Below, in pieces: positions 1 through 64,000 of a stretch of DNA of 64,000 bases. The stretch covers positions 223,820 through 287,819 of the forward strand of contig JAKSVU010000001.1 of the NCBI GenBank assembly GCA_024413465.1, written 5' to 3'. This DNA is from Alphaproteobacteria bacterium (GTDB lineage Bacteria; Pseudomonadota; Alphaproteobacteria; CAAGCB01; CAG-977). The notes beneath the pieces were generated by a model. That model was not told where the DNA came from. It made no database searches and saw nothing but the letters and a program-made list of their open reading frames with translations. Numbering within the stretch: position 1 is the first letter of the stretch; each line of letters starts with the position of its first letter. Position numbers and translations under genes: made by a program.

Positions 1-46
1 AACAAACACTACAAATAATTTAAAGTTTAACTTTATACTTTATCTT

Positions 47-883
47 TTACATACTTCTGATTGATTTTAAAGTATTTAAATTAATAATAGAAGAATAATC
101 TTTTGGAGGTTTTATTGAACCATCTTTTTGTACAGCATAAAACCTATCTGCAGAACAAATACCAACATTCTTTTTCTCTATCTCATTAGCTTTATCTATT
201 ATCTCTTGAGACATTTTACATGCATTTTTCTGACAAAAAAAATCTGCATTAATATATGGAGCTATTTGACTTGATAACTGTTTTCCTGAAATCATTTTTT
301 TGCCTTGGATATCTCCATATTGAAGACATGTTAAGACACGTTGATCATACGCATCTCTTGATAAATCAGAATCATACCAATGTTCAAAAGCTACACTTCT
401 AGCTTTATCCACTCCTTCATTTTTTCGAACTGATTCTAAAAATGGATTCATTATCTCTGGCTTTATGAGTACCATATCTTCAAAAGCTTCATACTCTAAG
501 GTTGCCATTTCAAAAGCAGCTTGACATTGATATGCTGTAGCATCTGCTTCTTTAGCTCGCGTAATAGCAACAGCACTATAAAAACTATTCTCTTTTTCAT
601 AAGCGAAAATATTCTGTTGCGAATGCCTTGCTTCATGAACCAAAACTGTTAGTAACTCATTATCAGAACAATGTTGATTAAGATAAATTCTATTTTCTTT
701 CGCTCTAAAAGCTCCGCTAGCACTTCCAATTTCATCACTCATTTGAAAGTCAATTCCACGAGAAATCGCATCTTGAATCAATTCCCTTCCTGTTTTTGAT
801 GCAAAACAAACTCTCTCTATTAAATCACCTAGGCGTTTATCTTGTTTTACTTTATCTATGTTCTCAAAATCAGTCTGTAGCAT
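47..883 (-). CDS. Putative HExxH metallopeptidase-like protein, copy 2 of a tandem pair
   Basis: I do not recognise an established function. The 278-aa protein has the zinc-protease signature HEARH at residues 83-87, within LVHEARHSQQ, and a downstream EADATA stretch whose Glu could be a third metal ligand. Both elements recur in the gene immediately upstream, so the two are paralogs. No signal peptide or membrane segment is evident, so a cytoplasmic or effector-like location is possible. The start lies 2 nt after the stop of the upstream paralog, which implies co-transcription. Metallopeptidase activity is inferred only from the HExxH motif. Nothing further was seen in the 46 bases beyond its stop. 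Confidence 0.75.
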   Translation of the reverse strand: MLQTDFENIDKVKQDKRLGDLIERVCFASKTGRELIQDAISRGIDFQMSDEIGSASGAFRAKENRIYLNQHCSDNELLTVLVHEARHSQQNIFAYEKENSFYSAVAITRAKEADATAYQCQAAFEMATLEYEAFEDMVLIKPEIMNPFLESVRKNEGVDKARSVAFEHWYDSDLSRDAYDQRVLTCLQYGDIQGKKMISGKQLSSQIAPYINADFFCQKNACKMSQEIIDKANEIEKKNVGICSADRFYAVQKDGSIKPPKDYSSIINLNTLKSIRSM

Positions 884-885
884 AA

Positions 886-1815
886 CTATCTACCAGCTTC
901 CGCCATTAACATCTTTTTCATTATAGCATCTTGCTTATTCTTAGGAGAAGATACACTTCCATCCTGTTTTCTCACATACATATCATCAGCAGAGGTCTTT
1001 ATCTTATTTCGCCCAAAAATGTTAAGAAGATGTCTTATATGTCCTCGTTCTGCTTTTTGAGTTTCTTTTACAACTTTTTCACTAAAAGTCATCGCTCTCT
1101 TAGAATCAAAAAATGATTTTTCAACGTAATCAACATTTTCAATTAATTTTTCAGCTGGCATATCATTTTTATATCCGCCAGAATACATTGATCCCATTGC
1201 CATAAATTCAACTATTCCACGATCATACAGTTCAACATAGGATGCATCATCATACCATGCCTTAAAAGCTTCTGACTTTGCTTTTTTTTCATCTTTTTCT
1301 TTTTCAAAACTATTTTCGTAAGCAAGCATTATCCCTGTATGTCTTTGCTTAAATAATTTATAAGTTTCTGGCTCAGTTTTTCTCATTTGATATACAGCTG
1401 CACACTCATGAGCCATAGCATCCGCTTCCAAAGCACGAGTTTCACGAGCTCCTGCTAAAATCGTATAGGTATGATCTTTTACAGGTTTTTGTTCAGAATG
1501 CCTACATTCATGAACAATTGTACTCAACAATTTATCGTCAGGGTATTTTTCATTTAAAATGACACATTCCATAGAAGGAATATATTTACCAAGAGTATTA
1601 TCATTTTCACTATCAAAGCAAATACTGATTCCACGTTCTAAAGCTGATTCTATCACCCTTTTCCCAATAGGAGATGATTTTGAAACACGTTCTATTAATT
1701 TATTTAATCTTTCTTCTCTTTTTTGTTCTTTTAATAATTTTTCTTCTTCTGAAAGAGTCGAAACTGCAGGTGGAATAAAAGCTCCACCGATAAAAATTGG
1801 TGCCACTGTAGACAT
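886..1815 (-). CDS. Putative HExxH metallopeptidase-like protein, copy 1 of a tandem pair
   Basis: This is a paralog of the next gene. It has HECRH at residues 102-106 (STIVHECRHSEQ), then an ALEADAMAHEC segment matching the EADA stretch in its neighbour. It also shares the RVIESALERGI-like helix before the motif and a YDD/YDS plus DR region after it. The frame stays open to 1851, but the ATG at 1815 has an AAGAGG ribosome-binding site 9 nt upstream, while the ATG at 1851 has a poorly spaced one; I chose 1815. The N-terminal 20 residues are hydrophobic (APIFIGGAFIPPAV) but lack a basic n-region, so secretion is uncertain. The function is unknown and enzymatic activity is inferred from the motif. 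Confidence 0.72.
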   Translation of the reverse strand: MSTVAPIFIGGAFIPPAVSTLSEEEKLLKEQKREERLNKLIERVSKSSPIGKRVIESALERGISICFDSENDNTLGKYIPSMECVILNEKYPDDKLLSTIVHECRHSEQKPVKDHTYTILAGARETRALEADAMAHECAAVYQMRKTEPETYKLFKQRHTGIMLAYENSFEKEKDEKKAKSEAFKAWYDDASYVELYDRGIVEFMAMGSMYSGGYKNDMPAEKLIENVDYVEKSFFDSKRAMTFSEKVVKETQKAERGHIRHLLNIFGRNKIKTSADDMYVRKQDGSVSSPKNKQDAIMKKMLMAEAGR

Positions 1816-1924
1816 ATTTACAAACCTCTTATATATCTTTACTTCTCGCATCCTATCATAAAATTTTAGACAAAAAAAGTTTTAATTTTAATTTTTGTCA
1901 AAAAAAATAAAATTTAAGTGTTTC

Positions 1925-1952
1925 TTGATAAAAAATCCCAATAGTATATGAT
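1925..1952 (+). promoter_or_regulatory. Predicted sigma70-type promoter for the flavoprotein gene
   Basis: TTGATA at 1925-1930 and TATGAT at 1947-1952 are separated by 16 nt, about 30 nt before the ATG at 1982. Found by eye; no start site has been mapped. Confidence 0.5.
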
Positions 1953-1981
1953 TATATTCAGTGTGTTAGGATTACTCAATA

Positions 1982-3256
1982 ATGACTCAAAAACAATACT
2001 TAACAAAAGCTCAGATTATAAATGAATTAGATAGATGTTTAAACTGTCCAGATAAACCCTGCATGAAAGCTTGTCCTGCAAATTGTTCCCCTGCAGAATT
2101 CATACAATTAGCAAAAGGATTAACAGCTGATAGTTATCTTAAATCGGCAATTTCCATTTTGAAGGCTAATCCTCTCGGACTAATTTGTGGTTTAACATGT
2201 CCTGATCAATTTTGTATGAAAGCTTGTAGTCGAAAAAATTTAGATATACCTATAAGGATTCCTCAGGTTCAAGCCACTATTATAAAAAATGCAAGAGAAT
2301 TAAATAATTTTCCACTTCCAAAGCCAGTGTGTTTAAATAATAAAAACATTGCTATAATTGGAGCTGGGCCTGCAGGCATGGCAGCTTCTGCTGTTCTTGC
2401 AAGAAAAGGATATAGTGTAACTGTTTTTGAGGGATCTGATAAAGTAGGCGGTGCTGCAAAACTAATTCCAAATCACAGATTAGAACAAACGATTATCGAT
2501 CAAGATTGGAACTTTATTATGCAATTAGGGGATATCTCTATTAAGCTTAATCATCATATTTCTAATCCTCCTGATTTACTCAAAGATGGTTATGATGGTG
2601 TTATTATCGCTGTTGGAGAACAAAATTTAACACAAATGGGAATCCCTGGAGAAAAGTTAGCAATTTCTTTTATGGATTATCTTTCTACTCCTGAAAAATA
2701 TAAAACACTTGGCAATGTTGCTATTTTAGGTGGAGGCGCTGTAGCTACAGATTGTGCAATCACTGCTAAAAACATGGGAGCAGCAAACGTTGAAATGTTT
2801 GTTAGAAGAAGAATTTGCGATATGAGACTAACTCAGGAAGAACGTTCTTGGTTATTAAACAAACAAATTGATATCACTTCAATGACACGTGTTGTAAAAA
2901 TAAAAGAAGTAAAAAAAACTTATAACTTATTTACATGCAAAACACGCTTTAATGGAACGAAATTGGAAGATATTCCTAAATCAACTATAAAAAGACCCGA
3001 CTTTAATTTAGTTATTATGGCCGTTGGTTCAAAGGCTGACCCTCAAAAACAAATGTCAAAAATTGTTTATGCTGGAGACTGTTCACACGGAGCATCAACA
3101 ATTGTGGAAGCCGTAGCTTCTGGAAAAAATGCTGCAAATGAATTACATGCTTTATTAACAGGACAAATTGATGAAAGTGTTTGCCCTGTAAGTAAATTGA
3201 TATCTTATAAAGCAAAATCATGTACGACCTTGGATGTTTTTTCTGATAAAAATTAA
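1982..3256 (+). CDS. NAD(P)-dependent FAD/Fe-S oxidoreductase, PreT/GltD-like
   Basis: This 424-aa protein resembles the small subunit of glutamate synthase and the PreT subunit of bacterial dihydropyrimidine dehydrogenase. The N-terminus has two cysteine groups (RCLNCPDKPCMKACP near residue 18 and CGLTCPDQFCMKAC near 69) that should bind [4Fe-4S] clusters. A FAD-binding GAGPAGMAAS follows near residue 127, then an NAD(P)-binding GGGAVATDCA near 250. A C-terminal YAGDCSHGAS..VEAVASGK segment completes the FAD site. It would pass electrons from NAD(P)H to a partner. Neither a PreA nor a GltB partner lies beside it, so substrate and physiological role are open. It is monocistronic, with its own promoter. 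Confidence 0.85.
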   Translation: MTQKQYLTKAQIINELDRCLNCPDKPCMKACPANCSPAEFIQLAKGLTADSYLKSAISILKANPLGLICGLTCPDQFCMKACSRKNLDIPIRIPQVQATIIKNARELNNFPLPKPVCLNNKNIAIIGAGPAGMAASAVLARKGYSVTVFEGSDKVGGAAKLIPNHRLEQTIIDQDWNFIMQLGDISIKLNHHISNPPDLLKDGYDGVIIAVGEQNLTQMGIPGEKLAISFMDYLSTPEKYKTLGNVAILGGGAVATDCAITAKNMGAANVEMFVRRRICDMRLTQEERSWLLNKQIDITSMTRVVKIKEVKKTYNLFTCKTRFNGTKLEDIPKSTIKRPDFNLVIMAVGSKADPQKQMSKIVYAGDCSHGASTIVEAVASGKNAANELHALLTGQIDESVCPVSKLISYKAKSCTTLDVFSDKN

Positions 3257-3320
3257 ACATAAATTTAACTACTTATGTTAACATTATATTAGCTTAAATT
3301 TTTAGAGAGGAGTTTTGACT

Positions 3321-3875
3321 ATGATACGTTTATTTGCAGGAATTGAATTCCCAGAACAGATTAAAGATCAACTCTATTCTCTGCGAGGTGGAGTTCCTGG
3401 AGCAACTTGGACTGAACGAAATAATCTTCATATAACTTTGCGTTTTATTGGAAATGTTGATGAACGCGATGCTAATGATTTACATGATGGTTTCATGCAA
3501 ATCCAAGCGCCTGCCTTTAGCCTCCAAATGACACAAGTGGGATTTTTTGCAACAGGTATGCAAATGAGACACCTTTGGGCTGGCGTTAATTACTATCAAC
3601 CTCTTGATTTTTTACATGATAAAATAGAAAGCGTCATTAACAGATACAAACTAGGAGCGGATAAACACAAATTTCATGCACATTCAAGACTTGCAAAATT
3701 ACACGGTACAACACCTGAAGATGTTCAAAAATTTATTGAATATCACAATCTTTTTAAATCTGACGAATTCTATGTTGACCATTTTACTCTATTTTCAAGT
3801 CATAAACGATCTGACGGGGACGGCTCATACTATCGTGCAGAAGCTGAGTATCCCCTTTTTGGTTTTTTTGATTAA
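3321..3875 (+). CDS. thpR: RNA 2',3'-cyclic phosphodiesterase (LigT/2H phosphoesterase family)
   Basis: The 184-aa protein has the 2H-phosphoesterase layout: MIRLFAGIEFP at the N-terminus and a first catalytic motif HITL at residues 37-40 in NNLHITLRFIGNV. The region where the second motif is expected reads HAHSRLAKL, giving H121-S122-R123 where the family normally has H-x-T/S. The second active-site half is therefore altered at its hydroxyl position. The ATG at 3321 is chosen over an in-frame TTG at 3315 because GAGAGGAG sits 8 nt upstream of it. The gene converges on the Mrp gene, and their stop codons share the same TTAA. Known family members open 2',3'-cyclic phosphate RNA ends; the cellular substrate is uncertain. 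Confidence 0.85.
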   Translation: MIRLFAGIEFPEQIKDQLYSLRGGVPGATWTERNNLHITLRFIGNVDERDANDLHDGFMQIQAPAFSLQMTQVGFFATGMQMRHLWAGVNYYQPLDFLHDKIESVINRYKLGADKHKFHAHSRLAKLHGTTPEDVQKFIEYHNLFKSDEFYVDHFTLFSSHKRSDGDGSYYRAEAEYPLFGFFD

Positions 3876-4705
3876 TCAGTAATTGAAACTGAATTTAATA
3901 ATTGATCAAATTCAGATCCTGAGTAATTTTCAATTAATCCTTCATCACACATTCTTGCTAATTCTGGATTTATTGGCAATTTTATTACGTTGCTTATATT
4001 ATACTTCTCAGCAATATCATTTACATGACTTTTCCCAAAAATATAATGTTTTTTATTACAATCTGGACATAAGAAATAAGACATATTTTCTACTATTCCC
4101 AAAACAGGTATAAACATTTTTTCTGCCATTTTTACAGCTTTTTCAACAACCATTGACACCAAATCTTGAGGTGAAGTTACTACTATTATTCCATCTATTG
4201 GTAATGATTGAAAAACTGTCAAAGGAACATCTCCTGTTCCTGGAGGCATATCAATAAACATCATATCAACATCTTGCCAAATAACATCTGTCCAAAATTG
4301 CTTTACTGTTCCAGCAATAACAGGACCTCTCCAAATAACAGGATCTGTCTCATTTTCTAACAGCATATTAATTGACATTACTTCTATACCTGAGCTTGTC
4401 ATCGCAGGATAAATTCCACTATCCGTACCAAATGCTTTTTCATGTATTCCAAATGCCTTTGGAATAGATGGGCCTGTAATATCTGCATCAAGAATTGCTG
4501 ATGAAAAACCTTTATTTTGTGCTGCAACTGCTAACATTGATGTCACAGAGGATTTTCCAACTCCTCCTTTTCCACTCACAACAGCAATCATCTTTTTAAC
4601 ATGAGTCAAATCATTTGCTTTTACTAAAAAATCTTCTTTTGATTGTTCTCCTTCAGCCCCTCCACAATGATGAGAGCATGTTGAACAATTATGTGTACAT
4701 CCCAT
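3872..4705 (-). CDS. mrp: Mrp/NBP35-family Fe-S cluster carrier ATPase
   Basis: This 277-aa P-loop ATPase is involved in loading Fe-S clusters onto apoproteins. The deviant Walker A KGGVGKS is near residue 46, the Walker B-like MFIDMPPGTGD near 130, and a C-terminal CPDC pair, the cluster-bridging CxxC of the family, near 210. The N-terminus is unusually Cys/His-rich (CTHNCSTCSHHC), which recalls the extra N-terminal cluster of the NBP35 branch. The longer MIP18-like N-terminal domain of many bacterial Mrp proteins is absent. The gene starts 1 nt after the lpxB stop and so looks like the last gene of the long rpsB-lpxB run. Confidence 0.9.
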   Translation of the reverse strand: MGCTHNCSTCSHHCGGAEGEQSKEDFLVKANDLTHVKKMIAVVSGKGGVGKSSVTSMLAVAAQNKGFSSAILDADITGPSIPKAFGIHEKAFGTDSGIYPAMTSSGIEVMSINMLLENETDPVIWRGPVIAGTVKQFWTDVIWQDVDMMFIDMPPGTGDVPLTVFQSLPIDGIIVVTSPQDLVSMVVEKAVKMAEKMFIPVLGIVENMSYFLCPDCNKKHYIFGKSHVNDIAEKYNISNVIKLPINPELARMCDEGLIENYSGSEFDQLLNSVSITD

Positions 4706-4706
4706 T

Positions 4707-5870
4707 TTATTTTTCCTCTATCATTTTAATCACAATTTTTGCAGCTTTATCACTTGGTGTTTCCTCGTTTTCAGCTCCTAAAATTTTTAAAACATCATAA
4801 GCTTGTTTTACTTCGTTTTCGCTATATGTTTTATCTAATAATAATTTTTTTATCTCTTCATATAAAATTTCAGGTTGACAATTTTCTAGCAAATTTTCCT
4901 TCACAATGGATTTATCAGCTAAAATATTAATTAAATTTGCAAAACGTCCTTTTACCAATCTTTTGGCTAAAAAAGAACTTATTTTATTCATTTTATACGC
5001 TATTGTATATGGAACTTTAGCCATTGCTAATTCTAAAGCAACAGTCCCCGAAGCGGCTAGTGCAACATCACTTGCTGCAAAAACATCGTACCTATTTTTC
5101 TCACCTGAAACAATTTGAACAGGAAAACTCCATTTTTTTGTAATTTCTTTTATTGAACTTTCCACTGTAACAACCGTCGGAAGTATAACTTTTAAATTGG
5201 AAAAATCTTTTTTTAACAACATTATTGTCTTTTCAAAAACCGGCATTAAATATTTTATTTCTGACCGCCTACTACCTGGCAGCAAACATAATATTACATT
5301 TTTTTCTAAATTATTATTTTTTCGAAAATTTTGTCCTTGTCCTTTGGATGCACCACTTTCAACCACTGGGTGACCAACAAAATCTATTTGCAAACCATAT
5401 GGTAAAAAATATTGAGGTTCATAGGGTAATAAAGCAAACATCCTATCAATATATTTTCCACAGGTTTTTGCTCTTCCTTTTTTCCACGCCCAAACTTGTG
5501 GAGCAACATAATGTACTTGAGGTATTCCTAAATTCAAACTTTTCAATTTTTTGTTAATTCTAGCACTAAAACTCCAACTATCAACTGTTATAACAATATC
5601 TGGTTTTTTTTCTATAATATCATTTACAGTCTGATGTATTCTTTTTAATATTCTAGGTATTGATGGAATAACCTCTGCCAATCCCATTACAGCCAAATCA
5701 GATGAATCAAACAGACTTTTAAAATTTAATTGCTCCATTGTTTCACCACCAACACCAAAGAATTCAACCTCATGATCTAATTTGCGATCCAAAGATCTCA
5801 TTAACCTCGATGCAAGTAAATCACCAGAAGGTTCACCTGCAATTAAATATATCCTTTTTTTTTCATTCAT
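4707..5870 (-). CDS. lpxB: Lipid-A-disaccharide synthase
   Basis: This is a 387-aa glycosyltransferase of family GT19. It joins UDP-2,3-diacylglucosamine and lipid X into the lipid A disaccharide at the inner membrane. Family motifs are present: AGEPSGDLLASRLM at the N-terminus, YVAPQVWAWKKGR, LLPYEPQYF, VGHPVVE and LLPGSRRSEI. The frame is open to 5894, but the first ATG, at 5870, encodes MNEKKRIYLIAGEPSGD, which matches the family start and overlaps the lpxI stop by 8 nt. Its substrate is made by the two genes upstream, lpxA and lpxI. The C-terminal half is shorter and more charged than the N-terminal half but complete. Confidence 0.96.
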   Translation of the reverse strand: MNEKKRIYLIAGEPSGDLLASRLMRSLDRKLDHEVEFFGVGGETMEQLNFKSLFDSSDLAVMGLAEVIPSIPRILKRIHQTVNDIIEKKPDIVITVDSWSFSARINKKLKSLNLGIPQVHYVAPQVWAWKKGRAKTCGKYIDRMFALLPYEPQYFLPYGLQIDFVGHPVVESGASKGQGQNFRKNNNLEKNVILCLLPGSRRSEIKYLMPVFEKTIMLLKKDFSNLKVILPTVVTVESSIKEITKKWSFPVQIVSGEKNRYDVFAASDVALAASGTVALELAMAKVPYTIAYKMNKISSFLAKRLVKGRFANLINILADKSIVKENLLENCQPEILYEEIKKLLLDKTYSENEVKQAYDVLKILGAENEETPSDKAAKIVIKMIEEK

Positions 5871-6687
5871 CTGTAACTTCAATTCCAATAACAAATAGTC
5901 CTAATCTATCTGCAGTTTTAATTAATTCTTCTTGATCTACAATTAGAGTATAATTTGCTTGAACTGCAACACCTCTCAAACCTGATTTTTTTGCATTAAT
6001 CAAAGTTTTAATACCTATTGTTGGCAAATCAACTCTTTTTTCTTGCTTTTGCTTTTTTAATTTTACTAAAACTCCACCTAGACCTGCACGAGATAACTTC
6101 TTACACCTTTTTATCAAGTTATCAGTACCCTCAACGCCTTCAACCCCCAATACAATTCCTTGCTGTATAACAACACTTTGGCCTATGTCTAAATTTCCTA
6201 TTCCCTTAGCAATTTTTACACCATAATTTATATCGTTCAAAGCTTGCGCATCTGGTTGAATTTTTCCCATCACACCTAATGGAGCTGTAATTCCATCCAT
6301 AACATCATGAATACCAACAATTGAAAAATTTGTTTCTTTTTCAACAAATAAAATCACTTTTTTCAATAAATTGTCATCACCAAATGCTTTAAAACCTATA
6401 TTTGATAAAAATTTTCTTGAAAATGCATCTGGACATAAATCAAATAAGGATGGCCTTTTTACTGAACCGATGAAGACAAGTTCTTCAACATTTCTTTCTT
6501 GAAAATATTTAACACATTTTCCTGCCTCTCCTAACCTTATCCATATACACTTTTCACCTTTTACTGTATCCATAGAGGCATTTCTTTTCAAAGCAACTAA
6601 TTCATATGGACGACCTTTAGACTTTAATTGCTCTATCAAACGTCGAGGTATTTTTCCTCCCCCGGCAACAATTCCTAATTTTTTCAT
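5863..6687 (-). CDS. lpxI: UDP-2,3-diacylglucosamine pyrophosphatase LpxI
   Basis: The 274-aa protein belongs to the LpxI (DUF1009) family, the alphaproteobacterial replacement for LpxH. It cleaves UDP-2,3-diacylglucosamine to lipid X and UMP. The N-terminal KKLGIVAGGGKIPRRL Rossmann-like segment and the later DVMDGITAPLGVMGK and DLPTIGIKT segments are typical. Translation probably starts at ATG 6687, which overlaps the lpxA stop as TGATG with AAGGT just upstream; an in-frame GTG lies one codon earlier. It sits between lpxA and lpxB in pathway order. No LpxH-like gene is seen in the window. Confidence 0.95.
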   Translation of the reverse strand: MKKLGIVAGGGKIPRRLIEQLKSKGRPYELVALKRNASMDTVKGEKCIWIRLGEAGKCVKYFQERNVEELVFIGSVKRPSLFDLCPDAFSRKFLSNIGFKAFGDDNLLKKVILFVEKETNFSIVGIHDVMDGITAPLGVMGKIQPDAQALNDINYGVKIAKGIGNLDIGQSVVIQQGIVLGVEGVEGTDNLIKRCKKLSRAGLGGVLVKLKKQKQEKRVDLPTIGIKTLINAKKSGLRGVAVQANYTLIVDQEELIKTADRLGLFVIGIEVTDE

Positions 6688-7478
6688 CACTTACCTTCAG
6701 CAAAGTGAACAAAACCACGCTTATAATCTGACTTCATAAAATGGACAATTTCTTGAACAGGTTGACAGTTTTCATACTCTCTAGAAATAGATTCTACTCT
6801 TTCTGTCAATGTTCCCTTCCCTTTAAACAAAAAATCAACTGCTTTTGTTAAATCTTTTATATCTACCATTGAAAAACCATGTCTTTTCAATCCAACGATA
6901 TTTATTCCTTCTAATTTTCCATTAGCAACCAATGCATATGGAATTACATCTCGTGTTACTCCACTCATACCACCAATCATAGCATTTCTCCCAATTCTGC
7001 TAAATTGATGTACAGCTGATAAACCACCAATAATTGCGAAATCACCAACTTTTACATGTCCTGCCAATGTTGCGTTATTAGACATAATTATATGATTTCC
7101 AACTTGACAATCATGAGCAATATGAGTCCCTATCATAAATAACCCATCATCACCAACGATAGTTATATTATTATCATCCGGTGTTCCAGGTTGCATCGTT
7201 GCATATTCACGAATAGAATTTCTTTTCCCTATAAAGAGTTTCCCTATTTTTTCCTTATCTTTCAAATCCTGATTTTTTCCACCAATAGATGCAAATGGAC
7301 TAATTTCAGTATCCTCACCTATCTCTGTATTTCCACCGACCCAAGCATGAGAAATTAATCTTACACGATCATGAAGGACCACCTTTTCCCCAACATAACA
7401 AAAAGGTCCAATGGAAACATCTTCTCCTAAAAAAGCTCCCTTTTCAACTATTGCCATTGGATGAACAAACATTCCCAT
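6687..7478 (-). CDS. lpxA: UDP-N-acetylglucosamine acyltransferase
   Basis: This 263-aa left-handed beta-helix acyltransferase performs the first step of lipid A synthesis, adding a 3-hydroxyacyl chain from acyl-ACP to UDP-GlcNAc. Hexapeptide repeats fill the first 190 residues, for example VHPMAIVEKGAFLGEDVSIG. The catalytic-region His is visible in IGTHIAHDCQVG, followed by an alpha-helical C-terminus. The start at 7478 has a strong AGGAGGT Shine-Dalgarno 4-5 nt away. The gap to lpxD is only 9 nt. In most relatives fabZ sits between lpxD and lpxA; here it is absent. Confidence 0.96.
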   Translation of the reverse strand: MGMFVHPMAIVEKGAFLGEDVSIGPFCYVGEKVVLHDRVRLISHAWVGGNTEIGEDTEISPFASIGGKNQDLKDKEKIGKLFIGKRNSIREYATMQPGTPDDNNITIVGDDGLFMIGTHIAHDCQVGNHIIMSNNATLAGHVKVGDFAIIGGLSAVHQFSRIGRNAMIGGMSGVTRDVIPYALVANGKLEGINIVGLKRHGFSMVDIKDLTKAVDFLFKGKGTLTERVESISREYENCQPVQEIVHFMKSDYKRGFVHFAEGK

Positions 7479-7487
7479 CGTTACCTC

Positions 7488-8570
7488 CTATATTTTTTTT
7501 GAAAACAACAACTTCAATTTTTGAGAAAATGTTAACTTTATGCTTTTTGCATCTCCACCTTTAACAAGTTTCTTTATTGTTGCAAATTGTCTCATAAACT
7601 CTTTTGCAGGAACAGCTGGGGTCCCCATTAAATGTTCCATCGGACCAACATCCCGCATAACTCCGGATTGAGCAGCAATCTGTGTTCCACTTCCTATATT
7701 CAAATGTCCAGCAATCCCAGATTGTCCAGCTAAAACGACAAAGTCTCCCAAGTGCGTAGATCCAGCCACACCAGCCTGAGCTACAACAACACAGCACTTT
7801 CCAGTTTGAACATTATGCCCAAATTGAATTAAATTATCCAATCTAGAACCATCTCCTATTACTGTATCATCTAATGCACCTCTATCTAAACAAGTATTGG
7901 CACCTATTTCGACATCATTACCTATCAAAACTCTTCCTAATTGAGGTATTTTGGTATGCCCGTTTTGTCCCATATGAAAACCAAAACCATCTTGACCTAT
8001 TCTTGCTCCTGGATAAATATAAACTTTATTTCCAGCAATTGTATATTGAACAGAAGCATTCATACCAACAATACAATCTTCACCCAAAATAACATTTTTT
8101 TCAATTGAAGCATTGGCACATACATGAGTATGAGCTCCAATTTCAGCATTTGCTCCAACAAAGGCACCTGCTTCTATAATACAACCTTTTCCTATTTTTG
8201 CTGTTGGATCAACGAACGCCTTTTCATGAATAAATGTTTCTTCACGATATTCATTTGGATAAAAAGCCTGAGCTACCAATCCATATGCTCGATAAGGTTC
8301 TTTTGCAACTAAAACTTCCACCCCTTTAGGAGCTTTATCCTTAAATTCTTCTGAAACTATACAAGCTCCAGCCTTTGTTTTTTCCAGATCACTTAAGTAT
8401 TTTTTGCTTAATAAAAAACTGATACTATTTTCATCTCCCTCATGTAATGAACACACATTTGAAAAAATTTTATCTGGATTAGCCCCTTCTGCTATTATGG
8501 AACCTGAAATCTCAGCTAATTGCTTTAATGTAAATGGTCCTGCTACCTTAAAAAAACGACTATCTGGCAT
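7488..8570 (-). CDS. lpxD: UDP-3-O-acylglucosamine N-acyltransferase
   Basis: The 360-aa protein is the third enzyme of lipid A synthesis and adds the amide-linked 3-hydroxyacyl chain. An N-terminal uridine-binding domain (FTLKQLAEISG, then FLLSKKYLSDLEKT) precedes a long left-handed beta-helix of hexapeptide repeats from about residue 105 to 310. The catalytic His lies in DNLIQFGHNVQTG. A basic C-terminal helix (QKLKLLFSKK) follows. The gene begins 2 nt after skp ends and runs into lpxA. Length and domain order are normal. lpxC is not in this window. Confidence 0.95.
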   Translation of the reverse strand: MPDSRFFKVAGPFTLKQLAEISGSIIAEGANPDKIFSNVCSLHEGDENSISFLLSKKYLSDLEKTKAGACIVSEEFKDKAPKGVEVLVAKEPYRAYGLVAQAFYPNEYREETFIHEKAFVDPTAKIGKGCIIEAGAFVGANAEIGAHTHVCANASIEKNVILGEDCIVGMNASVQYTIAGNKVYIYPGARIGQDGFGFHMGQNGHTKIPQLGRVLIGNDVEIGANTCLDRGALDDTVIGDGSRLDNLIQFGHNVQTGKCCVVVAQAGVAGSTHLGDFVVLAGQSGIAGHLNIGSGTQIAAQSGVMRDVGPMEHLMGTPAVPAKEFMRQFATIKKLVKGGDAKSIKLTFSQKLKLLFSKKI

Positions 8571-8572
8571 TG

Positions 8573-9247
8573 TTATTTTCCTTGTTTTTTAACTTTTTTA
8601 TTTACATTTTTAGAAACCGATGTTTTTTTTGAAGGTGTTTTTTTCACTATTTGTTTTTTTTCAATATTCTTACCTTCATTTACATTACTTTCTGTTGAAG
8701 AAATTTTGTCAAAAACAATTTTTTTCATATCAATTTTTGGCATTTTTTCATTAATTTTTGATATAGCTTCATCTGTCACATCCAAACCATTATCTATAAA
8801 AAATGCTGAACGGGCATCAATAATAGCATCAAAACCTTTTTCTTTAGCCATTTCTTGAACAACTGGATTAATGGCCTCTTCCTTAAACTTTAATAAAGCA
8901 TCTGTAAATTCACGCTGTAATTTCTGACCAGCATCTTGTGCTCTCTGCTGCAAATTTTGTTCTTTTTTTGCAATCTCATCCATTCTTGAACCTAGCTCTG
9001 CATTTGTTAATGACTTAGAGGCTTCTTTTTCCTGTAATTCTTTTTTTTCTTTGACAATTACTTCAACTTCTTTGTTTAATTCATTATTTAAAGAAGATTT
9101 ATTATCCTCAAATTCCTGCTGTAATCCCTGTAATGCAATAGCTTCATGTGCTAGCCTCTGATCATTAATAAAACCTACTTGCCCTGCGTATACTGGAGAA
9201 GCAACCATCATTACTACAAATAAAATTATCATTTTTTTTATCATCAT
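8573..9247 (-). CDS. skp: OmpH/Skp-family periplasmic chaperone
   Basis: This is a small periplasmic chaperone for unfolded outer-membrane proteins. A signal peptide (MIIKK-like basic start, then ILFVVMMVASPVYA) is followed by QVGFINDQRL, the family start of the mature protein. A long charged coiled coil follows at about residues 40-110. ATG 9247 is chosen because it falls just after the bamA stop and encodes the signal peptide; upstream in-frame codons lie inside bamA. The protein carries an unusual Lys-rich tail of about 35 residues after SSTESNVNEG (KKTPSKKTSVSK and similar), not typical of Skp. It follows bamA, its functional partner in outer-membrane biogenesis. Confidence 0.9.
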   Translation of the reverse strand: MMIKKMIILFVVMMVASPVYAGQVGFINDQRLAHEAIALQGLQQEFEDNKSSLNNELNKEVEVIVKEKKELQEKEASKSLTNAELGSRMDEIAKKEQNLQQRAQDAGQKLQREFTDALLKFKEEAINPVVQEMAKEKGFDAIIDARSAFFIDNGLDVTDEAISKINEKMPKIDMKKIVFDKISSTESNVNEGKNIEKKQIVKKTPSKKTSVSKNVNKKVKKQGK

Positions 9248-9248
9248 A

Positions 9249-11570
9249 TTAGAACCCCGTCCCAAAATTTATACGAAAATATTCTTTATCATCAAAACGT
9301 TCCTTTTTAACAGGAATTGCAAAATCAATATTAATTGGTCCCATTGGTGAGGTCCAAGTTAAACCAACACCTACACTCATTCTCATACTGCTAGAATAAT
9401 CATATCCTTGATCCTTTGATGAAATTTTAGCCTTTAATTTTCTGGCATCCTCATCCGTATCAGGCTTTCCAGCCCAACCAATATCTGTAAAAATTCTTCC
9501 TCTCATACCAAACTCACTTGGAAGTCCTAAAGGAAACATCAATTGTGCACTCGCAACAACTTGCCAATTACCTCCTAAAGAATCTTTTGTATCAGCATCT
9601 CTTGCATTAGCTCCACCAACATCGAATCCTCTCAATCGACCACCACCTAAGAAATAACGATCGTTAAGCCGAACTTCTTCACCACCTAACCCCCAAATAT
9701 ATCCAGCAGAAGATGTTAAATTTAAAACAACTTGATCAACCACTGGCACATAATACCCGACATTAACATCAGATCTAAAAAACTTATTCTCTCCCCCCAA
9801 ACCAGCTAAGTCATTGGAAAAAGAAAAATAATATCCCTCAGTTGGGTTATACTTATTGTCTAAATAATCCCAAAACATTGTTTGAGAAATCATTGAAGTA
9901 ATTGTAGATCCTTCTTGAGACCTAATATAAATTGAAGCATCTTTACTCACGTCTAAAATTCTATCATTTTTCAACGTATATTTTACGGTATGAGACAACT
10001 CCTCACTATACTTCCAACTTAAAGATGTTGAAAATCCCCCCATATCTGTATCATAAGAACTTGTATCCTTATAATTTCTTGTTAAATAAAAAACGTCAAA
10101 TCCTAGGGCTAATTCTCGATCCAAATACCAAGGTTCTACAAAATTGACATCAAACATTGTCTTTTTTTCTGCAACGTTTGCTGTAAAACCCAATATTTTT
10201 CCAGTCCCTCTAAAATTTTTTTCTTGAACAGATAATTCTGCTAAAGCTCCATCATAAGAAGACCAGCCTAAACCAACTTTCAAAGCTCCTGTTGATTTTT
10301 CAGAAATTTCTGTTGTTAAATCAACCCGATCTGCATTTTCATTTACAGGAACGACATCAACATCAATTTTATCAAAATAATCTAAATTTTCTAATCTTTG
10401 TTTAGAACGACGAACTTTTGCTGGAACAAAGGCATCACCTTCTCCAAATCTAAATTCTCGACGAATAACATGATCTTTTGTTCGTGTATTTCCCTTTATA
10501 TTTAATCCATCAACAAACAAATGCTGACCTTCCTTGATATTGTAAACAACATCAACTAACGAATTTTCCACATCTTTTTTATTTTCAACAGATATATCTA
10601 CAAATGGGTACCCCTGTGCTGACACTACAGCAACCAACGTATCAATTGAATTATCTACTTTTAACTGGTTATATAACTTTCCCTTTTGCAAAGTAATTTT
10701 ATCTTGTATACTGTCTGTATCAAAATTTTTCAAAGAGGATTGTATTTCTATTTTATTAACTCTGTACCTTTTTCCCTCTTTCAGCACTATCGCTAAATAA
10801 AAATCTTGCTGATTAGGTGTTAATTCTGCAGAAGATGAAATAACTTCAAAATCTAAATATCCATGTTCAAAGTAAAAACGTTTCAACAATTCTAAATCAT
10901 ATGAAAATCTATCAGCATCATATGTATCCATTTGTGTAAACCAGCGATACCAACGAGCTTCTTTAGAGAGCAATTTTTCCTCTAATTCTACGGAGGAAAA
11001 ATCTCTATTACCTATAAAATCTATTTTTCTAATAAATGCTTGTTTTCCTTCATTAATCTCGAAAACAATATTTAAACGATTTTCACTCAATTCTATAATT
11101 TTAGGATCTACAACAACGGCATATCGGCCAGTTCTTTTATATAAATCTACAATCTTTTTTGTATCATTTAAGATCTTAGCTTTTGTATATCTTTCCCGGT
11201 ATTTCAGTGATAATTCTGATTGAAGTTGCTCTTTTTTTATTTTTTTATTACCCTCAAAAAAAATACCGTTAATTATTGGATTTTCTTCAACTTTTACAAA
11301 TAACATATCTCCTTCATTATCAATAGATACGTTTTTAAAATATCCCGTCGAAAACAAAGATTTCAAAGCTTTATCTTTAATTGATGAATTTAATACCTCA
11401 CCTTCTTTTATACCAAGATAATTTAATATTGTATTATCTTCTATTCCAACAAAACCATTATGTTCAATTTTTATATTATGAACAACCCTAACTTCTTCAG
11501 CAAAAACATCTGCAGAATAAAAAGATATTGCTAATGTAAATACAATTAAACAAAAGCGAAATAGAAACAT
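9249..11570 (-). CDS. bamA: Outer-membrane protein assembly factor BamA
   Basis: This 773-aa Omp85 protein is the core of the machinery that inserts beta-barrel proteins in the outer membrane. An N-terminal signal peptide (FRFCLIVFTLAISFYSADVFA) precedes about five POTRA repeats, recognisable by G-N/F-K-K boundaries such as IFFEGNKKIKKEQL, IDFIGNRDF and LNIKGNTRTKDHVI. The C-terminal half forms the barrel, includes the conserved RGF (GGGRLRGFD), and ends in Phe (NFGTGF), the usual barrel terminus. The gene begins 3 nt after rseP ends and lies directly upstream of skp. Length is typical. Confidence 0.96.
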   Translation of the reverse strand: MFLFRFCLIVFTLAISFYSADVFAEEVRVVHNIKIEHNGFVGIEDNTILNYLGIKEGEVLNSSIKDKALKSLFSTGYFKNVSIDNEGDMLFVKVEENPIINGIFFEGNKKIKKEQLQSELSLKYRERYTKAKILNDTKKIVDLYKRTGRYAVVVDPKIIELSENRLNIVFEINEGKQAFIRKIDFIGNRDFSSVELEEKLLSKEARWYRWFTQMDTYDADRFSYDLELLKRFYFEHGYLDFEVISSSAELTPNQQDFYLAIVLKEGKRYRVNKIEIQSSLKNFDTDSIQDKITLQKGKLYNQLKVDNSIDTLVAVVSAQGYPFVDISVENKKDVENSLVDVVYNIKEGQHLFVDGLNIKGNTRTKDHVIRREFRFGEGDAFVPAKVRRSKQRLENLDYFDKIDVDVVPVNENADRVDLTTEISEKSTGALKVGLGWSSYDGALAELSVQEKNFRGTGKILGFTANVAEKKTMFDVNFVEPWYLDRELALGFDVFYLTRNYKDTSSYDTDMGGFSTSLSWKYSEELSHTVKYTLKNDRILDVSKDASIYIRSQEGSTITSMISQTMFWDYLDNKYNPTEGYYFSFSNDLAGLGGENKFFRSDVNVGYYVPVVDQVVLNLTSSAGYIWGLGGEEVRLNDRYFLGGGRLRGFDVGGANARDADTKDSLGGNWQVVASAQLMFPLGLPSEFGMRGRIFTDIGWAGKPDTDEDARKLKAKISSKDQGYDYSSSMRMSVGVGLTWTSPMGPINIDFAIPVKKERFDDKEYFRINFGTGF

Positions 11571-11573
11571 ATA

Positions 11574-12656
11574 CTACTCCATAAATCTCGCAAACATTCT
11601 AACAATATCATTCCAAGATGTTAAAATCAATAAAAGCAATAATAAAAATAGACCTACATTAGCAGCAATATTTTTTATCACCTCATTTGGTGGCTTTCTA
11701 AAAATCAATTCTATAAAGTAGAAAAATAAATGCCCTCCATCTAATACAGGTATAGGCAATAAATTCAAAAAACCAATACCTACAGACACTTGAACAATAA
11801 ATGATATTAAAGAAATCATACCACCTTTTGCGGCATCTCCAGATGCTTCTGCTATTCCTAATGGACCACGTAATTCTTTTGTTGAACGTTTTCCAGAACA
11901 AATTTTAGATAAAACTTTTGTAGTATCAACAGTCAAATCCCAAACATCATTCAAAGCCAATTTAAAAGCTTCCCATAAATTTAAATCTCTTACATGTTCT
12001 CTTTCTAAAGTAGCTTGAATTCCTAAGACAGCTTCACCTTTTTTTCTTTCTAAATGGGCTTTTATATTTACGTTCTCACCATTTCTTAAAACAAGAATAT
12101 TTAAATCATCTTCAACTAAAATTATACGCTGGATATCTGAAAAAGAATTTACAGGAATATCATTAATCTGCAAGAAACGATCATCTACTTTTAAACCACT
12201 TTTTTCAGCAACAGAAGCTGGTTGTACTGCAGAGATTACAGGCGGAACTTCGAGCATACCACAAAATCTGAACAATCCTGTTAATAATACTATTCCTAAA
12301 ATATAGTTCATCAAAGGACCTGCGAAAACTATCACTGCTCTTTTCCATAATTTTTGAAAAGGGAATGCTTCTTTTTTTTCTTCTTCACTTAAATTTTCAA
12401 GATTTTGATCTTCTTTTGAACTTGTTGGATCTGCATCACCAAACATTCGAACATATCCACCGAATGGTATACAACATACCTTTATTTCCGTTCCATATTT
12501 GTCCCTTTTAGACCACAAGATCTTGCCAAACCCCATTGAAAATTCTAGCACACGAACTCCACATAATCTAGCAGCTTTAAAATGTCCATATTCATGAACA
12601 ATAACAACTACAGATAAAACAAATAAAAAAGAAAAAAAATACATACAGGTTATCAT
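11574..12656 (-). CDS. rseP: Site-2 zinc protease RseP
   Basis: This is a 360-aa intramembrane metalloprotease that cuts anti-sigma factors and remnant signal peptides. The catalytic HEYGH is at residues 21-25 in the first membrane helix, and the second zinc motif lies in LLPIPVLDGGH in the penultimate helix. At least three hydrophobic segments are visible. There is one PDZ-like domain (SAVQPASVAEKSGLKVDDRF), whereas E. coli RseP has two. The start overlaps the dxr stop as TAATG; a second Met at residue 5 is an alternative. The neighbour order dxr-rseP-bamA is standard. Confidence 0.94.
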   Translation of the reverse strand: MITCMYFFSFLFVLSVVVIVHEYGHFKAARLCGVRVLEFSMGFGKILWSKRDKYGTEIKVCCIPFGGYVRMFGDADPTSSKEDQNLENLSEEEKKEAFPFQKLWKRAVIVFAGPLMNYILGIVLLTGLFRFCGMLEVPPVISAVQPASVAEKSGLKVDDRFLQINDIPVNSFSDIQRIILVEDDLNILVLRNGENVNIKAHLERKKGEAVLGIQATLEREHVRDLNLWEAFKLALNDVWDLTVDTTKVLSKICSGKRSTKELRGPLGIAEASGDAAKGGMISLISFIVQVSVGIGFLNLLPIPVLDGGHLFFYFIELIFRKPPNEVIKNIAANVGLFLLLLLLILTSWNDIVRMFARFME

Positions 12657-13810
12657 TATTTAAAACTCTCAATCAATTCTTTTGTTTTTAAACGAGTTTC
12701 TTGATCAACTGCTATTACTTCAGAAATATTTGTTAATCTACTAAAATGAGATTTTTCTAAAATTAGTTCAACAATTTTCACAATATCTAAAAAACCAATT
12801 TTTTTATTCAAAAAAGCACCTACTGCAATTTCATTTGCAGCATTCATTATACATGTTGCTGTTTGACCTTTCTGTAAAGCTTCCTTTGCAACGCGTAAAG
12901 CTGGGAATTTTTTTTCATCGGGATGCATAAAAGTTAAACCTGACAATGTAGTTAAATCTAATCTATTCGTTGGAGATTCAATTCTCTTTGGCCAACCTAA
13001 TGCATATGCAATCGGAGTTCTCATATCTGGATTTCCCATATGAGCCAACACAGAACCATCTACATACCCAACAGCACTATGTACAATTGATTGCGGATGG
13101 ACTAATACTTCAATTTTTTCGACACCATATCCAAACAAATGATATGCTTCTATAATTTCCAAACCTTTATTCATCATTGTTGCTGAATCAACTGAAATTT
13201 TAGCCCCCATACTCCAGTTTGGATGAGCTACAGCTTGTTCTGGAGTAACACTTTTCATAAATTCAACAGATTTTTCTCTAAAAGGCCCTCCTGATGCTGT
13301 CAACAATATTCTATCTACAGCATGTCTTTGATCATTTTCTAATGTTTGGAAAATAGCACTATGTTCTGAATCTACTGGAACCAAAGTTGTATTATTTTCT
13401 TTGATTGCCTTCATAACAATCTCACCAGCACATACCAACGTTTCTTTATTTGCTAAGGCAAGAGTTTTTCCTCGTTCTACAACAGCCATTGTTGGAATTA
13501 ACCCTGCAGCACCTACTATTGAGGACATTGTCCAATCTGCATCTAGAGTTGCAGCATTTTTAACAGCTTCATCACCAGCTTCGACATCAATTTTAGCACC
13601 AAACAATAGATCTTTCAGCTCTTTATACTTAGTTTTATTTGCAGTTACTACCATTTTTGCATTTAATAACTTAGCCTGTTCTGCTAGAAGTTCTACATTT
13701 TGATTTCCCGTTAAAGCAACAACAGAATAAAGATTAGGATATCTTCTTATTATATCAACTGTATTTTTTCCAATTGATCCTGTAGATCCTAAAATAGAAA
13801 TTGTTTTCAT
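12656..13810 (-). CDS. dxr: 1-deoxy-D-xylulose-5-phosphate reductoisomerase
   Basis: This 384-aa enzyme converts DXP to 2-C-methyl-D-erythritol 4-phosphate with NADPH, the committed step of the MEP isoprenoid pathway. The NADPH site is SILGSTGSIGKNT at the N-terminus. Metal and substrate residues appear in VPVDSEHSAIFQ, LTASGGPFR and MNKGLEIIEAYHLF. It shares a TAATG overlap with cdsA, with AGGAG 7 nt upstream of the start. Its product feeds isoprenyl diphosphates to UppS, encoded two genes upstream. Length and motifs are normal. Confidence 0.97.
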   Translation of the reverse strand: MKTISILGSTGSIGKNTVDIIRRYPNLYSVVALTGNQNVELLAEQAKLLNAKMVVTANKTKYKELKDLLFGAKIDVEAGDEAVKNAATLDADWTMSSIVGAAGLIPTMAVVERGKTLALANKETLVCAGEIVMKAIKENNTTLVPVDSEHSAIFQTLENDQRHAVDRILLTASGGPFREKSVEFMKSVTPEQAVAHPNWSMGAKISVDSATMMNKGLEIIEAYHLFGYGVEKIEVLVHPQSIVHSAVGYVDGSVLAHMGNPDMRTPIAYALGWPKRIESPTNRLDLTTLSGLTFMHPDEKKFPALRVAKEALQKGQTATCIMNAANEIAVGAFLNKKIGFLDIVKIVELILEKSHFSRLTNISEVIAVDQETRLKTKELIESFK

Positions 13811-14598
13811 TAATCAACTCCTAACATTACAAAAGAAGCAAAAAATATCTCTAAAAGTACTACGAATGGTGATACAAACATCAAAGCATCTAATCTATCA
13901 AAAATCCCCCCATGACCAGGAATCAAGTTAGATGAATCTTTTACATTTAAAAATCTTTTTATTGCAGATTCAAATAAGTCTCCAAATTGAGATACAGCTC
14001 CCAAAACACCAGCTAAAATTGCACTAAACAAATTAAATTCTTGAGATGTTAAATAAGTAAATAAATACCCCCACAATGCAGCACAAACAATTCCACCAAA
14101 AAAACCTGCCCATGTTTTTTTGGGACTTATCTTAGGACATAATTTAGGACCACCAATTGTTTTTCCAAAAATATATGCACCAGTATCCATTAAACAAACC
14201 AAACCAAACAACCAAAACATATCCAAAAAACCACCATTATGTAGAATATATACCATTGATACAGCTGGATATGCTGTATAAATCATCCCAAAGGAATATA
14301 ATTTTTTATGTGGCAAGTTGTTTTTATTACATAAATAATAAAAAACAAACATCATTAGAATTGGTAAAATTAACGCAAAGATTGGAATGTAATCTAATAC
14401 AAAAATTGAAATAATTCCTGCAGATGCCATTATCATTCCATAGACAGAAAAACGCTTTAAGACAAGTTGTTCCCATTCCCAGCCCATAATAGTTATGATG
14501 CAAGCGATTAAAACTTCAAACCAAGGGGTTTCAAAATACATTGCCAATATTGGCAATGGTAGCAAAATCAACGCAGATAAAATCCTTTGTTTTAACAT
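13810..14598 (-). CDS. cdsA: Phosphatidate cytidylyltransferase
   Basis: This integral membrane enzyme makes CDP-diacylglycerol from phosphatidate and CTP for phospholipid synthesis. Seven or so hydrophobic segments are visible. The C-terminal CdsA signature region includes GDLFESAIKRFLNVKDSS and PGHGGIFDRLDALMF, with the expected Asp residues. The frame is open to 14628, but ATG 14598 has a TGGAG site 8 nt upstream and encodes MLKQRILSALILLPLP, the usual family start. The resulting protein is about 262 aa. It lies 16 nt after uppS. Confidence 0.95.
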   Translation of the reverse strand: MLKQRILSALILLPLPILAMYFETPWFEVLIACIITIMGWEWEQLVLKRFSVYGMIMASAGIISIFVLDYIPIFALILPILMMFVFYYLCNKNNLPHKKLYSFGMIYTAYPAVSMVYILHNGGFLDMFWLFGLVCLMDTGAYIFGKTIGGPKLCPKISPKKTWAGFFGGIVCAALWGYLFTYLTSQEFNLFSAILAGVLGAVSQFGDLFESAIKRFLNVKDSSNLIPGHGGIFDRLDALMFVSPFVVLLEIFFASFVMLGVD

Positions 14599-14614
14599 AA
14601 TAAAAACTCCATTT

Positions 14615-15319
14615 TTAAACTTTTCCAAAGCGACGTTGTCGTTTGTTAAAAATATCCAAAGCTTCTTCTAAATCTTTTTTTTCAAAATCTGGCCACATTT
14701 TCGGTAAAAAAACAAACTCTGAATAAGCTAATTGCCATAATAAAAAATTGCTAATTCTTTGCTCACCACTCGTTCTAATTAATAAATCTGGATCTGGTAT
14801 ATTGGGCAAATACAAATTTTCCCTTACAGTATCTTCTGTTATGCTATCAGCATCAATTCCAGATTTTACAATTTTTTTTATAGCATCTACCAATTCACTT
14901 TTTCCACTATAACTGAGTGCAAACATCACACGAAGTTTTTCATCAGATTGTGGAATATTTTCTTGTTCGATATTTTTAATTTTTTGCTGTAAATTTTTAG
15001 GCAACCTAGCTAGCTGACCAATAAAAGATAAATTTATTTTTTTTGATCGATATTTTTCTGGCTCCTCATCCAAAAAACGATTTAACATATCAAGCAAATC
15101 ATCAACTTCACCTTTTGGTCTAGACCAGTTTTCAATGGAAAAACAAAATAACGTTAGATACTTAATACCTCTCTCCAGCACTCCATCAACAAGATTCGCT
15201 ACAGCATCTACTCCTTTTTTATGACCAGCAGAACGGGACAACCCTTTCTGTGTTGCCCAACGACCATTTCCATCCATTATAACTGCTAGATGTTGAACTT
15301 TTTGAATATAATTATTCAT
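14615..15319 (-). CDS. uppS: Isoprenyl transferase (undecaprenyl diphosphate synthase)
   Basis: This 234-aa cis-prenyltransferase builds undecaprenyl diphosphate, the lipid carrier for peptidoglycan and surface polysaccharide precursors. The catalytic start HLAVIMDGNGRWA contains the Mg-binding Asp. FCFSIENWSRP and the C-terminal DLLIRTSGEQRISNFLLW are family signatures. The start overlaps the frr stop as TAATG. Length is slightly short compared with about 250 aa in E. coli but no motif is missing. It supplies the carrier used by MraY and MurG, encoded elsewhere in this window. Confidence 0.96.
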   Translation of the reverse strand: MNNYIQKVQHLAVIMDGNGRWATQKGLSRSAGHKKGVDAVANLVDGVLERGIKYLTLFCFSIENWSRPKGEVDDLLDMLNRFLDEEPEKYRSKKINLSFIGQLARLPKNLQQKIKNIEQENIPQSDEKLRVMFALSYSGKSELVDAIKKIVKSGIDADSITEDTVRENLYLPNIPDPDLLIRTSGEQRISNFLLWQLAYSEFVFLPKMWPDFEKKDLEEALDIFNKRQRRFGKV

Positions 15320-15882
15320 TAAACTTGTTTAATTTCTATTTCTTTTGTTTTTAAAGCTTCATCTACCGTTTTAACAGCAGCATCTGTAATACTTTGAATA
15401 TCTGCTTCAAACTTCTTCTGTTCATCTTCTGAAATTTCAGAAGATGACTTCATTTTTTTAATTACATCCATCGCATCTCTACGAATGTTACGAATTGCAA
15501 CTCTTGCATTTTCCGTATACTTTCCAGCCACCTTCGTCAATTCAACTCGTCTTTCTTCAGTTAACGCTGGAATTGGAACTCTGATAGAAATTCCATCATT
15601 AACCGGATTTACACCAATTGGAGATTCTCTAATTGCCTTTTCAACAGCTTTTAACAAACTTTTGTCCCAAACTTGAACACTTAATAATCTCGCTTCAGGA
15701 ACACTAACGTTAGCAACTTGATTTAAAGGAGTCAAAGCACCATAAGCTTCAACTTTAATACCATCTAATAAAGCTGTAGAAGCACGTCCCGTTCTTAATC
15801 CAGAAAAATCTTTTTTTAAAGCTTCTACTGTTTTATCCATCTTTTCCTTCGAGGATTGTTTTAATTCTGAAAATGTCGTCAT
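15319..15882 (-). CDS. frr: Ribosome recycling factor
   Basis: The 187-aa protein splits post-termination ribosomes together with EF-G. It has the expected two-domain pattern: helical domain residues at both ends and a beta domain in the middle. FSGLRTGRASTALLD, the VNPVNDGISIRVPIPALTEERR region and the C-terminal RRDAMD segment match RRF. It lies 3 nt after pyrH, a gene pair conserved in most bacteria, and its stop overlaps the uppS start. Confidence 0.97.
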   Translation of the reverse strand: MTTFSELKQSSKEKMDKTVEALKKDFSGLRTGRASTALLDGIKVEAYGALTPLNQVANVSVPEARLLSVQVWDKSLLKAVEKAIRESPIGVNPVNDGISIRVPIPALTEERRVELTKVAGKYTENARVAIRNIRRDAMDVIKKMKSSSEISEDEQKKFEADIQSITDAAVKTVDEALKTKEIEIKQV

Positions 15883-15885
15883 TTT

Positions 15886-16599
15886 TTATTCCTTACTATT
15901 AGTAATTTCCGTATAAATTCCCTTACCATCCATTACATTTGCCAAAGCACCCTTTTCATGCATAGAAAAAACAACTATTGATAAATTGTTTTCTCTTGCC
16001 AAGGCAATTGCTGTAGCATCCATAACTTTCAGCTTCTTTATTAATACTTCATCAAATGATACTTTGTCAAAGCGAATAGCATTTTTATCTTTTTTTGGAT
16101 CTGAAGAATATACACCATCCACCTGTGTTGCCTTAAAAATAGCATCACATTTCATTTCTACAGCTCTTAATGCCGCCCCAGTATCTGTTGTAAAATAAGG
16201 ATTTCCTGTTCCTGCGGAAAAAATAACCACTTTTTTATCTTGTATTGCCTTTATAGCTTTTTCCTGAACAAATGTTTCACAAATTTGAGGCATGGATAAT
16301 GCTGAAAATACTACTGCTGGAACTCCGATTCGATTCAAAGAATCTTGCATTGCCAAAGAATTGATAACTGTTGCCAACATTCCCATATGATCACCTTTTA
16401 CACGATCCATACCACCAGCAGCTCCAGATAAACCTCTAAAAATATTTCCCCCACCTATGACTATACAAATTTCAAATCCTTTATCATACGCTTTTTTTAT
16501 TTCAATTGCTGTATTTTTAAGAATTTCTTCATCTAAACCAAAAGGCTTATTTCCCATAAGTCCTTCACCAGACAACTTTAATAATATTCTTTTGAACAT
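15886..16599 (-). CDS. pyrH: UMP kinase
   Basis: This 237-aa member of the amino-acid kinase fold phosphorylates UMP to UDP. KRILLKLSGEGLMG at the start and VIGGGNIFRGL form the phosphate-binding loops; TGAALRAVEM and the C-terminal DATAIALARENNLSIVVF segment complete the nucleotide site. It begins after a strong hairpin that follows tsf, so its expression probably depends on readthrough or an unseen promoter. Upstream neighbours are the translation genes tsf and rpsB. Confidence 0.96.
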   Translation of the reverse strand: MFKRILLKLSGEGLMGNKPFGLDEEILKNTAIEIKKAYDKGFEICIVIGGGNIFRGLSGAAGGMDRVKGDHMGMLATVINSLAMQDSLNRIGVPAVVFSALSMPQICETFVQEKAIKAIQDKKVVIFSAGTGNPYFTTDTGAALRAVEMKCDAIFKATQVDGVYSSDPKKDKNAIRFDKVSFDEVLIKKLKVMDATAIALARENNLSIVVFSMHEKGALANVMDGKGIYTEITNSKE

Positions 16600-16611
16600 T
16601 TTTTTATCCTA

Positions 16612-16643
16612 TAAAAAAATGGCGGTCAAAATAAACCGCCATT
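16612..16643 (-). terminator. Rho-independent terminator or attenuator after tsf
   Basis: Read on the minus strand, a 9-bp stem AATGGCGGT/ACCGCCATT with an 8-nt loop is followed immediately by seven T. This is a textbook intrinsic terminator. It lies 7 nt after the tsf stop and about 12 nt before pyrH, so it probably limits readthrough into the downstream 12-gene run. Confidence 0.85.
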
Positions 16644-16650
16644 ATAAAAT

Positions 16651-17592
16651 TTATTTACCTGCGGCTGCAGCAACCTCAGCAGCAAAATCTTCTTGTTTTT
16701 TCTCGATACCTTCACCCAATGAGAAACGAATAAACGATTTTAATTCTACTGGAGCTCCAATTTCCTTAGAAGCCTCTTTAATAACATCCTTTATTTGTTT
16801 TTTATCATCCATAATATAAAACTGTTCATTTAATACAACAGACTCATGGAACTTACGAATTTTTCCAATCATTTTTTTATCGATAATATCTGCTGGAGTT
16901 TGCTTGCCTTTTTGCTTATCTTCTTCTGCAATTTGATCACGAACAACTGCTTTTTCACGTTCTTCCATATCTACTGGAACATCTACAATATTCAAGCAGA
17001 CTGGCGCAGAAGCAGCGACATGCATAGCTAAATTTTTACCTAATGCAGATAATTTTTCTTTATCTCCTGTAGATTCTAACGCAACTATCGCTCCGATCTT
17101 ACCAATACCAGCTGAAATTGCAGAATGCATATATCCAACCACAATACCATTATCTACGCCAATTTTTTTACAACGACGTAAATTCATATTTTCACCAATT
17201 TTAGCAATAAGATCTGTTAATGCACCTTGAACATCTTTTCCATTTTCAAATGGCATCTTCTTCAAATCTTCGACTTCACCATTACCTGATAAAGCAATAT
17301 CCGCAACTTTTCCAACATAATTTTGGAACAATTCATTTTTTGAAACAAAATCTGTTTCAGAATTTACTTCTATTGCAACACCTTCTTTATCAGAAACCTT
17401 TATAGCTACTAAACCTTGAGCAGCAACTCTTCCTGCCTTTTTAGCAGCAGTTGCTAATCCTTTTTTACGTAACCAATCGACAGCAGCCTCTATATTTCCA
17501 TCTGTTTCTGACAATGCTTTTTTGCAATCCATCATTCCAGCGCCTGTTTTTTCGCGCAATTCTTTAACGGTAGCAGCTGTAATTTGAGCCAT
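16651..17592 (-). CDS. tsf: Translation elongation factor Ts
   Basis: This 313-aa guanine-nucleotide exchange factor for EF-Tu has the N-terminal UBA-like domain ITAATVKELREKTGAGMMDC and the invariant EF-Tu contact region VAIEVNSETDFVSKNE. The rest of the core is present, ending in an Ala/Glu-rich tail. The gene follows rpsB, from which it is separated by a GC-rich hairpin, and precedes a terminator. The rpsB-tsf pair is standard. Length is close to that of other alphaproteobacterial EF-Ts proteins. Confidence 0.97.
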   Translation of the reverse strand: MAQITAATVKELREKTGAGMMDCKKALSETDGNIEAAVDWLRKKGLATAAKKAGRVAAQGLVAIKVSDKEGVAIEVNSETDFVSKNELFQNYVGKVADIALSGNGEVEDLKKMPFENGKDVQGALTDLIAKIGENMNLRRCKKIGVDNGIVVGYMHSAISAGIGKIGAIVALESTGDKEKLSALGKNLAMHVAASAPVCLNIVDVPVDMEEREKAVVRDQIAEEDKQKGKQTPADIIDKKMIGKIRKFHESVVLNEQFYIMDDKKQIKDVIKEASKEIGAPVELKSFIRFSLGEGIEKKQEDFAAEVAAAAGK

Positions 17593-17618
17593 TTTAATTT
17601 ATTCCTTTCTTTTTATAA

Positions 17619-17650
17619 AAGCAGAGGCGGTGTATTTATTCCACCGCCCC
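17619..17650 (-). terminator. Intercistronic hairpin between rpsB and tsf, possible attenuator
   Basis: On the minus strand GGCGGTG and CACCGCC pair across a 9-nt A/T-rich loop at 17626-17648, followed by TCTGCTTTT. The T-tract is interrupted, so it may be a weak terminator, an mRNA-stabilising end or an attenuator that lowers tsf relative to rpsB. The core GGCGGT/ACCGCC is the same as in the hairpin after tsf. Confidence 0.6.
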
Positions 17651-17667
17651 TTTTATTTAAACATAAC

Positions 17668-18438
17668 TTAAGCGTTTACTTCGTCAGCAACTTCAACATC
17701 TTCAACAACAGTTTCCTGTGCTCCGACATCAACCCCAGAAGCAACCAACTCTGCTTGAATACCATCCAAAATTGAACCAGCAATCAAGTCGCAATACATA
17801 TTAATTGCTCTAATTGCATCATCGTTTCCAGGAACAGGATATTCTATTCCATCTGGATCTGAATTCGTATCACAAATTGCAATAACAGGTATCCCCAAAC
17901 GACGTGCTTCTTTTAAAGCCAAATCTTCCTTAACAGTATCTATTACGAAAATCAAATCTGGGCGACCACCCATATCTTTAATCCCACCCAAAGAAAGATC
18001 CAATTTTTCACGATCGCGTGACAAATTTAACTTTTCTTTCTTTGTCAATCCATCGAATTCGCCTTTTTCTTGTTTAGCATCGATATCTTTTAATCTACGA
18101 ATAGATCCACTAACTGTTTTCCAGTTTGTTAAAGTACCACCTAACCAACGATGGTTTACATAATATTGGCCACAACGTTCTGCTGCTTCACGAACTGCTT
18201 GTTGAGCCTGTGTCTTTGTTCCAACAAACAAAATGTGTCCGCCTTTTGCAGCTACATCATGAGCAGCCTGCATAGCTTGATACAACATAGGAACTGTTTG
18301 TTGTAAATCAATAATGTGAACATTTTCACGTGTTCCAAAAATAAATTCCTTCATTTTTGGATTCCAACGACGTGTATTATGACCAAAATGAACGCCAGCT
18401 TCAATCAACTGACGCATTGTAAATGTAGGAAGAGCCAT
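17668..18438 (-). CDS. rpsB: 30S ribosomal protein S2
   Basis: The 256-aa protein is ribosomal protein S2 of the small subunit. [20 protein letters not shown] at the start, [11 protein letters not shown], the [12 protein letters not shown] segment and [13 protein letters not shown] are S2 hallmarks. An acidic C-terminal extension ([14 protein letters not shown]) is present. It opens a long minus-strand run and is preceded by a GAGG ribosome-binding site, a structured leader and a promoter. S2 represses its own operon in E. coli through the leader; the same is possible here but not shown. Confidence 0.98.
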
Positions 18439-18449
18439 ATTTTATCCTC

Positions 18450-18545
18450 TTTTTCCGGTTAAACCTCTGCGAACCAAAAGAGCTAGAAAACCATTCCCTA
18501 GCACCGGAGCGCTTTAAACGCAACAGTTCGCATGTGAAATCAAGA
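18450..18545 (-). promoter_or_regulatory. Structured rpsB leader, candidate S2 autoregulatory element
   Basis: The roughly 100-nt leader is much more GC-rich than its surroundings. On the minus strand TGCGAAC (18526-18532) pairs perfectly with GTTCGCA (18468-18474). Inside this stem are a GCG/CGC helix (18509-18521) and a CTAG/CTAG helix (18483-18501). Such a closed multi-branch structure just before rpsB is what a ribosomal-protein leader looks like. The assignment to S2 control is by position and family precedent. Confidence 0.5.
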
Positions 18546-18548
18546 CTC

Positions 18549-18577
18549 TTAATACATTTTTTTTGAAAAACATGCAA
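18549..18577 (-). promoter_or_regulatory. Promoter of the rpsB-tsf run
   Basis: Minus-strand TTGCAT (18572-18577), a 17-nt spacer and TATTAA (18549-18554) form a sigma70-like promoter about 110 nt before rpsB. Confidence 0.6.
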
Positions 18578-18585
18578 GTAATTTA

Positions 18586-18620
18586 TAAAAAAAAGAACGA
18601 TAACTTTATCATTATCGTTC
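18586..18620 (-). terminator. Rho-independent terminator of glgX
   Basis: Minus-strand GAACGATAA and TTATCGTTC form a perfect 9-bp stem with an 8-nt loop, followed by eight T. It lies 14 nt past the glgX stop and just before the rpsB promoter, insulating the two units. Confidence 0.85.
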
Positions 18621-18634
18621 CACAAAGTTTTATT

Positions 18635-20827
18635 CTATCTAGAATAATGTTTTTTGACCATTTGGGCTAAAACACTATCCTTTGACTTAGAATAATCTTT
18701 TATTCTATTTTCTTCACGAACTGCAGTTAAAACAACGAAAGAATGAGCTTCTGCTAAATAATTACCATTTTTAACTTCTCTTTTTTCAACTGGTAATTTT
18801 TCAACACCTAAATGAGCTGTATCAAAAGCAACTTCCCATTTCTGACCATTAGGTGCTTGAGGCATTTTAAAATCTACCGGACCATTATGCGCATTCATAA
18901 TAATCATAAAATCATCATCTGCTTTTTCACCATTCTTTTTTGTTTTTTCTCCAGCTAAAACATAGGATAAAGTCTTTGCATATGAAGCCCCCCAATCTGA
19001 TCCTGACATTTCTTGACCATCAGGACGCACCCATGTAATATCCTTTGTTCCTTTATCATCAACAGTTTCACCTGTAAAGTAATTGGCATTTGCTAAAACA
19101 GGATGATCTCGTCTCAATCTAGCCATAAAACCAACCATTTCTGCAGATTTAACATCTCTATCCGTAATTTTGTCCCAATTTACCCAACTGGTTTCATTAT
19201 CCTGACAATACGGATTATTATTACCACCTTGAGATCTATTAAATTCATCACCTGCAACAATCATTGGCACACCAGATGCCATTAATAGAGTAGCTTCAAG
19301 ATTTCGAACCATTTTATTTCTAAATTCATCCAAAGCTTCATCTTTATAGCCTTCATGCCCCCAATTTGTTCCATTATTTTGCCCAGCACCATCTGTATTA
19401 TTCCAGGGATTCGCCCAATTATGTTTTTCGTTATACGACCATAAATCTTTAGCTGTAAAGCCATCATGAGCTGTGACAAAATTCACAGATGGAGACAATT
19501 CTTCTCCAGCATTTCTCATATCATCAGAAGCCGTCATCCTTTGTGCCATTTTAGCAGCGAAACCTTCATTTCCACACCAAAAACGACGAGTATCATCACG
19601 GAATCTATCATTCCATTGCATCCAATGTTTTTCGAAATTACCGACTTGATAACCTCCCCATCCACAATCCCAAGGCTCAGCAATCAACTTACATTTAGAC
19701 AAAACAGGATCTTTTATTAAATCTTGATAAAATGGATGAAATTTATCAAAATCTCTGTTTACTGGCTCACCCTCTTTACCACGCCCCATCACCGTAGCTA
19801 AATCAAATCTAAAACCATCAACCCCCATTTCTTCAGCCCAATAACGTAGCGAGTCCACTGCTAATTTTCTAGCCATTGGTTTTGTCATATCTAAAGCATT
19901 TCCACAACCAGTTTCATTACGGTATTGAGTTTTATCATCCTGATTATGAACATAATAATATGCACTATCAATTCCCTTTAAACTCAACATTTGCGTATGA
20001 GCATCACCTTCACCCATATGATTGTATACAACATCCATGATTACTTCTTTTCCAGCAGCATGCATTGCATTCACCATTTTTTTAAATTCGACTGGATCTC
20101 CGTAGTCTGGATGTGGGGCGAAATAAGCAATTGGTTCATACCCCCAGTAATTGGTCAACCCTTTATCTGCAACTCCCTTATCAGTAGCAAAAGCTTGAAC
20201 CGGCAACAATTCAACACTAGAAATTCCTTGTTCATCAATATATTGCATAACTTTTTCATTCATAAGACCTGCAAATCTACCACGATCTTTTTCATCCACA
20301 TCAGGATGTTTCATTGTAAAACCTTTTGCATGTGTTTCATATACAACCGTCTGATTCCAAGGAATATTTGGTTTTTCAACAGTACCTACAGATGCCAATA
20401 CTGCTGGATCTTGAACAATAGCTTTAGGTGCAATTTTACCTGTATCAGCATTATTTCTAACGGAAGGATCTTTTGCATCACCACAAATAAAATCATCACT
20501 CCACTCAAATTCTCTATCTAACTGACGAGCATAGGGATCAATCAATAATTTGTTAGGATTAAATCTCATTCCTTTTTCTGGCTCATAAGGACCATCGACT
20601 CTATATCCATACCTAATTCCTGGTTTAGCACCAAGTAGATAACCAGACCAAATACCATCTTCAGATCTGTTTGGCATTTCTATGCGAGTTTCGTTATCAT
20701 TTTCATCAAAAATACAAAGTTCTACTTTCGTCGCATTTTCAGAAAACAAAGCAAAATTGACACCTTTTCCATCATACGTTGCACCTAGTTTATCAGTAGA
20801 ACCTTCTAAAATTTTCATATCACTCAT
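18635..20827 (-). CDS. glgX: Glycogen debranching enzyme GlgX (GH13)
   Basis: This roughly 730-aa isoamylase-type enzyme hydrolyses alpha-1,6 branches of phosphorylase-limit glycogen. An N-terminal CBM48-like domain (GVNFALFSENATKVELCIFD) precedes the GH13 barrel. Conserved regions are MDVVYNHMGEGD, GVDGFRFDLATVM with the nucleophile Asp, IAEPWDCGWGGYQVG with the acid Glu, and FVTAHDGFT. ATG 20827 is chosen because TTAGGAG lies 8 nt upstream; the frame remains open to 20896 but the extra residues do not resemble the family. It is a single gene with its own promoter and terminator. No other glycogen genes are in the window. Confidence 0.94.
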   Translation of the reverse strand: MSDMKILEGSTDKLGATYDGKGVNFALFSENATKVELCIFDENDNETRIEMPNRSEDGIWSGYLLGAKPGIRYGYRVDGPYEPEKGMRFNPNKLLIDPYARQLDREFEWSDDFICGDAKDPSVRNNADTGKIAPKAIVQDPAVLASVGTVEKPNIPWNQTVVYETHAKGFTMKHPDVDEKDRGRFAGLMNEKVMQYIDEQGISSVELLPVQAFATDKGVADKGLTNYWGYEPIAYFAPHPDYGDPVEFKKMVNAMHAAGKEVIMDVVYNHMGEGDAHTQMLSLKGIDSAYYYVHNQDDKTQYRNETGCGNALDMTKPMARKLAVDSLRYWAEEMGVDGFRFDLATVMGRGKEGEPVNRDFDKFHPFYQDLIKDPVLSKCKLIAEPWDCGWGGYQVGNFEKHWMQWNDRFRDDTRRFWCGNEGFAAKMAQRMTASDDMRNAGEELSPSVNFVTAHDGFTAKDLWSYNEKHNWANPWNNTDGAGQNNGTNWGHEGYKDEALDEFRNKMVRNLEATLLMASGVPMIVAGDEFNRSQGGNNNPYCQDNETSWVNWDKITDRDVKSAEMVGFMARLRRDHPVLANANYFTGETVDDKGTKDITWVRPDGQEMSGSDWGASYAKTLSYVLAGEKTKKNGEKADDDFMIIMNAHNGPVDFKMPQAPNGQKWEVAFDTAHLGVEKLPVEKREVKNGNYLAEAHSFVVLTAVREENRIKDYSKSKDSVLAQMVKKHYSR

Positions 20828-20855
20828 GAATAAAACTCCTAACAGATTTTCCAAT

Positions 20856-20884
20856 ATTTTATCGAAAAAAAAGACATTTGGCAA
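20856..20884 (-). promoter_or_regulatory. Promoter of glgX
   Basis: Minus-strand TTGCCA (20879-20884), a 17-nt spacer and TAAAAT (20856-20861) lie about 30 nt before the chosen glgX start, which supports that start. Confidence 0.55.
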
Positions 20885-20973
20885 GATTTTTGTCAACTTT
20901 TACACTTTTATGGAGTTAAAAATATTCATCAAATACTTTAAATTCATTAGAATTTGTAAGAAAATCCTTGTTT

Positions 20974-21002
20974 TTGACAAAAAAAATATTATTCTGTCAA
21001 TA
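20974..21002 (+). promoter_or_regulatory. Possible promoter of the repeat-protein gene
   Basis: A perfect TTGACA at 20974-20979 is followed after 17 nt by TCAATA at 20997-21002, a weak -10 box, 24 nt before the ATG at 21027. Confidence 0.4.
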
Positions 21003-21026
21003 AGTTGTATTTTTTTGAGGTATGAT

Positions 21027-23651
21027 ATGATTTTACCAGGATATATTCGCGATATTTTGCAGATAAATTATTTTGTTTCGCTTGACGAACTAAATAAACC
21101 TTTTGAACAAATGTCCCCTAATGTGCAATCATTGATTACTGAAAAATGTATGGTGGATGGACACTTCATTCCAGAAGATCAGTCAGCTCAAATTTTTTTT
21201 AATCAACTAAAATACGATTTAGATTGTGAAGATAAAATTACTACATCTCAAAAAAATCGATTTGTACAGAATCAAGAAACCCTGTCAAAATTTTTGAAAG
21301 AAAATGAAAAAGAAGAAAACAATGATTTTGATCTTGTTGCAAGCCTAATTGCAACAAAAAGAGTTTGTAGTGATGAATATGCAAATCAAGAATTAACGTA
21401 TCCGCTATTCACAAAAGTTCAAAAAGAAGTTAGAGAAGAATTAGAAGTTAAATATTGGACAGCTAGGACATTTCAATCAAAGGGGATTAAAAACGCTAGT
21501 TCTCCGGAAGAAATTGCAGAAAATATATCGACCATATCTCAAATGGTTCAAACAAATCAATCCGACAAGATTTCGCAAAGATTTAATTTAAAAACAGACA
21601 GAGAAAGTGTTGAAGATGTAAAAGCAGCAATATGCTCTGTTTGCATGGGAGAATTTGAAAATTTTAAAGAATCTTTAAATGCAAATATTAATGCGCTTCC
21701 CATCGTAAAAAAAGCAAAAGAAGTAGATACTTATTTAAAGGAAAAGCACCCTAAAAAATATGCTATCATAAAAGGTTTTAGTAGCTTAGCATCAGCATTA
21801 ACTTTTGGTCCTGCATATTCAGCATTCAAGGCAACGACGACAATCAATGCAATGAAAAAAGATTATAAAAATATTAAGGATAAAGACGGCACGAATGCAA
21901 GTTTTTGGAAATACCTTAGATCTAAGGAGGGACGCCAAAAGCTTTTAACAACTGGACAAAATGTTTTGAGAATTATTCCTGGAGTTCGTGCAGTTGGCAT
22001 GGCATTGGGAGCTATTAAAAACTCTGATGGCCTTGTTTCAAGTATAAAAGAAATTAAGGAAAGTGGTGGCTCTAAAAAAGCATGGTTGAAGGTGGCTGCA
22101 TGTACTGCAGGTCTTCTTGCTGTATCTACAGCAGCAGCTTTTGCAAATGATGATATTGCAGACTCCGTGAACTCATTTGTAAATGAGCATATTGGAGGAA
22201 TGGTCGATAAAATTTCGGATGTAATACATCCTGAAGATTCCATTTCTATGTCCTCAAACTCTGTTTTAGACTTAAATTTAAGTAATCATAATGCTGATTT
22301 TCAAGATGACAATTTTCATATTAATATTGAAGATGGTGTAAGCAAGACATTACACATTAATCCAAATGGTATAGAAGCTCGTACACTTCGTATGAAAATT
22401 GATGAAAATACTACTTTAGATGAATACGCATCTATAAGTTCTGGGAATGCACAAACATCTACTGTTTTATTCCATGATGGAGATGAAACTATTGTCAACA
22501 CTCATTCTGGAAGTAATGTTTCTACAGATTATATTGGAACAACTCACACTCACGATAATGGCTTTGAACGTGTCGAAGTCAAAAATGGTCATGTGAACGC
22601 TGAAATGAATTTTCATCAAATGGCTGACCAATCAAAAGATGGTTTTACTGTGACAAAAGCAACTTTAGATACAGAACATCATGGAGCTGGCATTGAAATC
22701 ACCGATAATCAATCTGGCATTAAAGTTATGGCTGACACAAAAGATGGGAATAACCACTTTGGTATTGAAGATGGTGTAAGCAAGACATTACACATTAATC
22801 AGAATGGTATAGAAGCTCGTGCACTTCGTATGAAAATTGATGAAAATACTACTTTAGATGAATACGCATCTATAAGTTCTGGGAATGCACAAACATCTAC
22901 TGTTTTATTCCATGATGGAGATGAAACTATTGTCAACACTCATTCTGGAAGTAATGTTTCTACAGATTATATTGGAACAACTCACACTCACGATAATGGC
23001 TTTGAACGTGTCGAAGTCAAAAATGGTCATGTGAATACACAATTTAATTTACATCAAAAAGTTGATGGTTCTAAGGATGGTCTAACTATCACTAGAGCAG
23101 CTATGGATACAGAACATCATAGTACTAACTTTGAAATCACAGACAATAAAACCGGTGAAAAAGTAAATTTAAATAATCAAGTATCTAATTCTTTTGAAAA
23201 CACGCAAACATCAACAGAAATACGTCATGATGGTCATCAAACACTTATTAATACACATACAGGTTCAAATGCATCATCCAAAACTGTTGATGTAACGCAT
23301 TCGTCAAAAGATGGCTCTTATGAGCGATTATCCGTAAAAGATGGGAAAGCTACGGGTGAATTCGCTATAAATCAAGCTGCTGATCCAACAGAACCTGGAT
23401 ATACTGTAACGCACGCTTCCGCATCAACACGAGGAAATGGAAAGTTTGTAGTAACAAACAATGAAACCGGAAGACGTTTAAAAATTGCCGCATCTAAAGA
23501 TGGTGAAGTTTCTTTAACTTCTGACTCTGCTACAGAAAGAGCAACTAAAGTTACTCTTAATAGAAATGGAGATATTACTATCGGCAAAGAAGGCGGTCGT
23601 ACCGTAAATCTGACAAAATTTATAAAAGCAGCGAAGAATTTTATACGTTAG
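21027..23651 (+). CDS. Large uncharacterised repeat protein with one hydrophobic segment
   Basis: I do not recognise this 874-aa protein. ATG 21027 has GAGG 6 nt upstream; the frame is open 345 nt further upstream, but that part overlaps the divergent glgX start and looks non-coding. Residues 1-300 are charged and helical. Residues about 240-345 are basic with small hydrophobic patches. A strongly hydrophobic stretch at about 354-373 (VAACTAGLLAVSTAAAFA) could span or associate with a membrane. The C-terminal half consists of about 146-residue beta-rich repeats: copy 1 from residue 434, copy 2 from 580 (almost identical), and a diverged copy from about 721. Repeats carry motifs such as THSGSNVS, ERVEVKNG and EITDN. 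No N-terminal signal peptide is visible. A surface or effector-type role is possible, but unsupported. Confidence 0.8.
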   Translation: MILPGYIRDILQINYFVSLDELNKPFEQMSPNVQSLITEKCMVDGHFIPEDQSAQIFFNQLKYDLDCEDKITTSQKNRFVQNQETLSKFLKENEKEENNDFDLVASLIATKRVCSDEYANQELTYPLFTKVQKEVREELEVKYWTARTFQSKGIKNASSPEEIAENISTISQMVQTNQSDKISQRFNLKTDRESVEDVKAAICSVCMGEFENFKESLNANINALPIVKKAKEVDTYLKEKHPKKYAIIKGFSSLASALTFGPAYSAFKATTTINAMKKDYKNIKDKDGTNASFWKYLRSKEGRQKLLTTGQNVLRIIPGVRAVGMALGAIKNSDGLVSSIKEIKESGGSKKAWLKVAACTAGLLAVSTAAAFANDDIADSVNSFVNEHIGGMVDKISDVIHPEDSISMSSNSVLDLNLSNHNADFQDDNFHINIEDGVSKTLHINPNGIEARTLRMKIDENTTLDEYASISSGNAQTSTVLFHDGDETIVNTHSGSNVSTDYIGTTHTHDNGFERVEVKNGHVNAEMNFHQMADQSKDGFTVTKATLDTEHHGAGIEITDNQSGIKVMADTKDGNNHFGIEDGVSKTLHINQNGIEARALRMKIDENTTLDEYASISSGNAQTSTVLFHDGDETIVNTHSGSNVSTDYIGTTHTHDNGFERVEVKNGHVNTQFNLHQKVDGSKDGLTITRAAMDTEHHSTNFEITDNKTGEKVNLNNQVSNSFENTQTSTEIRHDGHQTLINTHTGSNASSKTVDVTHSSKDGSYERLSVKDGKATGEFAINQAADPTEPGYTVTHASASTRGNGKFVVTNNETGRRLKIAASKDGEVSLTSDSATERATKVTLNRNGDITIGKEGGRTVNLTKFIKAAKNFIR
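22326..22597 (+). repeat. Internal coding repeat, copy 1
   Basis: This 272-bp DNA segment is repeated 438 bp downstream (146 codons, in frame) with only about three mismatches: two at the Pro/Gln codon after ATTAAT and one at the Thr/Ala codon after GCTCGT. Such identity over synonymous sites indicates recent duplication or gene conversion. Confidence 0.93.
22764..23035 (+). repeat. Internal coding repeat, copy 2
   Basis: Second copy of the 272-bp segment. Identity stops after GGTCATGTGAA, where the two copies diverge into different but related protein sequence. A third, much more diverged protein-level copy follows from about 23188. Confidence 0.93.
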
Positions 23652-23667
23652 ACTAATGTCTAATTAT

Positions 23668-23997
23668 TTATTCTTCATCACTCTCATCTCCAGCTCGAGC
23701 TTTATCTCCTTGCTGTGTCATGAGCAGTTCAGATATTTTTACACCTATTCCGTTATCATCATCAATAACGACTTCTCCCTTTGCTATAGGAACTTCATTA
23801 ACAAGTACTTCAACGCTATCATCAATATGTTGATTTAACTCAATAACAGCCCCACGTCCCAATTTTAACAATTGACAAATACGCAAATTCTGACGCCCCA
23901 AAACAACTGACAATTTTACATTAACCCTCATTAATGCTTCTTCTTTAAACATTTTTTGTACAACTGTCTGCTGTTTTCCATCACTTTTTTCTGTCAT
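23668..23997 (-). CDS. fliN: FliN/YscQ-type SpoA-domain protein, orphan
   Basis: This 109-aa protein consists of an N-terminal linker and a SpoA (surface presentation of antigens) domain: VNVKLSVVLGRQNLRICQLL, LGRGAVIEL, VLVNEVPIAKGEVVIDD and GVKISELL. In flagella this fold forms the switch-complex base (FliN), and in type III secretion the sorting platform. The tail is acidic. No other flagellar or secretion gene is in the window. It begins 15 nt after the yejF stop on the same strand and so may be transcribed with yej. It converges with the repeat-protein gene. The fold is fairly sure; the cellular role is not. Confidence 0.85.
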   Translation of the reverse strand: MTEKSDGKQQTVVQKMFKEEALMRVNVKLSVVLGRQNLRICQLLKLGRGAVIELNQHIDDSVEVLVNEVPIAKGEVVIDDDNGIGVKISELLMTQQGDKARAGDESDEE

Positions 23998-24012
23998 TAT
24001 AAAATTCCTATT

Positions 24013-25563
24013 TTAACAAAATGCTGCTTTCATCAACTTTTTAGTATATTCTTTCTGAGGTAGTTCGAGTATAGTAGGATTTTTACCGGTTTCAACTATT
24101 TTTCCATCTTTAAGTATATACACATAGTGACAGAACGATTTGACTACACGTAAATCATGACTGATAAACAAATACGATAAAGAATATTTATTTTGCAATT
24201 TTTTTAACAATTCTATAACTTGAGACTGAACTGATACATCCAATGCACTGGTTGGTTCATCTAAAATAATTAACTTAGGATGTAATAGTATCACTCTTGC
24301 TATTGCTATTCTTTGGCGTTGTCCTCCAGAAAAAGCATGCGGATATCTTTGTAAAGAATCTTCTGACAAGCCAACATCCAATAAAACTTCTCTTATTTTT
24401 TCTTTAATATTTTTTTCCTTTGGAAAATGTACTTTTAATCCTTCTGATAAAATTTCTTCAATTGTCATTCTTGGAGATAAAGAAGCATATGGATCTTGAA
24501 AAACAACTTGTATTTCAGAACGAATATCTCTTAACTCATTCTTTTTCAAATTTAAAATATTTTTCCCTCTAAAAAGAATTTCTCCTGTTGAATCTATCAG
24601 CCTAAGAATAGCATTTAAAATCGTTGTTTTTCCAGCTCCACTTTCTCCAACTAAAGCAACTGTTTCGCCCTCGTTAATTTTAAGGGAAATATTATCAACA
24701 ATTGTTTTATATGTTTGCACCCTTCCTAAAAAATCCCTTTTAAGTGGAACTTTCACTGACAAGTTACTAATTTTTAGTAGTTTTTTTTCTAAATTAAAAT
24801 CTGTAATTTTCGAATATTGAGAATTTACTAACGTTTTTGTATATGAGTGCTTTGGATTATTAAAAATTTCATTAACTGAACCAAATTCAACAATCTTAGA
24901 AGATTTCATAACATAAATTTCATCAGCAATTTTTTTTACAATATTTAGATCATGTGATATAAAAAGAATCCCTATTTTTAATCTATTTTTTAGATCATTC
25001 AACAATGTTAAAATTTGAGCTTGAATTGTTACATCTAGAGCTGTTGTTGGTTCATCTGCAATCAACAATTCTGGATTATTAATCAAGGCCATCGCAATCA
25101 TAATTCTTTGTCTTTCACCACCACTAAACAGATATGGGTAATCTTTTATTCGATCTTTTGCATTTTTCAAACCTACAAAGTCCAATAACTCTATAGCTTT
25201 TTTTTGAGCTATTTTCTTGCTAAGATTTTGATGTAAACATATTGATTCAACTATCTGTTTACCAATTGGCAAAAGTGAATTTAAAGACATCATCGGTTCT
25301 TGGAAAATCATTGAAATGGAGTTCCCTCGAATTTTTTGAAGATCTTCTTCACTAAAACTCAACAAATCATAATCATGCCACAAAATTTTACCTGATGTAT
25401 ATTTTGCATTATTTAATAATTTTAAAATTGATAAAGCGGTTACTGTTTTTCCTGATCCACTTTCACCAACCAAGGCAACACATTTACCTGCTTTAATTTC
25501 CAAAGAAAGATGATTAACTACATTTCTGTCAAAATTCACTGATAAATCTTCTATCTTTAACAT
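24013..25563 (-). CDS. yejF: Peptide ABC transporter, double ATPase subunit YejF
   Basis: This 516-aa protein contains two complete ABC ATPase domains in tandem, as in YejF. Walker A motifs are GESGSGKTV near residue 36 and GESGAGKTT near 306; signature motifs are LFSGGERQR and AFSGGQRQR; Walker B motifs include [12 protein letters not shown] and [12 protein letters not shown]. It powers the YejB/YejE permease. Its start overlaps the yejE stop by 7 nt. Known YejABEF systems import oligopeptides and peptide antibiotics such as microcin C; the natural substrate here is unknown. Confidence 0.95.
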
Positions 25564-26591
25564 ATTACCTCTTTCCTTGGATCAAAAACATCCCGAATTG
25601 TTTCACCGATAAAAATCAATAGTGTTAATAACAATGATAAAGAAATAAACGAAGTAAGTGCTAACCATGGTGCTTGTAAATTTTCAACACCTTGTCGAAC
25701 TAATTCACCTAGGGATGGTTGTCCTGGAGGTAAACCAAATCCCAGAAAATCTAAAGCTGTCAATGCGACAACTGCTCCTGATAAAATAAATGGTAGATAA
25801 GTAATCGTTGCAATCATGGCATTTGGCAAAACATGTTTATACATAATTTGAAAATCGCTCAGACCAAAAACATATGCAGCTTTTACATAATCGAAATTTT
25901 TTATTCTATAAAATTCTGCCCGAACAACCCCAACTAAATTTGTCCACGAAAACAACGTAAGAACTAACAATAATGTCCAAAATCCAGGAGTAAAAACACT
26001 TGAAATAATAATCAAAATAAATAATTGAGGAAGACTTGACCATATCTCCAAAAAACGTTGTCCCCACAAATCAAGTTTTCCACCAAAATATCCTTGTATT
26101 GCTCCAACACAAATTCCAATAACGCTTGAAAAGAATGTTAAAAGTATTCCAAATAACAATGAATAACGTGTTCCATATATCAATCTTGAACAAACATCTC
26201 TTCCCATGTCATCTGTTCCTAATATGTTTTTTAGACTAGGTTTCGTCGGAGTAGGTTCTGTGATATCATAAACTATAGTATCATACGAATACGGTATAAT
26301 TGGGAAAATAAAAAAACCTTTTTTATTTATCAAATCTTTTACAAAAGGATCTTTGTAATCTGCTTCAACCTTTAAGGTTCCTCCAAAATCAGTTTCTAAA
26401 TACTGTTTTACAATAGGAAAATATATTTTACCTTCATAAACAACAATAAGTGGTTTATCATTTGCTATAAACTCTGCAAAACAAGTTAATATAAATATCA
26501 CCAAAAATATAATAAATGATCTAAAACCTCTTTTTGAATTTTTAAACTTAGTAATTTTATTGTATAACTTTTCTGAAAGTTTAATTACCAT
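25557..26591 (-). CDS. yejE: Peptide ABC transporter permease YejE
   Basis: This 344-aa inner-membrane permease has an N-terminal helix ([19 protein letters not shown]), a periplasmic loop of about 100 residues and the BPD-type transmembrane domain. The cytoplasmic EAA-like loop is near [39 protein letters not shown] is a family signature. ATG 26591 is chosen because GGAGG lies 5 nt upstream, inside the end of yejB, giving an 11-nt overlap; the frame is open to 26624. Confidence 0.94.
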
Positions 26592-27672
26592 ATTTTCCTC
26601 CAAAATCAATTCTTGGATCGACAATATGATAAGTTAAATCACACAGTAAATTAATTACCAATCCAATTAAACCAAATAAATATAACGTACCAAATATAAT
26701 CGGATAATCTCTATTCATTACAGCTTCAAAACCCAACAAACCAATTCCATCCAAAGAAAACGTAACTTCTATTAAAACTGAACCTGTAAATAACATTCCA
26801 ACTAGAACAGAAGGAAATCCTGCAATAATTATTAACATCGCATTTCTGAAAACATGACCATACAAAACTGTATTTTCTGACAATCCTTTAGCTTTTGCAG
26901 TTAAAACATATTGTTTTGAAATTTCTTCTACAAATGAATTTTTTGTCAACATAGTTAAACTAGCAAATCCACCTAAAACCATTGAAAAAATTGGCAAAAC
27001 TAAATGCCACAAATAATCTTTTAATTTTTGCAAAAAAGTTAGCTCATCATAATTCTCTGAAATTAATCCTCGTAATGGAAACCAGGTAAAAAATTCTCCC
27101 CCAGCAAATAAAACAATTAAAAACATCGCTAACAAAAAACTAGGGATTGCATATCCAAATACAATTATCCAACTTGTCCCTGTATCAAATTTTGTTCCAT
27201 TATTTACTGCTTTTTTTATTCCTAAAGGAATGGATATGATATAGATTAACAAAGTTGTCCAAATTCCCAAAGACATTGATACTGGCAACTTTTTTCTTAT
27301 AATTGTGATAACTTTTTCATTTTTATAAAAACTTTTACCAAAATCAAAACATAAATAATTTTTTATCATCATAAAAAATCTTTCTGTAGGAGATTTGTCA
27401 AAACCAAATTGTTTTTCTAATTCTTTTATCAATTCTGGAGATAATCCTTGAGCCCCTCTATATTTATTTTGAATTGAAGATGAGATACTCTCTTTCATAT
27501 CACCGTGATTTCCTGAAAATCTTGTAGTAGAAGCAGAACCTTGCTGTAATTTACTTATAACGGTTTCAACAGGGCCTCCTGGTGCAAATTGAATAAATAA
27601 AAAATTTATAGCCATGATACCAAATAATGTTACTGGTATTAAAAGCAACCTATGAACGACATATTTAAACAT
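26581..27672 (-). CDS. yejB: Peptide ABC transporter permease YejB
   Basis: This 363-aa inner-membrane permease begins with YVVHRLLLIPVTLFGIMAIN, the usual first helix of DppB/YejB proteins. QFAPGGPVE and the later EAA-like loop VLTAKAKGLSENTVLYGHVF identify the family. About six membrane segments are visible. It starts 1 nt after yejA and overlaps yejE, consistent with a transporter translated as a unit. The central loop is Ser/Thr-rich (GSASTTRFSGNHGDMKES). Confidence 0.94.
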   Translation of the reverse strand: MFKYVVHRLLLIPVTLFGIMAINFLFIQFAPGGPVETVISKLQQGSASTTRFSGNHGDMKESISSSIQNKYRGAQGLSPELIKELEKQFGFDKSPTERFFMMIKNYLCFDFGKSFYKNEKVITIIRKKLPVSMSLGIWTTLLIYIISIPLGIKKAVNNGTKFDTGTSWIIVFGYAIPSFLLAMFLIVLFAGGEFFTWFPLRGLISENYDELTFLQKLKDYLWHLVLPIFSMVLGGFASLTMLTKNSFVEEISKQYVLTAKAKGLSENTVLYGHVFRNAMLIIIAGFPSVLVGMLFTGSVLIEVTFSLDGIGLLGFEAVMNRDYPIIFGTLYLFGLIGLVINLLCDLTYHIVDPRIDFGGKYGN

Positions 27673-27673
27673 C

Positions 27674-29599
27674 TTAAAAAATACTCTTTAATTTTTGAAA
27701 TAAACTTTCCTTAGGTTTTATTTCTAAATTCTCCAATTTTTTTGCTTTAGTTTCATCATAACCCCAAGTTAGAAAATTTACCCCCTTCATACTTTCTTTA
27801 TCAGGAATAATAAATTTATCCCAATAAACAACATTATTTCCAGGTAAATGCCAATGTGGAATAACGTAATAATTATACAATAAAATTCTATCTAAAACTT
27901 TTGTTGCAACAACTAAATCATGTCTATTTTTCGCTTCAATAATTTTCTTTATCAAATCATCAATAATATCATCTTTTATACCAATATAATTATATGTTCC
28001 CTTTTCATCAGCTGATAAACTCCCCCAGAAATACTGTTGCTCATTTCCTGGAGATAATGATTGCCCCCAAACATTCACAATCATATCAAAATCAAAATCT
28101 GATAATCTATTTTTATATTGAATAGCATCTACAGATCTTATATTCGCTTGAATACCAATTTTTCTTAAGTTTTGAACAAATGGCAAAGTTATTCTTTCCC
28201 AAGCTGAACCTAATGAAGCATCCAATAAAATTTCAAAAGAAAATTTTTCTCCTTTTTCATTCTTTAAGATTCCATCTTGTAATACCCATCCTGACTGTTT
28301 TAGCAAATCCAAAGCTTCTACAATTCTATTTCTGATAAAACCACTTCCATCTGTTTTTTCAATTTTATTATCTGCAAAAATTTCATTTGGTAATGTTGGG
28401 TATTCTTTTAACAATCTTATTTCATCTTCACTAAGCAAATCCGTTGAGGATAATTCAGAATTATCAAAATAACTTTTTGTTCTTACATACATTGAAGAAA
28501 ACAAATTTTTATTAGTCCATTCAAAATCAAAAACTTTTCCTATTGCCTTTCGAACATTTTTATCTTGAAATTTTTGACGACGGATATTAAAAGCAAAGCC
28601 CTGCATTCCTGACGGCAAAGCATGTCTAAACATTTTTTTTACTAAATACGGAGATGTTTTTTTATACGATTTTTGCCATTTTTTAGCTTCATTTTCCAAT
28701 CTGAAATCATACAATCCTGCTTTTAGAGCTTCAATGGCAACAGAGCTATCCCGATAGTAATCATATCGAATAAAATCAAAATTATCTGTTCCCTTTTTTA
28801 CGGGAATATCTTTTGCCCAATAATCTTCGTTTCTTTTATAAATAACATATCTACCTGGTTCAAACTTATTTACCTGATAAGCTCCACTTACAACGGGAAT
28901 ATCCAAACTTGCATTAAAAAAATCTTTATCTTTCCAATAATGTTTTGGAAATATAGGAAGTTGACCAATAATAAGTGGTAATTCTAAATTACTTTCCTTT
29001 TTAAAGATAAATACTATTCTATAATCATTTTCTACTAAAACTTTATCAACTCCTGAATAATAATATCTATATGCAGGTAATCCCTTTTTTTTTAATATTT
29101 CAAAAGAAAATGCTACATCTTCACTAGTAATTGGTGTTCCATCAGAAAATTTAGCATGCTTATTTAAATTAAATGCCACCCACTCTCTTCCGACAGGCAT
29201 TTCTATTGTTTTCGCAATTAAACCATATTCAGAAAAAGGTTCATCATATGATTCTACCATCAAAGTATCATACATCAATCCCGCACCATCTGCAGGAGTA
29301 CCATTTATCACGAACGGATTAAAAGTGTCAAAAGTACCAAAAGAAGCAAATCTTATCAGCCCCCCTTTTTTGATATTAGGAATAACATAATCAAAATTTT
29401 TAAAGTTATCATGATATTTTGTATCCCCATGCATAGCTATTCCAATCTTTGGAATAGCTCTATGTAATAATGTTGATGGCAATGAATTTGAAATTAATTT
29501 TTCTTCTTCATTTTGTATTGAAATTTCTTCAGGTAAATCTGTCGCATTTACAATTATGGGAAATAGGATAAATAAAAAAACACTTAAACATCTATTCAT
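27674..29599 (-). CDS. yejA: Periplasmic peptide-binding protein YejA
   Basis: The 641-aa SBP_bac_5-family protein binds oligopeptides in the periplasm and delivers them to YejBEF. It has a signal peptide (CLSVFLFILFPIIVNA) and then the family pattern: LIRFASFGTFDTFNPFVING, AFSFEILKKKG, FNIRRQKFQDKNVRKAI and a C-terminal NNVVYWDKF. The size fits YejA rather than the shorter OppA group. Its start overlaps the stop of the HisN-like gene by 4 nt (ATGA). Confidence 0.93.
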   Translation of the reverse strand: MNRCLSVFLFILFPIIVNATDLPEEISIQNEEEKLISNSLPSTLLHRAIPKIGIAMHGDTKYHDNFKNFDYVIPNIKKGGLIRFASFGTFDTFNPFVINGTPADGAGLMYDTLMVESYDEPFSEYGLIAKTIEMPVGREWVAFNLNKHAKFSDGTPITSEDVAFSFEILKKKGLPAYRYYYSGVDKVLVENDYRIVFIFKKESNLELPLIIGQLPIFPKHYWKDKDFFNASLDIPVVSGAYQVNKFEPGRYVIYKRNEDYWAKDIPVKKGTDNFDFIRYDYYRDSSVAIEALKAGLYDFRLENEAKKWQKSYKKTSPYLVKKMFRHALPSGMQGFAFNIRRQKFQDKNVRKAIGKVFDFEWTNKNLFSSMYVRTKSYFDNSELSSTDLLSEDEIRLLKEYPTLPNEIFADNKIEKTDGSGFIRNRIVEALDLLKQSGWVLQDGILKNEKGEKFSFEILLDASLGSAWERITLPFVQNLRKIGIQANIRSVDAIQYKNRLSDFDFDMIVNVWGQSLSPGNEQQYFWGSLSADEKGTYNYIGIKDDIIDDLIKKIIEAKNRHDLVVATKVLDRILLYNYYVIPHWHLPGNNVVYWDKFIIPDKESMKGVNFLTWGYDETKAKKLENLEIKPKESLFQKLKSIF

Positions 29600-30369
29600 T
29601 TTGAAAGAACTTTTACAACTTCAGGCAGTAATGTTTTATCTCCAAGTGCCAACACATGGCCATCCCCATCCACTGACAAATTATTTCCGAACCAATCTGT
29701 CATGCATCCTCCTGCACCTTCCACAATTGGCATTAGCGCAGCATAATCATACAATTTCATTTCAGCTTCACAAACAACGTCTATACACCCCATAGATAAT
29801 AAACCATATCCATAACAATCTGCACTAAATCTTGAAACTTTAACCTGTTTTTGTAATTTTTCAAAAAGAGCTAAATCCTCTGCCTTTTTAAACATTAACC
29901 TTCCACCTGTAGAATATAATGAAATATCCTTAATTTCCTTACATTTTCTTGTTTCTATAATTTCGCCATTGTATAAACTTTTTTTTCCTTTTTCTCCCTT
30001 CCAACATTCCTTGGTGAAAGGCTGATTTATTATACCCACAACTGGTTTTTTATTATGTAGCAAAGCTATTAGCGTTCCAAATAGTGGACTTCCTGTAATA
30101 AACGATTTTGTTCCATCAATTGGATCTAACACCCAAACATACTCAGCGTCTATATTTTCGATGCCATATTCTTCTCCAACAATTCCATGATTCGGATATA
30201 CTTCCTTTATAACCTTTCTCATTGCTAATTCAGCATTTTTATCCGCCTGAGTAACAGGAGAAGTATCATTTTTTTCTTCAACAATAATTTTTTTTCTGAA
30301 AAAAGGCAAAATTTCATCACTTGCTATTTTTGCAAGTTGTTCTGCAAAGCACGAATACTCCTTATACAT
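29596..30369 (-). CDS. hisN: Inositol-monophosphatase-family phosphatase, HisN type
   Basis: This 257-aa Mg-dependent sugar-phosphate phosphatase has motif 1 VGEEYG, motif 2 WVLDPIDGTKSFITG with the metal-binding Asp residues, and motif 3 YDYAALMPIVEGAGG. The DGTKSFITG form with a following GTLIAL resembles the alphaproteobacterial histidinol-phosphatase HisN more than SuhB. No other histidine genes are nearby, so another substrate remains possible. It overlaps its neighbours on both sides by 8 and 4 nt, placing it firmly in the yej transcript. Confidence 0.87.
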   Translation of the reverse strand: MYKEYSCFAEQLAKIASDEILPFFRKKIIVEEKNDTSPVTQADKNAELAMRKVIKEVYPNHGIVGEEYGIENIDAEYVWVLDPIDGTKSFITGSPLFGTLIALLHNKKPVVGIINQPFTKECWKGEKGKKSLYNGEIIETRKCKEIKDISLYSTGGRLMFKKAEDLALFEKLQKQVKVSRFSADCYGYGLLSMGCIDVVCEAEMKLYDYAALMPIVEGAGGCMTDWFGNNLSVDGDGHVLALGDKTLLPEVVKVLSK

Positions 30370-31117
30370 ATCTTTTCATCCATTTTAAACCATCGATTGT
30401 CTTTCCTCGTGGGAAATAGCTACATCCTACTTTTGCTTGATAACTATGACTTTCTAGTAAAGATAAAATATATCTATAATCTAGTTCACCACTATCAGGT
30501 TCTTCTCTTAACGGCACACCAGCAATTCTTATATGACCTATTATTTTAAGAAAAGTTTCCAAGGTATTTGAAATCCCTCCCTCAATTGTTTGAGCTTGAT
30601 AAATATCATACAAATACGCGAATTGTCTATCATCATCTAATTCATCCAATAAAGATAAAACATCCAAAGTAGATGATGGATAATAACCTAAATTTTCCAA
30701 ACCATTTTTGAAACTAATTAATATTTTAATTCCATATTTTTTAGCTATACTCCCAGCATATTTTAAAGACTGAATATACACTTCACATTTTTCTTCAAAC
30801 TCATCATCTTTTAAAGAAATTCCTGGAATATATATATTCTTACATTCAATAAAATCTGCAATTTCCACAAAAGCATCAAATTCTTTCATAAATTTTTTCT
30901 TATTTTCAAAAGCCAAATGTGTTAAATTTTCAGATATTGTCACAAGAGAAATTTTTAGTCCTTTGTAAGCACAAGCATCTCCCAATTTTTGTAAATCTAA
31001 ACTCTCATTATACGTAAATTCAACAAAATTGAATCCATTTTCTTTTGCTTGTTTAAAACGTTCATAAAAGGGATATTCTTGAAATAAAGTATCCAAATCT
31101 GCACTGAATATTGTCAT
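30362..31117 (-). CDS. Hydroxypyruvate-isomerase-like TIM-barrel protein
   Basis: The 251-aa protein has the xylose-isomerase-like TIM-barrel fold: NGFNFVEFTYNES at strand 1, ISLVTISENLTHLAF at strand 2, IYIPGIS at the third and a late IRIAGVPLREEPDSGELDY. The last segment matches the Hyi family end (HIQIADxPGRxEPGTGEIxY). Family members isomerise hydroxypyruvate or similar small sugars acids. Several residues in the Hyi active-site strands differ here (for example LISFKNG in place of LIEPIN), so the activity is uncertain. Its start overlaps the stop of the ELM1-like gene as TAATG. Confidence 0.75.
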   Translation of the reverse strand: MTIFSADLDTLFQEYPFYERFKQAKENGFNFVEFTYNESLDLQKLGDACAYKGLKISLVTISENLTHLAFENKKKFMKEFDAFVEIADFIECKNIYIPGISLKDDEFEEKCEVYIQSLKYAGSIAKKYGIKILISFKNGLENLGYYPSSTLDVLSLLDELDDDRQFAYLYDIYQAQTIEGGISNTLETFLKIIGHIRIAGVPLREEPDSGELDYRYILSLLESHSYQAKVGCSYFPRGKTIDGLKWMKRYV

Positions 31118-32085
31118 TATTTTAATTCTTTCTTTATGTAATTTGCTATAAATTCAGACATATTTAATCTATGATGTTCATATTTAATCACTTTATCCGT
31201 CAATGGTTGTGCATACTGGCCTTGATATAAATGCCTATGAAGCAAAGTATGCTTTTTTCCAACACTTCCCTCTGGAGCATAAATGTAAACTGGCGAATTT
31301 GTCGCACATGCTTCTGAACACATCGAAACAGAATCACCAGTAACAATGATATAATCTGCTATAGCTAAATACCCAAAATATGGATTTTCAATTTCTGTAT
31401 TTCCCCATCCGTAGAAAAACTTTGGTTCTTTCAGATTATCATTTAATACTTTTGCTTGTTGTTCTCCTGTACGTCTGGATGTCGTAACTAAGAACGACCC
31501 TTTTCCCATTTTATCTCTTAAAAAATTTGCTCTATCTGCCAATTCCTTCGCCATACTTATTGTAAAGGGTTTATTCTTTGTCGCTCCACCAACAATCAAG
31601 GCTATTCTTGGTTGTGGCAATTCTTCAAAAAAATTTTTCCATTTTTCTCTTTCTATATTCAACCGATTTTCTGTAATGCGATGAGCTGCACCAATTACTC
31701 TTAGAATATTCTTTTTATTTGAATGACATCCATCATGATTAGGTAAGACTATCAAATCATAATTTTTCATTCCCCAATAACCAGGAAACATAATTTGGAT
31801 AATTTTTGTCGTATTTTTTGATTTCTTTTTTATCCATCTTAAGACTGGAGCTGCTCGTCTCCCTGCAGCAATCGCAAATTCAGGATATTCATTATCAAGT
31901 AAATCCTCATTTTTATTTACCCCCAATAAAGAGGAACTCCTAATAAAATTAGGGCATTTAATAAATTTATTATAAGAAATTTTTTTTATAATTATCTCTC
32001 CACCTAAAGCTTCTGCTACACCTAGAGATTGATTGTTATTTCCAGCTCTATCATCTGCAATAACCCAAATTAAATTCTTTTTCAT
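31117..32085 (-). CDS. ELM1/GtrOC1-family glycosyltransferase-like protein
   Basis: This 322-aa protein belongs to the family related to the plant mitochondrial fission protein ELM1 (DUF1022), common in Alphaproteobacteria. Hallmarks are WVIADDRAGNNNQSLGVAEA at the start, FAIAAGRRAAPVLRWI, VLPNHDG, ALIVGGATKNKPF and the C-terminal VTGDSVSMCSEACATNSPVY. The fold resembles GT-B glycosyltransferases and the context suggests envelope glycan work, but no reaction is established. It appears to be the first gene of the unit that runs through yejABEF, and is divergent from the GH114-like gene. Confidence 0.88.
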   Translation of the reverse strand: MKKNLIWVIADDRAGNNNQSLGVAEALGGEIIIKKISYNKFIKCPNFIRSSSLLGVNKNEDLLDNEYPEFAIAAGRRAAPVLRWIKKKSKNTTKIIQIMFPGYWGMKNYDLIVLPNHDGCHSNKKNILRVIGAAHRITENRLNIEREKWKNFFEELPQPRIALIVGGATKNKPFTISMAKELADRANFLRDKMGKGSFLVTTSRRTGEQQAKVLNDNLKEPKFFYGWGNTEIENPYFGYLAIADYIIVTGDSVSMCSEACATNSPVYIYAPEGSVGKKHTLLHRHLYQGQYAQPLTDKVIKYEHHRLNMSEFIANYIKKELK

Positions 32086-32120
32086 TTTATTAATCCAATT
32101 TTTACGAAAATTTATTTTTT

Positions 32121-32136
32121 ATATGTTATAACATAT
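32121..32136. promoter_or_regulatory. Perfect 16-bp palindrome in a divergent promoter region
   Basis: ATATGTTATAACATAT is a perfect inverted repeat in the 76-nt gap between the ELM1-like gene (minus) and the GH114-like gene (plus), 25 nt from the latter's ATG. It could be a dimeric repressor's operator. In AT-rich DNA a chance palindrome is also possible. Confidence 0.4.
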
Positions 32137-32161
32137 TGTAAGTCATTTTGGAAATATCTCT

Positions 32162-33262
32162 ATGCTAAAAAAAATATTATTATCTTTTTGTTTAATTTCG
32201 TCATCAGTTCAGGCTCAATCACTATCTATACCTGATGATTTTGATCCCCTTGAAGAAATGATGCACGTTAATAGTGCATATATCCCTAATTATCGAGAGT
32301 TGATGAGGGAATATATTTATTCCTTCGGAACTTTTAGAGATAATAAAAAACCTGATTTTAGAATCCTCATAACTGATGGTTTGGAGTTGCTAACAAGAGC
32401 ACAATGGGAAAATGATTTGGATGATTTACACAGATCTGAATTGTCTGGAGCAAAAACAGAAGATGAAAAATTTCTTTTAAAACTTTTTTCCCCTGAAAAT
32501 CCTATACAAGTAAACTCTCCGAATAGACGTTTTATAAAATCTATTAATGGCTTATTTTTTAAAAATAGATTTTGTTCACAAGAAAAAAAACCTATAGATT
32601 TTGAAAAAATTACTCATTTAGCTAAAGAATTTGGTCTCAATATATTTTCAATTGAACATTGTTCTTCTGAAAAAGAAAAAGTATTTTCTCTTAGTGAAAA
32701 TTCAAAACTAAAAATTCCTTCTCATACTGATACAGATACAGAAAGAAAATACGATACAATTGTCAATATCGAAAATATATATCAAGAAAATATTGAAAAC
32801 ATTGATACTCTAAATAAAGTCAAAAATATTTTAATCATTACTAACACTCGAAAATTTTCTGACAAAGATTTATTTATAGAAAAGATTGGAAAAACAAACT
32901 ATGATATGGTTGTAATCGATCCATTTTTTCATTTTAAAAATCCTTTTTCTAGTGAAGATATTCAAAGTTTAAAATCAAAACGAATTGGATCAAGACGTTT
33001 GGTATTTGCTCATTTAAATATTGCTGTTGCTGAAGACATGCGACCCTATTTTGAACCAACATGGAAAATAGGAAATCCTCGTTGGTTACGTTTTCAATCA
33101 AAGGAAAATCCAGCTGGAATCATAGTTGATTATTGGAATAAAGAATGGAAAAGAATTGCAGGAATTTATTTTCGTTCAATTATGGATTTAGGATTTGATG
33201 GAGTTGTTTTATCTGGTTTATCGGAACATTCAACTTATGAAAGATTGATACCTATCAATTAG
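32162..33262 (+). CDS. Secreted GH114-like TIM-barrel protein
   Basis: The 366-aa protein has a signal peptide (KKILLSFCLISSSVQAQ). Its C-terminal part resembles the GH114 / TM1410 family: ITNTRKFSD, YDMVVIDPFF, KRIGSRRLVFAHLNIAVAED, RPYFEPTWKIGNPRWL, IIVDYWNKEWKRI and DLGFDGVVLSGL. Characterised GH114 members are endo-alpha-1,4-polygalactosaminidases that degrade exopolysaccharide, with acidic residues at strand ends such as VVIDPF and DGVVL. The N-terminal 190 residues are not recognised. Enzyme activity and substrate are inferred. It is convergent with the next gene and the tails overlap by 8 nt. Confidence 0.78.
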   Translation: MLKKILLSFCLISSSVQAQSLSIPDDFDPLEEMMHVNSAYIPNYRELMREYIYSFGTFRDNKKPDFRILITDGLELLTRAQWENDLDDLHRSELSGAKTEDEKFLLKLFSPENPIQVNSPNRRFIKSINGLFFKNRFCSQEKKPIDFEKITHLAKEFGLNIFSIEHCSSEKEKVFSLSENSKLKIPSHTDTDTERKYDTIVNIENIYQENIENIDTLNKVKNILIITNTRKFSDKDLFIEKIGKTNYDMVVIDPFFHFKNPFSSEDIQSLKSKRIGSRRLVFAHLNIAVAEDMRPYFEPTWKIGNPRWLRFQSKENPAGIIVDYWNKEWKRIAGIYFRSIMDLGFDGVVLSGLSEHSTYERLIPIN

Positions 33263-33731
33263 AAGAGACTCTATTTTTATTTTCAATACTGTTTACGTAA
33301 TCTTCAATGATGGATGCCGCACATTCAACTAAAATTGCACATGGTCGCTTTCTATAATAGTCAGGTGTACGATCTTCTGGAATTGGCTTATCTGACTGTT
33401 TACTTTTTAATCCTAGCAAATCTCTACAAACAATAGAACCATTTTTATCACGAAATTTTTTTGCTAAATTTTGGATTCTTGCATAATGTTCTATTTTCTT
33501 ATTTTTATCATGAATATCGTTATATCCATATAAAGCACCTGCTACAAAAAACATACCACTTACTGCTCCACAAACCTCCCTTAAACGAGACATTCCTCCG
33601 CCAAAAGATGATACTGTTTTTAATAACAAATTTTGATCTATTTCTATTTTATCCTTAAAAGCTAAAACAACCGCCTGAGTACAATTGTACCCTTCTTCAA
33701 AATATTTTTTTGCTTGCTCTGATCTTGTCAT
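33255..33731 (-). CDS. C_GCAxxG_C_C family (putative redox) protein
   Basis: The 158-aa protein matches the C_GCAxxG_C_C family: YNCTQAVVLAF, FGGGMSRLREVCGAVSGMFF, then Cys in IVCRDLLG and RPCAILVECA. The spaced cysteines suggest redox or metal binding; no activity is known. ATG 33731 is used, because the longer frame to 33824 would run back into lctP and its first 31 residues do not fit the family. With this start it lies 17 nt after the lctP stop, so both are probably on one transcript. Confidence 0.85.
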   Translation of the reverse strand: MTRSEQAKKYFEEGYNCTQAVVLAFKDKIEIDQNLLLKTVSSFGGGMSRLREVCGAVSGMFFVAGALYGYNDIHDKNKKIEHYARIQNLAKKFRDKNGSIVCRDLLGLKSKQSDKPIPEDRTPDYYRKRPCAILVECAASIIEDYVNSIENKNRVSSN

Positions 33732-33748
33732 ATAATTACGCTTTCCAA

Positions 33749-35368
33749 CTAACAATATGGCAAATGAAATATATTCATTAAAACACACATTGAACCAACT
33801 AAAATAATCATGTAACAAAACCATGGAATAAAATTAGTTTTAATTATTTCTCCTTCTTTGCCAAAAAAACCTGTTGTAGCACAAACTGCGATAATATTAT
33901 TTATACATACAATATTCCCAATCGCTCCACTTTGATTTTGCAAAACAACAAAAATAATTTGAGGCATATGAAGTAGCGTACCCATCTCAAATTGAAGTGG
34001 TGTAAACATCAAATTTGAAACCGTATTTGAACCAAACATAAAAGTTCCTATTGAACCTATAATTGGAGAAATATATAAGTAATGTTTCCCTGAAAAATCT
34101 GCTAATCCTTTTGCCATTGATAAAAGCATAGAATCTAATCCAGAACTATTATAACCTGAATACCTGTATATATACAACAGGGAGAAACCTGATAATAATG
34201 CAAAAACAGCTCCACTTACCTGTTTTAATGATACTAAGAAAATTTCAGAGACCTGTCTTTTTTCAATTTTAAATAGAAAAATAAAAAGAATTACAACAAA
34301 AACGAACGGAAATAATCCAGGATTATTTAACCATTTAAATAAAAATGTCGCTTCCGGAACTCCCAATATTCCACTAACTGAAATTGTAAAATTAGAAACA
34401 TATTGCTTTACCCCGATTGATGGCAACCTTGTGATAACTAACCATAATGCAATAGTTATATATGGAAGCCATGATTTAAATAACGACATTTGAACAGAAG
34501 AAATTTCATTGACTGCCTGTTGTTTCATATTTTCAATTGGATTAGCTGGAACAAGCCATCCCCTTTTTACCATATAAATACAAGAAAACATACATCCTGA
34601 TGCAGCCCCAATTGAAACCAATTCTGGTCCGATGTAAAATGCAATTAAAAATGATATGATAAAATATATTGTACACGAACAAAGGCAAAAAGGTAAAATT
34701 GGCAAAGCATTTTTTAATACTGGAATTTTTCTTTTTTTTAAGAAAATACATACTGCTGCAAAAACTACAAAAAAAGATCCAATATTTAAACCTATCAATG
34801 TTAAAACACTTAATAAATCTTTCCAATAAGAAACATCTACTTGGCATAAAAGTAACACATTTTTTACAGTTTCAAAAGCAACATTTGTTGGTGTTCCTGC
34901 AGCACCAAATGATACCGGAACAGAATTAAACAATAGACAAATAACTGCAGCTAAAAAAGGATCAAACCCCAAGGCTACTAAAAAAGGTGCTGCAATTGCA
35001 GCTGGAGTTCCAAAACCTGCAGCTCCTTCCAAAAAAGATGAAAAAGCAAAACCAATAATAATTAACTGAAGTCTTGCGTCAGAAGTTATACCATTGAACA
35101 TATTTTCGATACACGTCATTGCTCCAATTTTTTTTAACATTGTCATCAATAAAATAGCACCAAAAATAATCAAAATAACATCTGTGGAACCTAATATTCC
35201 AGCAATTGAAAATGCAAAAATATGTTTAATATCCATTCCCCAAACAAAATATGCTAAAATGGAACATACAAACCAAGCAATAGGGAAAACTTTTTTCGCA
35301 GGCATGTTACAAAAAACAGTAAGAATAACTGTAAGAATGATTGGAATTGAAGCAATAATGGCTATCAT
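33749..35368 (-). CDS. lctP: L-lactate permease family transporter
   Basis: This 539-aa membrane protein of the LctP family has about 12-14 hydrophobic segments. The signature loops [20 protein letters not shown] and [14 protein letters not shown], and a C-terminal [19 protein letters not shown], are clear. It moves lactate (or glycolate) with protons. The divergent gene is adhE, and together they suggest fermentation or lactate use, though the direction of transport cannot be read from sequence. A promoter lies 30 nt upstream of the start. Confidence 0.93.
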
Positions 35369-35398
35369 GATTTTTCCCTTTACAATAAATTTTAGCGG

Positions 35399-35426
35399 AG
35401 TTTACCATAATTGATAATCCTGTCAA
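35399..35426 (-). promoter_or_regulatory. Promoter of lctP
   Basis: Minus-strand TTGACA (complement of 35421-35426), a 16-nt spacer and TAAACT (35399-35404). Confidence 0.55.
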
Positions 35427-35444
35427 AAAGAAATCTAGCTATTC

Positions 35445-35473
35445 TTGATTTTTATACAAAACAAGCTTATATA
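35445..35473 (+). promoter_or_regulatory. Promoter of adhE
   Basis: TTGATT at 35445-35450 and TATATA at 35468-35473 are separated by 17 nt, 32 nt before the adhE ATG. It is back-to-back with the lctP promoter, leaving only 18 nt between them, so one regulator could act on both. Confidence 0.6.
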
Positions 35474-35505
35474 GAGAGAAATTATTTTTGAATAGGCGAT
35501 TTACT

Positions 35506-38100
35506 ATGAAAACAACTATAAAAACGGTCGAAGACCTGGAGCAACTTATTGTTTTAGCTCATAAAGCTCAAGAAACTTTTTCTAATTTTTCTCAAGAACA
35601 AATCGACAAAGTTTTTCGCGCCGTAGCTATGGCAGCAAATAAGGAGCGTATTCCTCTGGCGAAAATGGCTGTAGAAGAAACAGGCATGGGGGTTATTGAG
35701 GATAAAGTTATTAAAAATCAATTCGCAAGTGAGTATATTTATAACAAATACAGAAATTTAAAAACATGTGGCGTTTTAGAAAATGATGAGACAAATGGTG
35801 TAAAAAAAATTGCAGAACCTATTGGAGTCATTGCTGGAATTATTCCAACAACAAATCCAACTTCAACAGCTATTTTCAAATCGTTAATATCATTAAAGAC
35901 AAGAAATGCTATTATTTTTTCACCACATCCTCGTGCAAAAAAATCAACTATTGCTGCTGCTAGATTATGTTTAGAAGCTGCTATTTCTGCAGGAGCTCCT
36001 GAAGGTATCATCGGATGGATTGATGAACCAACGATTGAATTATCAAACTATCTTATGAAACATCCTAAGATTGATTTAATTCTCGCTACAGGCGGACCAA
36101 GTATGGTTACTGCGGCTTATTCTTCTGGAAAACCAGCCCTCGGTGTTGGTCCTGGAAATGTTCCTGCTGTTATTGATGAAACAGCTGATATCAAGATGGC
36201 AGTATCATCAATATTACTTAGCAAAACTTTTGATAATGGTATGATTTGCGCATCCGAACAGTCTGTAATTGTTGTAGATGATGTGTATAAAAACGTTAAA
36301 AATGAATTCATTTACAGAGGAGCATATGTCCTTGATGATAAAGAACTTGATGCTGTCAGAAAAATAATCTTAACTGAAAATGGCACTGTGAATCCTTCTA
36401 TTGTTGGACAACCCGCCTATAAAATAGCAAATTTAGCTGGGTTAAAAATTTCAAATAATACAAAAATTCTGATTGGAGAGGTATCTGATTACTCGATAAA
36501 TGAACCTTTTGCTCATGAAAAATTATCGCCAATATTAGCAATGTATCAAGCAAAAAATTTTGATGATGCTACTCGGATTGCATATACATTGGTCAATCAT
36601 GGGGGAGCAGGACATACATCCGTTCTACATACAGATGCCTCAAAACAGGATCGAATAACAGCTTTTGGTAAAAAATTAAACACAGGTCGCATCATCATAA
36701 ATAGTCCATCTACGCATGGTGGAATCGGAGATTTATTTAATTTTAGACTTGAGCCAACTTTAACAATTGGATGTGGTTCTTGGGGAAAAAATGCAACAAG
36801 CGAAAATATCGGACCTAAACATCTTTTGAATATTAAAACGGTAGCAGAAAGGAGAGAAAATATGCTTTGGTTTAAGGTTCCTCCCAAAATTTATTTTAAA
36901 CGAGGTGCTATCGATTTAGCATTAAGAGAATTAAGCGAAAAGAAGCGTGCTTTTATTGTCACTGACAGATTTTTATTCAATTCAGGAATGGTTTCAAAAA
37001 TTACAAAAGTCCTCGATGACATCGGAACAGACTATCAAATTTTCTTTGATGTAAAACCAGATCCTGATTTATCAACAATAAATCAAGCCTTTAACATGGT
37101 AAAAGCATATCAACCTGATGTATTTATTGCTATGGGAGGGGGCTCACCTATGGATGCCGCAAAAGTTTTATGGCTGATGTATGAGCAACCTGAAATTCCT
37201 TTTGAAGACGTTGCTATGCGTTTTATGGATATCAGAAAAAGGATATGTAATTTGCAACCTCTTGGGAAAAAAGCTGATATGGTTTCTATTCCAACAACAT
37301 CTGGAACAGGTTCAGAAGTTACTCCGTTTGCAGTCATAACTGATGACAAGACACATATTAAGTATCCTTTAGCTGATTATGCTTTAACACCTACAATGGC
37401 TATTGTTGATCCTGACTTAGTAGATACAATGCCATCAGGATTGTGTGCTGCAGGTGGTATTGATGCTTTAGTCCATGCCATTGAAGCGTATGTATCAATT
37501 ATGGCCACAAATTTTACAAATTCAGTATCACTTGAAGCTGCAAAAGAAATTTTTAAGTATCTTCCAAGATCTTTTCATTCTGGGAAAGATGATCCTATTG
37601 CTCGAGAAAAAGTTCATTACGCTGCCACTTTAGCAGGAATGGCTTTTGCAAATGCTTTTCTTGGTTTGTGCCACTCAATGGCTCATAAATTAGGAGCAGC
37701 ATTTAATATTCCACATGGAATTGCAAATGCTTTATTGATTTGTCAAGTTATTAAATATAATTCATCAGATGCCCCTGTAAAACAGGCCGCTTTCTCCCAA
37801 TACAAATATCCAAATGCTAAGGAAAAATATGGACAAATTGCCAATGAATTAAAACTTGGTGGAACTACAGATGATGAAAAAGTTGACTTATTGATTCAAG
37901 CTATACAAGGATTGAAAAAAGAAATAAATATTCCTTTATCCATAAAAGATTATGGTATCGATGAAGATTTATTCAATAATCAATTAGATAAATTAGTTGA
38001 ATTAGCATTTGATGATCAATGCACTGGAGCAAATCCTCGGTATCCTCTTTTATCTGAAATAAAAGAATTATATCAAAAAGCATATATCGGAGAAATTTAA
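35506..38100 (+). CDS. adhE: Bifunctional acetaldehyde-CoA/alcohol dehydrogenase
   Basis: This roughly 864-aa enzyme reduces acetyl-CoA to acetaldehyde and then ethanol using two NADH. The N-terminal aldehyde dehydrogenase half has the catalytic Cys in NGMICASEQS and the TNPTSTAIFKS region. The C-terminal iron-dependent alcohol dehydrogenase half has PDVFIAMGGGSPMDAAK, SIPTTSGTGSEVTPF and the metal site LCHSMAHKLGAAFNIPHGIAN. ATG 35506 is used; an in-frame TTG six codons earlier is less likely. Full-length AdhE is a marker of anaerobic ethanol fermentation in this lineage. Such proteins usually assemble into long spirosome filaments. Confidence 0.97.
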   Translation: MKTTIKTVEDLEQLIVLAHKAQETFSNFSQEQIDKVFRAVAMAANKERIPLAKMAVEETGMGVIEDKVIKNQFASEYIYNKYRNLKTCGVLENDETNGVKKIAEPIGVIAGIIPTTNPTSTAIFKSLISLKTRNAIIFSPHPRAKKSTIAAARLCLEAAISAGAPEGIIGWIDEPTIELSNYLMKHPKIDLILATGGPSMVTAAYSSGKPALGVGPGNVPAVIDETADIKMAVSSILLSKTFDNGMICASEQSVIVVDDVYKNVKNEFIYRGAYVLDDKELDAVRKIILTENGTVNPSIVGQPAYKIANLAGLKISNNTKILIGEVSDYSINEPFAHEKLSPILAMYQAKNFDDATRIAYTLVNHGGAGHTSVLHTDASKQDRITAFGKKLNTGRIIINSPSTHGGIGDLFNFRLEPTLTIGCGSWGKNATSENIGPKHLLNIKTVAERRENMLWFKVPPKIYFKRGAIDLALRELSEKKRAFIVTDRFLFNSGMVSKITKVLDDIGTDYQIFFDVKPDPDLSTINQAFNMVKAYQPDVFIAMGGGSPMDAAKVLWLMYEQPEIPFEDVAMRFMDIRKRICNLQPLGKKADMVSIPTTSGTGSEVTPFAVITDDKTHIKYPLADYALTPTMAIVDPDLVDTMPSGLCAAGGIDALVHAIEAYVSIMATNFTNSVSLEAAKEIFKYLPRSFHSGKDDPIAREKVHYAATLAGMAFANAFLGLCHSMAHKLGAAFNIPHGIANALLICQVIKYNSSDAPVKQAAFSQYKYPNAKEKYGQIANELKLGGTTDDEKVDLLIQAIQGLKKEINIPLSIKDYGIDEDLFNNQLDKLVELAFDDQCTGANPRYPLLSEIKELYQKAYIGEI

Positions 38101-38105
38101 TCAAC

Positions 38106-38134
38106 TTGACAAAAATATTTTTTTTTGTTTTAGT
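38106..38134 (+). promoter_or_regulatory. Promoter of rnpB
   Basis: TTGACA at 38106-38111, 17-nt spacer and TTTAGT at 38129-38134. The predicted start falls at about 38141, where the RNase P RNA P1 stem begins. The promoter starts 6 nt after the adhE stop. Confidence 0.65.
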
Positions 38135-38140
38135 TGCTTT

Positions 38141-38488
38141 AACCAGATAATCGGATAACTGCTGCATATTTTTATGTTGAGGAAAGTCCGGGCTTCACAG
38201 AAACACGATACCGGATAACATCCGGCTAAGGAAACTTAAGGGAAAGCGCAACAGAAAACAAACCGCTTCTGTATGTTATACAAGCAAGGTTGAAAAGGTG
38301 TGGCAAGAGCACACCACTTTTTCGGTAACGAAGAAGGTACGGCAAGCCCTATCGGAAGCAAGACCAAGAATGATAAATAAAGGAATGTTTCTGTTCCTGT
38401 CAGAAGGTGGGTCGCTATATTCGTTTGGTAACAAACGGTACAGATGAATAGTTATCAATACATAACCCGGCTTATAGATTATCTGGTT
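38141..38488 (+). ncRNA. rnpB: RNase P RNA, bacterial type A
   Basis: This is the catalytic RNA that matures tRNA 5' ends. The ends AACCAGATAAT and ATTATCTGGTT form the P1 stem. Universally conserved segments are present: GAGGAAAGTCCGGGCT near 38178, GGAAAGCGCAACAGAAA near 38240, GGCAAG, GGTAACAAACGG and AACCCGGCTTATA near 38464. The length of about 348 nt is slightly short. The 3' end overlaps the stop of the convergent uridine-kinase-like gene by 2 nt. Confidence 0.97.
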
Positions 38489-39233
38489 AATTTAGGATTT
38501 CATTAATTACGTTTAATAAATTTTCTTCAGAAACATCGCCATTTATAACGATATCTGCTTCATTTTTCAAAGGCTTTATATATTTTACATAATTTGAAAA
38601 TACATCTGCAAACAACAACTTCATTGATTCTGTTTGTTCAACACACCTAGATTTTTCACGAGCAAACCAACGATCTCTTTGAATTTTTTCATCAATATCA
38701 ATAAATATATTTAAATCAAATTTATCTTTCACATCTGGATGCAACATAAATAAACCTTCAGCTAAAATATAATCAGCCCTATTGACTAAAATGCTATCTT
38801 CAACAACTTTACAAGTTCCATTAATTTTATACTCTGGAATAAGAACAGAAGTTTCTGTTTTTAAACGTTCCAATACGTTCGCAAGTTTGTCTAAGTGGTA
38901 AGCTTCTGGAACATTTACAGAAAAACCTCCATTTATGATCATATTTTCAAAACTTCCATATTTTATAACTTGCTCAGATCTATCTTTGTAAAAATTATCA
39001 GAATTTATTACGCAAATTTCTTTCTGAGGATGATGAATTTTTAACATTTCCTCTAAACAGGCTGTAATAGTTGACTTTCCACTTGCACTTGCACCTGTAA
39101 TTCCAATAAAACAAGGACGCTTACCTATTACACATCGTATATATTCTATTTTTTCAAAGAAACTGTCATTTAAACGCAAAACTACACTTGGATATTTAAT
39201 AGCTATAGCCCTAAACTTTTCATGAAGCAACAT
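38487..39233 (-). CDS. Uridine kinase-like P-loop phosphotransferase
   Basis: The 248-aa protein belongs to the uridine kinase/phosphoribulokinase family. The P-loop GITGASASGKST is near residue 43, CVINSDNFYKDR follows with the conserved Asp, then YILAEGLFMLH (Walker B-like Glu) and RDWFAR-like RDRWFAREK lid residues. Such enzymes phosphorylate uridine, cytidine or a related small molecule. The N-terminal 40 residues are an extension beyond typical Udk. It is convergent with rnpB and divergent from the mra operon. Confidence 0.8.
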   Translation of the reverse strand: MLLHEKFRAIAIKYPSVVLRLNDSFFEKIEYIRCVIGKRPCFIGITGASASGKSTITACLEEMLKIHHPQKEICVINSDNFYKDRSEQVIKYGSFENMIINGGFSVNVPEAYHLDKLANVLERLKTETSVLIPEYKINGTCKVVEDSILVNRADYILAEGLFMLHPDVKDKFDLNIFIDIDEKIQRDRWFAREKSRCVEQTESMKLLFADVFSNYVKYIKPLKNEADIVINGDVSEENLLNVINEILN

Positions 39234-39340
39234 TTTAAATAACGACCTTAAAAATTAATATTTGGAAGTTTTTATCACATAATTTTTATGAAATCTATTT
39301 TTTTTACAATTAATTTTTTTATATTTTTACTAAACAAAAA

Positions 39341-39406
39341 TACCATATTCATCCAAATAATACCATAAAATACCATTGACTCCCATTAAATACCATGATA
39401 TACCAT
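39341..39406 (-). promoter_or_regulatory. 10-bp-periodic operator array, candidate MraZ boxes
   Basis: TACCAT occurs at 39341, 39361, 39371, 39391 and 39401, with TCCCAT at 39381 and a degenerate unit ATCCAA at 39351: seven units at exactly 10-bp spacing. On the other strand these read ATGGTA/ATGGGA. E. coli MraZ binds TGGGN direct repeats separated by 5 nt, the same 10-bp phase. The array overlaps the predicted mraZ promoter, so self-repression by MraZ is the likely function. Confidence 0.75.
39376..39404 (+). promoter_or_regulatory. Promoter of the dcw cluster
   Basis: TTGACT at 39376-39381, 17-nt spacer and TATACC at 39399-39404, buried in the repeat array and about 50 nt before mraZ. A GGCAAA-T-TTTGCC inverted repeat (39416-39428) follows in the leader. 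Confidence 0.55.
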
Positions 39407-39452
39407 AATTAAGAGGGCAAATTTTGCCTAGTACTGCAGAAAGGTATTTTTT

Positions 39453-39923
39453 ATGTCAAAAGCAGAAAGGCGATACACACTTTTTATGGATACCATCCTT
39501 AATAAAGTTGATGCAAAGGGAAGAGTTTCTATCCCTGCTGATTATCGTGCACTTCTTGAACAAAAAAATACTGAGTTAACAGCTTTTCCATCTTTTAAAC
39601 ATCCTTGCATTGAATGTTTTACATCTGAACTAATGGAAAAAATGGCAAATGATCTAGAAAAAAACTTTAATCCTTTTTCTGAAGAAGAGGATGATTTTTC
39701 TAATTCTATATTTGCTCAAGCAAAAGAATTTGCTTTTGATTCAACTGGAAGAATTATTCTAACAGAAAAACTTTTATCTCATGCTAAAATAACAGATAAA
39801 GCTCTTTTCGTAGGGAAAGGAAAAACTTTTCAGATTTGGAATCCTGATTTATATGAGATTGAAAATCAAAAAAGAATTACTCGTATACAACACTTAAATT
39901 TCAATATAAAACACGAGGAATAA
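39453..39923 (+). CDS. mraZ: Transcriptional regulator MraZ
   Basis: The 156-aa protein has two AbrB-like MraZ repeats. The first has NKVDAKGRVSIPADYRALL, and the second has EFAFDSTGRIILTEKLLSHA followed by KALFVGKGKTFQIW. In other bacteria MraZ forms a ring that binds repeats in front of its own operon and represses it. The start at 39453 has AAAGG 8 nt upstream; an ATG 12 codons in (MDTILNKVD) would match the shorter family start. It is the first gene of the dcw cluster and is preceded by the periodic array. Confidence 0.95.
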   Translation: MSKAERRYTLFMDTILNKVDAKGRVSIPADYRALLEQKNTELTAFPSFKHPCIECFTSELMEKMANDLEKNFNPFSEEEDDFSNSIFAQAKEFAFDSTGRIILTEKLLSHAKITDKALFVGKGKTFQIWNPDLYEIENQKRITRIQHLNFNIKHEE

Positions 39924-39927
39924 CACT

Positions 39928-40869
39928 ATGAGCAAACATATTCCCGTTTTATTAGATGAAGTTATAAAAAATTTAAAACCTATTGATGGTGGTGTTTACA
40001 TTGATGGAACATTTGGTGCTGGTGGGTATACTTCAGCAATTCTTAATACTGCGAATTGTACTGTCTATGCAATTGATCGAGATCCTGATGCCATAAATGA
40101 AGGACAAGAGCTTGTAGATAAATACAATGGTCGATTACATTTACTAGAAGGAACCTTTGGAAATATGGTTTCGTTAGTTAAATCCTTTGGTATTAATTAT
40201 GTTGATGGAGTTGTACTAGATATAGGTGTTTCATCAATGCAAATTGACAGAGCTGAGAGAGGTTTTTCTTTTCAAAAAGATGCTAAATTAGATATGAGAA
40301 TGAGTAAGAGCGGAGAATCAGCAACCGACATTCTCAATAAATATAACGAAAAAGAAATTGCTGATATTATATATAAATATGGAGAAGAACGTTTTTCTAG
40401 ACGAATTGCAAGAGAAATTATTGAGTATAGAAAAACAAAAAAAATAGAAACAACTTACGAACTAGCAAACTTAGTAAGGAAATGTATTCCTTGCAAACAT
40501 AATGATATTGACCCAGCTACTCGAACTTTTCAGGCTTTACGAATCTTCGTAAATGATGAGTTGGGGCAGCTACAATCTGGGCTCGAAGCAGCCGAAGTGC
40601 TGCTAAAACCAGGCGCAAGAATGGCAGTGGTTTCATTCCATTCATTAGAAGACAGAATCGTCAAAGCCTTTATAAGTGAACGAAGTGGAAAAGTATCAAA
40701 TCCTTCCAGATATTTTCCAATGCAGCAAAAATCCAATACTTCACTTATATCAATTACAAAAAAACCGATAACTCCTTCTGATTTGGAAACAAAAGCAAAT
40801 CCACGTGCAAGATCTTCACGTCTTCGTGTTGCCCAAAAAGCAGAAGGAGAAAAACCATGGAAAAAATAA
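39928..40869 (+). CDS. rsmH: 16S rRNA m4C1402 methyltransferase RsmH
   Basis: The 313-aa SAM-dependent enzyme methylates N4 of C1402 in 16S rRNA. Family motifs are HIPVLLDEVI at the start, YIDGTFGAGGYTSAIL (SAM-binding), VLDIGVSSMQIDRAERGFSF, ATRTFQALRIFVNDEL and the C-terminal NPRARSSRLRVA. An AGGA site precedes the ATG. It starts 4 nt after mraZ and its end overlaps ftsL by 13 nt. Confidence 0.97.
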   Translation: MSKHIPVLLDEVIKNLKPIDGGVYIDGTFGAGGYTSAILNTANCTVYAIDRDPDAINEGQELVDKYNGRLHLLEGTFGNMVSLVKSFGINYVDGVVLDIGVSSMQIDRAERGFSFQKDAKLDMRMSKSGESATDILNKYNEKEIADIIYKYGEERFSRRIAREIIEYRKTKKIETTYELANLVRKCIPCKHNDIDPATRTFQALRIFVNDELGQLQSGLEAAEVLLKPGARMAVVSFHSLEDRIVKAFISERSGKVSNPSRYFPMQQKSNTSLISITKKPITPSDLETKANPRARSSRLRVAQKAEGEKPWKK

Positions 40870-41165
40870 TTTTACCATTACTTTTTTTAACAACTTTATT
40901 TGGTTCATTCATTATTCAAGGAAAGGTAAATAATCTTGAAAAACAGATTCAGGATATTAATTTTCAAAAAAAAGAAAATTTAAAAGAAATTCATATATTA
41001 GAAGCAGAATGGGCATTTTTATCAAATCCTGATCGTATACAAAAATTAGCTAAAATACTTCAAATGAAACAAATTAAGGGAGAACAATTAATCTCTTTTT
41101 CATCTTTGCCTGATAGAGTTAACAAAGAGGACGTTGGGATAATTCCTGTTGCTTATGTTAAATAA
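40857..41165 (+). CDS. ftsL: Cell division protein FtsL
   Basis: This is a 102-aa bitopic protein: a very short cytoplasmic start, one membrane helix (IILPLLFLTTLFGSFII), then a periplasmic coiled coil (NNLEKQIQDINFQKKENLKE). It ends with FLSNPDRIQKLAKILQMKQI, a region shared by alphaproteobacterial FtsL-like proteins. In the divisome FtsL works with FtsB and FtsQ to activate FtsW-FtsI. The assignment rests on topology and on position between rsmH and ftsI. Confidence 0.9.
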   Translation: MEKIILPLLFLTTLFGSFIIQGKVNNLEKQIQDINFQKKENLKEIHILEAEWAFLSNPDRIQKLAKILQMKQIKGEQLISFSSLPDRVNKEDVGIIPVAYVK

Positions 41166-41179
41166 ACAAGGTGAAGTAT

Positions 41180-42895
41180 ATGAATACTTTGGGAAAAGAG
41201 AAAAATAGTGGATTGTATCAATCTGGTCAAGAGATCAATATACCAGAACCTGTTTTTTTTTGTACATCCCAAATCAGCATAGAAAATAGTAAAAAAAGAA
41301 TAGTATTTATGTCATTTTTTTTGCTACTTGCTTTCATTATGATTGCCATAAGAATGCTATTTTTAAAAATTGATATTATTTTTGAAAAGAAAATCGATAA
41401 TCCCATATATCAATCAACTTTTTTTCTAGCTCCCAAAATGAAGAGAAATAACATTTATGATAGAAATAATAATTTGCTCGCCACAAACATTGAGTCAGCA
41501 AATTTAATTGTCAATGCTCCCAAAATAAAAGACCCAAAAAAAATAGCTACTTTGCTTGTTGAAACATTTCCTGATCTTAACTATAAGGAAATCATTGAAA
41601 AAATAAAAAAAAATAAAGTTTTTACAGCTAAAAAAAGTTTAATTCCAAGAGAAATTTATGATGTAAATCATCTAGGAGATCCTAATCTTAGTATTGAAAA
41701 ATCAGAAATTCGTTTCTATCCAAAGGGTGATTTAGCTCCTCATATTTTAGGTCAATCAGATATAGATGGAAACGGAATATCTGGTGTTGAAAAATTTTTT
41801 AATAAAGAAATACAAAAAAATTCTATACAATTATCTTTAGATAGTAACATACAATTCCACATAAAGTACATTTTGGAAAAAAATTTAAAAAAATACAGTG
41901 CTAAAGGAGCTGTCGCCGTTTTAATGAAAGCAAAAACAGGTGAAGTTATATCTCTCGTTTCTCTCCCGGATTTTGATGGAAATAAAAGAGAATTTTCAAA
42001 CAAACAATTTAATCAAGCCACAAATGGAGTATATCAAATTGGATCTATTTTGAAATTGATTACAATTGCAACAGCCTTAGATACAAAAAAAATAAGAATT
42101 AGCGATAGCTTTGATACAAGGAAAACAATTCATCTTGCAAATTATAAAATTTCAGATGAAAAAGATCATCAAGGTATTTTACAAGTATCAGATATTTTAA
42201 AATATTCATCAAATGTTGGGACAATTCAAATTTTTGAACGTTTTGGTAAAGATATCCAATATGAATATTTTAAGAGATTTGGTCTTATATCTCCCTCAGA
42301 TATTGAACTTCCGGAAATTGGGAAACCAATACTTCCAAAAAAATCAAATGATATTTCATCTGCAAATATGAGTTATGGATATGGTATTTCAATCTCCCCC
42401 TTACAGATTGTAACAGCAGCAGCAGCTATTGTAAATGGAGGCATTTATAATCCCCCTACTTTACTAGCAAAGAAAAACAATGAAAATTCTGGTATAAGAA
42501 TACTCAATAAAAAGACATCTGATCAAATGCGAGCACTAATGAGATTAGTTGTACAGGAAGGAACCGGAAGAAGAGCTTCCGTTCAAAACTATGAAGTAGG
42601 TGGGAAAACGGGATCTGCTCAAATTTACGATTCTAAAAAGAAATCTTATCAAAAAAATAAGATTAATACATCTTTTCTATCTGCATTTCCAATGGATGAT
42701 CCTCAATACGTCCTATACGTACTCATGATAGAACCACAATCGATTGAAAAAGATAGTAATCTTATCAATGCTGCATGGAATGTTGTTCCAATAAGTAAAG
42801 AAATTATTGAAATAATCGCTCCACAACTAGGAATTCTTCCTCGCCCTTATGATGAAAAAAGTCGTGCCCCTTATGTAAAATCAGCACTAAATTAG
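41180..42895 (+). CDS. ftsI: Peptidoglycan transpeptidase FtsI (PBP3)
   Basis: The 571-aa class B penicillin-binding protein cross-links septal peptidoglycan. One N-terminal membrane helix (FMSFFLLLAFIMIAIRMLF) precedes the pedestal domain (ATNIESANLIVNAPKI; HILGQSDIDGNGISGVEKFF). The transpeptidase domain has SxxK as SILK in YQIGSILKLIT, SxN in YSSNVGT and KTG in GGKTGSAQI. ATG 41180 is preferred with AAGG about 8 nt upstream; a GTG at 41171 is in frame. It lies between ftsL and the murE-murF fusion. Confidence 0.96.
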   Translation: MNTLGKEKNSGLYQSGQEINIPEPVFFCTSQISIENSKKRIVFMSFFLLLAFIMIAIRMLFLKIDIIFEKKIDNPIYQSTFFLAPKMKRNNIYDRNNNLLATNIESANLIVNAPKIKDPKKIATLLVETFPDLNYKEIIEKIKKNKVFTAKKSLIPREIYDVNHLGDPNLSIEKSEIRFYPKGDLAPHILGQSDIDGNGISGVEKFFNKEIQKNSIQLSLDSNIQFHIKYILEKNLKKYSAKGAVAVLMKAKTGEVISLVSLPDFDGNKREFSNKQFNQATNGVYQIGSILKLITIATALDTKKIRISDSFDTRKTIHLANYKISDEKDHQGILQVSDILKYSSNVGTIQIFERFGKDIQYEYFKRFGLISPSDIELPEIGKPILPKKSNDISSANMSYGYGISISPLQIVTAAAAIVNGGIYNPPTLLAKKNNENSGIRILNKKTSDQMRALMRLVVQEGTGRRASVQNYEVGGKTGSAQIYDSKKKSYQKNKINTSFLSAFPMDDPQYVLYVLMIEPQSIEKDSNLINAAWNVVPISKEIIEIIAPQLGILPRPYDEKSRAPYVKSALN

Positions 42896-42913
42896 ATATA
42901 AAGGAATAAACAA

Positions 42914-45754
42914 GTGAATTTAAAAAATTTATTTCAAAATGTAAAAATTATATTACCACAAGAAGATTTAGAAATATCTGGTATAACAACAGATTCAAGA
43001 AAAGTTGAACCAGGGTATCTTTTTATCGCAACACCTGGTGTAAAAATCAACGGAACTGATTTTATTGAACAAGCCTATGAAAAAGGTGCAATTGCATGTC
43101 TTATTCCTGAAGACTACATTCCCAAAACAAATAAAATGATTTTTTTAAAATCATCAAACATTCGTAAAGATACTGCACTTTTAGCTGCAAATTTTTATAA
43201 CAAGCAACCTGAAAAAATTGTTGCAGTTACAGGAACAAATGGAAAAACATCAACTGTAAACTATTGCAGGCAAATATGGGAAAATTTAAAAAAGGATGCA
43301 GCATCAATTGGAACACTGGGAATCATTACAAAAGATTTTTCACAATACGGTTCAATGACAACTCCTGATAGCATAACGTTACATCAGGAAATTAATACTT
43401 TAACTGATAACGGAATAAAAAACCTGGCTTTTGAAGCATCTTCTCATGGTATTGAACAAAACAGAATAGATGGAATACGAATAACCGCAGCTGGTTTTAC
43501 AAATATTACAAGAGATCACTTAGATTATCATAAGACCATGGAAAATTATCTAAATGCTAAATTAGGATTATTCAATAGAGAATTATCTTCAAATACAGTT
43601 GTTTTAAATTCAGATATACCAGAATTCAGTCAAATTAAAAATTATTGTCTTTCTAAAAAACTGAAAATCATTGATTATGGTTTTCAGGCTTCATCTATAA
43701 AAATATTAAGTTCTATTCCTGAATCTAGCGGCCAAAAAGTAAAACTTGAAATTTTTGATCAAACGTATTTGATTAAATTTCCACTTGTTGGGCATTTTCA
43801 ATTAATGAATGCCTTGTGTTCGCTCGGTTTATGTATTGCTACGATGGAAAGTGATGAAAAAATATCAGATTATGTAAAACAATTAGAAGTTTTAAAAGGC
43901 ATCCCTGGACGAATGGAATTAGTCGGGTCAAGAAACAATGCTAATATTTACGTTGATTATGCACATACACCTGATGCATTAGAAAATGTTTTAAAAGCGT
44001 TAAGACCACACACTACAAAAAAACTGCATGTCGTATTTGGTTGTGGTGGAGATCGTGATAGAGGGAAACGCCCTCAAATGGGAGCAATATGTCAAAAACT
44101 TGCTGATGTTATCTATGTAACAGATGATAATCCAAGATCTGAAGAACCTTTTGAAATAAGAGCCTCAATTCTTCCTTCTTGTCCTGATGCATTTAATATT
44201 GGAGATCGAGCTTTAGCTATAAAAACGGCTATAAAAAATTTAGAAGATGGAGACACACTAGTTATTGCAGGAAAAGGGCATGAAATCGGTCAAATGATAA
44301 AAGGAATAAATCATCCATTCGACGATAGAGTTGAAGCGAGGAAAGCTATAATTGAAGTAGAAAAACCACTTTGGCAATCATCTGTAATTGCAGAAGCTAC
44401 CTCTGGAAGAGCAGGTTCAAACTTTGATATTTACGGAATTTCAATTGATACAAGAACAATAAAAAAAGGAGAACTTTATATTGCTTTAATTGGCGAAAAG
44501 GTAAATGGACATGCTTTTATTCAACAAGCTTTTGAGAAAGGAGCTTGTGGTGCCTTAGTTTCTACTATTCCAGAAGGCATAGATACAAAAAAATTAATTG
44601 TAGTTCAAGACACATTACAAGCCTTGAAAGATTTAGCAAAAGAAGCTAGGAAACGGACAAAAGCAAAGATTATTGGTATAACTGGAAGCTCTGGAAAAAC
44701 TAGTACCAAAGAAATGCTTCGAAGTGCTCTTTCTTGTGTAGGACTAACACATTATACATTAGGGAATTTAAATAATAATATTGGTGTTCCATTGACTTTG
44801 TCAAGAATGCCACAAAATTGTGATTTTGCAATTTTAGAAATGGGTATAAATCATTTTGGAGAAATGACAGAATTAACTGATCTTGTAAGGCCTGATTTTG
44901 TTTTAATAACAATGATTGGAAATGCACATTGTGAATATTTTAAACAACCTGAAGAAACAGCTTTAGCAAAAGCTGAAATATTTACATCGATGAATAAAAA
45001 TGGAGCTGTACTTCTAAATGCTGATAATGAATTATTTTCTACACTTGAAAAGGAAGCTAAAAAAAATAATATAAAAAATATATATGCATTTGGCTCTAAT
45101 GCTGAAAATTATGTATCTTTGCTTCACTTATCTCATTTACAAAATAAGAATGAAATTACTATCAGAATAAACAATTCTACATATTCGTACCAATTAAACA
45201 TCCCCGGGAAACATCAAGTTTTAAATAGCTTAGGTGTTGTGGGAATTTTATCATTGTTAAATGTTGACATGCAAACTTGTTTACAAGGATTAAGCTTATT
45301 AAAGCCATCAGAAGGAAGAGGTAAAGCTCTCATTTTAAGATGTCCTCAAAAGAAGGAAAACACCTATACATTAATTGACGATGCTTATAATGCTAATCCA
45401 GAATCAGTAAAGGCAGGTTTAAATGTTTTGGGAGAGATGTCGACAAATGGTAAAAAAATTGCCGTATTAGCCGATATGCTAGAACTAGGTGAAAAATCGA
45501 TTGCTTTACATTTATCTATCAAAAATTATCTTTTATCTAACAAGGTAGACTACTTATTTGCAGTTGGAGAAGCAATGGGGAAATTATTTGATGATATCAA
45601 ACTACCTGGAGCAAAAACAAAAACATCACTTGAAATGGTAAAAAACTTGTCTAAAATAATTGGAAAAGATGATATTGTTTATGTAAAAGGTTCAAACTCA
45701 ATGAAACTATCAGCATTGATTAAAGAATTAAAGGAATTAAGTAATGCTTTATAA
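42914..45754 (+). CDS. murE-murF: MurE-MurF fusion: two Mur ligases in one polypeptide
   Basis: This 946-aa protein joins two complete Mur ligases without an intervening stop. Residues about 1-482 are MurE: ISGITTDSRKVEPGYLFIA, P-loop VAVTGTNGKTSTV near 105, and DDNPR near 405, the motif that selects meso-diaminopimelate. Residues about 490-946 are MurF: IYGISIDTRTIKKGELYIAL, P-loop IGITGSSGKTSTKEM near 586, and DDAYNANPESVKAGL. The fusion would add DAP and then D-Ala-D-Ala to UDP-MurNAc-dipeptide in one enzyme. The start is GTG 42914 with AAGGA 8 nt upstream. Its end overlaps mraY by 11 nt. MurE-MurF fusions are known in a few other bacteria, such as Bordetella. Confidence 0.95.
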   Translation: MNLKNLFQNVKIILPQEDLEISGITTDSRKVEPGYLFIATPGVKINGTDFIEQAYEKGAIACLIPEDYIPKTNKMIFLKSSNIRKDTALLAANFYNKQPEKIVAVTGTNGKTSTVNYCRQIWENLKKDAASIGTLGIITKDFSQYGSMTTPDSITLHQEINTLTDNGIKNLAFEASSHGIEQNRIDGIRITAAGFTNITRDHLDYHKTMENYLNAKLGLFNRELSSNTVVLNSDIPEFSQIKNYCLSKKLKIIDYGFQASSIKILSSIPESSGQKVKLEIFDQTYLIKFPLVGHFQLMNALCSLGLCIATMESDEKISDYVKQLEVLKGIPGRMELVGSRNNANIYVDYAHTPDALENVLKALRPHTTKKLHVVFGCGGDRDRGKRPQMGAICQKLADVIYVTDDNPRSEEPFEIRASILPSCPDAFNIGDRALAIKTAIKNLEDGDTLVIAGKGHEIGQMIKGINHPFDDRVEARKAIIEVEKPLWQSSVIAEATSGRAGSNFDIYGISIDTRTIKKGELYIALIGEKVNGHAFIQQAFEKGACGALVSTIPEGIDTKKLIVVQDTLQALKDLAKEARKRTKAKIIGITGSSGKTSTKEMLRSALSCVGLTHYTLGNLNNNIGVPLTLSRMPQNCDFAILEMGINHFGEMTELTDLVRPDFVLITMIGNAHCEYFKQPEETALAKAEIFTSMNKNGAVLLNADNELFSTLEKEAKKNNIKNIYAFGSNAENYVSLLHLSHLQNKNEITIRINNSTYSYQLNIPGKHQVLNSLGVVGILSLLNVDMQTCLQGLSLLKPSEGRGKALILRCPQKKENTYTLIDDAYNANPESVKAGLNVLGEMSTNGKKIAVLADMLELGEKSIALHLSIKNYLLSNKVDYLFAVGEAMGKLFDDIKLPGAKTKTSLEMVKNLSKIIGKDDIVYVKGSNSMKLSALIKELKELSNAL

Positions 45755-46829
45755 TTTTCTATATCCCCTTTCTGATAAATTTTCTGTATTAAATCTTTTC
45801 AAATATTTAACTTTCAGAACTGGTGGAGCTATTTTTACATCTTTAATTATTAGTTTTTTTGTTGGACCAAGATTAATTAAATGGTTAAAAGAAAAACAGC
45901 ATGCTATGCAACCGATTAGATCTGATGGACCAGAAACACACTTAAAAAAACAGGGGACTCCCACAATGGGTGGATTAATGATTATTTCATCTGTTTGTAT
46001 CTCGACTCTTCTATGGGCAGATTTAAAAAGTCATTTTGTCTTTTCTATCCTAACAATTTTTCTATGTTTTGGGATGATTGGTTTTATTGATGACTATATG
46101 AAAGTTTCCAAAAAAGATACTGCTGGAATGCGAGGAAAATTGAAGCTTATATTCGAATTTTCAATATCTGCTTTCATTGCTTGGTTTATAACAAAAAATA
46201 CAGTCTCTCCAACTGCAACAACACTTACTTTTCCTTTTATAAAAACTTGGACGATCAATCTAGGATTATGTTATATTCCTTTTGCAATGTTTGTAATTGT
46301 TGGTTCTGGGAATGCTGTTAATTTAACAGATGGGCTTGATGGATTAGCTATTGTGCCTGTTATGATAGTGTCCTTTGTTTTCTTAATCATAAGTTACATA
46401 TCTGGACATGCATCATTTGCATCATATTTACAAATCTCTTATATTGCAGGTTCTGGAGAATTAGCTGTATTTTGTGGAAGTCTTATTGGTGCTGGACTAG
46501 TTTTTTTATGGTTTAATGCATCTCCTGCACAAATTTTTATGGGAGACACAGGATCTGTCGCCTTAGGGGGAGCTCTTGGAACTTTAAGCATAGCAACAAA
46601 ACATGAAATTATATTAGCAATTGCTGGTGGACTATTTGTTATTGAAACATTTTCAGTAATTATTCAGGTACTTGCTTTCAAAACCATCCATCGTCGTATT
46701 TTTAAAATGGCTCCAATACACCACCATTTTGAAAAATTAGGATGGACAGAACAAAACGTTGTCGTTAGATTTTGGATTATCTCTACAATTTTAGGATTGA
46801 TTGCTTTATCTTCCCTGAAAATTAGGTAA
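45744..46829 (+). CDS. mraY: Phospho-MurNAc-pentapeptide transferase
   Basis: The 361-aa integral membrane enzyme makes lipid I from UDP-MurNAc-pentapeptide and undecaprenyl phosphate. About ten membrane helices are visible. Signatures are KKQGTPTMGGLMI, GFIDDYMKVSKKD with the catalytic Asp pair, NLTDGLDGLA and the C-terminal APIHHHFEKLGW. AAGGA precedes the ATG by about 9 nt. The usual next gene, murD, is missing: ftsW begins 4 nt after its stop. Confidence 0.97.
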   Translation: MLYNFLYPLSDKFSVLNLFKYLTFRTGGAIFTSLIISFFVGPRLIKWLKEKQHAMQPIRSDGPETHLKKQGTPTMGGLMIISSVCISTLLWADLKSHFVFSILTIFLCFGMIGFIDDYMKVSKKDTAGMRGKLKLIFEFSISAFIAWFITKNTVSPTATTLTFPFIKTWTINLGLCYIPFAMFVIVGSGNAVNLTDGLDGLAIVPVMIVSFVFLIISYISGHASFASYLQISYIAGSGELAVFCGSLIGAGLVFLWFNASPAQIFMGDTGSVALGGALGTLSIATKHEIILAIAGGLFVIETFSVIIQVLAFKTIHRRIFKMAPIHHHFEKLGWTEQNVVVRFWIISTILGLIALSSLKIR

Positions 46830-46833
46830 CTAT

Positions 46834-47964
46834 ATGAAACCATCCTTCGACAGAACTGACAATAGCATTCTTGCCCAATGGTGGTGGACAATTGATCGGG
46901 TATTTTTTTACTTAATTACAATCTTAATGATTTTAGGAATTATTGTTTCTTTTATAGCAACACCTCCAGTAGCGAAAACAATTGGATTAAATAATTATCA
47001 TTTTATATATCATCAAGTTCCTTTTATGTTTTTATCATTTTTAGTAATGATAGGGATTTCGTTTTTAAATCAGCAGAAAATTCTTCAATTAACTGCCATT
47101 TCAACATTACTACTGCTCATATTGATGATTATTGCTATATTTTTTTTCCCTGAAAAAAAAGGATCTCATAGATGGATATATCTATTTGGATTATCGTTAC
47201 AACCTTCTGAATTTATAAAACCTTGTTTTGCCATAATATTAGCTCACATTCTTGCAACAAAAAAAAATGATACCTCATTCAAGGGTTTTCGTTATGCAGC
47301 ACTACTATACGCAATTACAGTTATATTATTAATAAAACAACCTGATATTGGAATGGCTACTACAGTCACAATTATATTTATAAGTGAACTTTTTTTATCC
47401 GGAGTTCCTTTAAAAGCAATTGTAATTCTATTTATTCTAACTTTATTGGCTTTAGGTTGTGCTTATTTTTTCTTAGAACATTTTAAAACAAGAATTGATG
47501 TATTTCTCACCTCAGAAACAAAAGAAAAATTTCAAATTACAAAAGCACTTGAAGCTATTGCAAATGGGAATTTATGGGGTTGCGGTTTGGGAAAAGGAAC
47601 TGTAAAATATGCAATCCCTGATGCTCATACTGATTTTGTTTTAGCTGTAATTGTAGAGGAATGTGGAATTCCTGGATTTTTGGTTATTATTTCTCTTTTT
47701 ATTGCTATCATTGCTCGAATAATTTACAAAATTTTAACTGGAAATAAATCTTTATATGCTATGTTGGCCATATGTGGAATTATAACGCAATTTGCTTTTC
47801 AAACAGTTGTAAATATTTCTTCAACACTGGGCTTAATACCTACAAAAGGTATGACCTTACCTTTTATCTCCTATGGAGGATCATCTTTGTTGGCTTTAGG
47901 TTTTGGTATGGGAATGATTCTTGGATTAAGTAAAGAAAGTTTTTCTAAGAAAGGAATTAGATGA
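46834..47964 (+). CDS. ftsW: Peptidoglycan polymerase FtsW (SEDS family)
   Basis: This 376-aa SEDS-family protein polymerises septal glycan together with FtsI. It has about ten membrane helices and family motifs GSHRWIYLFGLSLQPSEFIK, the loop NGNLWGCGLGKGTVKYAIPDAHTDF (read in two parts), and the C-terminal PTKGMTLPFISYGGSSLLA. Its catalytic Asp probably lies in the AHTDF loop region. The stop overlaps the murG start by 4 nt (ATGA). Confidence 0.96.
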   Translation: MKPSFDRTDNSILAQWWWTIDRVFFYLITILMILGIIVSFIATPPVAKTIGLNNYHFIYHQVPFMFLSFLVMIGISFLNQQKILQLTAISTLLLLILMIIAIFFFPEKKGSHRWIYLFGLSLQPSEFIKPCFAIILAHILATKKNDTSFKGFRYAALLYAITVILLIKQPDIGMATTVTIIFISELFLSGVPLKAIVILFILTLLALGCAYFFLEHFKTRIDVFLTSETKEKFQITKALEAIANGNLWGCGLGKGTVKYAIPDAHTDFVLAVIVEECGIPGFLVIISLFIAIIARIIYKILTGNKSLYAMLAICGIITQFAFQTVVNISSTLGLIPTKGMTLPFISYGGSSLLALGFGMGMILGLSKESFSKKGIR

Positions 47965-49043
47965 AAAAATTTATATTGACAGCAGGTGGATCTGGGGGGC
48001 ATGTTTTCCCAGCACAAGCATTAGCAAAAGAATTAATATCGCGTGGCCATGAAGTTGTTTTTATCACAGATAGACGTGGTACTTCATTTTCATCAACATT
48101 TCCTTCCTCAAAAGAATTTAGAATATTTGCTGGAGCATATGCAAATTTGAGTAAAATAAGAAAAATAAAAGCTCTTTTTTCAATGGGAATTGGAATTGTT
48201 CAATCAATATGCATAATTTTAAAAATAAAACCAAACGCTGTAATTGGATTTGGAGGATATGCTTCCTTTCCTGCAGCATTTGCTTCTGAAATTTTAGATA
48301 TTCCATTAATTATACATGAACAAAATAGCGTTTTAGGTGGAGCAAATCGTTTTTTAGCAAGACAATCGAGCATTATTGCTACAACTTTTCCTAAAGTAAA
48401 AAAAATACCAGAAAACATAAAAACATCATATACAGGTGTTCCTGTTAGACCTGAAATCTTATCTATGAACTCGCTCCCCTACCCTAAAAATAATGACAAA
48501 TTTAAGTTATTAATATTTGGAGGATCTCAAGGGGCTAAAATTTTTAGTAAAATCATTCCTGAAGCAATAAAATTGTTACCTATAGAAATAAAAGAGAATT
48601 TACAAATATCTCAACAAGCAAGAAGTGATGATTTAAATGAATTAAAGGCTAGTTACGAACAATCTGGACTAAAAGTTGAAACAGCTTCCTTTTTTAATGA
48701 CATTGCAAAGCGTTTAAAAGAAACTAATTTACTTATATGCCGAGCTGGAGCATCAACAATTGCAGAACTAACAACTACAGGAACCCCCGCAATTATTGTT
48801 CCAATGTTACATTCTCCAGATTCACATCAATTATATAATGCTAAATTTATTGAAGATAATCATGCTTGTATTTTAATGGAGGAAAAAACATTTACCGCTG
48901 AAAATCTATCTAAAGAAATTATAAAATTATATAATGATAGAAATATGCTAGAATTTTTATCTGAAAATGCAAAAAAACTAGCAAAATTGGATGCCGTTTC
49001 ATTATTTGCAGATACAGTATTAAATAATTGCAAAAACAAGTAA
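47961..49043 (+). CDS. murG: Lipid II synthase MurG
   Basis: The 360-aa GT-B glycosyltransferase adds GlcNAc to lipid I on the inner face of the membrane. The N-terminal AGGSGGHVFPAQALA loop, IGFGGYASFPAAFA, LIIHEQNSVLGGANRFLA, LIFGGSQGAKIF and the C-terminal CRAGASTIAELTTTGTPAI are standard. It overlaps ftsW by 4 nt. Length is normal. Confidence 0.97.
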   Translation: MKKFILTAGGSGGHVFPAQALAKELISRGHEVVFITDRRGTSFSSTFPSSKEFRIFAGAYANLSKIRKIKALFSMGIGIVQSICIILKIKPNAVIGFGGYASFPAAFASEILDIPLIIHEQNSVLGGANRFLARQSSIIATTFPKVKKIPENIKTSYTGVPVRPEILSMNSLPYPKNNDKFKLLIFGGSQGAKIFSKIIPEAIKLLPIEIKENLQISQQARSDDLNELKASYEQSGLKVETASFFNDIAKRLKETNLLICRAGASTIAELTTTGTPAIIVPMLHSPDSHQLYNAKFIEDNHACILMEEKTFTAENLSKEIIKLYNDRNMLEFLSENAKKLAKLDAVSLFADTVLNNCKNK

Positions 49044-49053
49044 GGATTTTCAA

Positions 49054-50481
49054 ATGAATAATATTCCTTTTAATTTAGGTACATTACATTTTGTCGGAAT
49101 TGGTGGAAGTGGGATGAGTTGCATTGCAGAATTAATGCATAATCTTGGGTATAAAGTACAAGGATCTGATATTTCTGCCTCACAAAATGTACTTAGATTA
49201 AAAAACATGGGAATACGAGTCGAAACAGGCCACTGCGCTGAAAACATCAATGGTGCTAGCGTTGTTGTTGTATCATCAGCAATTAGAGAAAATAATCCTG
49301 AAATAATAGAAGCAAGATATCGTAGAATTCCTGTTGTACGTAGATCTGAAATGTTAGCAGAGCTTATGCGTCTAAAATGGTCTATTGCAGTTGGAGGAAC
49401 TCACGGAAAAACAACTACGACATCTATGATTGGAGCTGTTATGCAGGCTGCTGGATTAGATCCAACTGTAGCAAATGGAGGTATAATAAACTCCTACGGA
49501 ACAAATGCTCATTTAGGTGATGGAAAATGGTTAGTTGCAGAAGCTGATGAATCTGATGGTAGTTTTATAAAACTACCGGCGACCGCTGTCGTTGTAACAA
49601 ATATGGACCCAGAACATTTGGATTATTATGGTTCATATGAAAAAATGAAAGAAGCTTTTTTATCTTTTGTTCAAAATATTCCATTTTATGGTTTTGCTTG
49701 TTTATGTTCCGATCATCCAGAAATTCAAAAATTGATTTCAAAAGTATCTGACAGATTAATAATTACCTATGGATTTAATCAGCAAGCTCAAATTTGTGCA
49801 CAAAATATTAATATGGAACCAGGATTGATAACTTTTGATGTTCAAATTGCAGCAGAGATATCTTCCACAAAAAGAAATTATTATATCAAGAATATAAAAT
49901 TGCCTGTTTATGGGAAACACAATATTCAAAATGCAATGGCTGCAATAGGAGTTGGACTACAACTTGGTGTCAATGAAGAACAGATAAAAGCTGCACTATC
50001 AAACTTTAAGGGCGTACAAAGGCGTTTCACTAAAAGAGGATCTGTAAACAATATTGATATAATTGATGACTATGCTCATCATCCAGTTGAAATTATGGCT
50101 ACGATTAAAGCTGCACGAGATGTTGTAAAGAATAATGTTATTGTTATATTTCAGCCTCACAGATATTCTAGAGTTGAAAATTTATTTGAAATGTTCTGCA
50201 CTGCTTTTAATGACGCTGATTATGTTATTGTAGCTGATATATATTCTGCTGGAGAAAATGAAATAGAGGGTATTAATAAGCATGTTATTGCTGAAGGACT
50301 TCGCACACATGGTCATAGACATGTAATTGAGTTAGATGCTCCTGAAAATTTACCTCAAACTATTTTAAAAATAGCAAATCAGGGCGATATAATTTTATGC
50401 CTAGGAGCTGGTACAATATCATCTTGGGCAAAAAAATTACCTGAACAGCTCAATAAATTATACAATGGAGAACAACAATGA
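49054..50481 (+). CDS. murC: UDP-N-acetylmuramate-L-alanine ligase
   Basis: This 475-aa Mur ligase adds L-Ala to UDP-MurNAc, the step after MurB. LHFVGIGGSGMSCIAELMH is the UDP-binding start, AVGGTHGKTTTTSMIG the P-loop, EADESDGSF a ligase motif and DDYAHHPVEIMAT the C-terminal signature. AAGGA lies before the start. Its end overlaps murB by 4 nt. Next would come MurD (D-Glu addition), which is not encoded in this cluster. Confidence 0.97.
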   Translation: MNNIPFNLGTLHFVGIGGSGMSCIAELMHNLGYKVQGSDISASQNVLRLKNMGIRVETGHCAENINGASVVVVSSAIRENNPEIIEARYRRIPVVRRSEMLAELMRLKWSIAVGGTHGKTTTTSMIGAVMQAAGLDPTVANGGIINSYGTNAHLGDGKWLVAEADESDGSFIKLPATAVVVTNMDPEHLDYYGSYEKMKEAFLSFVQNIPFYGFACLCSDHPEIQKLISKVSDRLIITYGFNQQAQICAQNINMEPGLITFDVQIAAEISSTKRNYYIKNIKLPVYGKHNIQNAMAAIGVGLQLGVNEEQIKAALSNFKGVQRRFTKRGSVNNIDIIDDYAHHPVEIMATIKAARDVVKNNVIVIFQPHRYSRVENLFEMFCTAFNDADYVIVADIYSAGENEIEGINKHVIAEGLRTHGHRHVIELDAPENLPQTILKIANQGDIILCLGAGTISSWAKKLPEQLNKLYNGEQQ

Positions 50482-51446
50482 GTTTTTTTCATTATATATC
50501 GCACTTTCTTTTCAAAAAAAATTCTCTGATTGATATATTACCAACTGTAAGGGGTACTTACAAAGAAAATGTTCCTCTTGCAAATATGACCTGGCTAGGT
50601 GTTGGTGGACCTGCAGAAGTTTTATTTGAACCTGCTGATGAAAATGATTTATTATACTTTATTGAACTGAAAAAAAACATTCCGGTAACAATTATTGGTG
50701 GTGGATCAAATCTTCTTATTCGAGATGGTGGTATTCCCGGTGTTGTTATCCGTTTAGGAAAAAATTTTGAAACAATTGACATAAAAGAAGATGGCACAAT
50801 AACATGTGCTGCTGGAGCTAAAAATACTGAAATTTCAAGAAAAGCAATGGAAGCAGGGATTTCTGGATTTGAGTTTTTATGTGATATACCAGGAACAATC
50901 GGTGGCGCTGTTAGAATGAATGCTGGAGCATTCGGTTCCTCAATAGCTGATTATTTAGTTAAATTAGAAGGAATTGAACCTGCAAATGGAGTCCATATTA
51001 CCTTAACACGAGATGAAGTTCCTATGGGATACAGAGAAAATGATTTACCTTTAGGATGGGTCTTTACAAAAGTTATTTTAAAAGGAACCCCTGAAGATAA
51101 AATAAAAATTCAAGAAAAAATGAATGCGTATAAAAAACAACGTCGCGAAACTCAGCCTCATGGAGTTCGAACTGCAGGATCAATGTTTAAAAATCCAATA
51201 GGATTAAAAGCCTGGCAATTAATTGAAAAATCTGGTTGTAGAGGATTACGTGTTGGAGATGCAATCGTATCAGAAAAACATTCGAATTTTTTTGTGAATA
51301 TTGGAAATGCTACAGCTATGGATTTTGAAGAATTAATAAATCTAGTTAGAAAAAGAGTCTTAGAGAATTGTGGTATTCAACTTGAATTAGAAGTTCGTTG
51401 CTTAGGTGTGAAAACGAAGGCATTTAGCAGTTTTGGAGGGAAATAA
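50478..51446 (+). CDS. murB: UDP-N-acetylenolpyruvoylglucosamine reductase
   Basis: The 322-aa FAD enzyme reduces UDP-GlcNAc-enolpyruvate to UDP-MurNAc with NADPH. MTWLGVGGPAEVLFEP and IIGGGSNLLIRDGG bind FAD, GIPGTIGGAVRMNAGAFG-like DIPGTIGGAVRMNAGAFG follows, and the catalytic Ser is in RTAGSMFKNP with Glu in the C-terminal LELEVRCLG. It is a type I enzyme by length. It overlaps murC by 4 nt and ends 1 nt before ddl. Confidence 0.97.
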   Translation: MSFFHYISHFLFKKNSLIDILPTVRGTYKENVPLANMTWLGVGGPAEVLFEPADENDLLYFIELKKNIPVTIIGGGSNLLIRDGGIPGVVIRLGKNFETIDIKEDGTITCAAGAKNTEISRKAMEAGISGFEFLCDIPGTIGGAVRMNAGAFGSSIADYLVKLEGIEPANGVHITLTRDEVPMGYRENDLPLGWVFTKVILKGTPEDKIKIQEKMNAYKKQRRETQPHGVRTAGSMFKNPIGLKAWQLIEKSGCRGLRVGDAIVSEKHSNFFVNIGNATAMDFEELINLVRKRVLENCGIQLELEVRCLGVKTKAFSSFGGK

Positions 51447-51447
51447 C

Positions 51448-52371
51448 ATGAAAAAAGTTGCTGTATTAATGGGGGGAATGTCATCAGAACGAGAAGTATC
51501 ACTTTTAAGTGGGAAAAATGTTGTTGAAGCTTTAAAAAAAGCGGGATACAACGCTTTTTGTATTGAATTAACTGAAAATATTGAAAAACTTATCGTATTA
51601 CTCAACAAAGAAAAACCTGACGTTGTCTTTAATGCTTTACATGGAAAATATGGTGAAGATGGTTGTATTCAAGGTTTATTAGATTTGATGAAAATTCCAT
51701 ATACCCATTCAGGGCGTCTTGCATCCGCACTAGCGATGAATAAAGTAACTGCAAAACAGGTTTATCGTAGTGCAAACATTCCCGTTGCAAAAGAAAAAAT
51801 TGTTTCAAAAAGAGAAATACTTAGTGACAATGTTTTGCCAAAACCATATGTTTTAAAACCAATCAGTGATGGATCTTCCGTTGGTGTTTATATAATAAAG
51901 GAAGAGGATAGTAAAAAACCATTTGAGATGGGAAAATATCCTTATAATGAAAATGATAAAATTCTTGCAGAGGAATACATCCCTGGACGAGAATTAACTG
52001 TTGCGGTTCTCAATGGCAAAGCTTTAGGTGTGCTTGAGATTGTTCCTAATTTAAAATTCTATGACTATACCGCAAAATATACAAATGGAGGGGCTGAACA
52101 TATTTGCCCGGCTCAAATCGATCAGAATGACTATAATAAAATAATGGAATATGCAGAAAAAGCACATAATGCACTAGGATGTAGAGGGGTTTCTCGTTCT
52201 GATTTTAGATATGATGACTCAAATAAACAACATCGTATTGTTATATTAGAAACAAACACACAACCAGGAATGACATCCCTCTCTTTAGTACCAGATATTG
52301 CACGTTATGCTGGATATTCTTATGAGGAACTTGTATCAGCACTTGTGGAGCAAGCTACATGGGGCGATTAA
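51448..52371 (+). CDS. ddl: D-alanine-D-alanine ligase
   Basis: The 307-aa ATP-grasp enzyme makes the D-Ala-D-Ala dipeptide used by the MurF half of the fusion. VAVLMGGMSSEREVSLLSG starts the protein; NALHGKYGEDGCIQGLL, PYTHSGRLASALAMNK, KPISDGSSVGVY and LETNTQPGMTSLSLVP are ATP- and substrate-binding motifs. ATG 51448 is used with GGAGG 8 nt upstream; the in-frame TTG at 51433 lies within murB. Its end overlaps ftsQ by 13 nt. Confidence 0.97.
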   Translation: MKKVAVLMGGMSSEREVSLLSGKNVVEALKKAGYNAFCIELTENIEKLIVLLNKEKPDVVFNALHGKYGEDGCIQGLLDLMKIPYTHSGRLASALAMNKVTAKQVYRSANIPVAKEKIVSKREILSDNVLPKPYVLKPISDGSSVGVYIIKEEDSKKPFEMGKYPYNENDKILAEEYIPGRELTVAVLNGKALGVLEIVPNLKFYDYTAKYTNGGAEHICPAQIDQNDYNKIMEYAEKAHNALGCRGVSRSDFRYDDSNKQHRIVILETNTQPGMTSLSLVPDIARYAGYSYEELVSALVEQATWGD

Positions 52372-53192
52372 AAAAAAATGTATTTTGCTTAAAATCATTA
52401 TACATAACTATTTTCTTTTTAATCTTATCTATTTTCGCTATTGGAATACACCTCTTTACAAAATCAAATATATATGTGGAGAGAAGAGCTTTACTTTTAG
52501 AAAAATTTAACAATAACAAAGAAAATTTTGTTTTGTCTATTGGGTTAAAATTAAAACAAGTTTATATTGCTGGCAGAGCTAGAACTTCTGAGGTAGATAT
52601 TGAAAAAATCGTATCAGCTATTCCTGATATGGATATAATGAAAGTAGATATTTATAAAATTCGTGAAAATTTGAAAAAGCTACCTTGGATAAAGGATGTC
52701 AAAATAAAAAGAATTTTACCTCAACATTTAGTTATTGAAGTTTATGAAAGATCCCCTATCGCTGTTTTTAAACATAATGATAAATTTAATCCTATAGATG
52801 ATGAAGGTAATATTATTGAAGTATCCTTAAACAAGCCATCTGGACTGCCTATAATCACGGGAACAGCTTCTCCTGAAAATGTTCCGCATTTATTTCAAAT
52901 TTTAAAACAAGAAGATGATTTATTTCGTAGAGTAAAAGGAGCGAGTTGGATTGGAAAACGACGTTGGGATATCTATATTGATGACTTAACAAATGGAATT
53001 ATTGTAAAATTGCCACAAAAAAATTTTCAAATTCAATGGAGCCATTTGTCTAGAATTAATAAAGAACAGCAAATTTTAGATAAAGATATTCATTCTATTG
53101 ATTTACGTGATCCTGAGAAAAGTATGATTAATATGGATATCCATAAAACTAAGAGTAAAACAAAAACAGTCCGAGAAGAACAGGATATTTAG
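52359..53192 (+). CDS. ftsQ: Cell division protein FtsQ
   Basis: This 277-aa bitopic divisome protein has a short cytoplasmic start, one membrane helix (LYITIFFLILSIFAIGIHLF), a POTRA domain beginning LKQVYIAGRARTSEVDIEKI, and a beta domain with LPWIKDVKIKRILPQHLVI and VYERSPIAVF. The C-terminal tail is basic (HKTKSKTKTVREEQ). The start overlaps the end of ddl and the gene ends 4 nt before ftsA. Confidence 0.95.
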   Translation: MGRLKKNVFCLKSLYITIFFLILSIFAIGIHLFTKSNIYVERRALLLEKFNNNKENFVLSIGLKLKQVYIAGRARTSEVDIEKIVSAIPDMDIMKVDIYKIRENLKKLPWIKDVKIKRILPQHLVIEVYERSPIAVFKHNDKFNPIDDEGNIIEVSLNKPSGLPIITGTASPENVPHLFQILKQEDDLFRRVKGASWIGKRRWDIYIDDLTNGIIVKLPQKNFQIQWSHLSRINKEQQILDKDIHSIDLRDPEKSMINMDIHKTKSKTKTVREEQDI

Positions 53193-53196
53193 TCAA

Positions 53197-54462
53197 ATGA
53201 AAAATATATTAAATAAAAATGGGATAATTTGTGCATTAGATATCGGAACATATACGACAAAGTGTTTATTAGCTAGACAAATATCTAATGATAAAATTGT
53301 CCTTTTAGGACACGGAATATGTAAAACAAATGGCATGAACAAATCAGAAGTCTCCAATTCTGAATTGTTAACAGAAACCATTAAAAAAGTGGTAGAAACT
53401 GCAGAAAAACAAGCAAATGAAAAGATTGAAAATGTAATAGTTAGTGTTGGCTCGAGTGAAATGAAGTCAACAATAGAACATGAAGATAAAATCTTTAATA
53501 ATCAAATGATTACAAAACAAGATATTTCTCGCCTACAGAATAAAATTGTAAATCGTGTCCAAAATGAAAATGAAAAGAATAACGAAATAAATATTCATAC
53601 TTTTTTTGTATGTTACGATCTAGATGGTAATGCTCGTCAAAATGCTCCAATAAACTTATTCGGTGAAAAGTTGTCAATGTACTACAACTCCATTTTCACT
53701 AAAAAATTCTTTGTTCAGAATTTGAAAACTTCTGTTGAAACAAGTCTTTTAAATACTTCTAAATTTGTTGCAGCGCCTCTTATGGCTGGACTAGCCTCTT
53801 TAAAAAAAGAAGAACTTGAAAACGGAACACTTGTTATTGATTTTGGTGCTGGTTCTACAGGAATCTCTTTTTTTCAAGAAAATCAGAACTATGTCTGTGA
53901 AAAAATTAATTTTGGAAGTGCCGATATAACTGAAAGAATAAAAAGAGAATTAAAAATCAACAGACAAGATGCTGAAAATATAAAAATAAAATATGGTTCT
54001 TGTTTAAATAACCAATCATATAGAGATATTGAAATAAAAGTCTACCCTGTTGGAATAAAAGATAATAATAGTTTAATAACAAAAACAAAATATGATATTT
54101 CTGAAATTATTATTTCTGAAATTGATATTCTTTTTAACAAAATTAAGAAGATTATTGACGATAGAGAAATTCAAGCAAATATATCTGAAATCGTTCTTGT
54201 TGGAAATGGTTGTTTGCTTGAAGGTTTTAGAGAACGATTATCATTATTTTTAGAAAATCAAAATTGTAGATTCGGTGAACCAGTTCATATTCCTTGTGGT
54301 CAAAAAGTAATTGATTCTAAAATTAAAAACTCATTTATGAATTGCTTTGGCATAATCTATTATACAACTCATGAATTGTTAAAAAATGAACCTACAAAAA
54401 AAAGTGGTCCAAAACCTAACAACAGATTACAAAAAATTTGGCAATTCTTCTCAAATATCTAA
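53197..54462 (+). CDS. ftsA: Cell division protein FtsA
   Basis: The 421-aa actin-like protein tethers FtsZ to the membrane. ALDIGTYTTKCLLA is the first phosphate loop, TLVIDFGAGSTGISFF the second, and IVLVGNGCLLEGFRERL the adenosine motif. The 1C subdomain region lies near EKIENVIVSVGSSEMKS. The C-terminus ends in a basic amphipathic segment (RLQKIWQFFSNI) suited to membrane binding. ftsZ, its usual neighbour, does not follow; the next gene is sspB on the opposite strand. Confidence 0.95.
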   Translation: MKNILNKNGIICALDIGTYTTKCLLARQISNDKIVLLGHGICKTNGMNKSEVSNSELLTETIKKVVETAEKQANEKIENVIVSVGSSEMKSTIEHEDKIFNNQMITKQDISRLQNKIVNRVQNENEKNNEINIHTFFVCYDLDGNARQNAPINLFGEKLSMYYNSIFTKKFFVQNLKTSVETSLLNTSKFVAAPLMAGLASLKKEELENGTLVIDFGAGSTGISFFQENQNYVCEKINFGSADITERIKRELKINRQDAENIKIKYGSCLNNQSYRDIEIKVYPVGIKDNNSLITKTKYDISEIIISEIDILFNKIKKIIDDREIQANISEIVLVGNGCLLEGFRERLSLFLENQNCRFGEPVHIPCGQKVIDSKIKNSFMNCFGIIYYTTHELLKNEPTKKSGPKPNNRLQKIWQFFSNI

Positions 54463-54505
54463 AAAATTATGTTAAAAAAAATTGTAAAATCTGAAAGACA
54501 ATGGT

Positions 54506-54922
54506 TTATTTACCAAAATAAATTAGATTTTCATCTGATTTTTCTTGTACAACCGCTTTTTTCTTCGGAATTTTAGGGTGAAATTCTAAGTGAATTTGTG
54601 CATATGGATCTGTAAAAGCAGTTATTGATTTAAATGGGATTTCAATATGTTCTAAAACATTATCAAATGATAATCTAACAGAAATACAATCATCACTTAC
54701 TTTCAAATCATAAAATTCATACTGTAAAATTATCGTCATTTCATCTGGATATCTTTTTCTCAATCTATCAGCTAAAATAACACCAGGATATTTTGTTAAA
54801 AATGAAATATAAAAATAATTTTTTTTGCCGAACTGTTCAATTTCAGAGATTTTACTCAATGCTTTTTTTGCCAAATTTAGGTAGGTCTCTTCTATTAGAA
54901 CTGGATAATCAATTTCCTGCAT
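54506..54922 (-). CDS. sspB: SspB-family ClpXP adaptor
   Basis: The 138-aa protein matches the alphaproteobacterial SspB family: YFYISFLTKYPGVILADRLR, YPDEMTIILQYEFYDLKV, SVRLSFDNVLEHIEIPF and ITAFTDPYAQIHLEF. SspB binds the ssrA tag and delivers tagged proteins to ClpXP. The short C-terminal tail after KKKAVVQEK carries IYFGK, which probably acts as the ClpX-docking segment. The ATG has AAGGGG 5 nt upstream, and this site is inside the hairpin at the 3' end of ssrA. The gene lies directly downstream of ssrA on the same strand. Confidence 0.92.
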   Translation of the reverse strand: MQEIDYPVLIEETYLNLAKKALSKISEIEQFGKKNYFYISFLTKYPGVILADRLRKRYPDEMTIILQYEFYDLKVSDDCISVRLSFDNVLEHIEIPFKSITAFTDPYAQIHLEFHPKIPKKKAVVQEKSDENLIYFGK

Positions 54923-54927
54923 TCATA

Positions 54928-54947
54928 CCCCTTATTTTAATAAAGGG
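54928..54947 (-). promoter_or_regulatory. Hairpin at ssrA 3' end that contains the sspB ribosome-binding site
   Basis: On the minus strand CCCTTTAT and its partner arm ending AAGGGG can form about an 8-bp stem with one G-U pair and a 4-nt loop. The 3' arm is the sspB Shine-Dalgarno. No T-run follows, so it is not a typical terminator. It may mark the processed end of tmRNA and limit sspB translation on readthrough RNA. Confidence 0.45.
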
Positions 54948-55227
54948 ACACTCCTGTTGCTAGGTAGTCCCACACCTCACCTTAACCGCTCAAGGCTAAG
55001 GAATTAATTTTGGTTTTTTCAGTTGCATTAAGCAGCCAAAGCAACCTGAGTGCGATTATCATTCGCATTTAAAATTATAGCCCGATAACGGTGGAACAAT
55101 ACCGGATACAAATTTAATCTTTACTACGCGTGTCGATCCTATTTCGTCCCCAATAAATGGTGGAGACGCCGGGTACCGCCCCCGGGTCCACAACGCCTAT
55201 TCCACTAAACGTTTAGCATCTTAGTCG
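54944..55227 (-). ncRNA. ssrA: Two-piece (circularly permuted) tmRNA
   Basis: This tmRNA rescues stalled ribosomes and tags their products. On the minus strand the acceptor piece comes first: a T-arm with the G-rich loop typical of permuted tmRNA (GGACCCGGGGGCGG), then GGCGTCTCCACCA. A short TTTATT spacer follows, then the 5' acceptor strand GGGGACGAAATAGGATCGAC. GGGGACG pairs with CGTCTCC, confirming the permutation. The coding piece carries a tag reading frame at 55028-55066 translating to ANDNRTQVALAA and stop. The ALAA end is the ClpX/SspB-compatible form. Exact processed ends are approximate. Confidence 0.95.
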
Positions 55228-55244
55228 AAAAAATGACAAGAAAG

Positions 55245-55273
55245 AGTATAATAAAACTCTTTTATCAAATCAA
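55245..55273 (-). promoter_or_regulatory. Promoter of ssrA
   Basis: Minus-strand TTGATT (55268-55273), 17-nt spacer and TATACT (55245-55250). The predicted start is about 10 nt before the acceptor piece, and the gap after the pepF stop is under 60 nt. Confidence 0.6.
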
Positions 55274-55302
55274 GCAACTTAATATACTTTTAAATGAATC
55301 TC

Positions 55303-57093
55303 TTATTCTAAATTTAATTCTTTTGTTAAAAGTTCTAACTCATCGACAAAATGTTCAACAACACTTAATCCTTTTTTCCAAAAATTTGCTTGAGAAGCAT
55401 CCAAATTAAATGGAGCTAATAATTCCTTATGTCTCTGACTTCCACCTTTTGAAAGCATTTCAATGTATTTATCTTGGAAATTTTCTACTAAATTATTTTC
55501 ATATACGTTATACAATGTATTAACTAAGCAATCTCCAAAAGCATAACTATACACATAAAAAGGTGTATGTATTAAGTGGGGTATTCCACACCACATAAGA
55601 GCAGCCCCATCATCTATATTAACAGCAGGACCTAGAGCGTCTTGTTGCGTCTTTTTCCATATCTCATTTAATTCATTTGGAGATAATTCACCACAAATTC
55701 TTCTTCTTGTATGAACTTCCATTTCAAATTTATGGAATGCAATTTGACGAACAGATGTATTCAACATTGAACCAACCTTTTCTGCTAGCATTTTAAATTT
55801 GATATGTGGATTTTGTTCAATTTTTAACATGTATTTAAATGTCAACATTTCCCCAAAAACAGAAGCTGTTTCTGCTAGAGTTAATGGTGTATCTGACAAC
55901 AAATATCCCTGTTTTCTTGCTAAATATTGATGGATACCATGTCCTAATTCATGTGCTAAAGTCATGATATCATCTGTTTTTCCCATATAATTTAACATGA
56001 TATAAGGATGAACACTTGGTACAACAGGATGTGCATATGCCCCCCCCTCTTTTCCTTCTGCAGGAGGAACATCTATCCAAGAATTTTCGAAAAATTTTTT
56101 ACCAATTTCTGCCATTTCAGGAGAAAATTCATTATACGCATGATACACTATATTTTTTGCATCTTCCCAGGTATATTCTCGTTCCTCTAAAAAAGGTATT
56201 GGTGCATTTCTATCCCAATAAGTAATTCTGTCTAGTTTTAGCCACTTAGATTTTAAAGAATAATATCTATGAGAAATTTTAGGTTGCTTTTCCTCAACAC
56301 TTTGAACTAATGCATCTACAACACTATCTTCAACTTGATTACCCAAATTTCTATCTGACATTGGATTAGAAAATCCACGCCATTCATCCTCAATTTGTTT
56401 ATCTTTTGCTAATGTATTTGTAATAAGAGAAAATAAGGAGATATTTTCTGTAAAGATTCGTTTAAATTCTTCTCCAACTTTTTGTCTTAATTTATAATCA
56501 TCACTTAGTAATAAATTTAGAGCTTCTGTTTCCGTATATAAAACATCATCAATTTTAAATCTCAATTTTGACATAGTTTCATCATATAACCGAACCCATC
56601 CATTAACTCCACTTATACTCTTATCTAACAACATTTTTTCCAATCGTTCATCAAGTTGATGATCCTTATATTTTCTTATATTCTCAATCCAACTCTTATA
56701 TTTCTGAACAACAGGATCCGACATTTTTTGATTCAAACAATCATCAGATAATTTATTAACTTCTAATCTAAAAAAAAGTAATTTACTTAATAACTTATTA
56801 TTGGTTTCCTGAACTTTTTGATAAAAATTTGTTACATCTATATCATTAATTGATATTGAATGTTTCATATACGCATATGCTTCTAATTTTCCAATCAATT
56901 CACACATTTTCTCATAATGTTGAATTGTCTCGCCAAACATTTTACCAGAAATCTGACTTAAACCATCCTTAAATTCCCATTCAAATTGAATCGAAAGTTT
57001 TTCTAAATCTTCAAAATCGTACTCTATTTCCGCACAATTTATATCAGAATACAGATCAGTTAAATCCCAATGTGGTAAAAACTCGGTATTCAT
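55303..57093 (-). CDS. pepF: Oligoendopeptidase F (M3 family)
   Basis: The 596-aa zinc peptidase cleaves oligopeptides in the cytoplasm. The active site MTLAHELGHGIHQYLA contains HELGH, and the third ligand Glu is probably in TLAETASVFGEMLT about 25 residues later. The N-terminal helical domain begins HWDLTDLYSD, as usual for PepF, and the C-terminus has APFNLDASQANFWKKGLSVV. No signal peptide is present. The start overlaps the gmk stop by 4 nt (ATGA). It could process peptides imported by the Yej transporter, but there is no direct link. Confidence 0.93.
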   Translation of the reverse strand: MNTEFLPHWDLTDLYSDINCAEIEYDFEDLEKLSIQFEWEFKDGLSQISGKMFGETIQHYEKMCELIGKLEAYAYMKHSISINDIDVTNFYQKVQETNNKLLSKLLFFRLEVNKLSDDCLNQKMSDPVVQKYKSWIENIRKYKDHQLDERLEKMLLDKSISGVNGWVRLYDETMSKLRFKIDDVLYTETEALNLLLSDDYKLRQKVGEEFKRIFTENISLFSLITNTLAKDKQIEDEWRGFSNPMSDRNLGNQVEDSVVDALVQSVEEKQPKISHRYYSLKSKWLKLDRITYWDRNAPIPFLEEREYTWEDAKNIVYHAYNEFSPEMAEIGKKFFENSWIDVPPAEGKEGGAYAHPVVPSVHPYIMLNYMGKTDDIMTLAHELGHGIHQYLARKQGYLLSDTPLTLAETASVFGEMLTFKYMLKIEQNPHIKFKMLAEKVGSMLNTSVRQIAFHKFEMEVHTRRRICGELSPNELNEIWKKTQQDALGPAVNIDDGAALMWCGIPHLIHTPFYVYSYAFGDCLVNTLYNVYENNLVENFQDKYIEMLSKGGSQRHKELLAPFNLDASQANFWKKGLSVVEHFVDELELLTKELNLE

Positions 57094-57734
57094 TTTTTTA
57101 TTCCTTTTAATTTATTCTCTACAAAATCTTTCAATCCCAATTGCCTATTTTTTTTCAATCTTTCAGAAATTAATATAGAACGAACAGCTTCTATACTTTC
57201 TTCTAAATCTTCATTAATAATAACATAATCATATTCATTATAGTGCGATGCTTCATCTGAAGCTGTTTTCATTCTATTTTCAATAACCTCAATTGAATCT
57301 TGTTGTCTATTTAACAATCTATTTTTTAATTCTTCTAGTGATGGAGGCAAAATTGAAATACTGACTAAATCATCTCTTGCTTTTTCAGCTAACTGTCTTG
57401 CCCCCTGCCATTCTATATCAAATAAAACATCTTTACCTGCAGCTAAAGCAATCTCTATTGGTTTTTTCGGTGTTCCATAACAATTTCCACAAAACTCTGC
57501 ATGCTCCAAGAACTCCCCATTTTTTACCATTTCCTGAAACTTTTCATAACCCACAAAAAAATAATCTTTTCCATCTACTTCTCCAGGACGAGGCTTTCTG
57601 GTTGTTGCAGAAACGGATAAGAAAAAATTTTTATCATTTTCTAATATTTTGTGAGCTATCGCCGTTTTTCCTGTTCCTGATGGTGATGATAAAACAAGTA
57701 GCAATCCCCGTTTTTTAATTTGTGAATTTATCAT
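57090..57734 (-). CDS. gmk: Guanylate kinase
   Basis: The 214-aa enzyme phosphorylates GMP to GDP. The P-loop VLSSPSGTGKTAI is near residue 15; SVSATTRKPRPGEVDGKDYF is the GMP-binding segment, and FLEHAEFCGNCYGTP plus VLFDIEWQGARQL are conserved core motifs. Length is normal. It and guaC, encoded 3.7 kb away, both act in guanine nucleotide balance. It is divergent from the dehydrogenase gene, with only 69 nt between them. Confidence 0.97.
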   Translation of the reverse strand: MINSQIKKRGLLLVLSSPSGTGKTAIAHKILENDKNFFLSVSATTRKPRPGEVDGKDYFFVGYEKFQEMVKNGEFLEHAEFCGNCYGTPKKPIEIALAAGKDVLFDIEWQGARQLAEKARDDLVSISILPPSLEELKNRLLNRQQDSIEVIENRMKTASDEASHYNEYDYVIINEDLEESIEAVRSILISERLKKNRQLGLKDFVENKLKGIKK

Positions 57735-57803
57735 AATAAAATCCCCTATTTTCTACTAAGTAAAATTGTTATATAATATTAAACAAGAAACAAAAAGGAA
57801 ATA

Positions 57804-58574
57804 ATGATGAAAAATCCGCACAATATTTTAATAACTGGAGCTTCTAGTGGTATAGGAAAGGCTCTTGCAATTTTCTATGCAAATAAAAACATCAATCTTT
57901 TTATATGCGGAAAAAATATCGATCGTCTAAATGAAACAAAAATAATTTGTGAACAAAAAAAGGCAAATGTTTTTTCTGAAATCATTGATATAACAAATCA
58001 AGAACTTGTAAAAGATTGGATTAACAGATGTGATCAAATAGCACCATTGGAACTTGTTTTTGCAAATGCCGGCATATCTATTGGACCTGGTAAGGATGTT
58101 ATCGAATCGGAAGAAGAAACAAGAGCTGTTTTTGAAACAAATCTATTAGGTGTGCTAAATACTGTTCTTCCCTGTTTGGCAAAAATGAGATTAAGAAATC
58201 GTGGACAAATTGCTCTTACAAGCTCCTTAGCTGGATATCGTGGCCTTCCTTCTGCACCAGCTTATTCCGGATCGAAAAATGCAGTTCAAGCATGGGGTGA
58301 GGCTTTACGAGGAGCTTTAAAGAAAACTGGCATAGAGGTAAATGTAATCTGTCCTGGTTTTGTTAAATCAAGGATAACTGAAAGAAATAATTTTCCAATG
58401 CCATTTCTTTTATCTGCAGATAAGGCTGCAAAAATCATTGCTAAAAATTTAAGAAAAAACAAAGGGAGAATTACTTTCCCATTACCTCTTGCTTTTTTCA
58501 TCTATTTGCTTAGTTGTCTTCCTGCTAGACTTGCTGAATTTTTTTTAACCAAACTTCCCAGAAAGGGATCTTAA
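57804..58574 (+). CDS. Short-chain dehydrogenase/reductase
   Basis: The 256-aa protein is a classical SDR. The cofactor site ITGASSGIGKALA is near residue 9, LVFANAGIS (NAG motif) near 86, and the catalytic Ser in TSSLAGYRG is followed by YSGSKNAV with the Tyr-x-x-x-Lys pair. The C-terminus has hydrophobic residues (LPLAFFIYLLSCLPARLAEFF), which suggests membrane association. The substrate is unknown. An AAGG site precedes the start, and TATAAT lies at 57772-57777. It is convergent with the RHH gene; the two tails overlap by 4 nt. Confidence 0.9.
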   Translation: MMKNPHNILITGASSGIGKALAIFYANKNINLFICGKNIDRLNETKIICEQKKANVFSEIIDITNQELVKDWINRCDQIAPLELVFANAGISIGPGKDVIESEEETRAVFETNLLGVLNTVLPCLAKMRLRNRGQIALTSSLAGYRGLPSAPAYSGSKNAVQAWGEALRGALKKTGIEVNVICPGFVKSRITERNNFPMPFLLSADKAAKIIAKNLRKNKGRITFPLPLAFFIYLLSCLPARLAEFFLTKLPRKGS

Positions 58575-58783
58575 TCAATATTTTTTAATTTTTTTAAAAC
58601 AAATATTCTTAATGCTGATGAAAGTCCTGAATTTCGTGGAATTGCGTCTATTTCTGATATTAACTTTGAAATTGTCTTGTTTTCCTTTTGGGCGATACAT
58701 TCCAATTCGCACCAAAATTCAGGTTCCAATGTAACACTCGTAGAATGTCCTGATATAATGACAGAATATTTTTTTATACTCAT
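58571..58783 (-). CDS. Ribbon-helix-helix (RHH_4) domain protein
   Basis: The 70-aa protein matches the RHH_4 family common in Alphaproteobacteria: KKYSVIISGHSTSVTLEPEF as the strand and first helix, then LISEIDAIPRNSGLSSALRI and FVLKKL. Such proteins are predicted small DNA-binding regulators, but no target is known. Its start overlaps the stop of the kinase-fusion gene by 4 nt, so the two are probably translated together. Confidence 0.87.
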   Translation of the reverse strand: MSIKKYSVIISGHSTSVTLEPEFWCELECIAQKENKTISKLISEIDAIPRNSGLSSALRIFVLKKLKNID

Positions 58784-60357
58784 ATCTTTGCAATCAAAGA
58801 TCTAACAGACGACAAAGTTGTCATTTTGTCTCCTGATGTATCTATTTTTTCCCAATTGATATATCCAACATCAATATTCAACTGTGCATCTAATTCTTCC
58901 GGAGACTTTACATCAGATGGATTTCTTAATCTTTTCATCACTCTTTCTTTCCGAATTTCTATTGGTGCATCCACCCAAATTCCTTGAAATTTTATATGTA
59001 AATCTCTTGCTATTTTTTCTATTAATTCTCTTTGTTTTTCATTATGAAATAAAGCATCTACCACCACAGATTGTCCATTTTTTAGTATCTGAACACACTG
59101 TTCACAGATAGTTTTAAAAACAAGATTCTCCTGATCATCTGTATAGGTATCCGTCGGAATATAATCTTCCAAATCAATTTTTAACAAATTTTTTCGAATA
59201 ACATCATCCCTCAGAATAACAGCTCCTATAGGATTTCCAATATATGGAGCGGCTTCTCTACTTATTCTAGATTTTCCAGACCCTGATAAACCACCACAGG
59301 CTACCAAAATAGGTTTTTCTTGCTTTAAAAATCTTTTAGCTAACACAAACTGCTCATAAGCTCTATTCGCCATTAAATTTGAAGCAGGTTTGTCCATAAT
59401 TTCACTAGATCTTTCTGCAAACACATAGGCATTCACTGCTGCTCTGCATGAAAGAAATAGAGGTAACGCTAAAACACCATCCCAATCTCCTGATAATGAC
59501 ATATAATGATTAAACAATATACTGACTAATCTGCGAAGCCCCTTACTTTCCATATCAACCAATAAGAAAGCAAAATCATACAACGTATCAATTTTTACTA
59601 AGTCATCATAAAATTCAATTGGATTAAATAGTGTTACCTTACCATTGTACATTGCAATATTTCGAAGATTTAAGTCTCCATGACAGTATCGTATTTTTCC
59701 TTCAGTTCCTCTTTTATAGAGTAAATCTTTCACCTCATTTAATGCTTTGATTTGTAAATTTTCCAATTCATCAACATCTTCTGCATCAAAAATCGATGGA
59801 ACAAAACAACGTATCATCGCATTATTTTCAACAATACGTCCTTTTATTATTTCAACAGGATCCCTATCTTCAACAATTTTAGCAGATTTATGCATTTCAT
59901 ATATGCGTTCAGCTGTATCCATCATCTCAAATCGATCAAGATCACCTCGATCTGTCAATCTATCAAAAAGCATATCCTCTGGAAATTCTTTCATCACAAA
60001 CAGATAATCAACGATTTCTCCACCTAAAGGGGGGACATTCCCTACACGATATCCTTTTGAAGTTAATCTAATTGGGTACACTCCATGACTTAAACCGGGT
60101 GCCCACAAATCGCACAACCGTTTTTCATTTTCACAAGCCTTTTTCCTTTTTTCAACAGTTGAATAATCAACATATGGATATTTTACCCCCCTTTTTAATT
60201 TATAGACTAAATCACCTGTCATAAAAAGTTCAGATATATTCGTCTCCTTGATTAAAATTTTACAATTCGACTTTAAACCAAACGTCTCTGGAACTGACAA
60301 CGCTTTTATCAAACTTGATTGATCTTCAATAATCACTTTAAAATTTCTTTCTAACAA
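58780..60357 (-). CDS. APH-like kinase fused to a P-loop kinase domain
   Basis: The 525-aa protein has two phosphotransferase domains. Residues about 40-340 resemble aminoglycoside-phosphotransferase-like kinases: [13 protein letters not shown] is the catalytic loop and [10 protein letters not shown] follows. Residues about 350-525 are an AAA_33-type P-loop kinase with [18 protein letters not shown] and a later VVDALF Walker B. This two-domain family is widespread in Proteobacteria, and its substrate is not established. Relatives usually have FDxIEF where this protein has FNPIEF. The start is a non-ATG TTG at 60357, overlapping guaC by 7 nt; a GTG at 60336 is an alternative. Confidence 0.82.
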
Positions 60358-61445
60358 GAAGGTTTATGAGATGGATTTGTATTTTTTGCATTTTGTGGTT
60401 GCATTGCTAATGATGAATTAAATTGTTGTGTAACCCGAACAAATGTTGTTCTCTTACTTAATTCTTTCAAAGTTCTGGCACCGACATACGTACACGTAGA
60501 TCTAACTCCCCCTAAAATTTCTTTAACTGTATTTTCAATTGGTCCTTTATATTCTACAAGCACGGTTCTTCCTTCGCTTGCACGATATGAAGCCACACCA
60601 CCAGCATACTTTTCCATTGCTGTATCAGAACTCATTCCGTAAAAACGACGATATTTCTTTCCCGTACTTTCATCAACAACAATATCACCACCAGATTCAT
60701 CGTGGCCTGCAAACATTCCACCTAACATAACAAAATCTGCACCAGCACCAAACGCTTTTGAAACATCTCCAGGACATGTACAACCACCATCCGCAATAAT
60801 ATGTCCCCCCAAGCCATGAGCTGCATCGGCACATTCTATAATAGCAGACAATTGAGGATATCCTACTCCTGTTTGTATTCTTGTTGTACAAACAGATCCT
60901 GGTCCAATTCCAACTTTTACGATATCAGCTCCTGATAAAATCAATTCTTCAGTCATCTCTCCAGTAACGACATTCCCTGCTATAATCGTGGTCGTTGGGA
61001 AAGAATCTCTAATTTTTCTCAAATAATCAACAAAATGCTGACTATACCCATTTGCAACATCTATACAAATAAATTTAATTGCAGGATTAGCACCAATAAT
61101 TCTTGTAATTCTTTCAAAATCTTTATCAGAAGTTCCCGATGTAACTGCTAAATAATTATAATCTTCTTCCGTAGAAGTTTGATTAAAATCAGCCCATTGT
61201 TCCTTAGTATAATGTTTATGAATACAAGTAAACATTTCAAATGTTTTTAAAACATTAAAGACTTCAAAAGTACCCACTGTATCCATATTTGAAGCCATAA
61301 CAGGAACACCGCTCCATTGAAGATGTGAATTTCTGAAGACAAATGATCTTTTTAAATCAACTTCTGACCTAGAACGTAAAGTACTTCTTTTAGGCCTAAA
61401 CAAAACATCTTTGAAATCAAGTTTCATATCTTCTTCAATACGCAT
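60351..61445 (-). CDS. guaC: GMP reductase
   Basis: This roughly 364-aa TIM-barrel enzyme converts GMP to IMP with NADPH and returns guanine nucleotides to the purine pool. [16 protein letters not shown] starts the barrel; [11 protein letters not shown] has the catalytic Cys, and [20 protein letters not shown] and [13 protein letters not shown] bind nucleotide. No CBS domains are present, distinguishing it from IMP dehydrogenase. ATG 61445 is chosen because AAGGA lies 7 nt upstream; the frame is open to 61484. It leads a three-gene overlapping unit with the kinase fusion and the RHH protein. Confidence 0.95.
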
Positions 61446-61767
61446 TTTTTTATCCTTCCAAAAAATAAGGAACTGATTTAACATTAATTATCTTCGTTCT
61501 AATATTAAAATCCGTTCCAAAATTTCTTCTATAACCTATTGGCTATATACTACATTACACGATTCTTCAATGCAATGATTTTCTACGAAAAAATCTTTAT
61601 TTTCATTACTTTTTGTACCTAAATTTCACTTTAAATATTTTACTTTTTTAGAATATCTAAACAATCATTAATAAAAAAAATACTTTTTTGTGTTTCTATC
61701 TTGTTAAGATACAAATACAATCCTATATTTATTTGTAGAAAGCATTTTAGCAGTAAGGATAAAACAA
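61446..61767. other. AT-rich divergent intergenic region, 322 nt
   Basis: This gap separates guaC (minus) and the DnaJ-like gene (plus). It holds the DnaJ-gene promoter near its right end. I found no convincing guaC promoter, no RNA gene and no strong hairpin. Confidence 0.6.
61701..61729 (+). promoter_or_regulatory. Promoter of the DnaJ-like gene
   Basis: TTGTTA at 61701-61706 and TATATT at 61724-61729 are separated by 17 nt, 38 nt before the ATG. It resembles a housekeeping promoter; no heat-shock-type -10 or CIRCE element was seen. Confidence 0.55.
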
Positions 61768-62724
61768 ATGGCTAACCCATATACATTATTAGGTGTATCC
61801 AAAACAGCAAGTTCTGAAGAGATAAAGCAAGCTTACAGAAAACTAGCAAGGAAAATGCACCCAGATTTAAATCCTAATGATCCTAAGGCTGCTGATAAGT
61901 TTAAAGAAATTACATCTGCTTATGAAATTTTATCAGACAATGACAAACGCCGTCGTTATGATGCTGGCGAAATTGATGATGAAGGAAAACAAAGAGCTGG
62001 TTTTGGTTTTAATCCTAATGCATATAAAAATGGGTCAAGACCTGGGTTTGACGGATTTGATTTTAGTTTCGCAAACAACAAATATGGTTCAAAAAAAAGA
62101 AGTGGATTTGATTTTTTCAATGATATTTTTGGGCAAAATGGAACCGAAGATATCTTTTCTAGCATGAAAAAAAATAAAAAATCCCCAAGAACTCCAGGTG
62201 AAAATATCAACATTGATTTGACAGTATCTTTTATTGATGCTGCCCTAGGAATTGAAAAAACAATATCTTTGCCAAATGGAAAAAAAGTAAATTTAAAAAT
62301 CCCTGCAGGAACAGAAAATTTTAAAACTTTTAGATTAAAGGGACAAGGAGAACTGAGTTCTAATGGTGGTGAAAATGGAGATGCTTTTGTGAGAGTACTC
62401 GTACCATCTCACCCTTTTTTTACGAGAGAAGGTTTAAATATTTCTGTTGAAATACCTCTTACATTAACAGAGGCTATTCTTGGCTCAAAAATAACCATCC
62501 CAACACTTGATGGAAAGGTTTCATTAAAAATTCCTCCAAACTCCAACACTGGTTCTATTTTAAGATTGCGGGGGAAGGGAATAAAAACACCCGATCAGAC
62601 TGGAGATTTACTTGCAAAAATGAAAATATATTTACCAGACTCTCCAGATCTGGAATTAACAAATTTTATGAAAAAATGGAAAAATAACCAAAAAAATCCT
62701 CGTATAAAATTTGGTATGATTTAA
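61768..62724 (+). CDS. CbpA-like DnaJ co-chaperone (class B)
   Basis: The 318-aa protein has an N-terminal J domain ([20 protein letters not shown], with the DnaK-activating HPD in KMHPDLNP), a Gly/Phe-rich linker at about 75-140, then the DnaJ C-terminal beta domains ([38 protein letters not shown]). The zinc-finger region of DnaJ is missing, so it belongs to the class B / CbpA-type group. It would stimulate DnaK. It lies 10 nt before aroC and may be co-transcribed with it. Confidence 0.92.
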
Positions 62725-62734
62725 GGATAAAAAA

Positions 62735-63745
62735 ATGAACAGATTTGGACATATTTTTACATTCACCTCTTTTGGGGAAAGTCATGGACCTGCTATTGGG
62801 GGAATTGTTGATGGTATTCCTGCAAATATTTCCCTTTCAAAGGAAGATATTCAACCTGCTCTTGATTTAAGAAGACCTGGAATAAATAGTTTAACAACTC
62901 AAAGAAATGAACCAGATCAAATTGAAATTTTTTCTGGAATATTTGAAGGAAAAACAACAGGGACGCCTTTAGGATTTATCATAAAAAATACAAATCACCT
63001 TTCTACTGATTATGACGATATTAAAGATAAATTTCGCCCTGCTCATGCTGATTTAACTTATGAATTAAAATATGGTATTAGAGATTATCGTGGAGGCGGA
63101 AGATCTTCAGCCAGAGAAACTGCTGTCAGAGTTGCCTGTGGTGCCATTGCAAAAAAAACATTGAATTCTCTTTTACCAAAATCAGTATCAATTTCATCTA
63201 AAGTTATTCAAATAGGAACAGAAACAGATCCCACAAAATTTAAAGAACTCATTGAAAAAACAAAACAAAGAAATGATTCAATTGGATGCTTAGTTGAACT
63301 TCAAGCTTCAAATGTTCCACCTTGCCTTGGCTCCCCTATTTATGACAAGTTAGATGCAGATATTGCAAAAGAAATGATGGGGATAAATGCTGTTAAAGGT
63401 GTTGAAATCGGCGAAGGATTTAATGTCGTGAATCTTTATGGATCCGAAAACGCAGATGAAATGTTTTCAGATGATGGTGAAAATATAAGATTTAAATCAA
63501 ATCATGCAGGAGGTATCCTTGGAGGGATTTCTACAGGGCAAGATATCATTGTTAGAATTGCGGTAAAGCCAACTCCATCCATAAATCAAATTCTTTCAAC
63601 TGTAGATAAGGATAAAAAAAACGTTTCCATTACAACAAAAGGCAGACATGACCCCTGCATTGGATTACGCATATGCCCTGTTGTAGAAGCAATGATGTGG
63701 TGTATTCTTCTAGACCATTATTTGATGAATAAATCATTTCAATAA
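62735..63745 (+). CDS. aroC: Chorismate synthase
   Basis: This 336-aa FMN-dependent enzyme performs the last step of the shikimate pathway, turning EPSP into chorismate. FTFTSFGESHGPAIGGIVDG, RPAHADLTYELKYGIRDYRG, GGRSSARETAVRVACGAIAK and the C-terminal GRHDPCIGLRICPVVEAM are the four family signatures. It is a little shorter than the common 350-365 aa but no signature is missing. AAGGA lies upstream of the ATG. It is followed by a lipoprotein gene on the same strand. Confidence 0.97.
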   Translation: MNRFGHIFTFTSFGESHGPAIGGIVDGIPANISLSKEDIQPALDLRRPGINSLTTQRNEPDQIEIFSGIFEGKTTGTPLGFIIKNTNHLSTDYDDIKDKFRPAHADLTYELKYGIRDYRGGGRSSARETAVRVACGAIAKKTLNSLLPKSVSISSKVIQIGTETDPTKFKELIEKTKQRNDSIGCLVELQASNVPPCLGSPIYDKLDADIAKEMMGINAVKGVEIGEGFNVVNLYGSENADEMFSDDGENIRFKSNHAGGILGGISTGQDIIVRIAVKPTPSINQILSTVDKDKKNVSITTKGRHDPCIGLRICPVVEAMMWCILLDHYLMNKSFQ

Positions 63746-63835
63746 AATTTATCTTTTAAACTTTCCAAAAGAAAAAGTTTCATGTAAAATCGCTCCTAGT
63801 GATATTGTTAACAATACTAAAAAGATATCGATACT

Positions 63836-64000
63836 ATGAAAAAAATTGTTTTATTTTTTGCTATTTTTTTAATTGGGTGTTCTGTAGCCCCCAATCAACA
63901 GTTGGAATATACAGAACAAAAAAAATTTGAAAAACCAAACAACGTTTCTGAATATACAGATGCTTTATTGATAGAGTTGCAAACAATCCACCCTCAAATT
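63836..64000 (+). CDS. Lipoprotein, partial (cut by window end)
   Basis: A frame opens at ATG 63836 and remains open to the window end (55 codons). It begins KKIVLFFAIFLIGCS, a lipoprotein signal with the lipobox LIGC, so Cys15 would be lipidated. The visible mature part is hydrophilic (EYTEQKKFEKPNNVSEYTDA). The family is not identifiable from this fragment. The start lacks a strong ribosome-binding site, but the codon use and signal are convincing. Confidence 0.75.
   Translation, partial: MKKIVLFFAIFLIGCSVAPNQQLEYTEQKKFEKPNNVSEYTDALLIELQTIHPQI

Follow-up and report, generated by a model that had tools for sequence, protein, structure and literature searches.

In many bacteria the first gene of the division and cell-wall cluster is that for MraZ. 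In the 64-kb stretch of DNA analysed here (the window), from an uncultured alphaproteobacterium whose named close relatives are mostly MAGs from animal gut and rumen, a long series of short repeats lies across the predicted promoter of this gene. Which protein does the series serve, and what, if anything, is special about its sequence, its orientation and its length?

A phased array over the predicted mraZ promoter

Positions 39341-39406 read TACCATattc ATCCAAataa TACCATaaaa TACCATtgac TCCCATtaaa TACCATgata TACCAT, that is, seven hexamers at exact 10-bp steps, of which five are perfect TACCAT, one is TCCCAT and one is a degenerate ATCCAA. A preliminary description had reported seven 10-bp-periodic units upstream of mraZ, and the statistics bear this out. 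Scored as seven TMCCAT units in a 10-bp register, the array reaches 39 of 42; this is the maximum of the window and starts exactly at 39341, against at most 26 elsewhere in the window and a maximum of 28 in 40 dinucleotide-preserving shuffles of it. The period is sharply defined, with a six-unit score of 33 at 10 bp and of 18-21 at periods 6-9 and 11-14. Exact TACCATNNNNTACCAT pairs occur twice in the window where 0.01 are expected, and perfect three-box matches are found genome-wide only at the mraZ array. The score relative to the shuffles and the excess of TACCATNNNNTACCAT pairs rule out a chance origin. A recent tandem duplication is also ruled out, since the boxes agree while the 4-bp spacers between them differ: CCA, which is TGG on the other strand, is invariant in all seven units.

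The boxes are placed on the minus strand, where TACCAT reads ATGGTA. Box 1 (TACCAT, 39341..39346) is an upstream satellite. Box 2 (39351..39356) is the degenerate unit and retains the CCA core only, which leaves an effective array of six good boxes spread over seven positions, with five of the six in one contiguous run. Box 3 (TACCAT, 39361..39366) lies just upstream of a core of four, which the relatives also support. The core is made up of box 4 (TACCAT, 39371..39376), whose final T is the first base of the -35, box 5 (39381..39386), which is TCCCAT, the consensus of the class, box 6 (TACCAT, 39391..39396), whose final T opens the TGn of the extended -10, and box 7 (TACCAT, 39401..39406), which overlaps the -10. 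The predicted -35, TTGACT (39376..39381, plus strand), has TTGA(C) in the same register in most relatives. The predicted extended -10, TGaTATACC (39396..39404, plus strand), combines TG at 39396-39397 with TATACC at 39399-39404, at a spacing of 17 bp from the -35, and TGnTATnCC recurs in relatives. Both predicted elements lie inside the array, as had been proposed at the outset.

The array ends 47 bp before the start of mraZ. Just past the expected start site is a palindrome, GGCAAATTTTGCC (39416..39428, plus strand), which is conserved in the family. The leader (39416-39447) presents a conserved GGCAAAWTTTGCC palindrome and then another small hairpin, in which the family shows compensatory changes; a search of the window leader against Rfam matched no known RNA.

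A probable inverted MraZ operator in Alphaproteobacteria

The gene behind the array (39453..39923, plus strand) encodes an intact MraZ of 156 aa and is the first of the dcw cluster. It is followed by mraW/rsmH (39928..40869, plus strand), an ftsL-like ORF, ftsI and murE-murF, the genes after mraZ being named from the translations of their ORFs. A single ORF of 946 aa at 42914-45754 reads as a MurE-MurF fusion. Two PF02381 stretches above cut-off correspond to the two half-domains of the MraZ family, and the DxKGR and DxxGR motifs (R24 and R100) are kept, as they are in all 27 proteins compared. The AlphaFold model (mean pLDDT 86) has the AbrB-like fold of MraZ. Its 16 matches in the PDB at E <= 0.001 are all MraZ, with TM (query) of 0.61-0.74, and include two promoter complexes, both of M. 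genitalium: 9r4j, and 9sz7, which is titled '4 box promoter'.

The operator of E. coli MraZ, as described by Eraso et al. in 2014, reportedly consists of TGGGN repeats. Upstream of E. coli mraZ we read GTGGGAaatt GTGGGGcaaa GTGGGAataa on the coding strand. Two later papers state that the MraZ of E. coli binds repeats at its own promoter and thereby represses it (PMC7761207, PMC8475190, citing Eraso 2014). The window array resembles the E. coli site: both lie immediately before mraZ, the head gene of the dcw cluster, and both are direct repeats with a GTGG core and a 10-bp step. However, E. coli has three copies, on the coding strand, beyond the -10 and across the start site, whereas the window has seven units on the other strand, over and upstream of the -35 and -10, with ATGG(G/T)A in place of GTGGGN. 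The opposite orientation noted in the preliminary description is real. In Burkholderia cenocepacia four 7-nt repeats with 3-nt spacers give the same 10-bp period, and a fragment with these repeats is bound by MraZ in EMSA (PMC7761207), although, like those of E. coli, they are found past the -10 and cover the start site. In mollicutes direct-repeat boxes are bound by oligomeric MraZ of the same fold (9r4j, 9sz7), but the box is of a different sequence, AAAGTG[T/G]; the MraZ regulon of M. genitalium is a single operon (PMC8475190). In the literature searched, the only MraZ sites described are those of E. coli, Burkholderia and mollicutes; B. subtilis and Corynebacterium are cited. Within this limited literature no paper on alphaproteobacterial MraZ boxes was found, and an earlier description may exist.

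The window array, then, has neither the strand nor the position, downstream of the -10, of the E. coli and Burkholderia boxes. These two features characterise the examples described so far and do not define MraZ operators, so the mismatch does not exclude one here; orientation and position together mark a sub-variant of such an operator.

Is this sub-variant particular to the species? We compared 109 non-redundant alphaproteobacterial mraZ upstream regions, calling an array significant at a shuffle P<=0.01. A significant 10-bp array of the TCCCAT type in reverse orientation is present in 106 of them, and a significant forward array in none of the 109. The regions that fall short of significance are L097, L110 and L173, and the last of these leans forward. 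L173 (genome G023) stands apart from the class pattern, with a divergent mraZ and a possible forward GTGGGG array that is not significant. Among 42 Pseudomonadota from other classes, E. coli included, boxes read GTGGG on the coding strand; forward scores higher at 39 loci and reverse at one, with two ties. At these 42 loci significance is reached by the forward array only in 20, by both in one and by neither in 21, which makes the forward orientation no more than a trend at roughly half of these loci. With 106 of 109 regions reversed, the reverse orientation is a trait of the Alphaproteobacteria as a class and not of this species.

The groups sampled include SAR11, Rickettsiales, Caedibacter, Rhizobium and Rhodospirillales. 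Typically, four boxes with the consensus TCCCAT are threaded through the promoter at exact 10-bp steps, with TTGAC of the -35 between boxes 1 and 2 and the extended -10, TGnTATnCC, across boxes 3-4. SAR11 retains some three boxes, which lie on the -10 and beyond it. The relatives, then, do have 10-bp-phased arrays at mraZ, but TACCAT is a minority form among these and the boxes further upstream are not strictly phased.

Across these arrays the box columns are conserved and the spacers are not. Because the boxes overlap the promoter so strongly, some of this column conservation could be that of the -35 and -10; boxes 1-3 of the window, and many boxes of the relatives, fall outside both elements. 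We also searched the genomes of 61 relatives with a strict three-box pattern (MCCAT-N5-MCCAT-N5-MCCAT) and with its reversal as a control. The strict pattern matched in 30 of the 61; in 29 genomes the match is at mraZ, and only four places elsewhere have one. The control gave no match in the same genomes. Strict arrays are found in none of seven genomes lacking a detectable MraZ (hypergeometric P ~0.008, several genomes being incomplete), although this is a weak test of co-occurrence, confounded by that incompleteness.

Two other owners of the array have to be considered. Another regulator of the dcw cluster, e.g. CtrA, CenR or an unknown factor, could sit at mraZ: there is a CenR ChIP signal upstream of R. 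sphaeroides mraZ, without a CenR motif (PMC9275681), and a CtrA motif is listed for S. meliloti mraZ (PMC3616915). However, a phased direct repeat with a TGGG/GTGG core at 10 bp is what is known as the MraZ site of E. coli, the motif is unlike that of CtrA (TAA-N7-TTA type), and strict arrays hardly occur away from mraZ and were not found in the genomes where MraZ is missing. We regard a different regulator as highly improbable. The second candidate owner is a kinase-like gene with the P-loop GASASGKST (38487-39233, minus strand), which diverges from mraZ and has the intergenic region in common with it. About 108 bp separate the left end of the array from the start of this ORF, which is read from the opposite strand, and the upstream units might regulate this gene, or both genes. 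Against this, conservation of the array follows mraZ, and we give this reading little credence. The array is, very probably, the autoregulatory operator of MraZ and controls the mraZ cluster; going by its sequence, it would be an MraZ operator in an inverted and promoter-embedded form.

Box variants, array length and mode of action

Seven units, TGGTA in place of TGGGA and the opposite orientation had together been suggested to form a separate type of MraZ box, matched to an oligomeric ring. The analysis does not support a type that belongs to this organism alone. The orientation is class-wide, as set out above, and in a matrix of 309 alphaproteobacterial units CCA is conserved at 97-100%, the last base is T in 90%, and position 2 is C in 86% and A in 10%; TACCAT itself accounts for 28 of the 309. 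In the same frame boxes from outside the class end in C (GTGGG vs ATGGG), and position 2, the third G of TGGG, varies in beta- and gamma-type boxes as well. As this position varies both inside and outside the class, TACCAT counts as a variant that the TCCCAT (ATGGGA) box tolerates. Nor is the window alone in this change, for four TACCAT boxes are present in L046. A box type matched to a ring finds no support here.

Where does the variant occur? An A at position 2 is commoner at low GC, the correlation being moderate (Spearman -0.32, P 0.002, n=94). It is enriched in core box 4, at 33 of 68 loci compared with 10-11 of 68 for the other boxes, and there TACCAT changes the -10 from TATCCC to TATACC, a better -10. 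TACCAT recurs in AT-richer genomes and is favoured in box 4, where the -10 improves. Given the moderate correlation with GC and the enrichment in the box that overlaps the -10, we reject a new specificity. Because TACCAT is a minority box, its affinity for MraZ may be lower.

The length of the window array lies at the top of the range but is not unique. Six good boxes in a seven-unit register are equalled only by L024 and L025. In exact TMCCAT copies near the core the window ties with L012 at six, the latter having about seven units that include a 12-bp step. Upstream boxes are carried by the family members L008, L009, L010, L011 and L012, and in L008-L011 they lie about 22 bp from the core and are not strictly in phase. 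Extra upstream boxes are therefore a tendency of the family, and strict phasing of all seven is not.

We propose that successive ATGGGA/ATGGTA boxes would be contacted by neighbouring subunits of one MraZ oligomer, on one face of the DNA and with one box per helical turn. As the four core boxes are interleaved with the -35 and the extended -10, bound MraZ would exclude RNA polymerase and so lower transcription of mraZ-mraW-ftsL-ftsI-murEF. We infer binding to the boxes, and repression by occlusion of the promoter, from the sequence and its known counterparts. The three upstream units, one of them degenerate, lengthen the in-phase array; they may raise avidity or make up in part for TACCAT boxes that are weaker.

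This last role has a serious competitor, which concerns boxes 1-3 and leaves autoregulation by MraZ as the main explanation. The operator may use the four-box core only, with the three upstream units as non-functional drift in an AT-rich intergenic region. Conservation across the class concerns the core, unit 2 is degenerate and the upstream boxes of relatives are out of strict phase, yet boxes 1 and 3 match TACCAT perfectly and keep the exact register, and the upstream boxes of L008-L012 suggest selection for extra boxes. A core-only operator is plausible, if somewhat the weaker of the possibilities. A more ambitious and rather unlikely scenario is that the Alphaproteobacteria inverted the operator and moved it into the -35 and extended -10, exchanging a block at the start site for competition with sigma, and that the seven in-phase units of this clade bind more MraZ, or a second oligomer, for steeper autoregulation.

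Long leaders and arrays away from mraZ

From a class-wide inverted operator follows the prediction of an MraZ site for nearly all the Alphaproteobacteria examined, SAR11 and Rickettsiales included. Such an operator also offers a clean test: does repression depend on the orientation and the position of the operator?

One application of these predictions is to long leaders. In R. sphaeroides the mapped start of mraZ is 268 nt upstream, giving a 268-nt 5' UTR, and a long mraZ leader with a terminator is reported for the Rhodobacteraceae (PMC5089854). Four loci of one family in our sample (f23: L152, L153, L156 and L160) have MraZ-type boxes about 305-345 bp upstream of mraZ. Their leaders are long and, like the one reported for UpsM, contain a strong terminator-like hairpin; an Rfam search of these leaders found no known RNA. 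In L153 and L160 the array is about 305 bp upstream, which puts the predicted start near 270 nt, close to the 268 nt of R. sphaeroides. The f23 leaders may correspond to that of R. sphaeroides. The f23 arrays predict that MraZ controls the promoter of the UpsM sRNA, and the UpsM/dcw promoter of R. sphaeroides is likewise predicted to be MraZ-controlled.

Candidates for a wider regulon were rejected. Of the best other hits in the genome, L147 lies inside a coding sequence, as does a match in a relative (G024:C46). Another of these hits, L148 (G000:C76, about 1501-1560), has five TGGGA/TGGTA boxes at 10-bp steps before a Fic-domain gene, and one of its units is a TTGACT -35. Relatives of the Fic gene in other genomes (L193-L196) carry their own, differing repeats of about 10 bp (TCGGATAAAA, TTGGGTA), so L148 is more likely a Fic-linked operator than a member of the MraZ regulon. 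These repeats suggest a separate periodic operator tied to this Fic subfamily.
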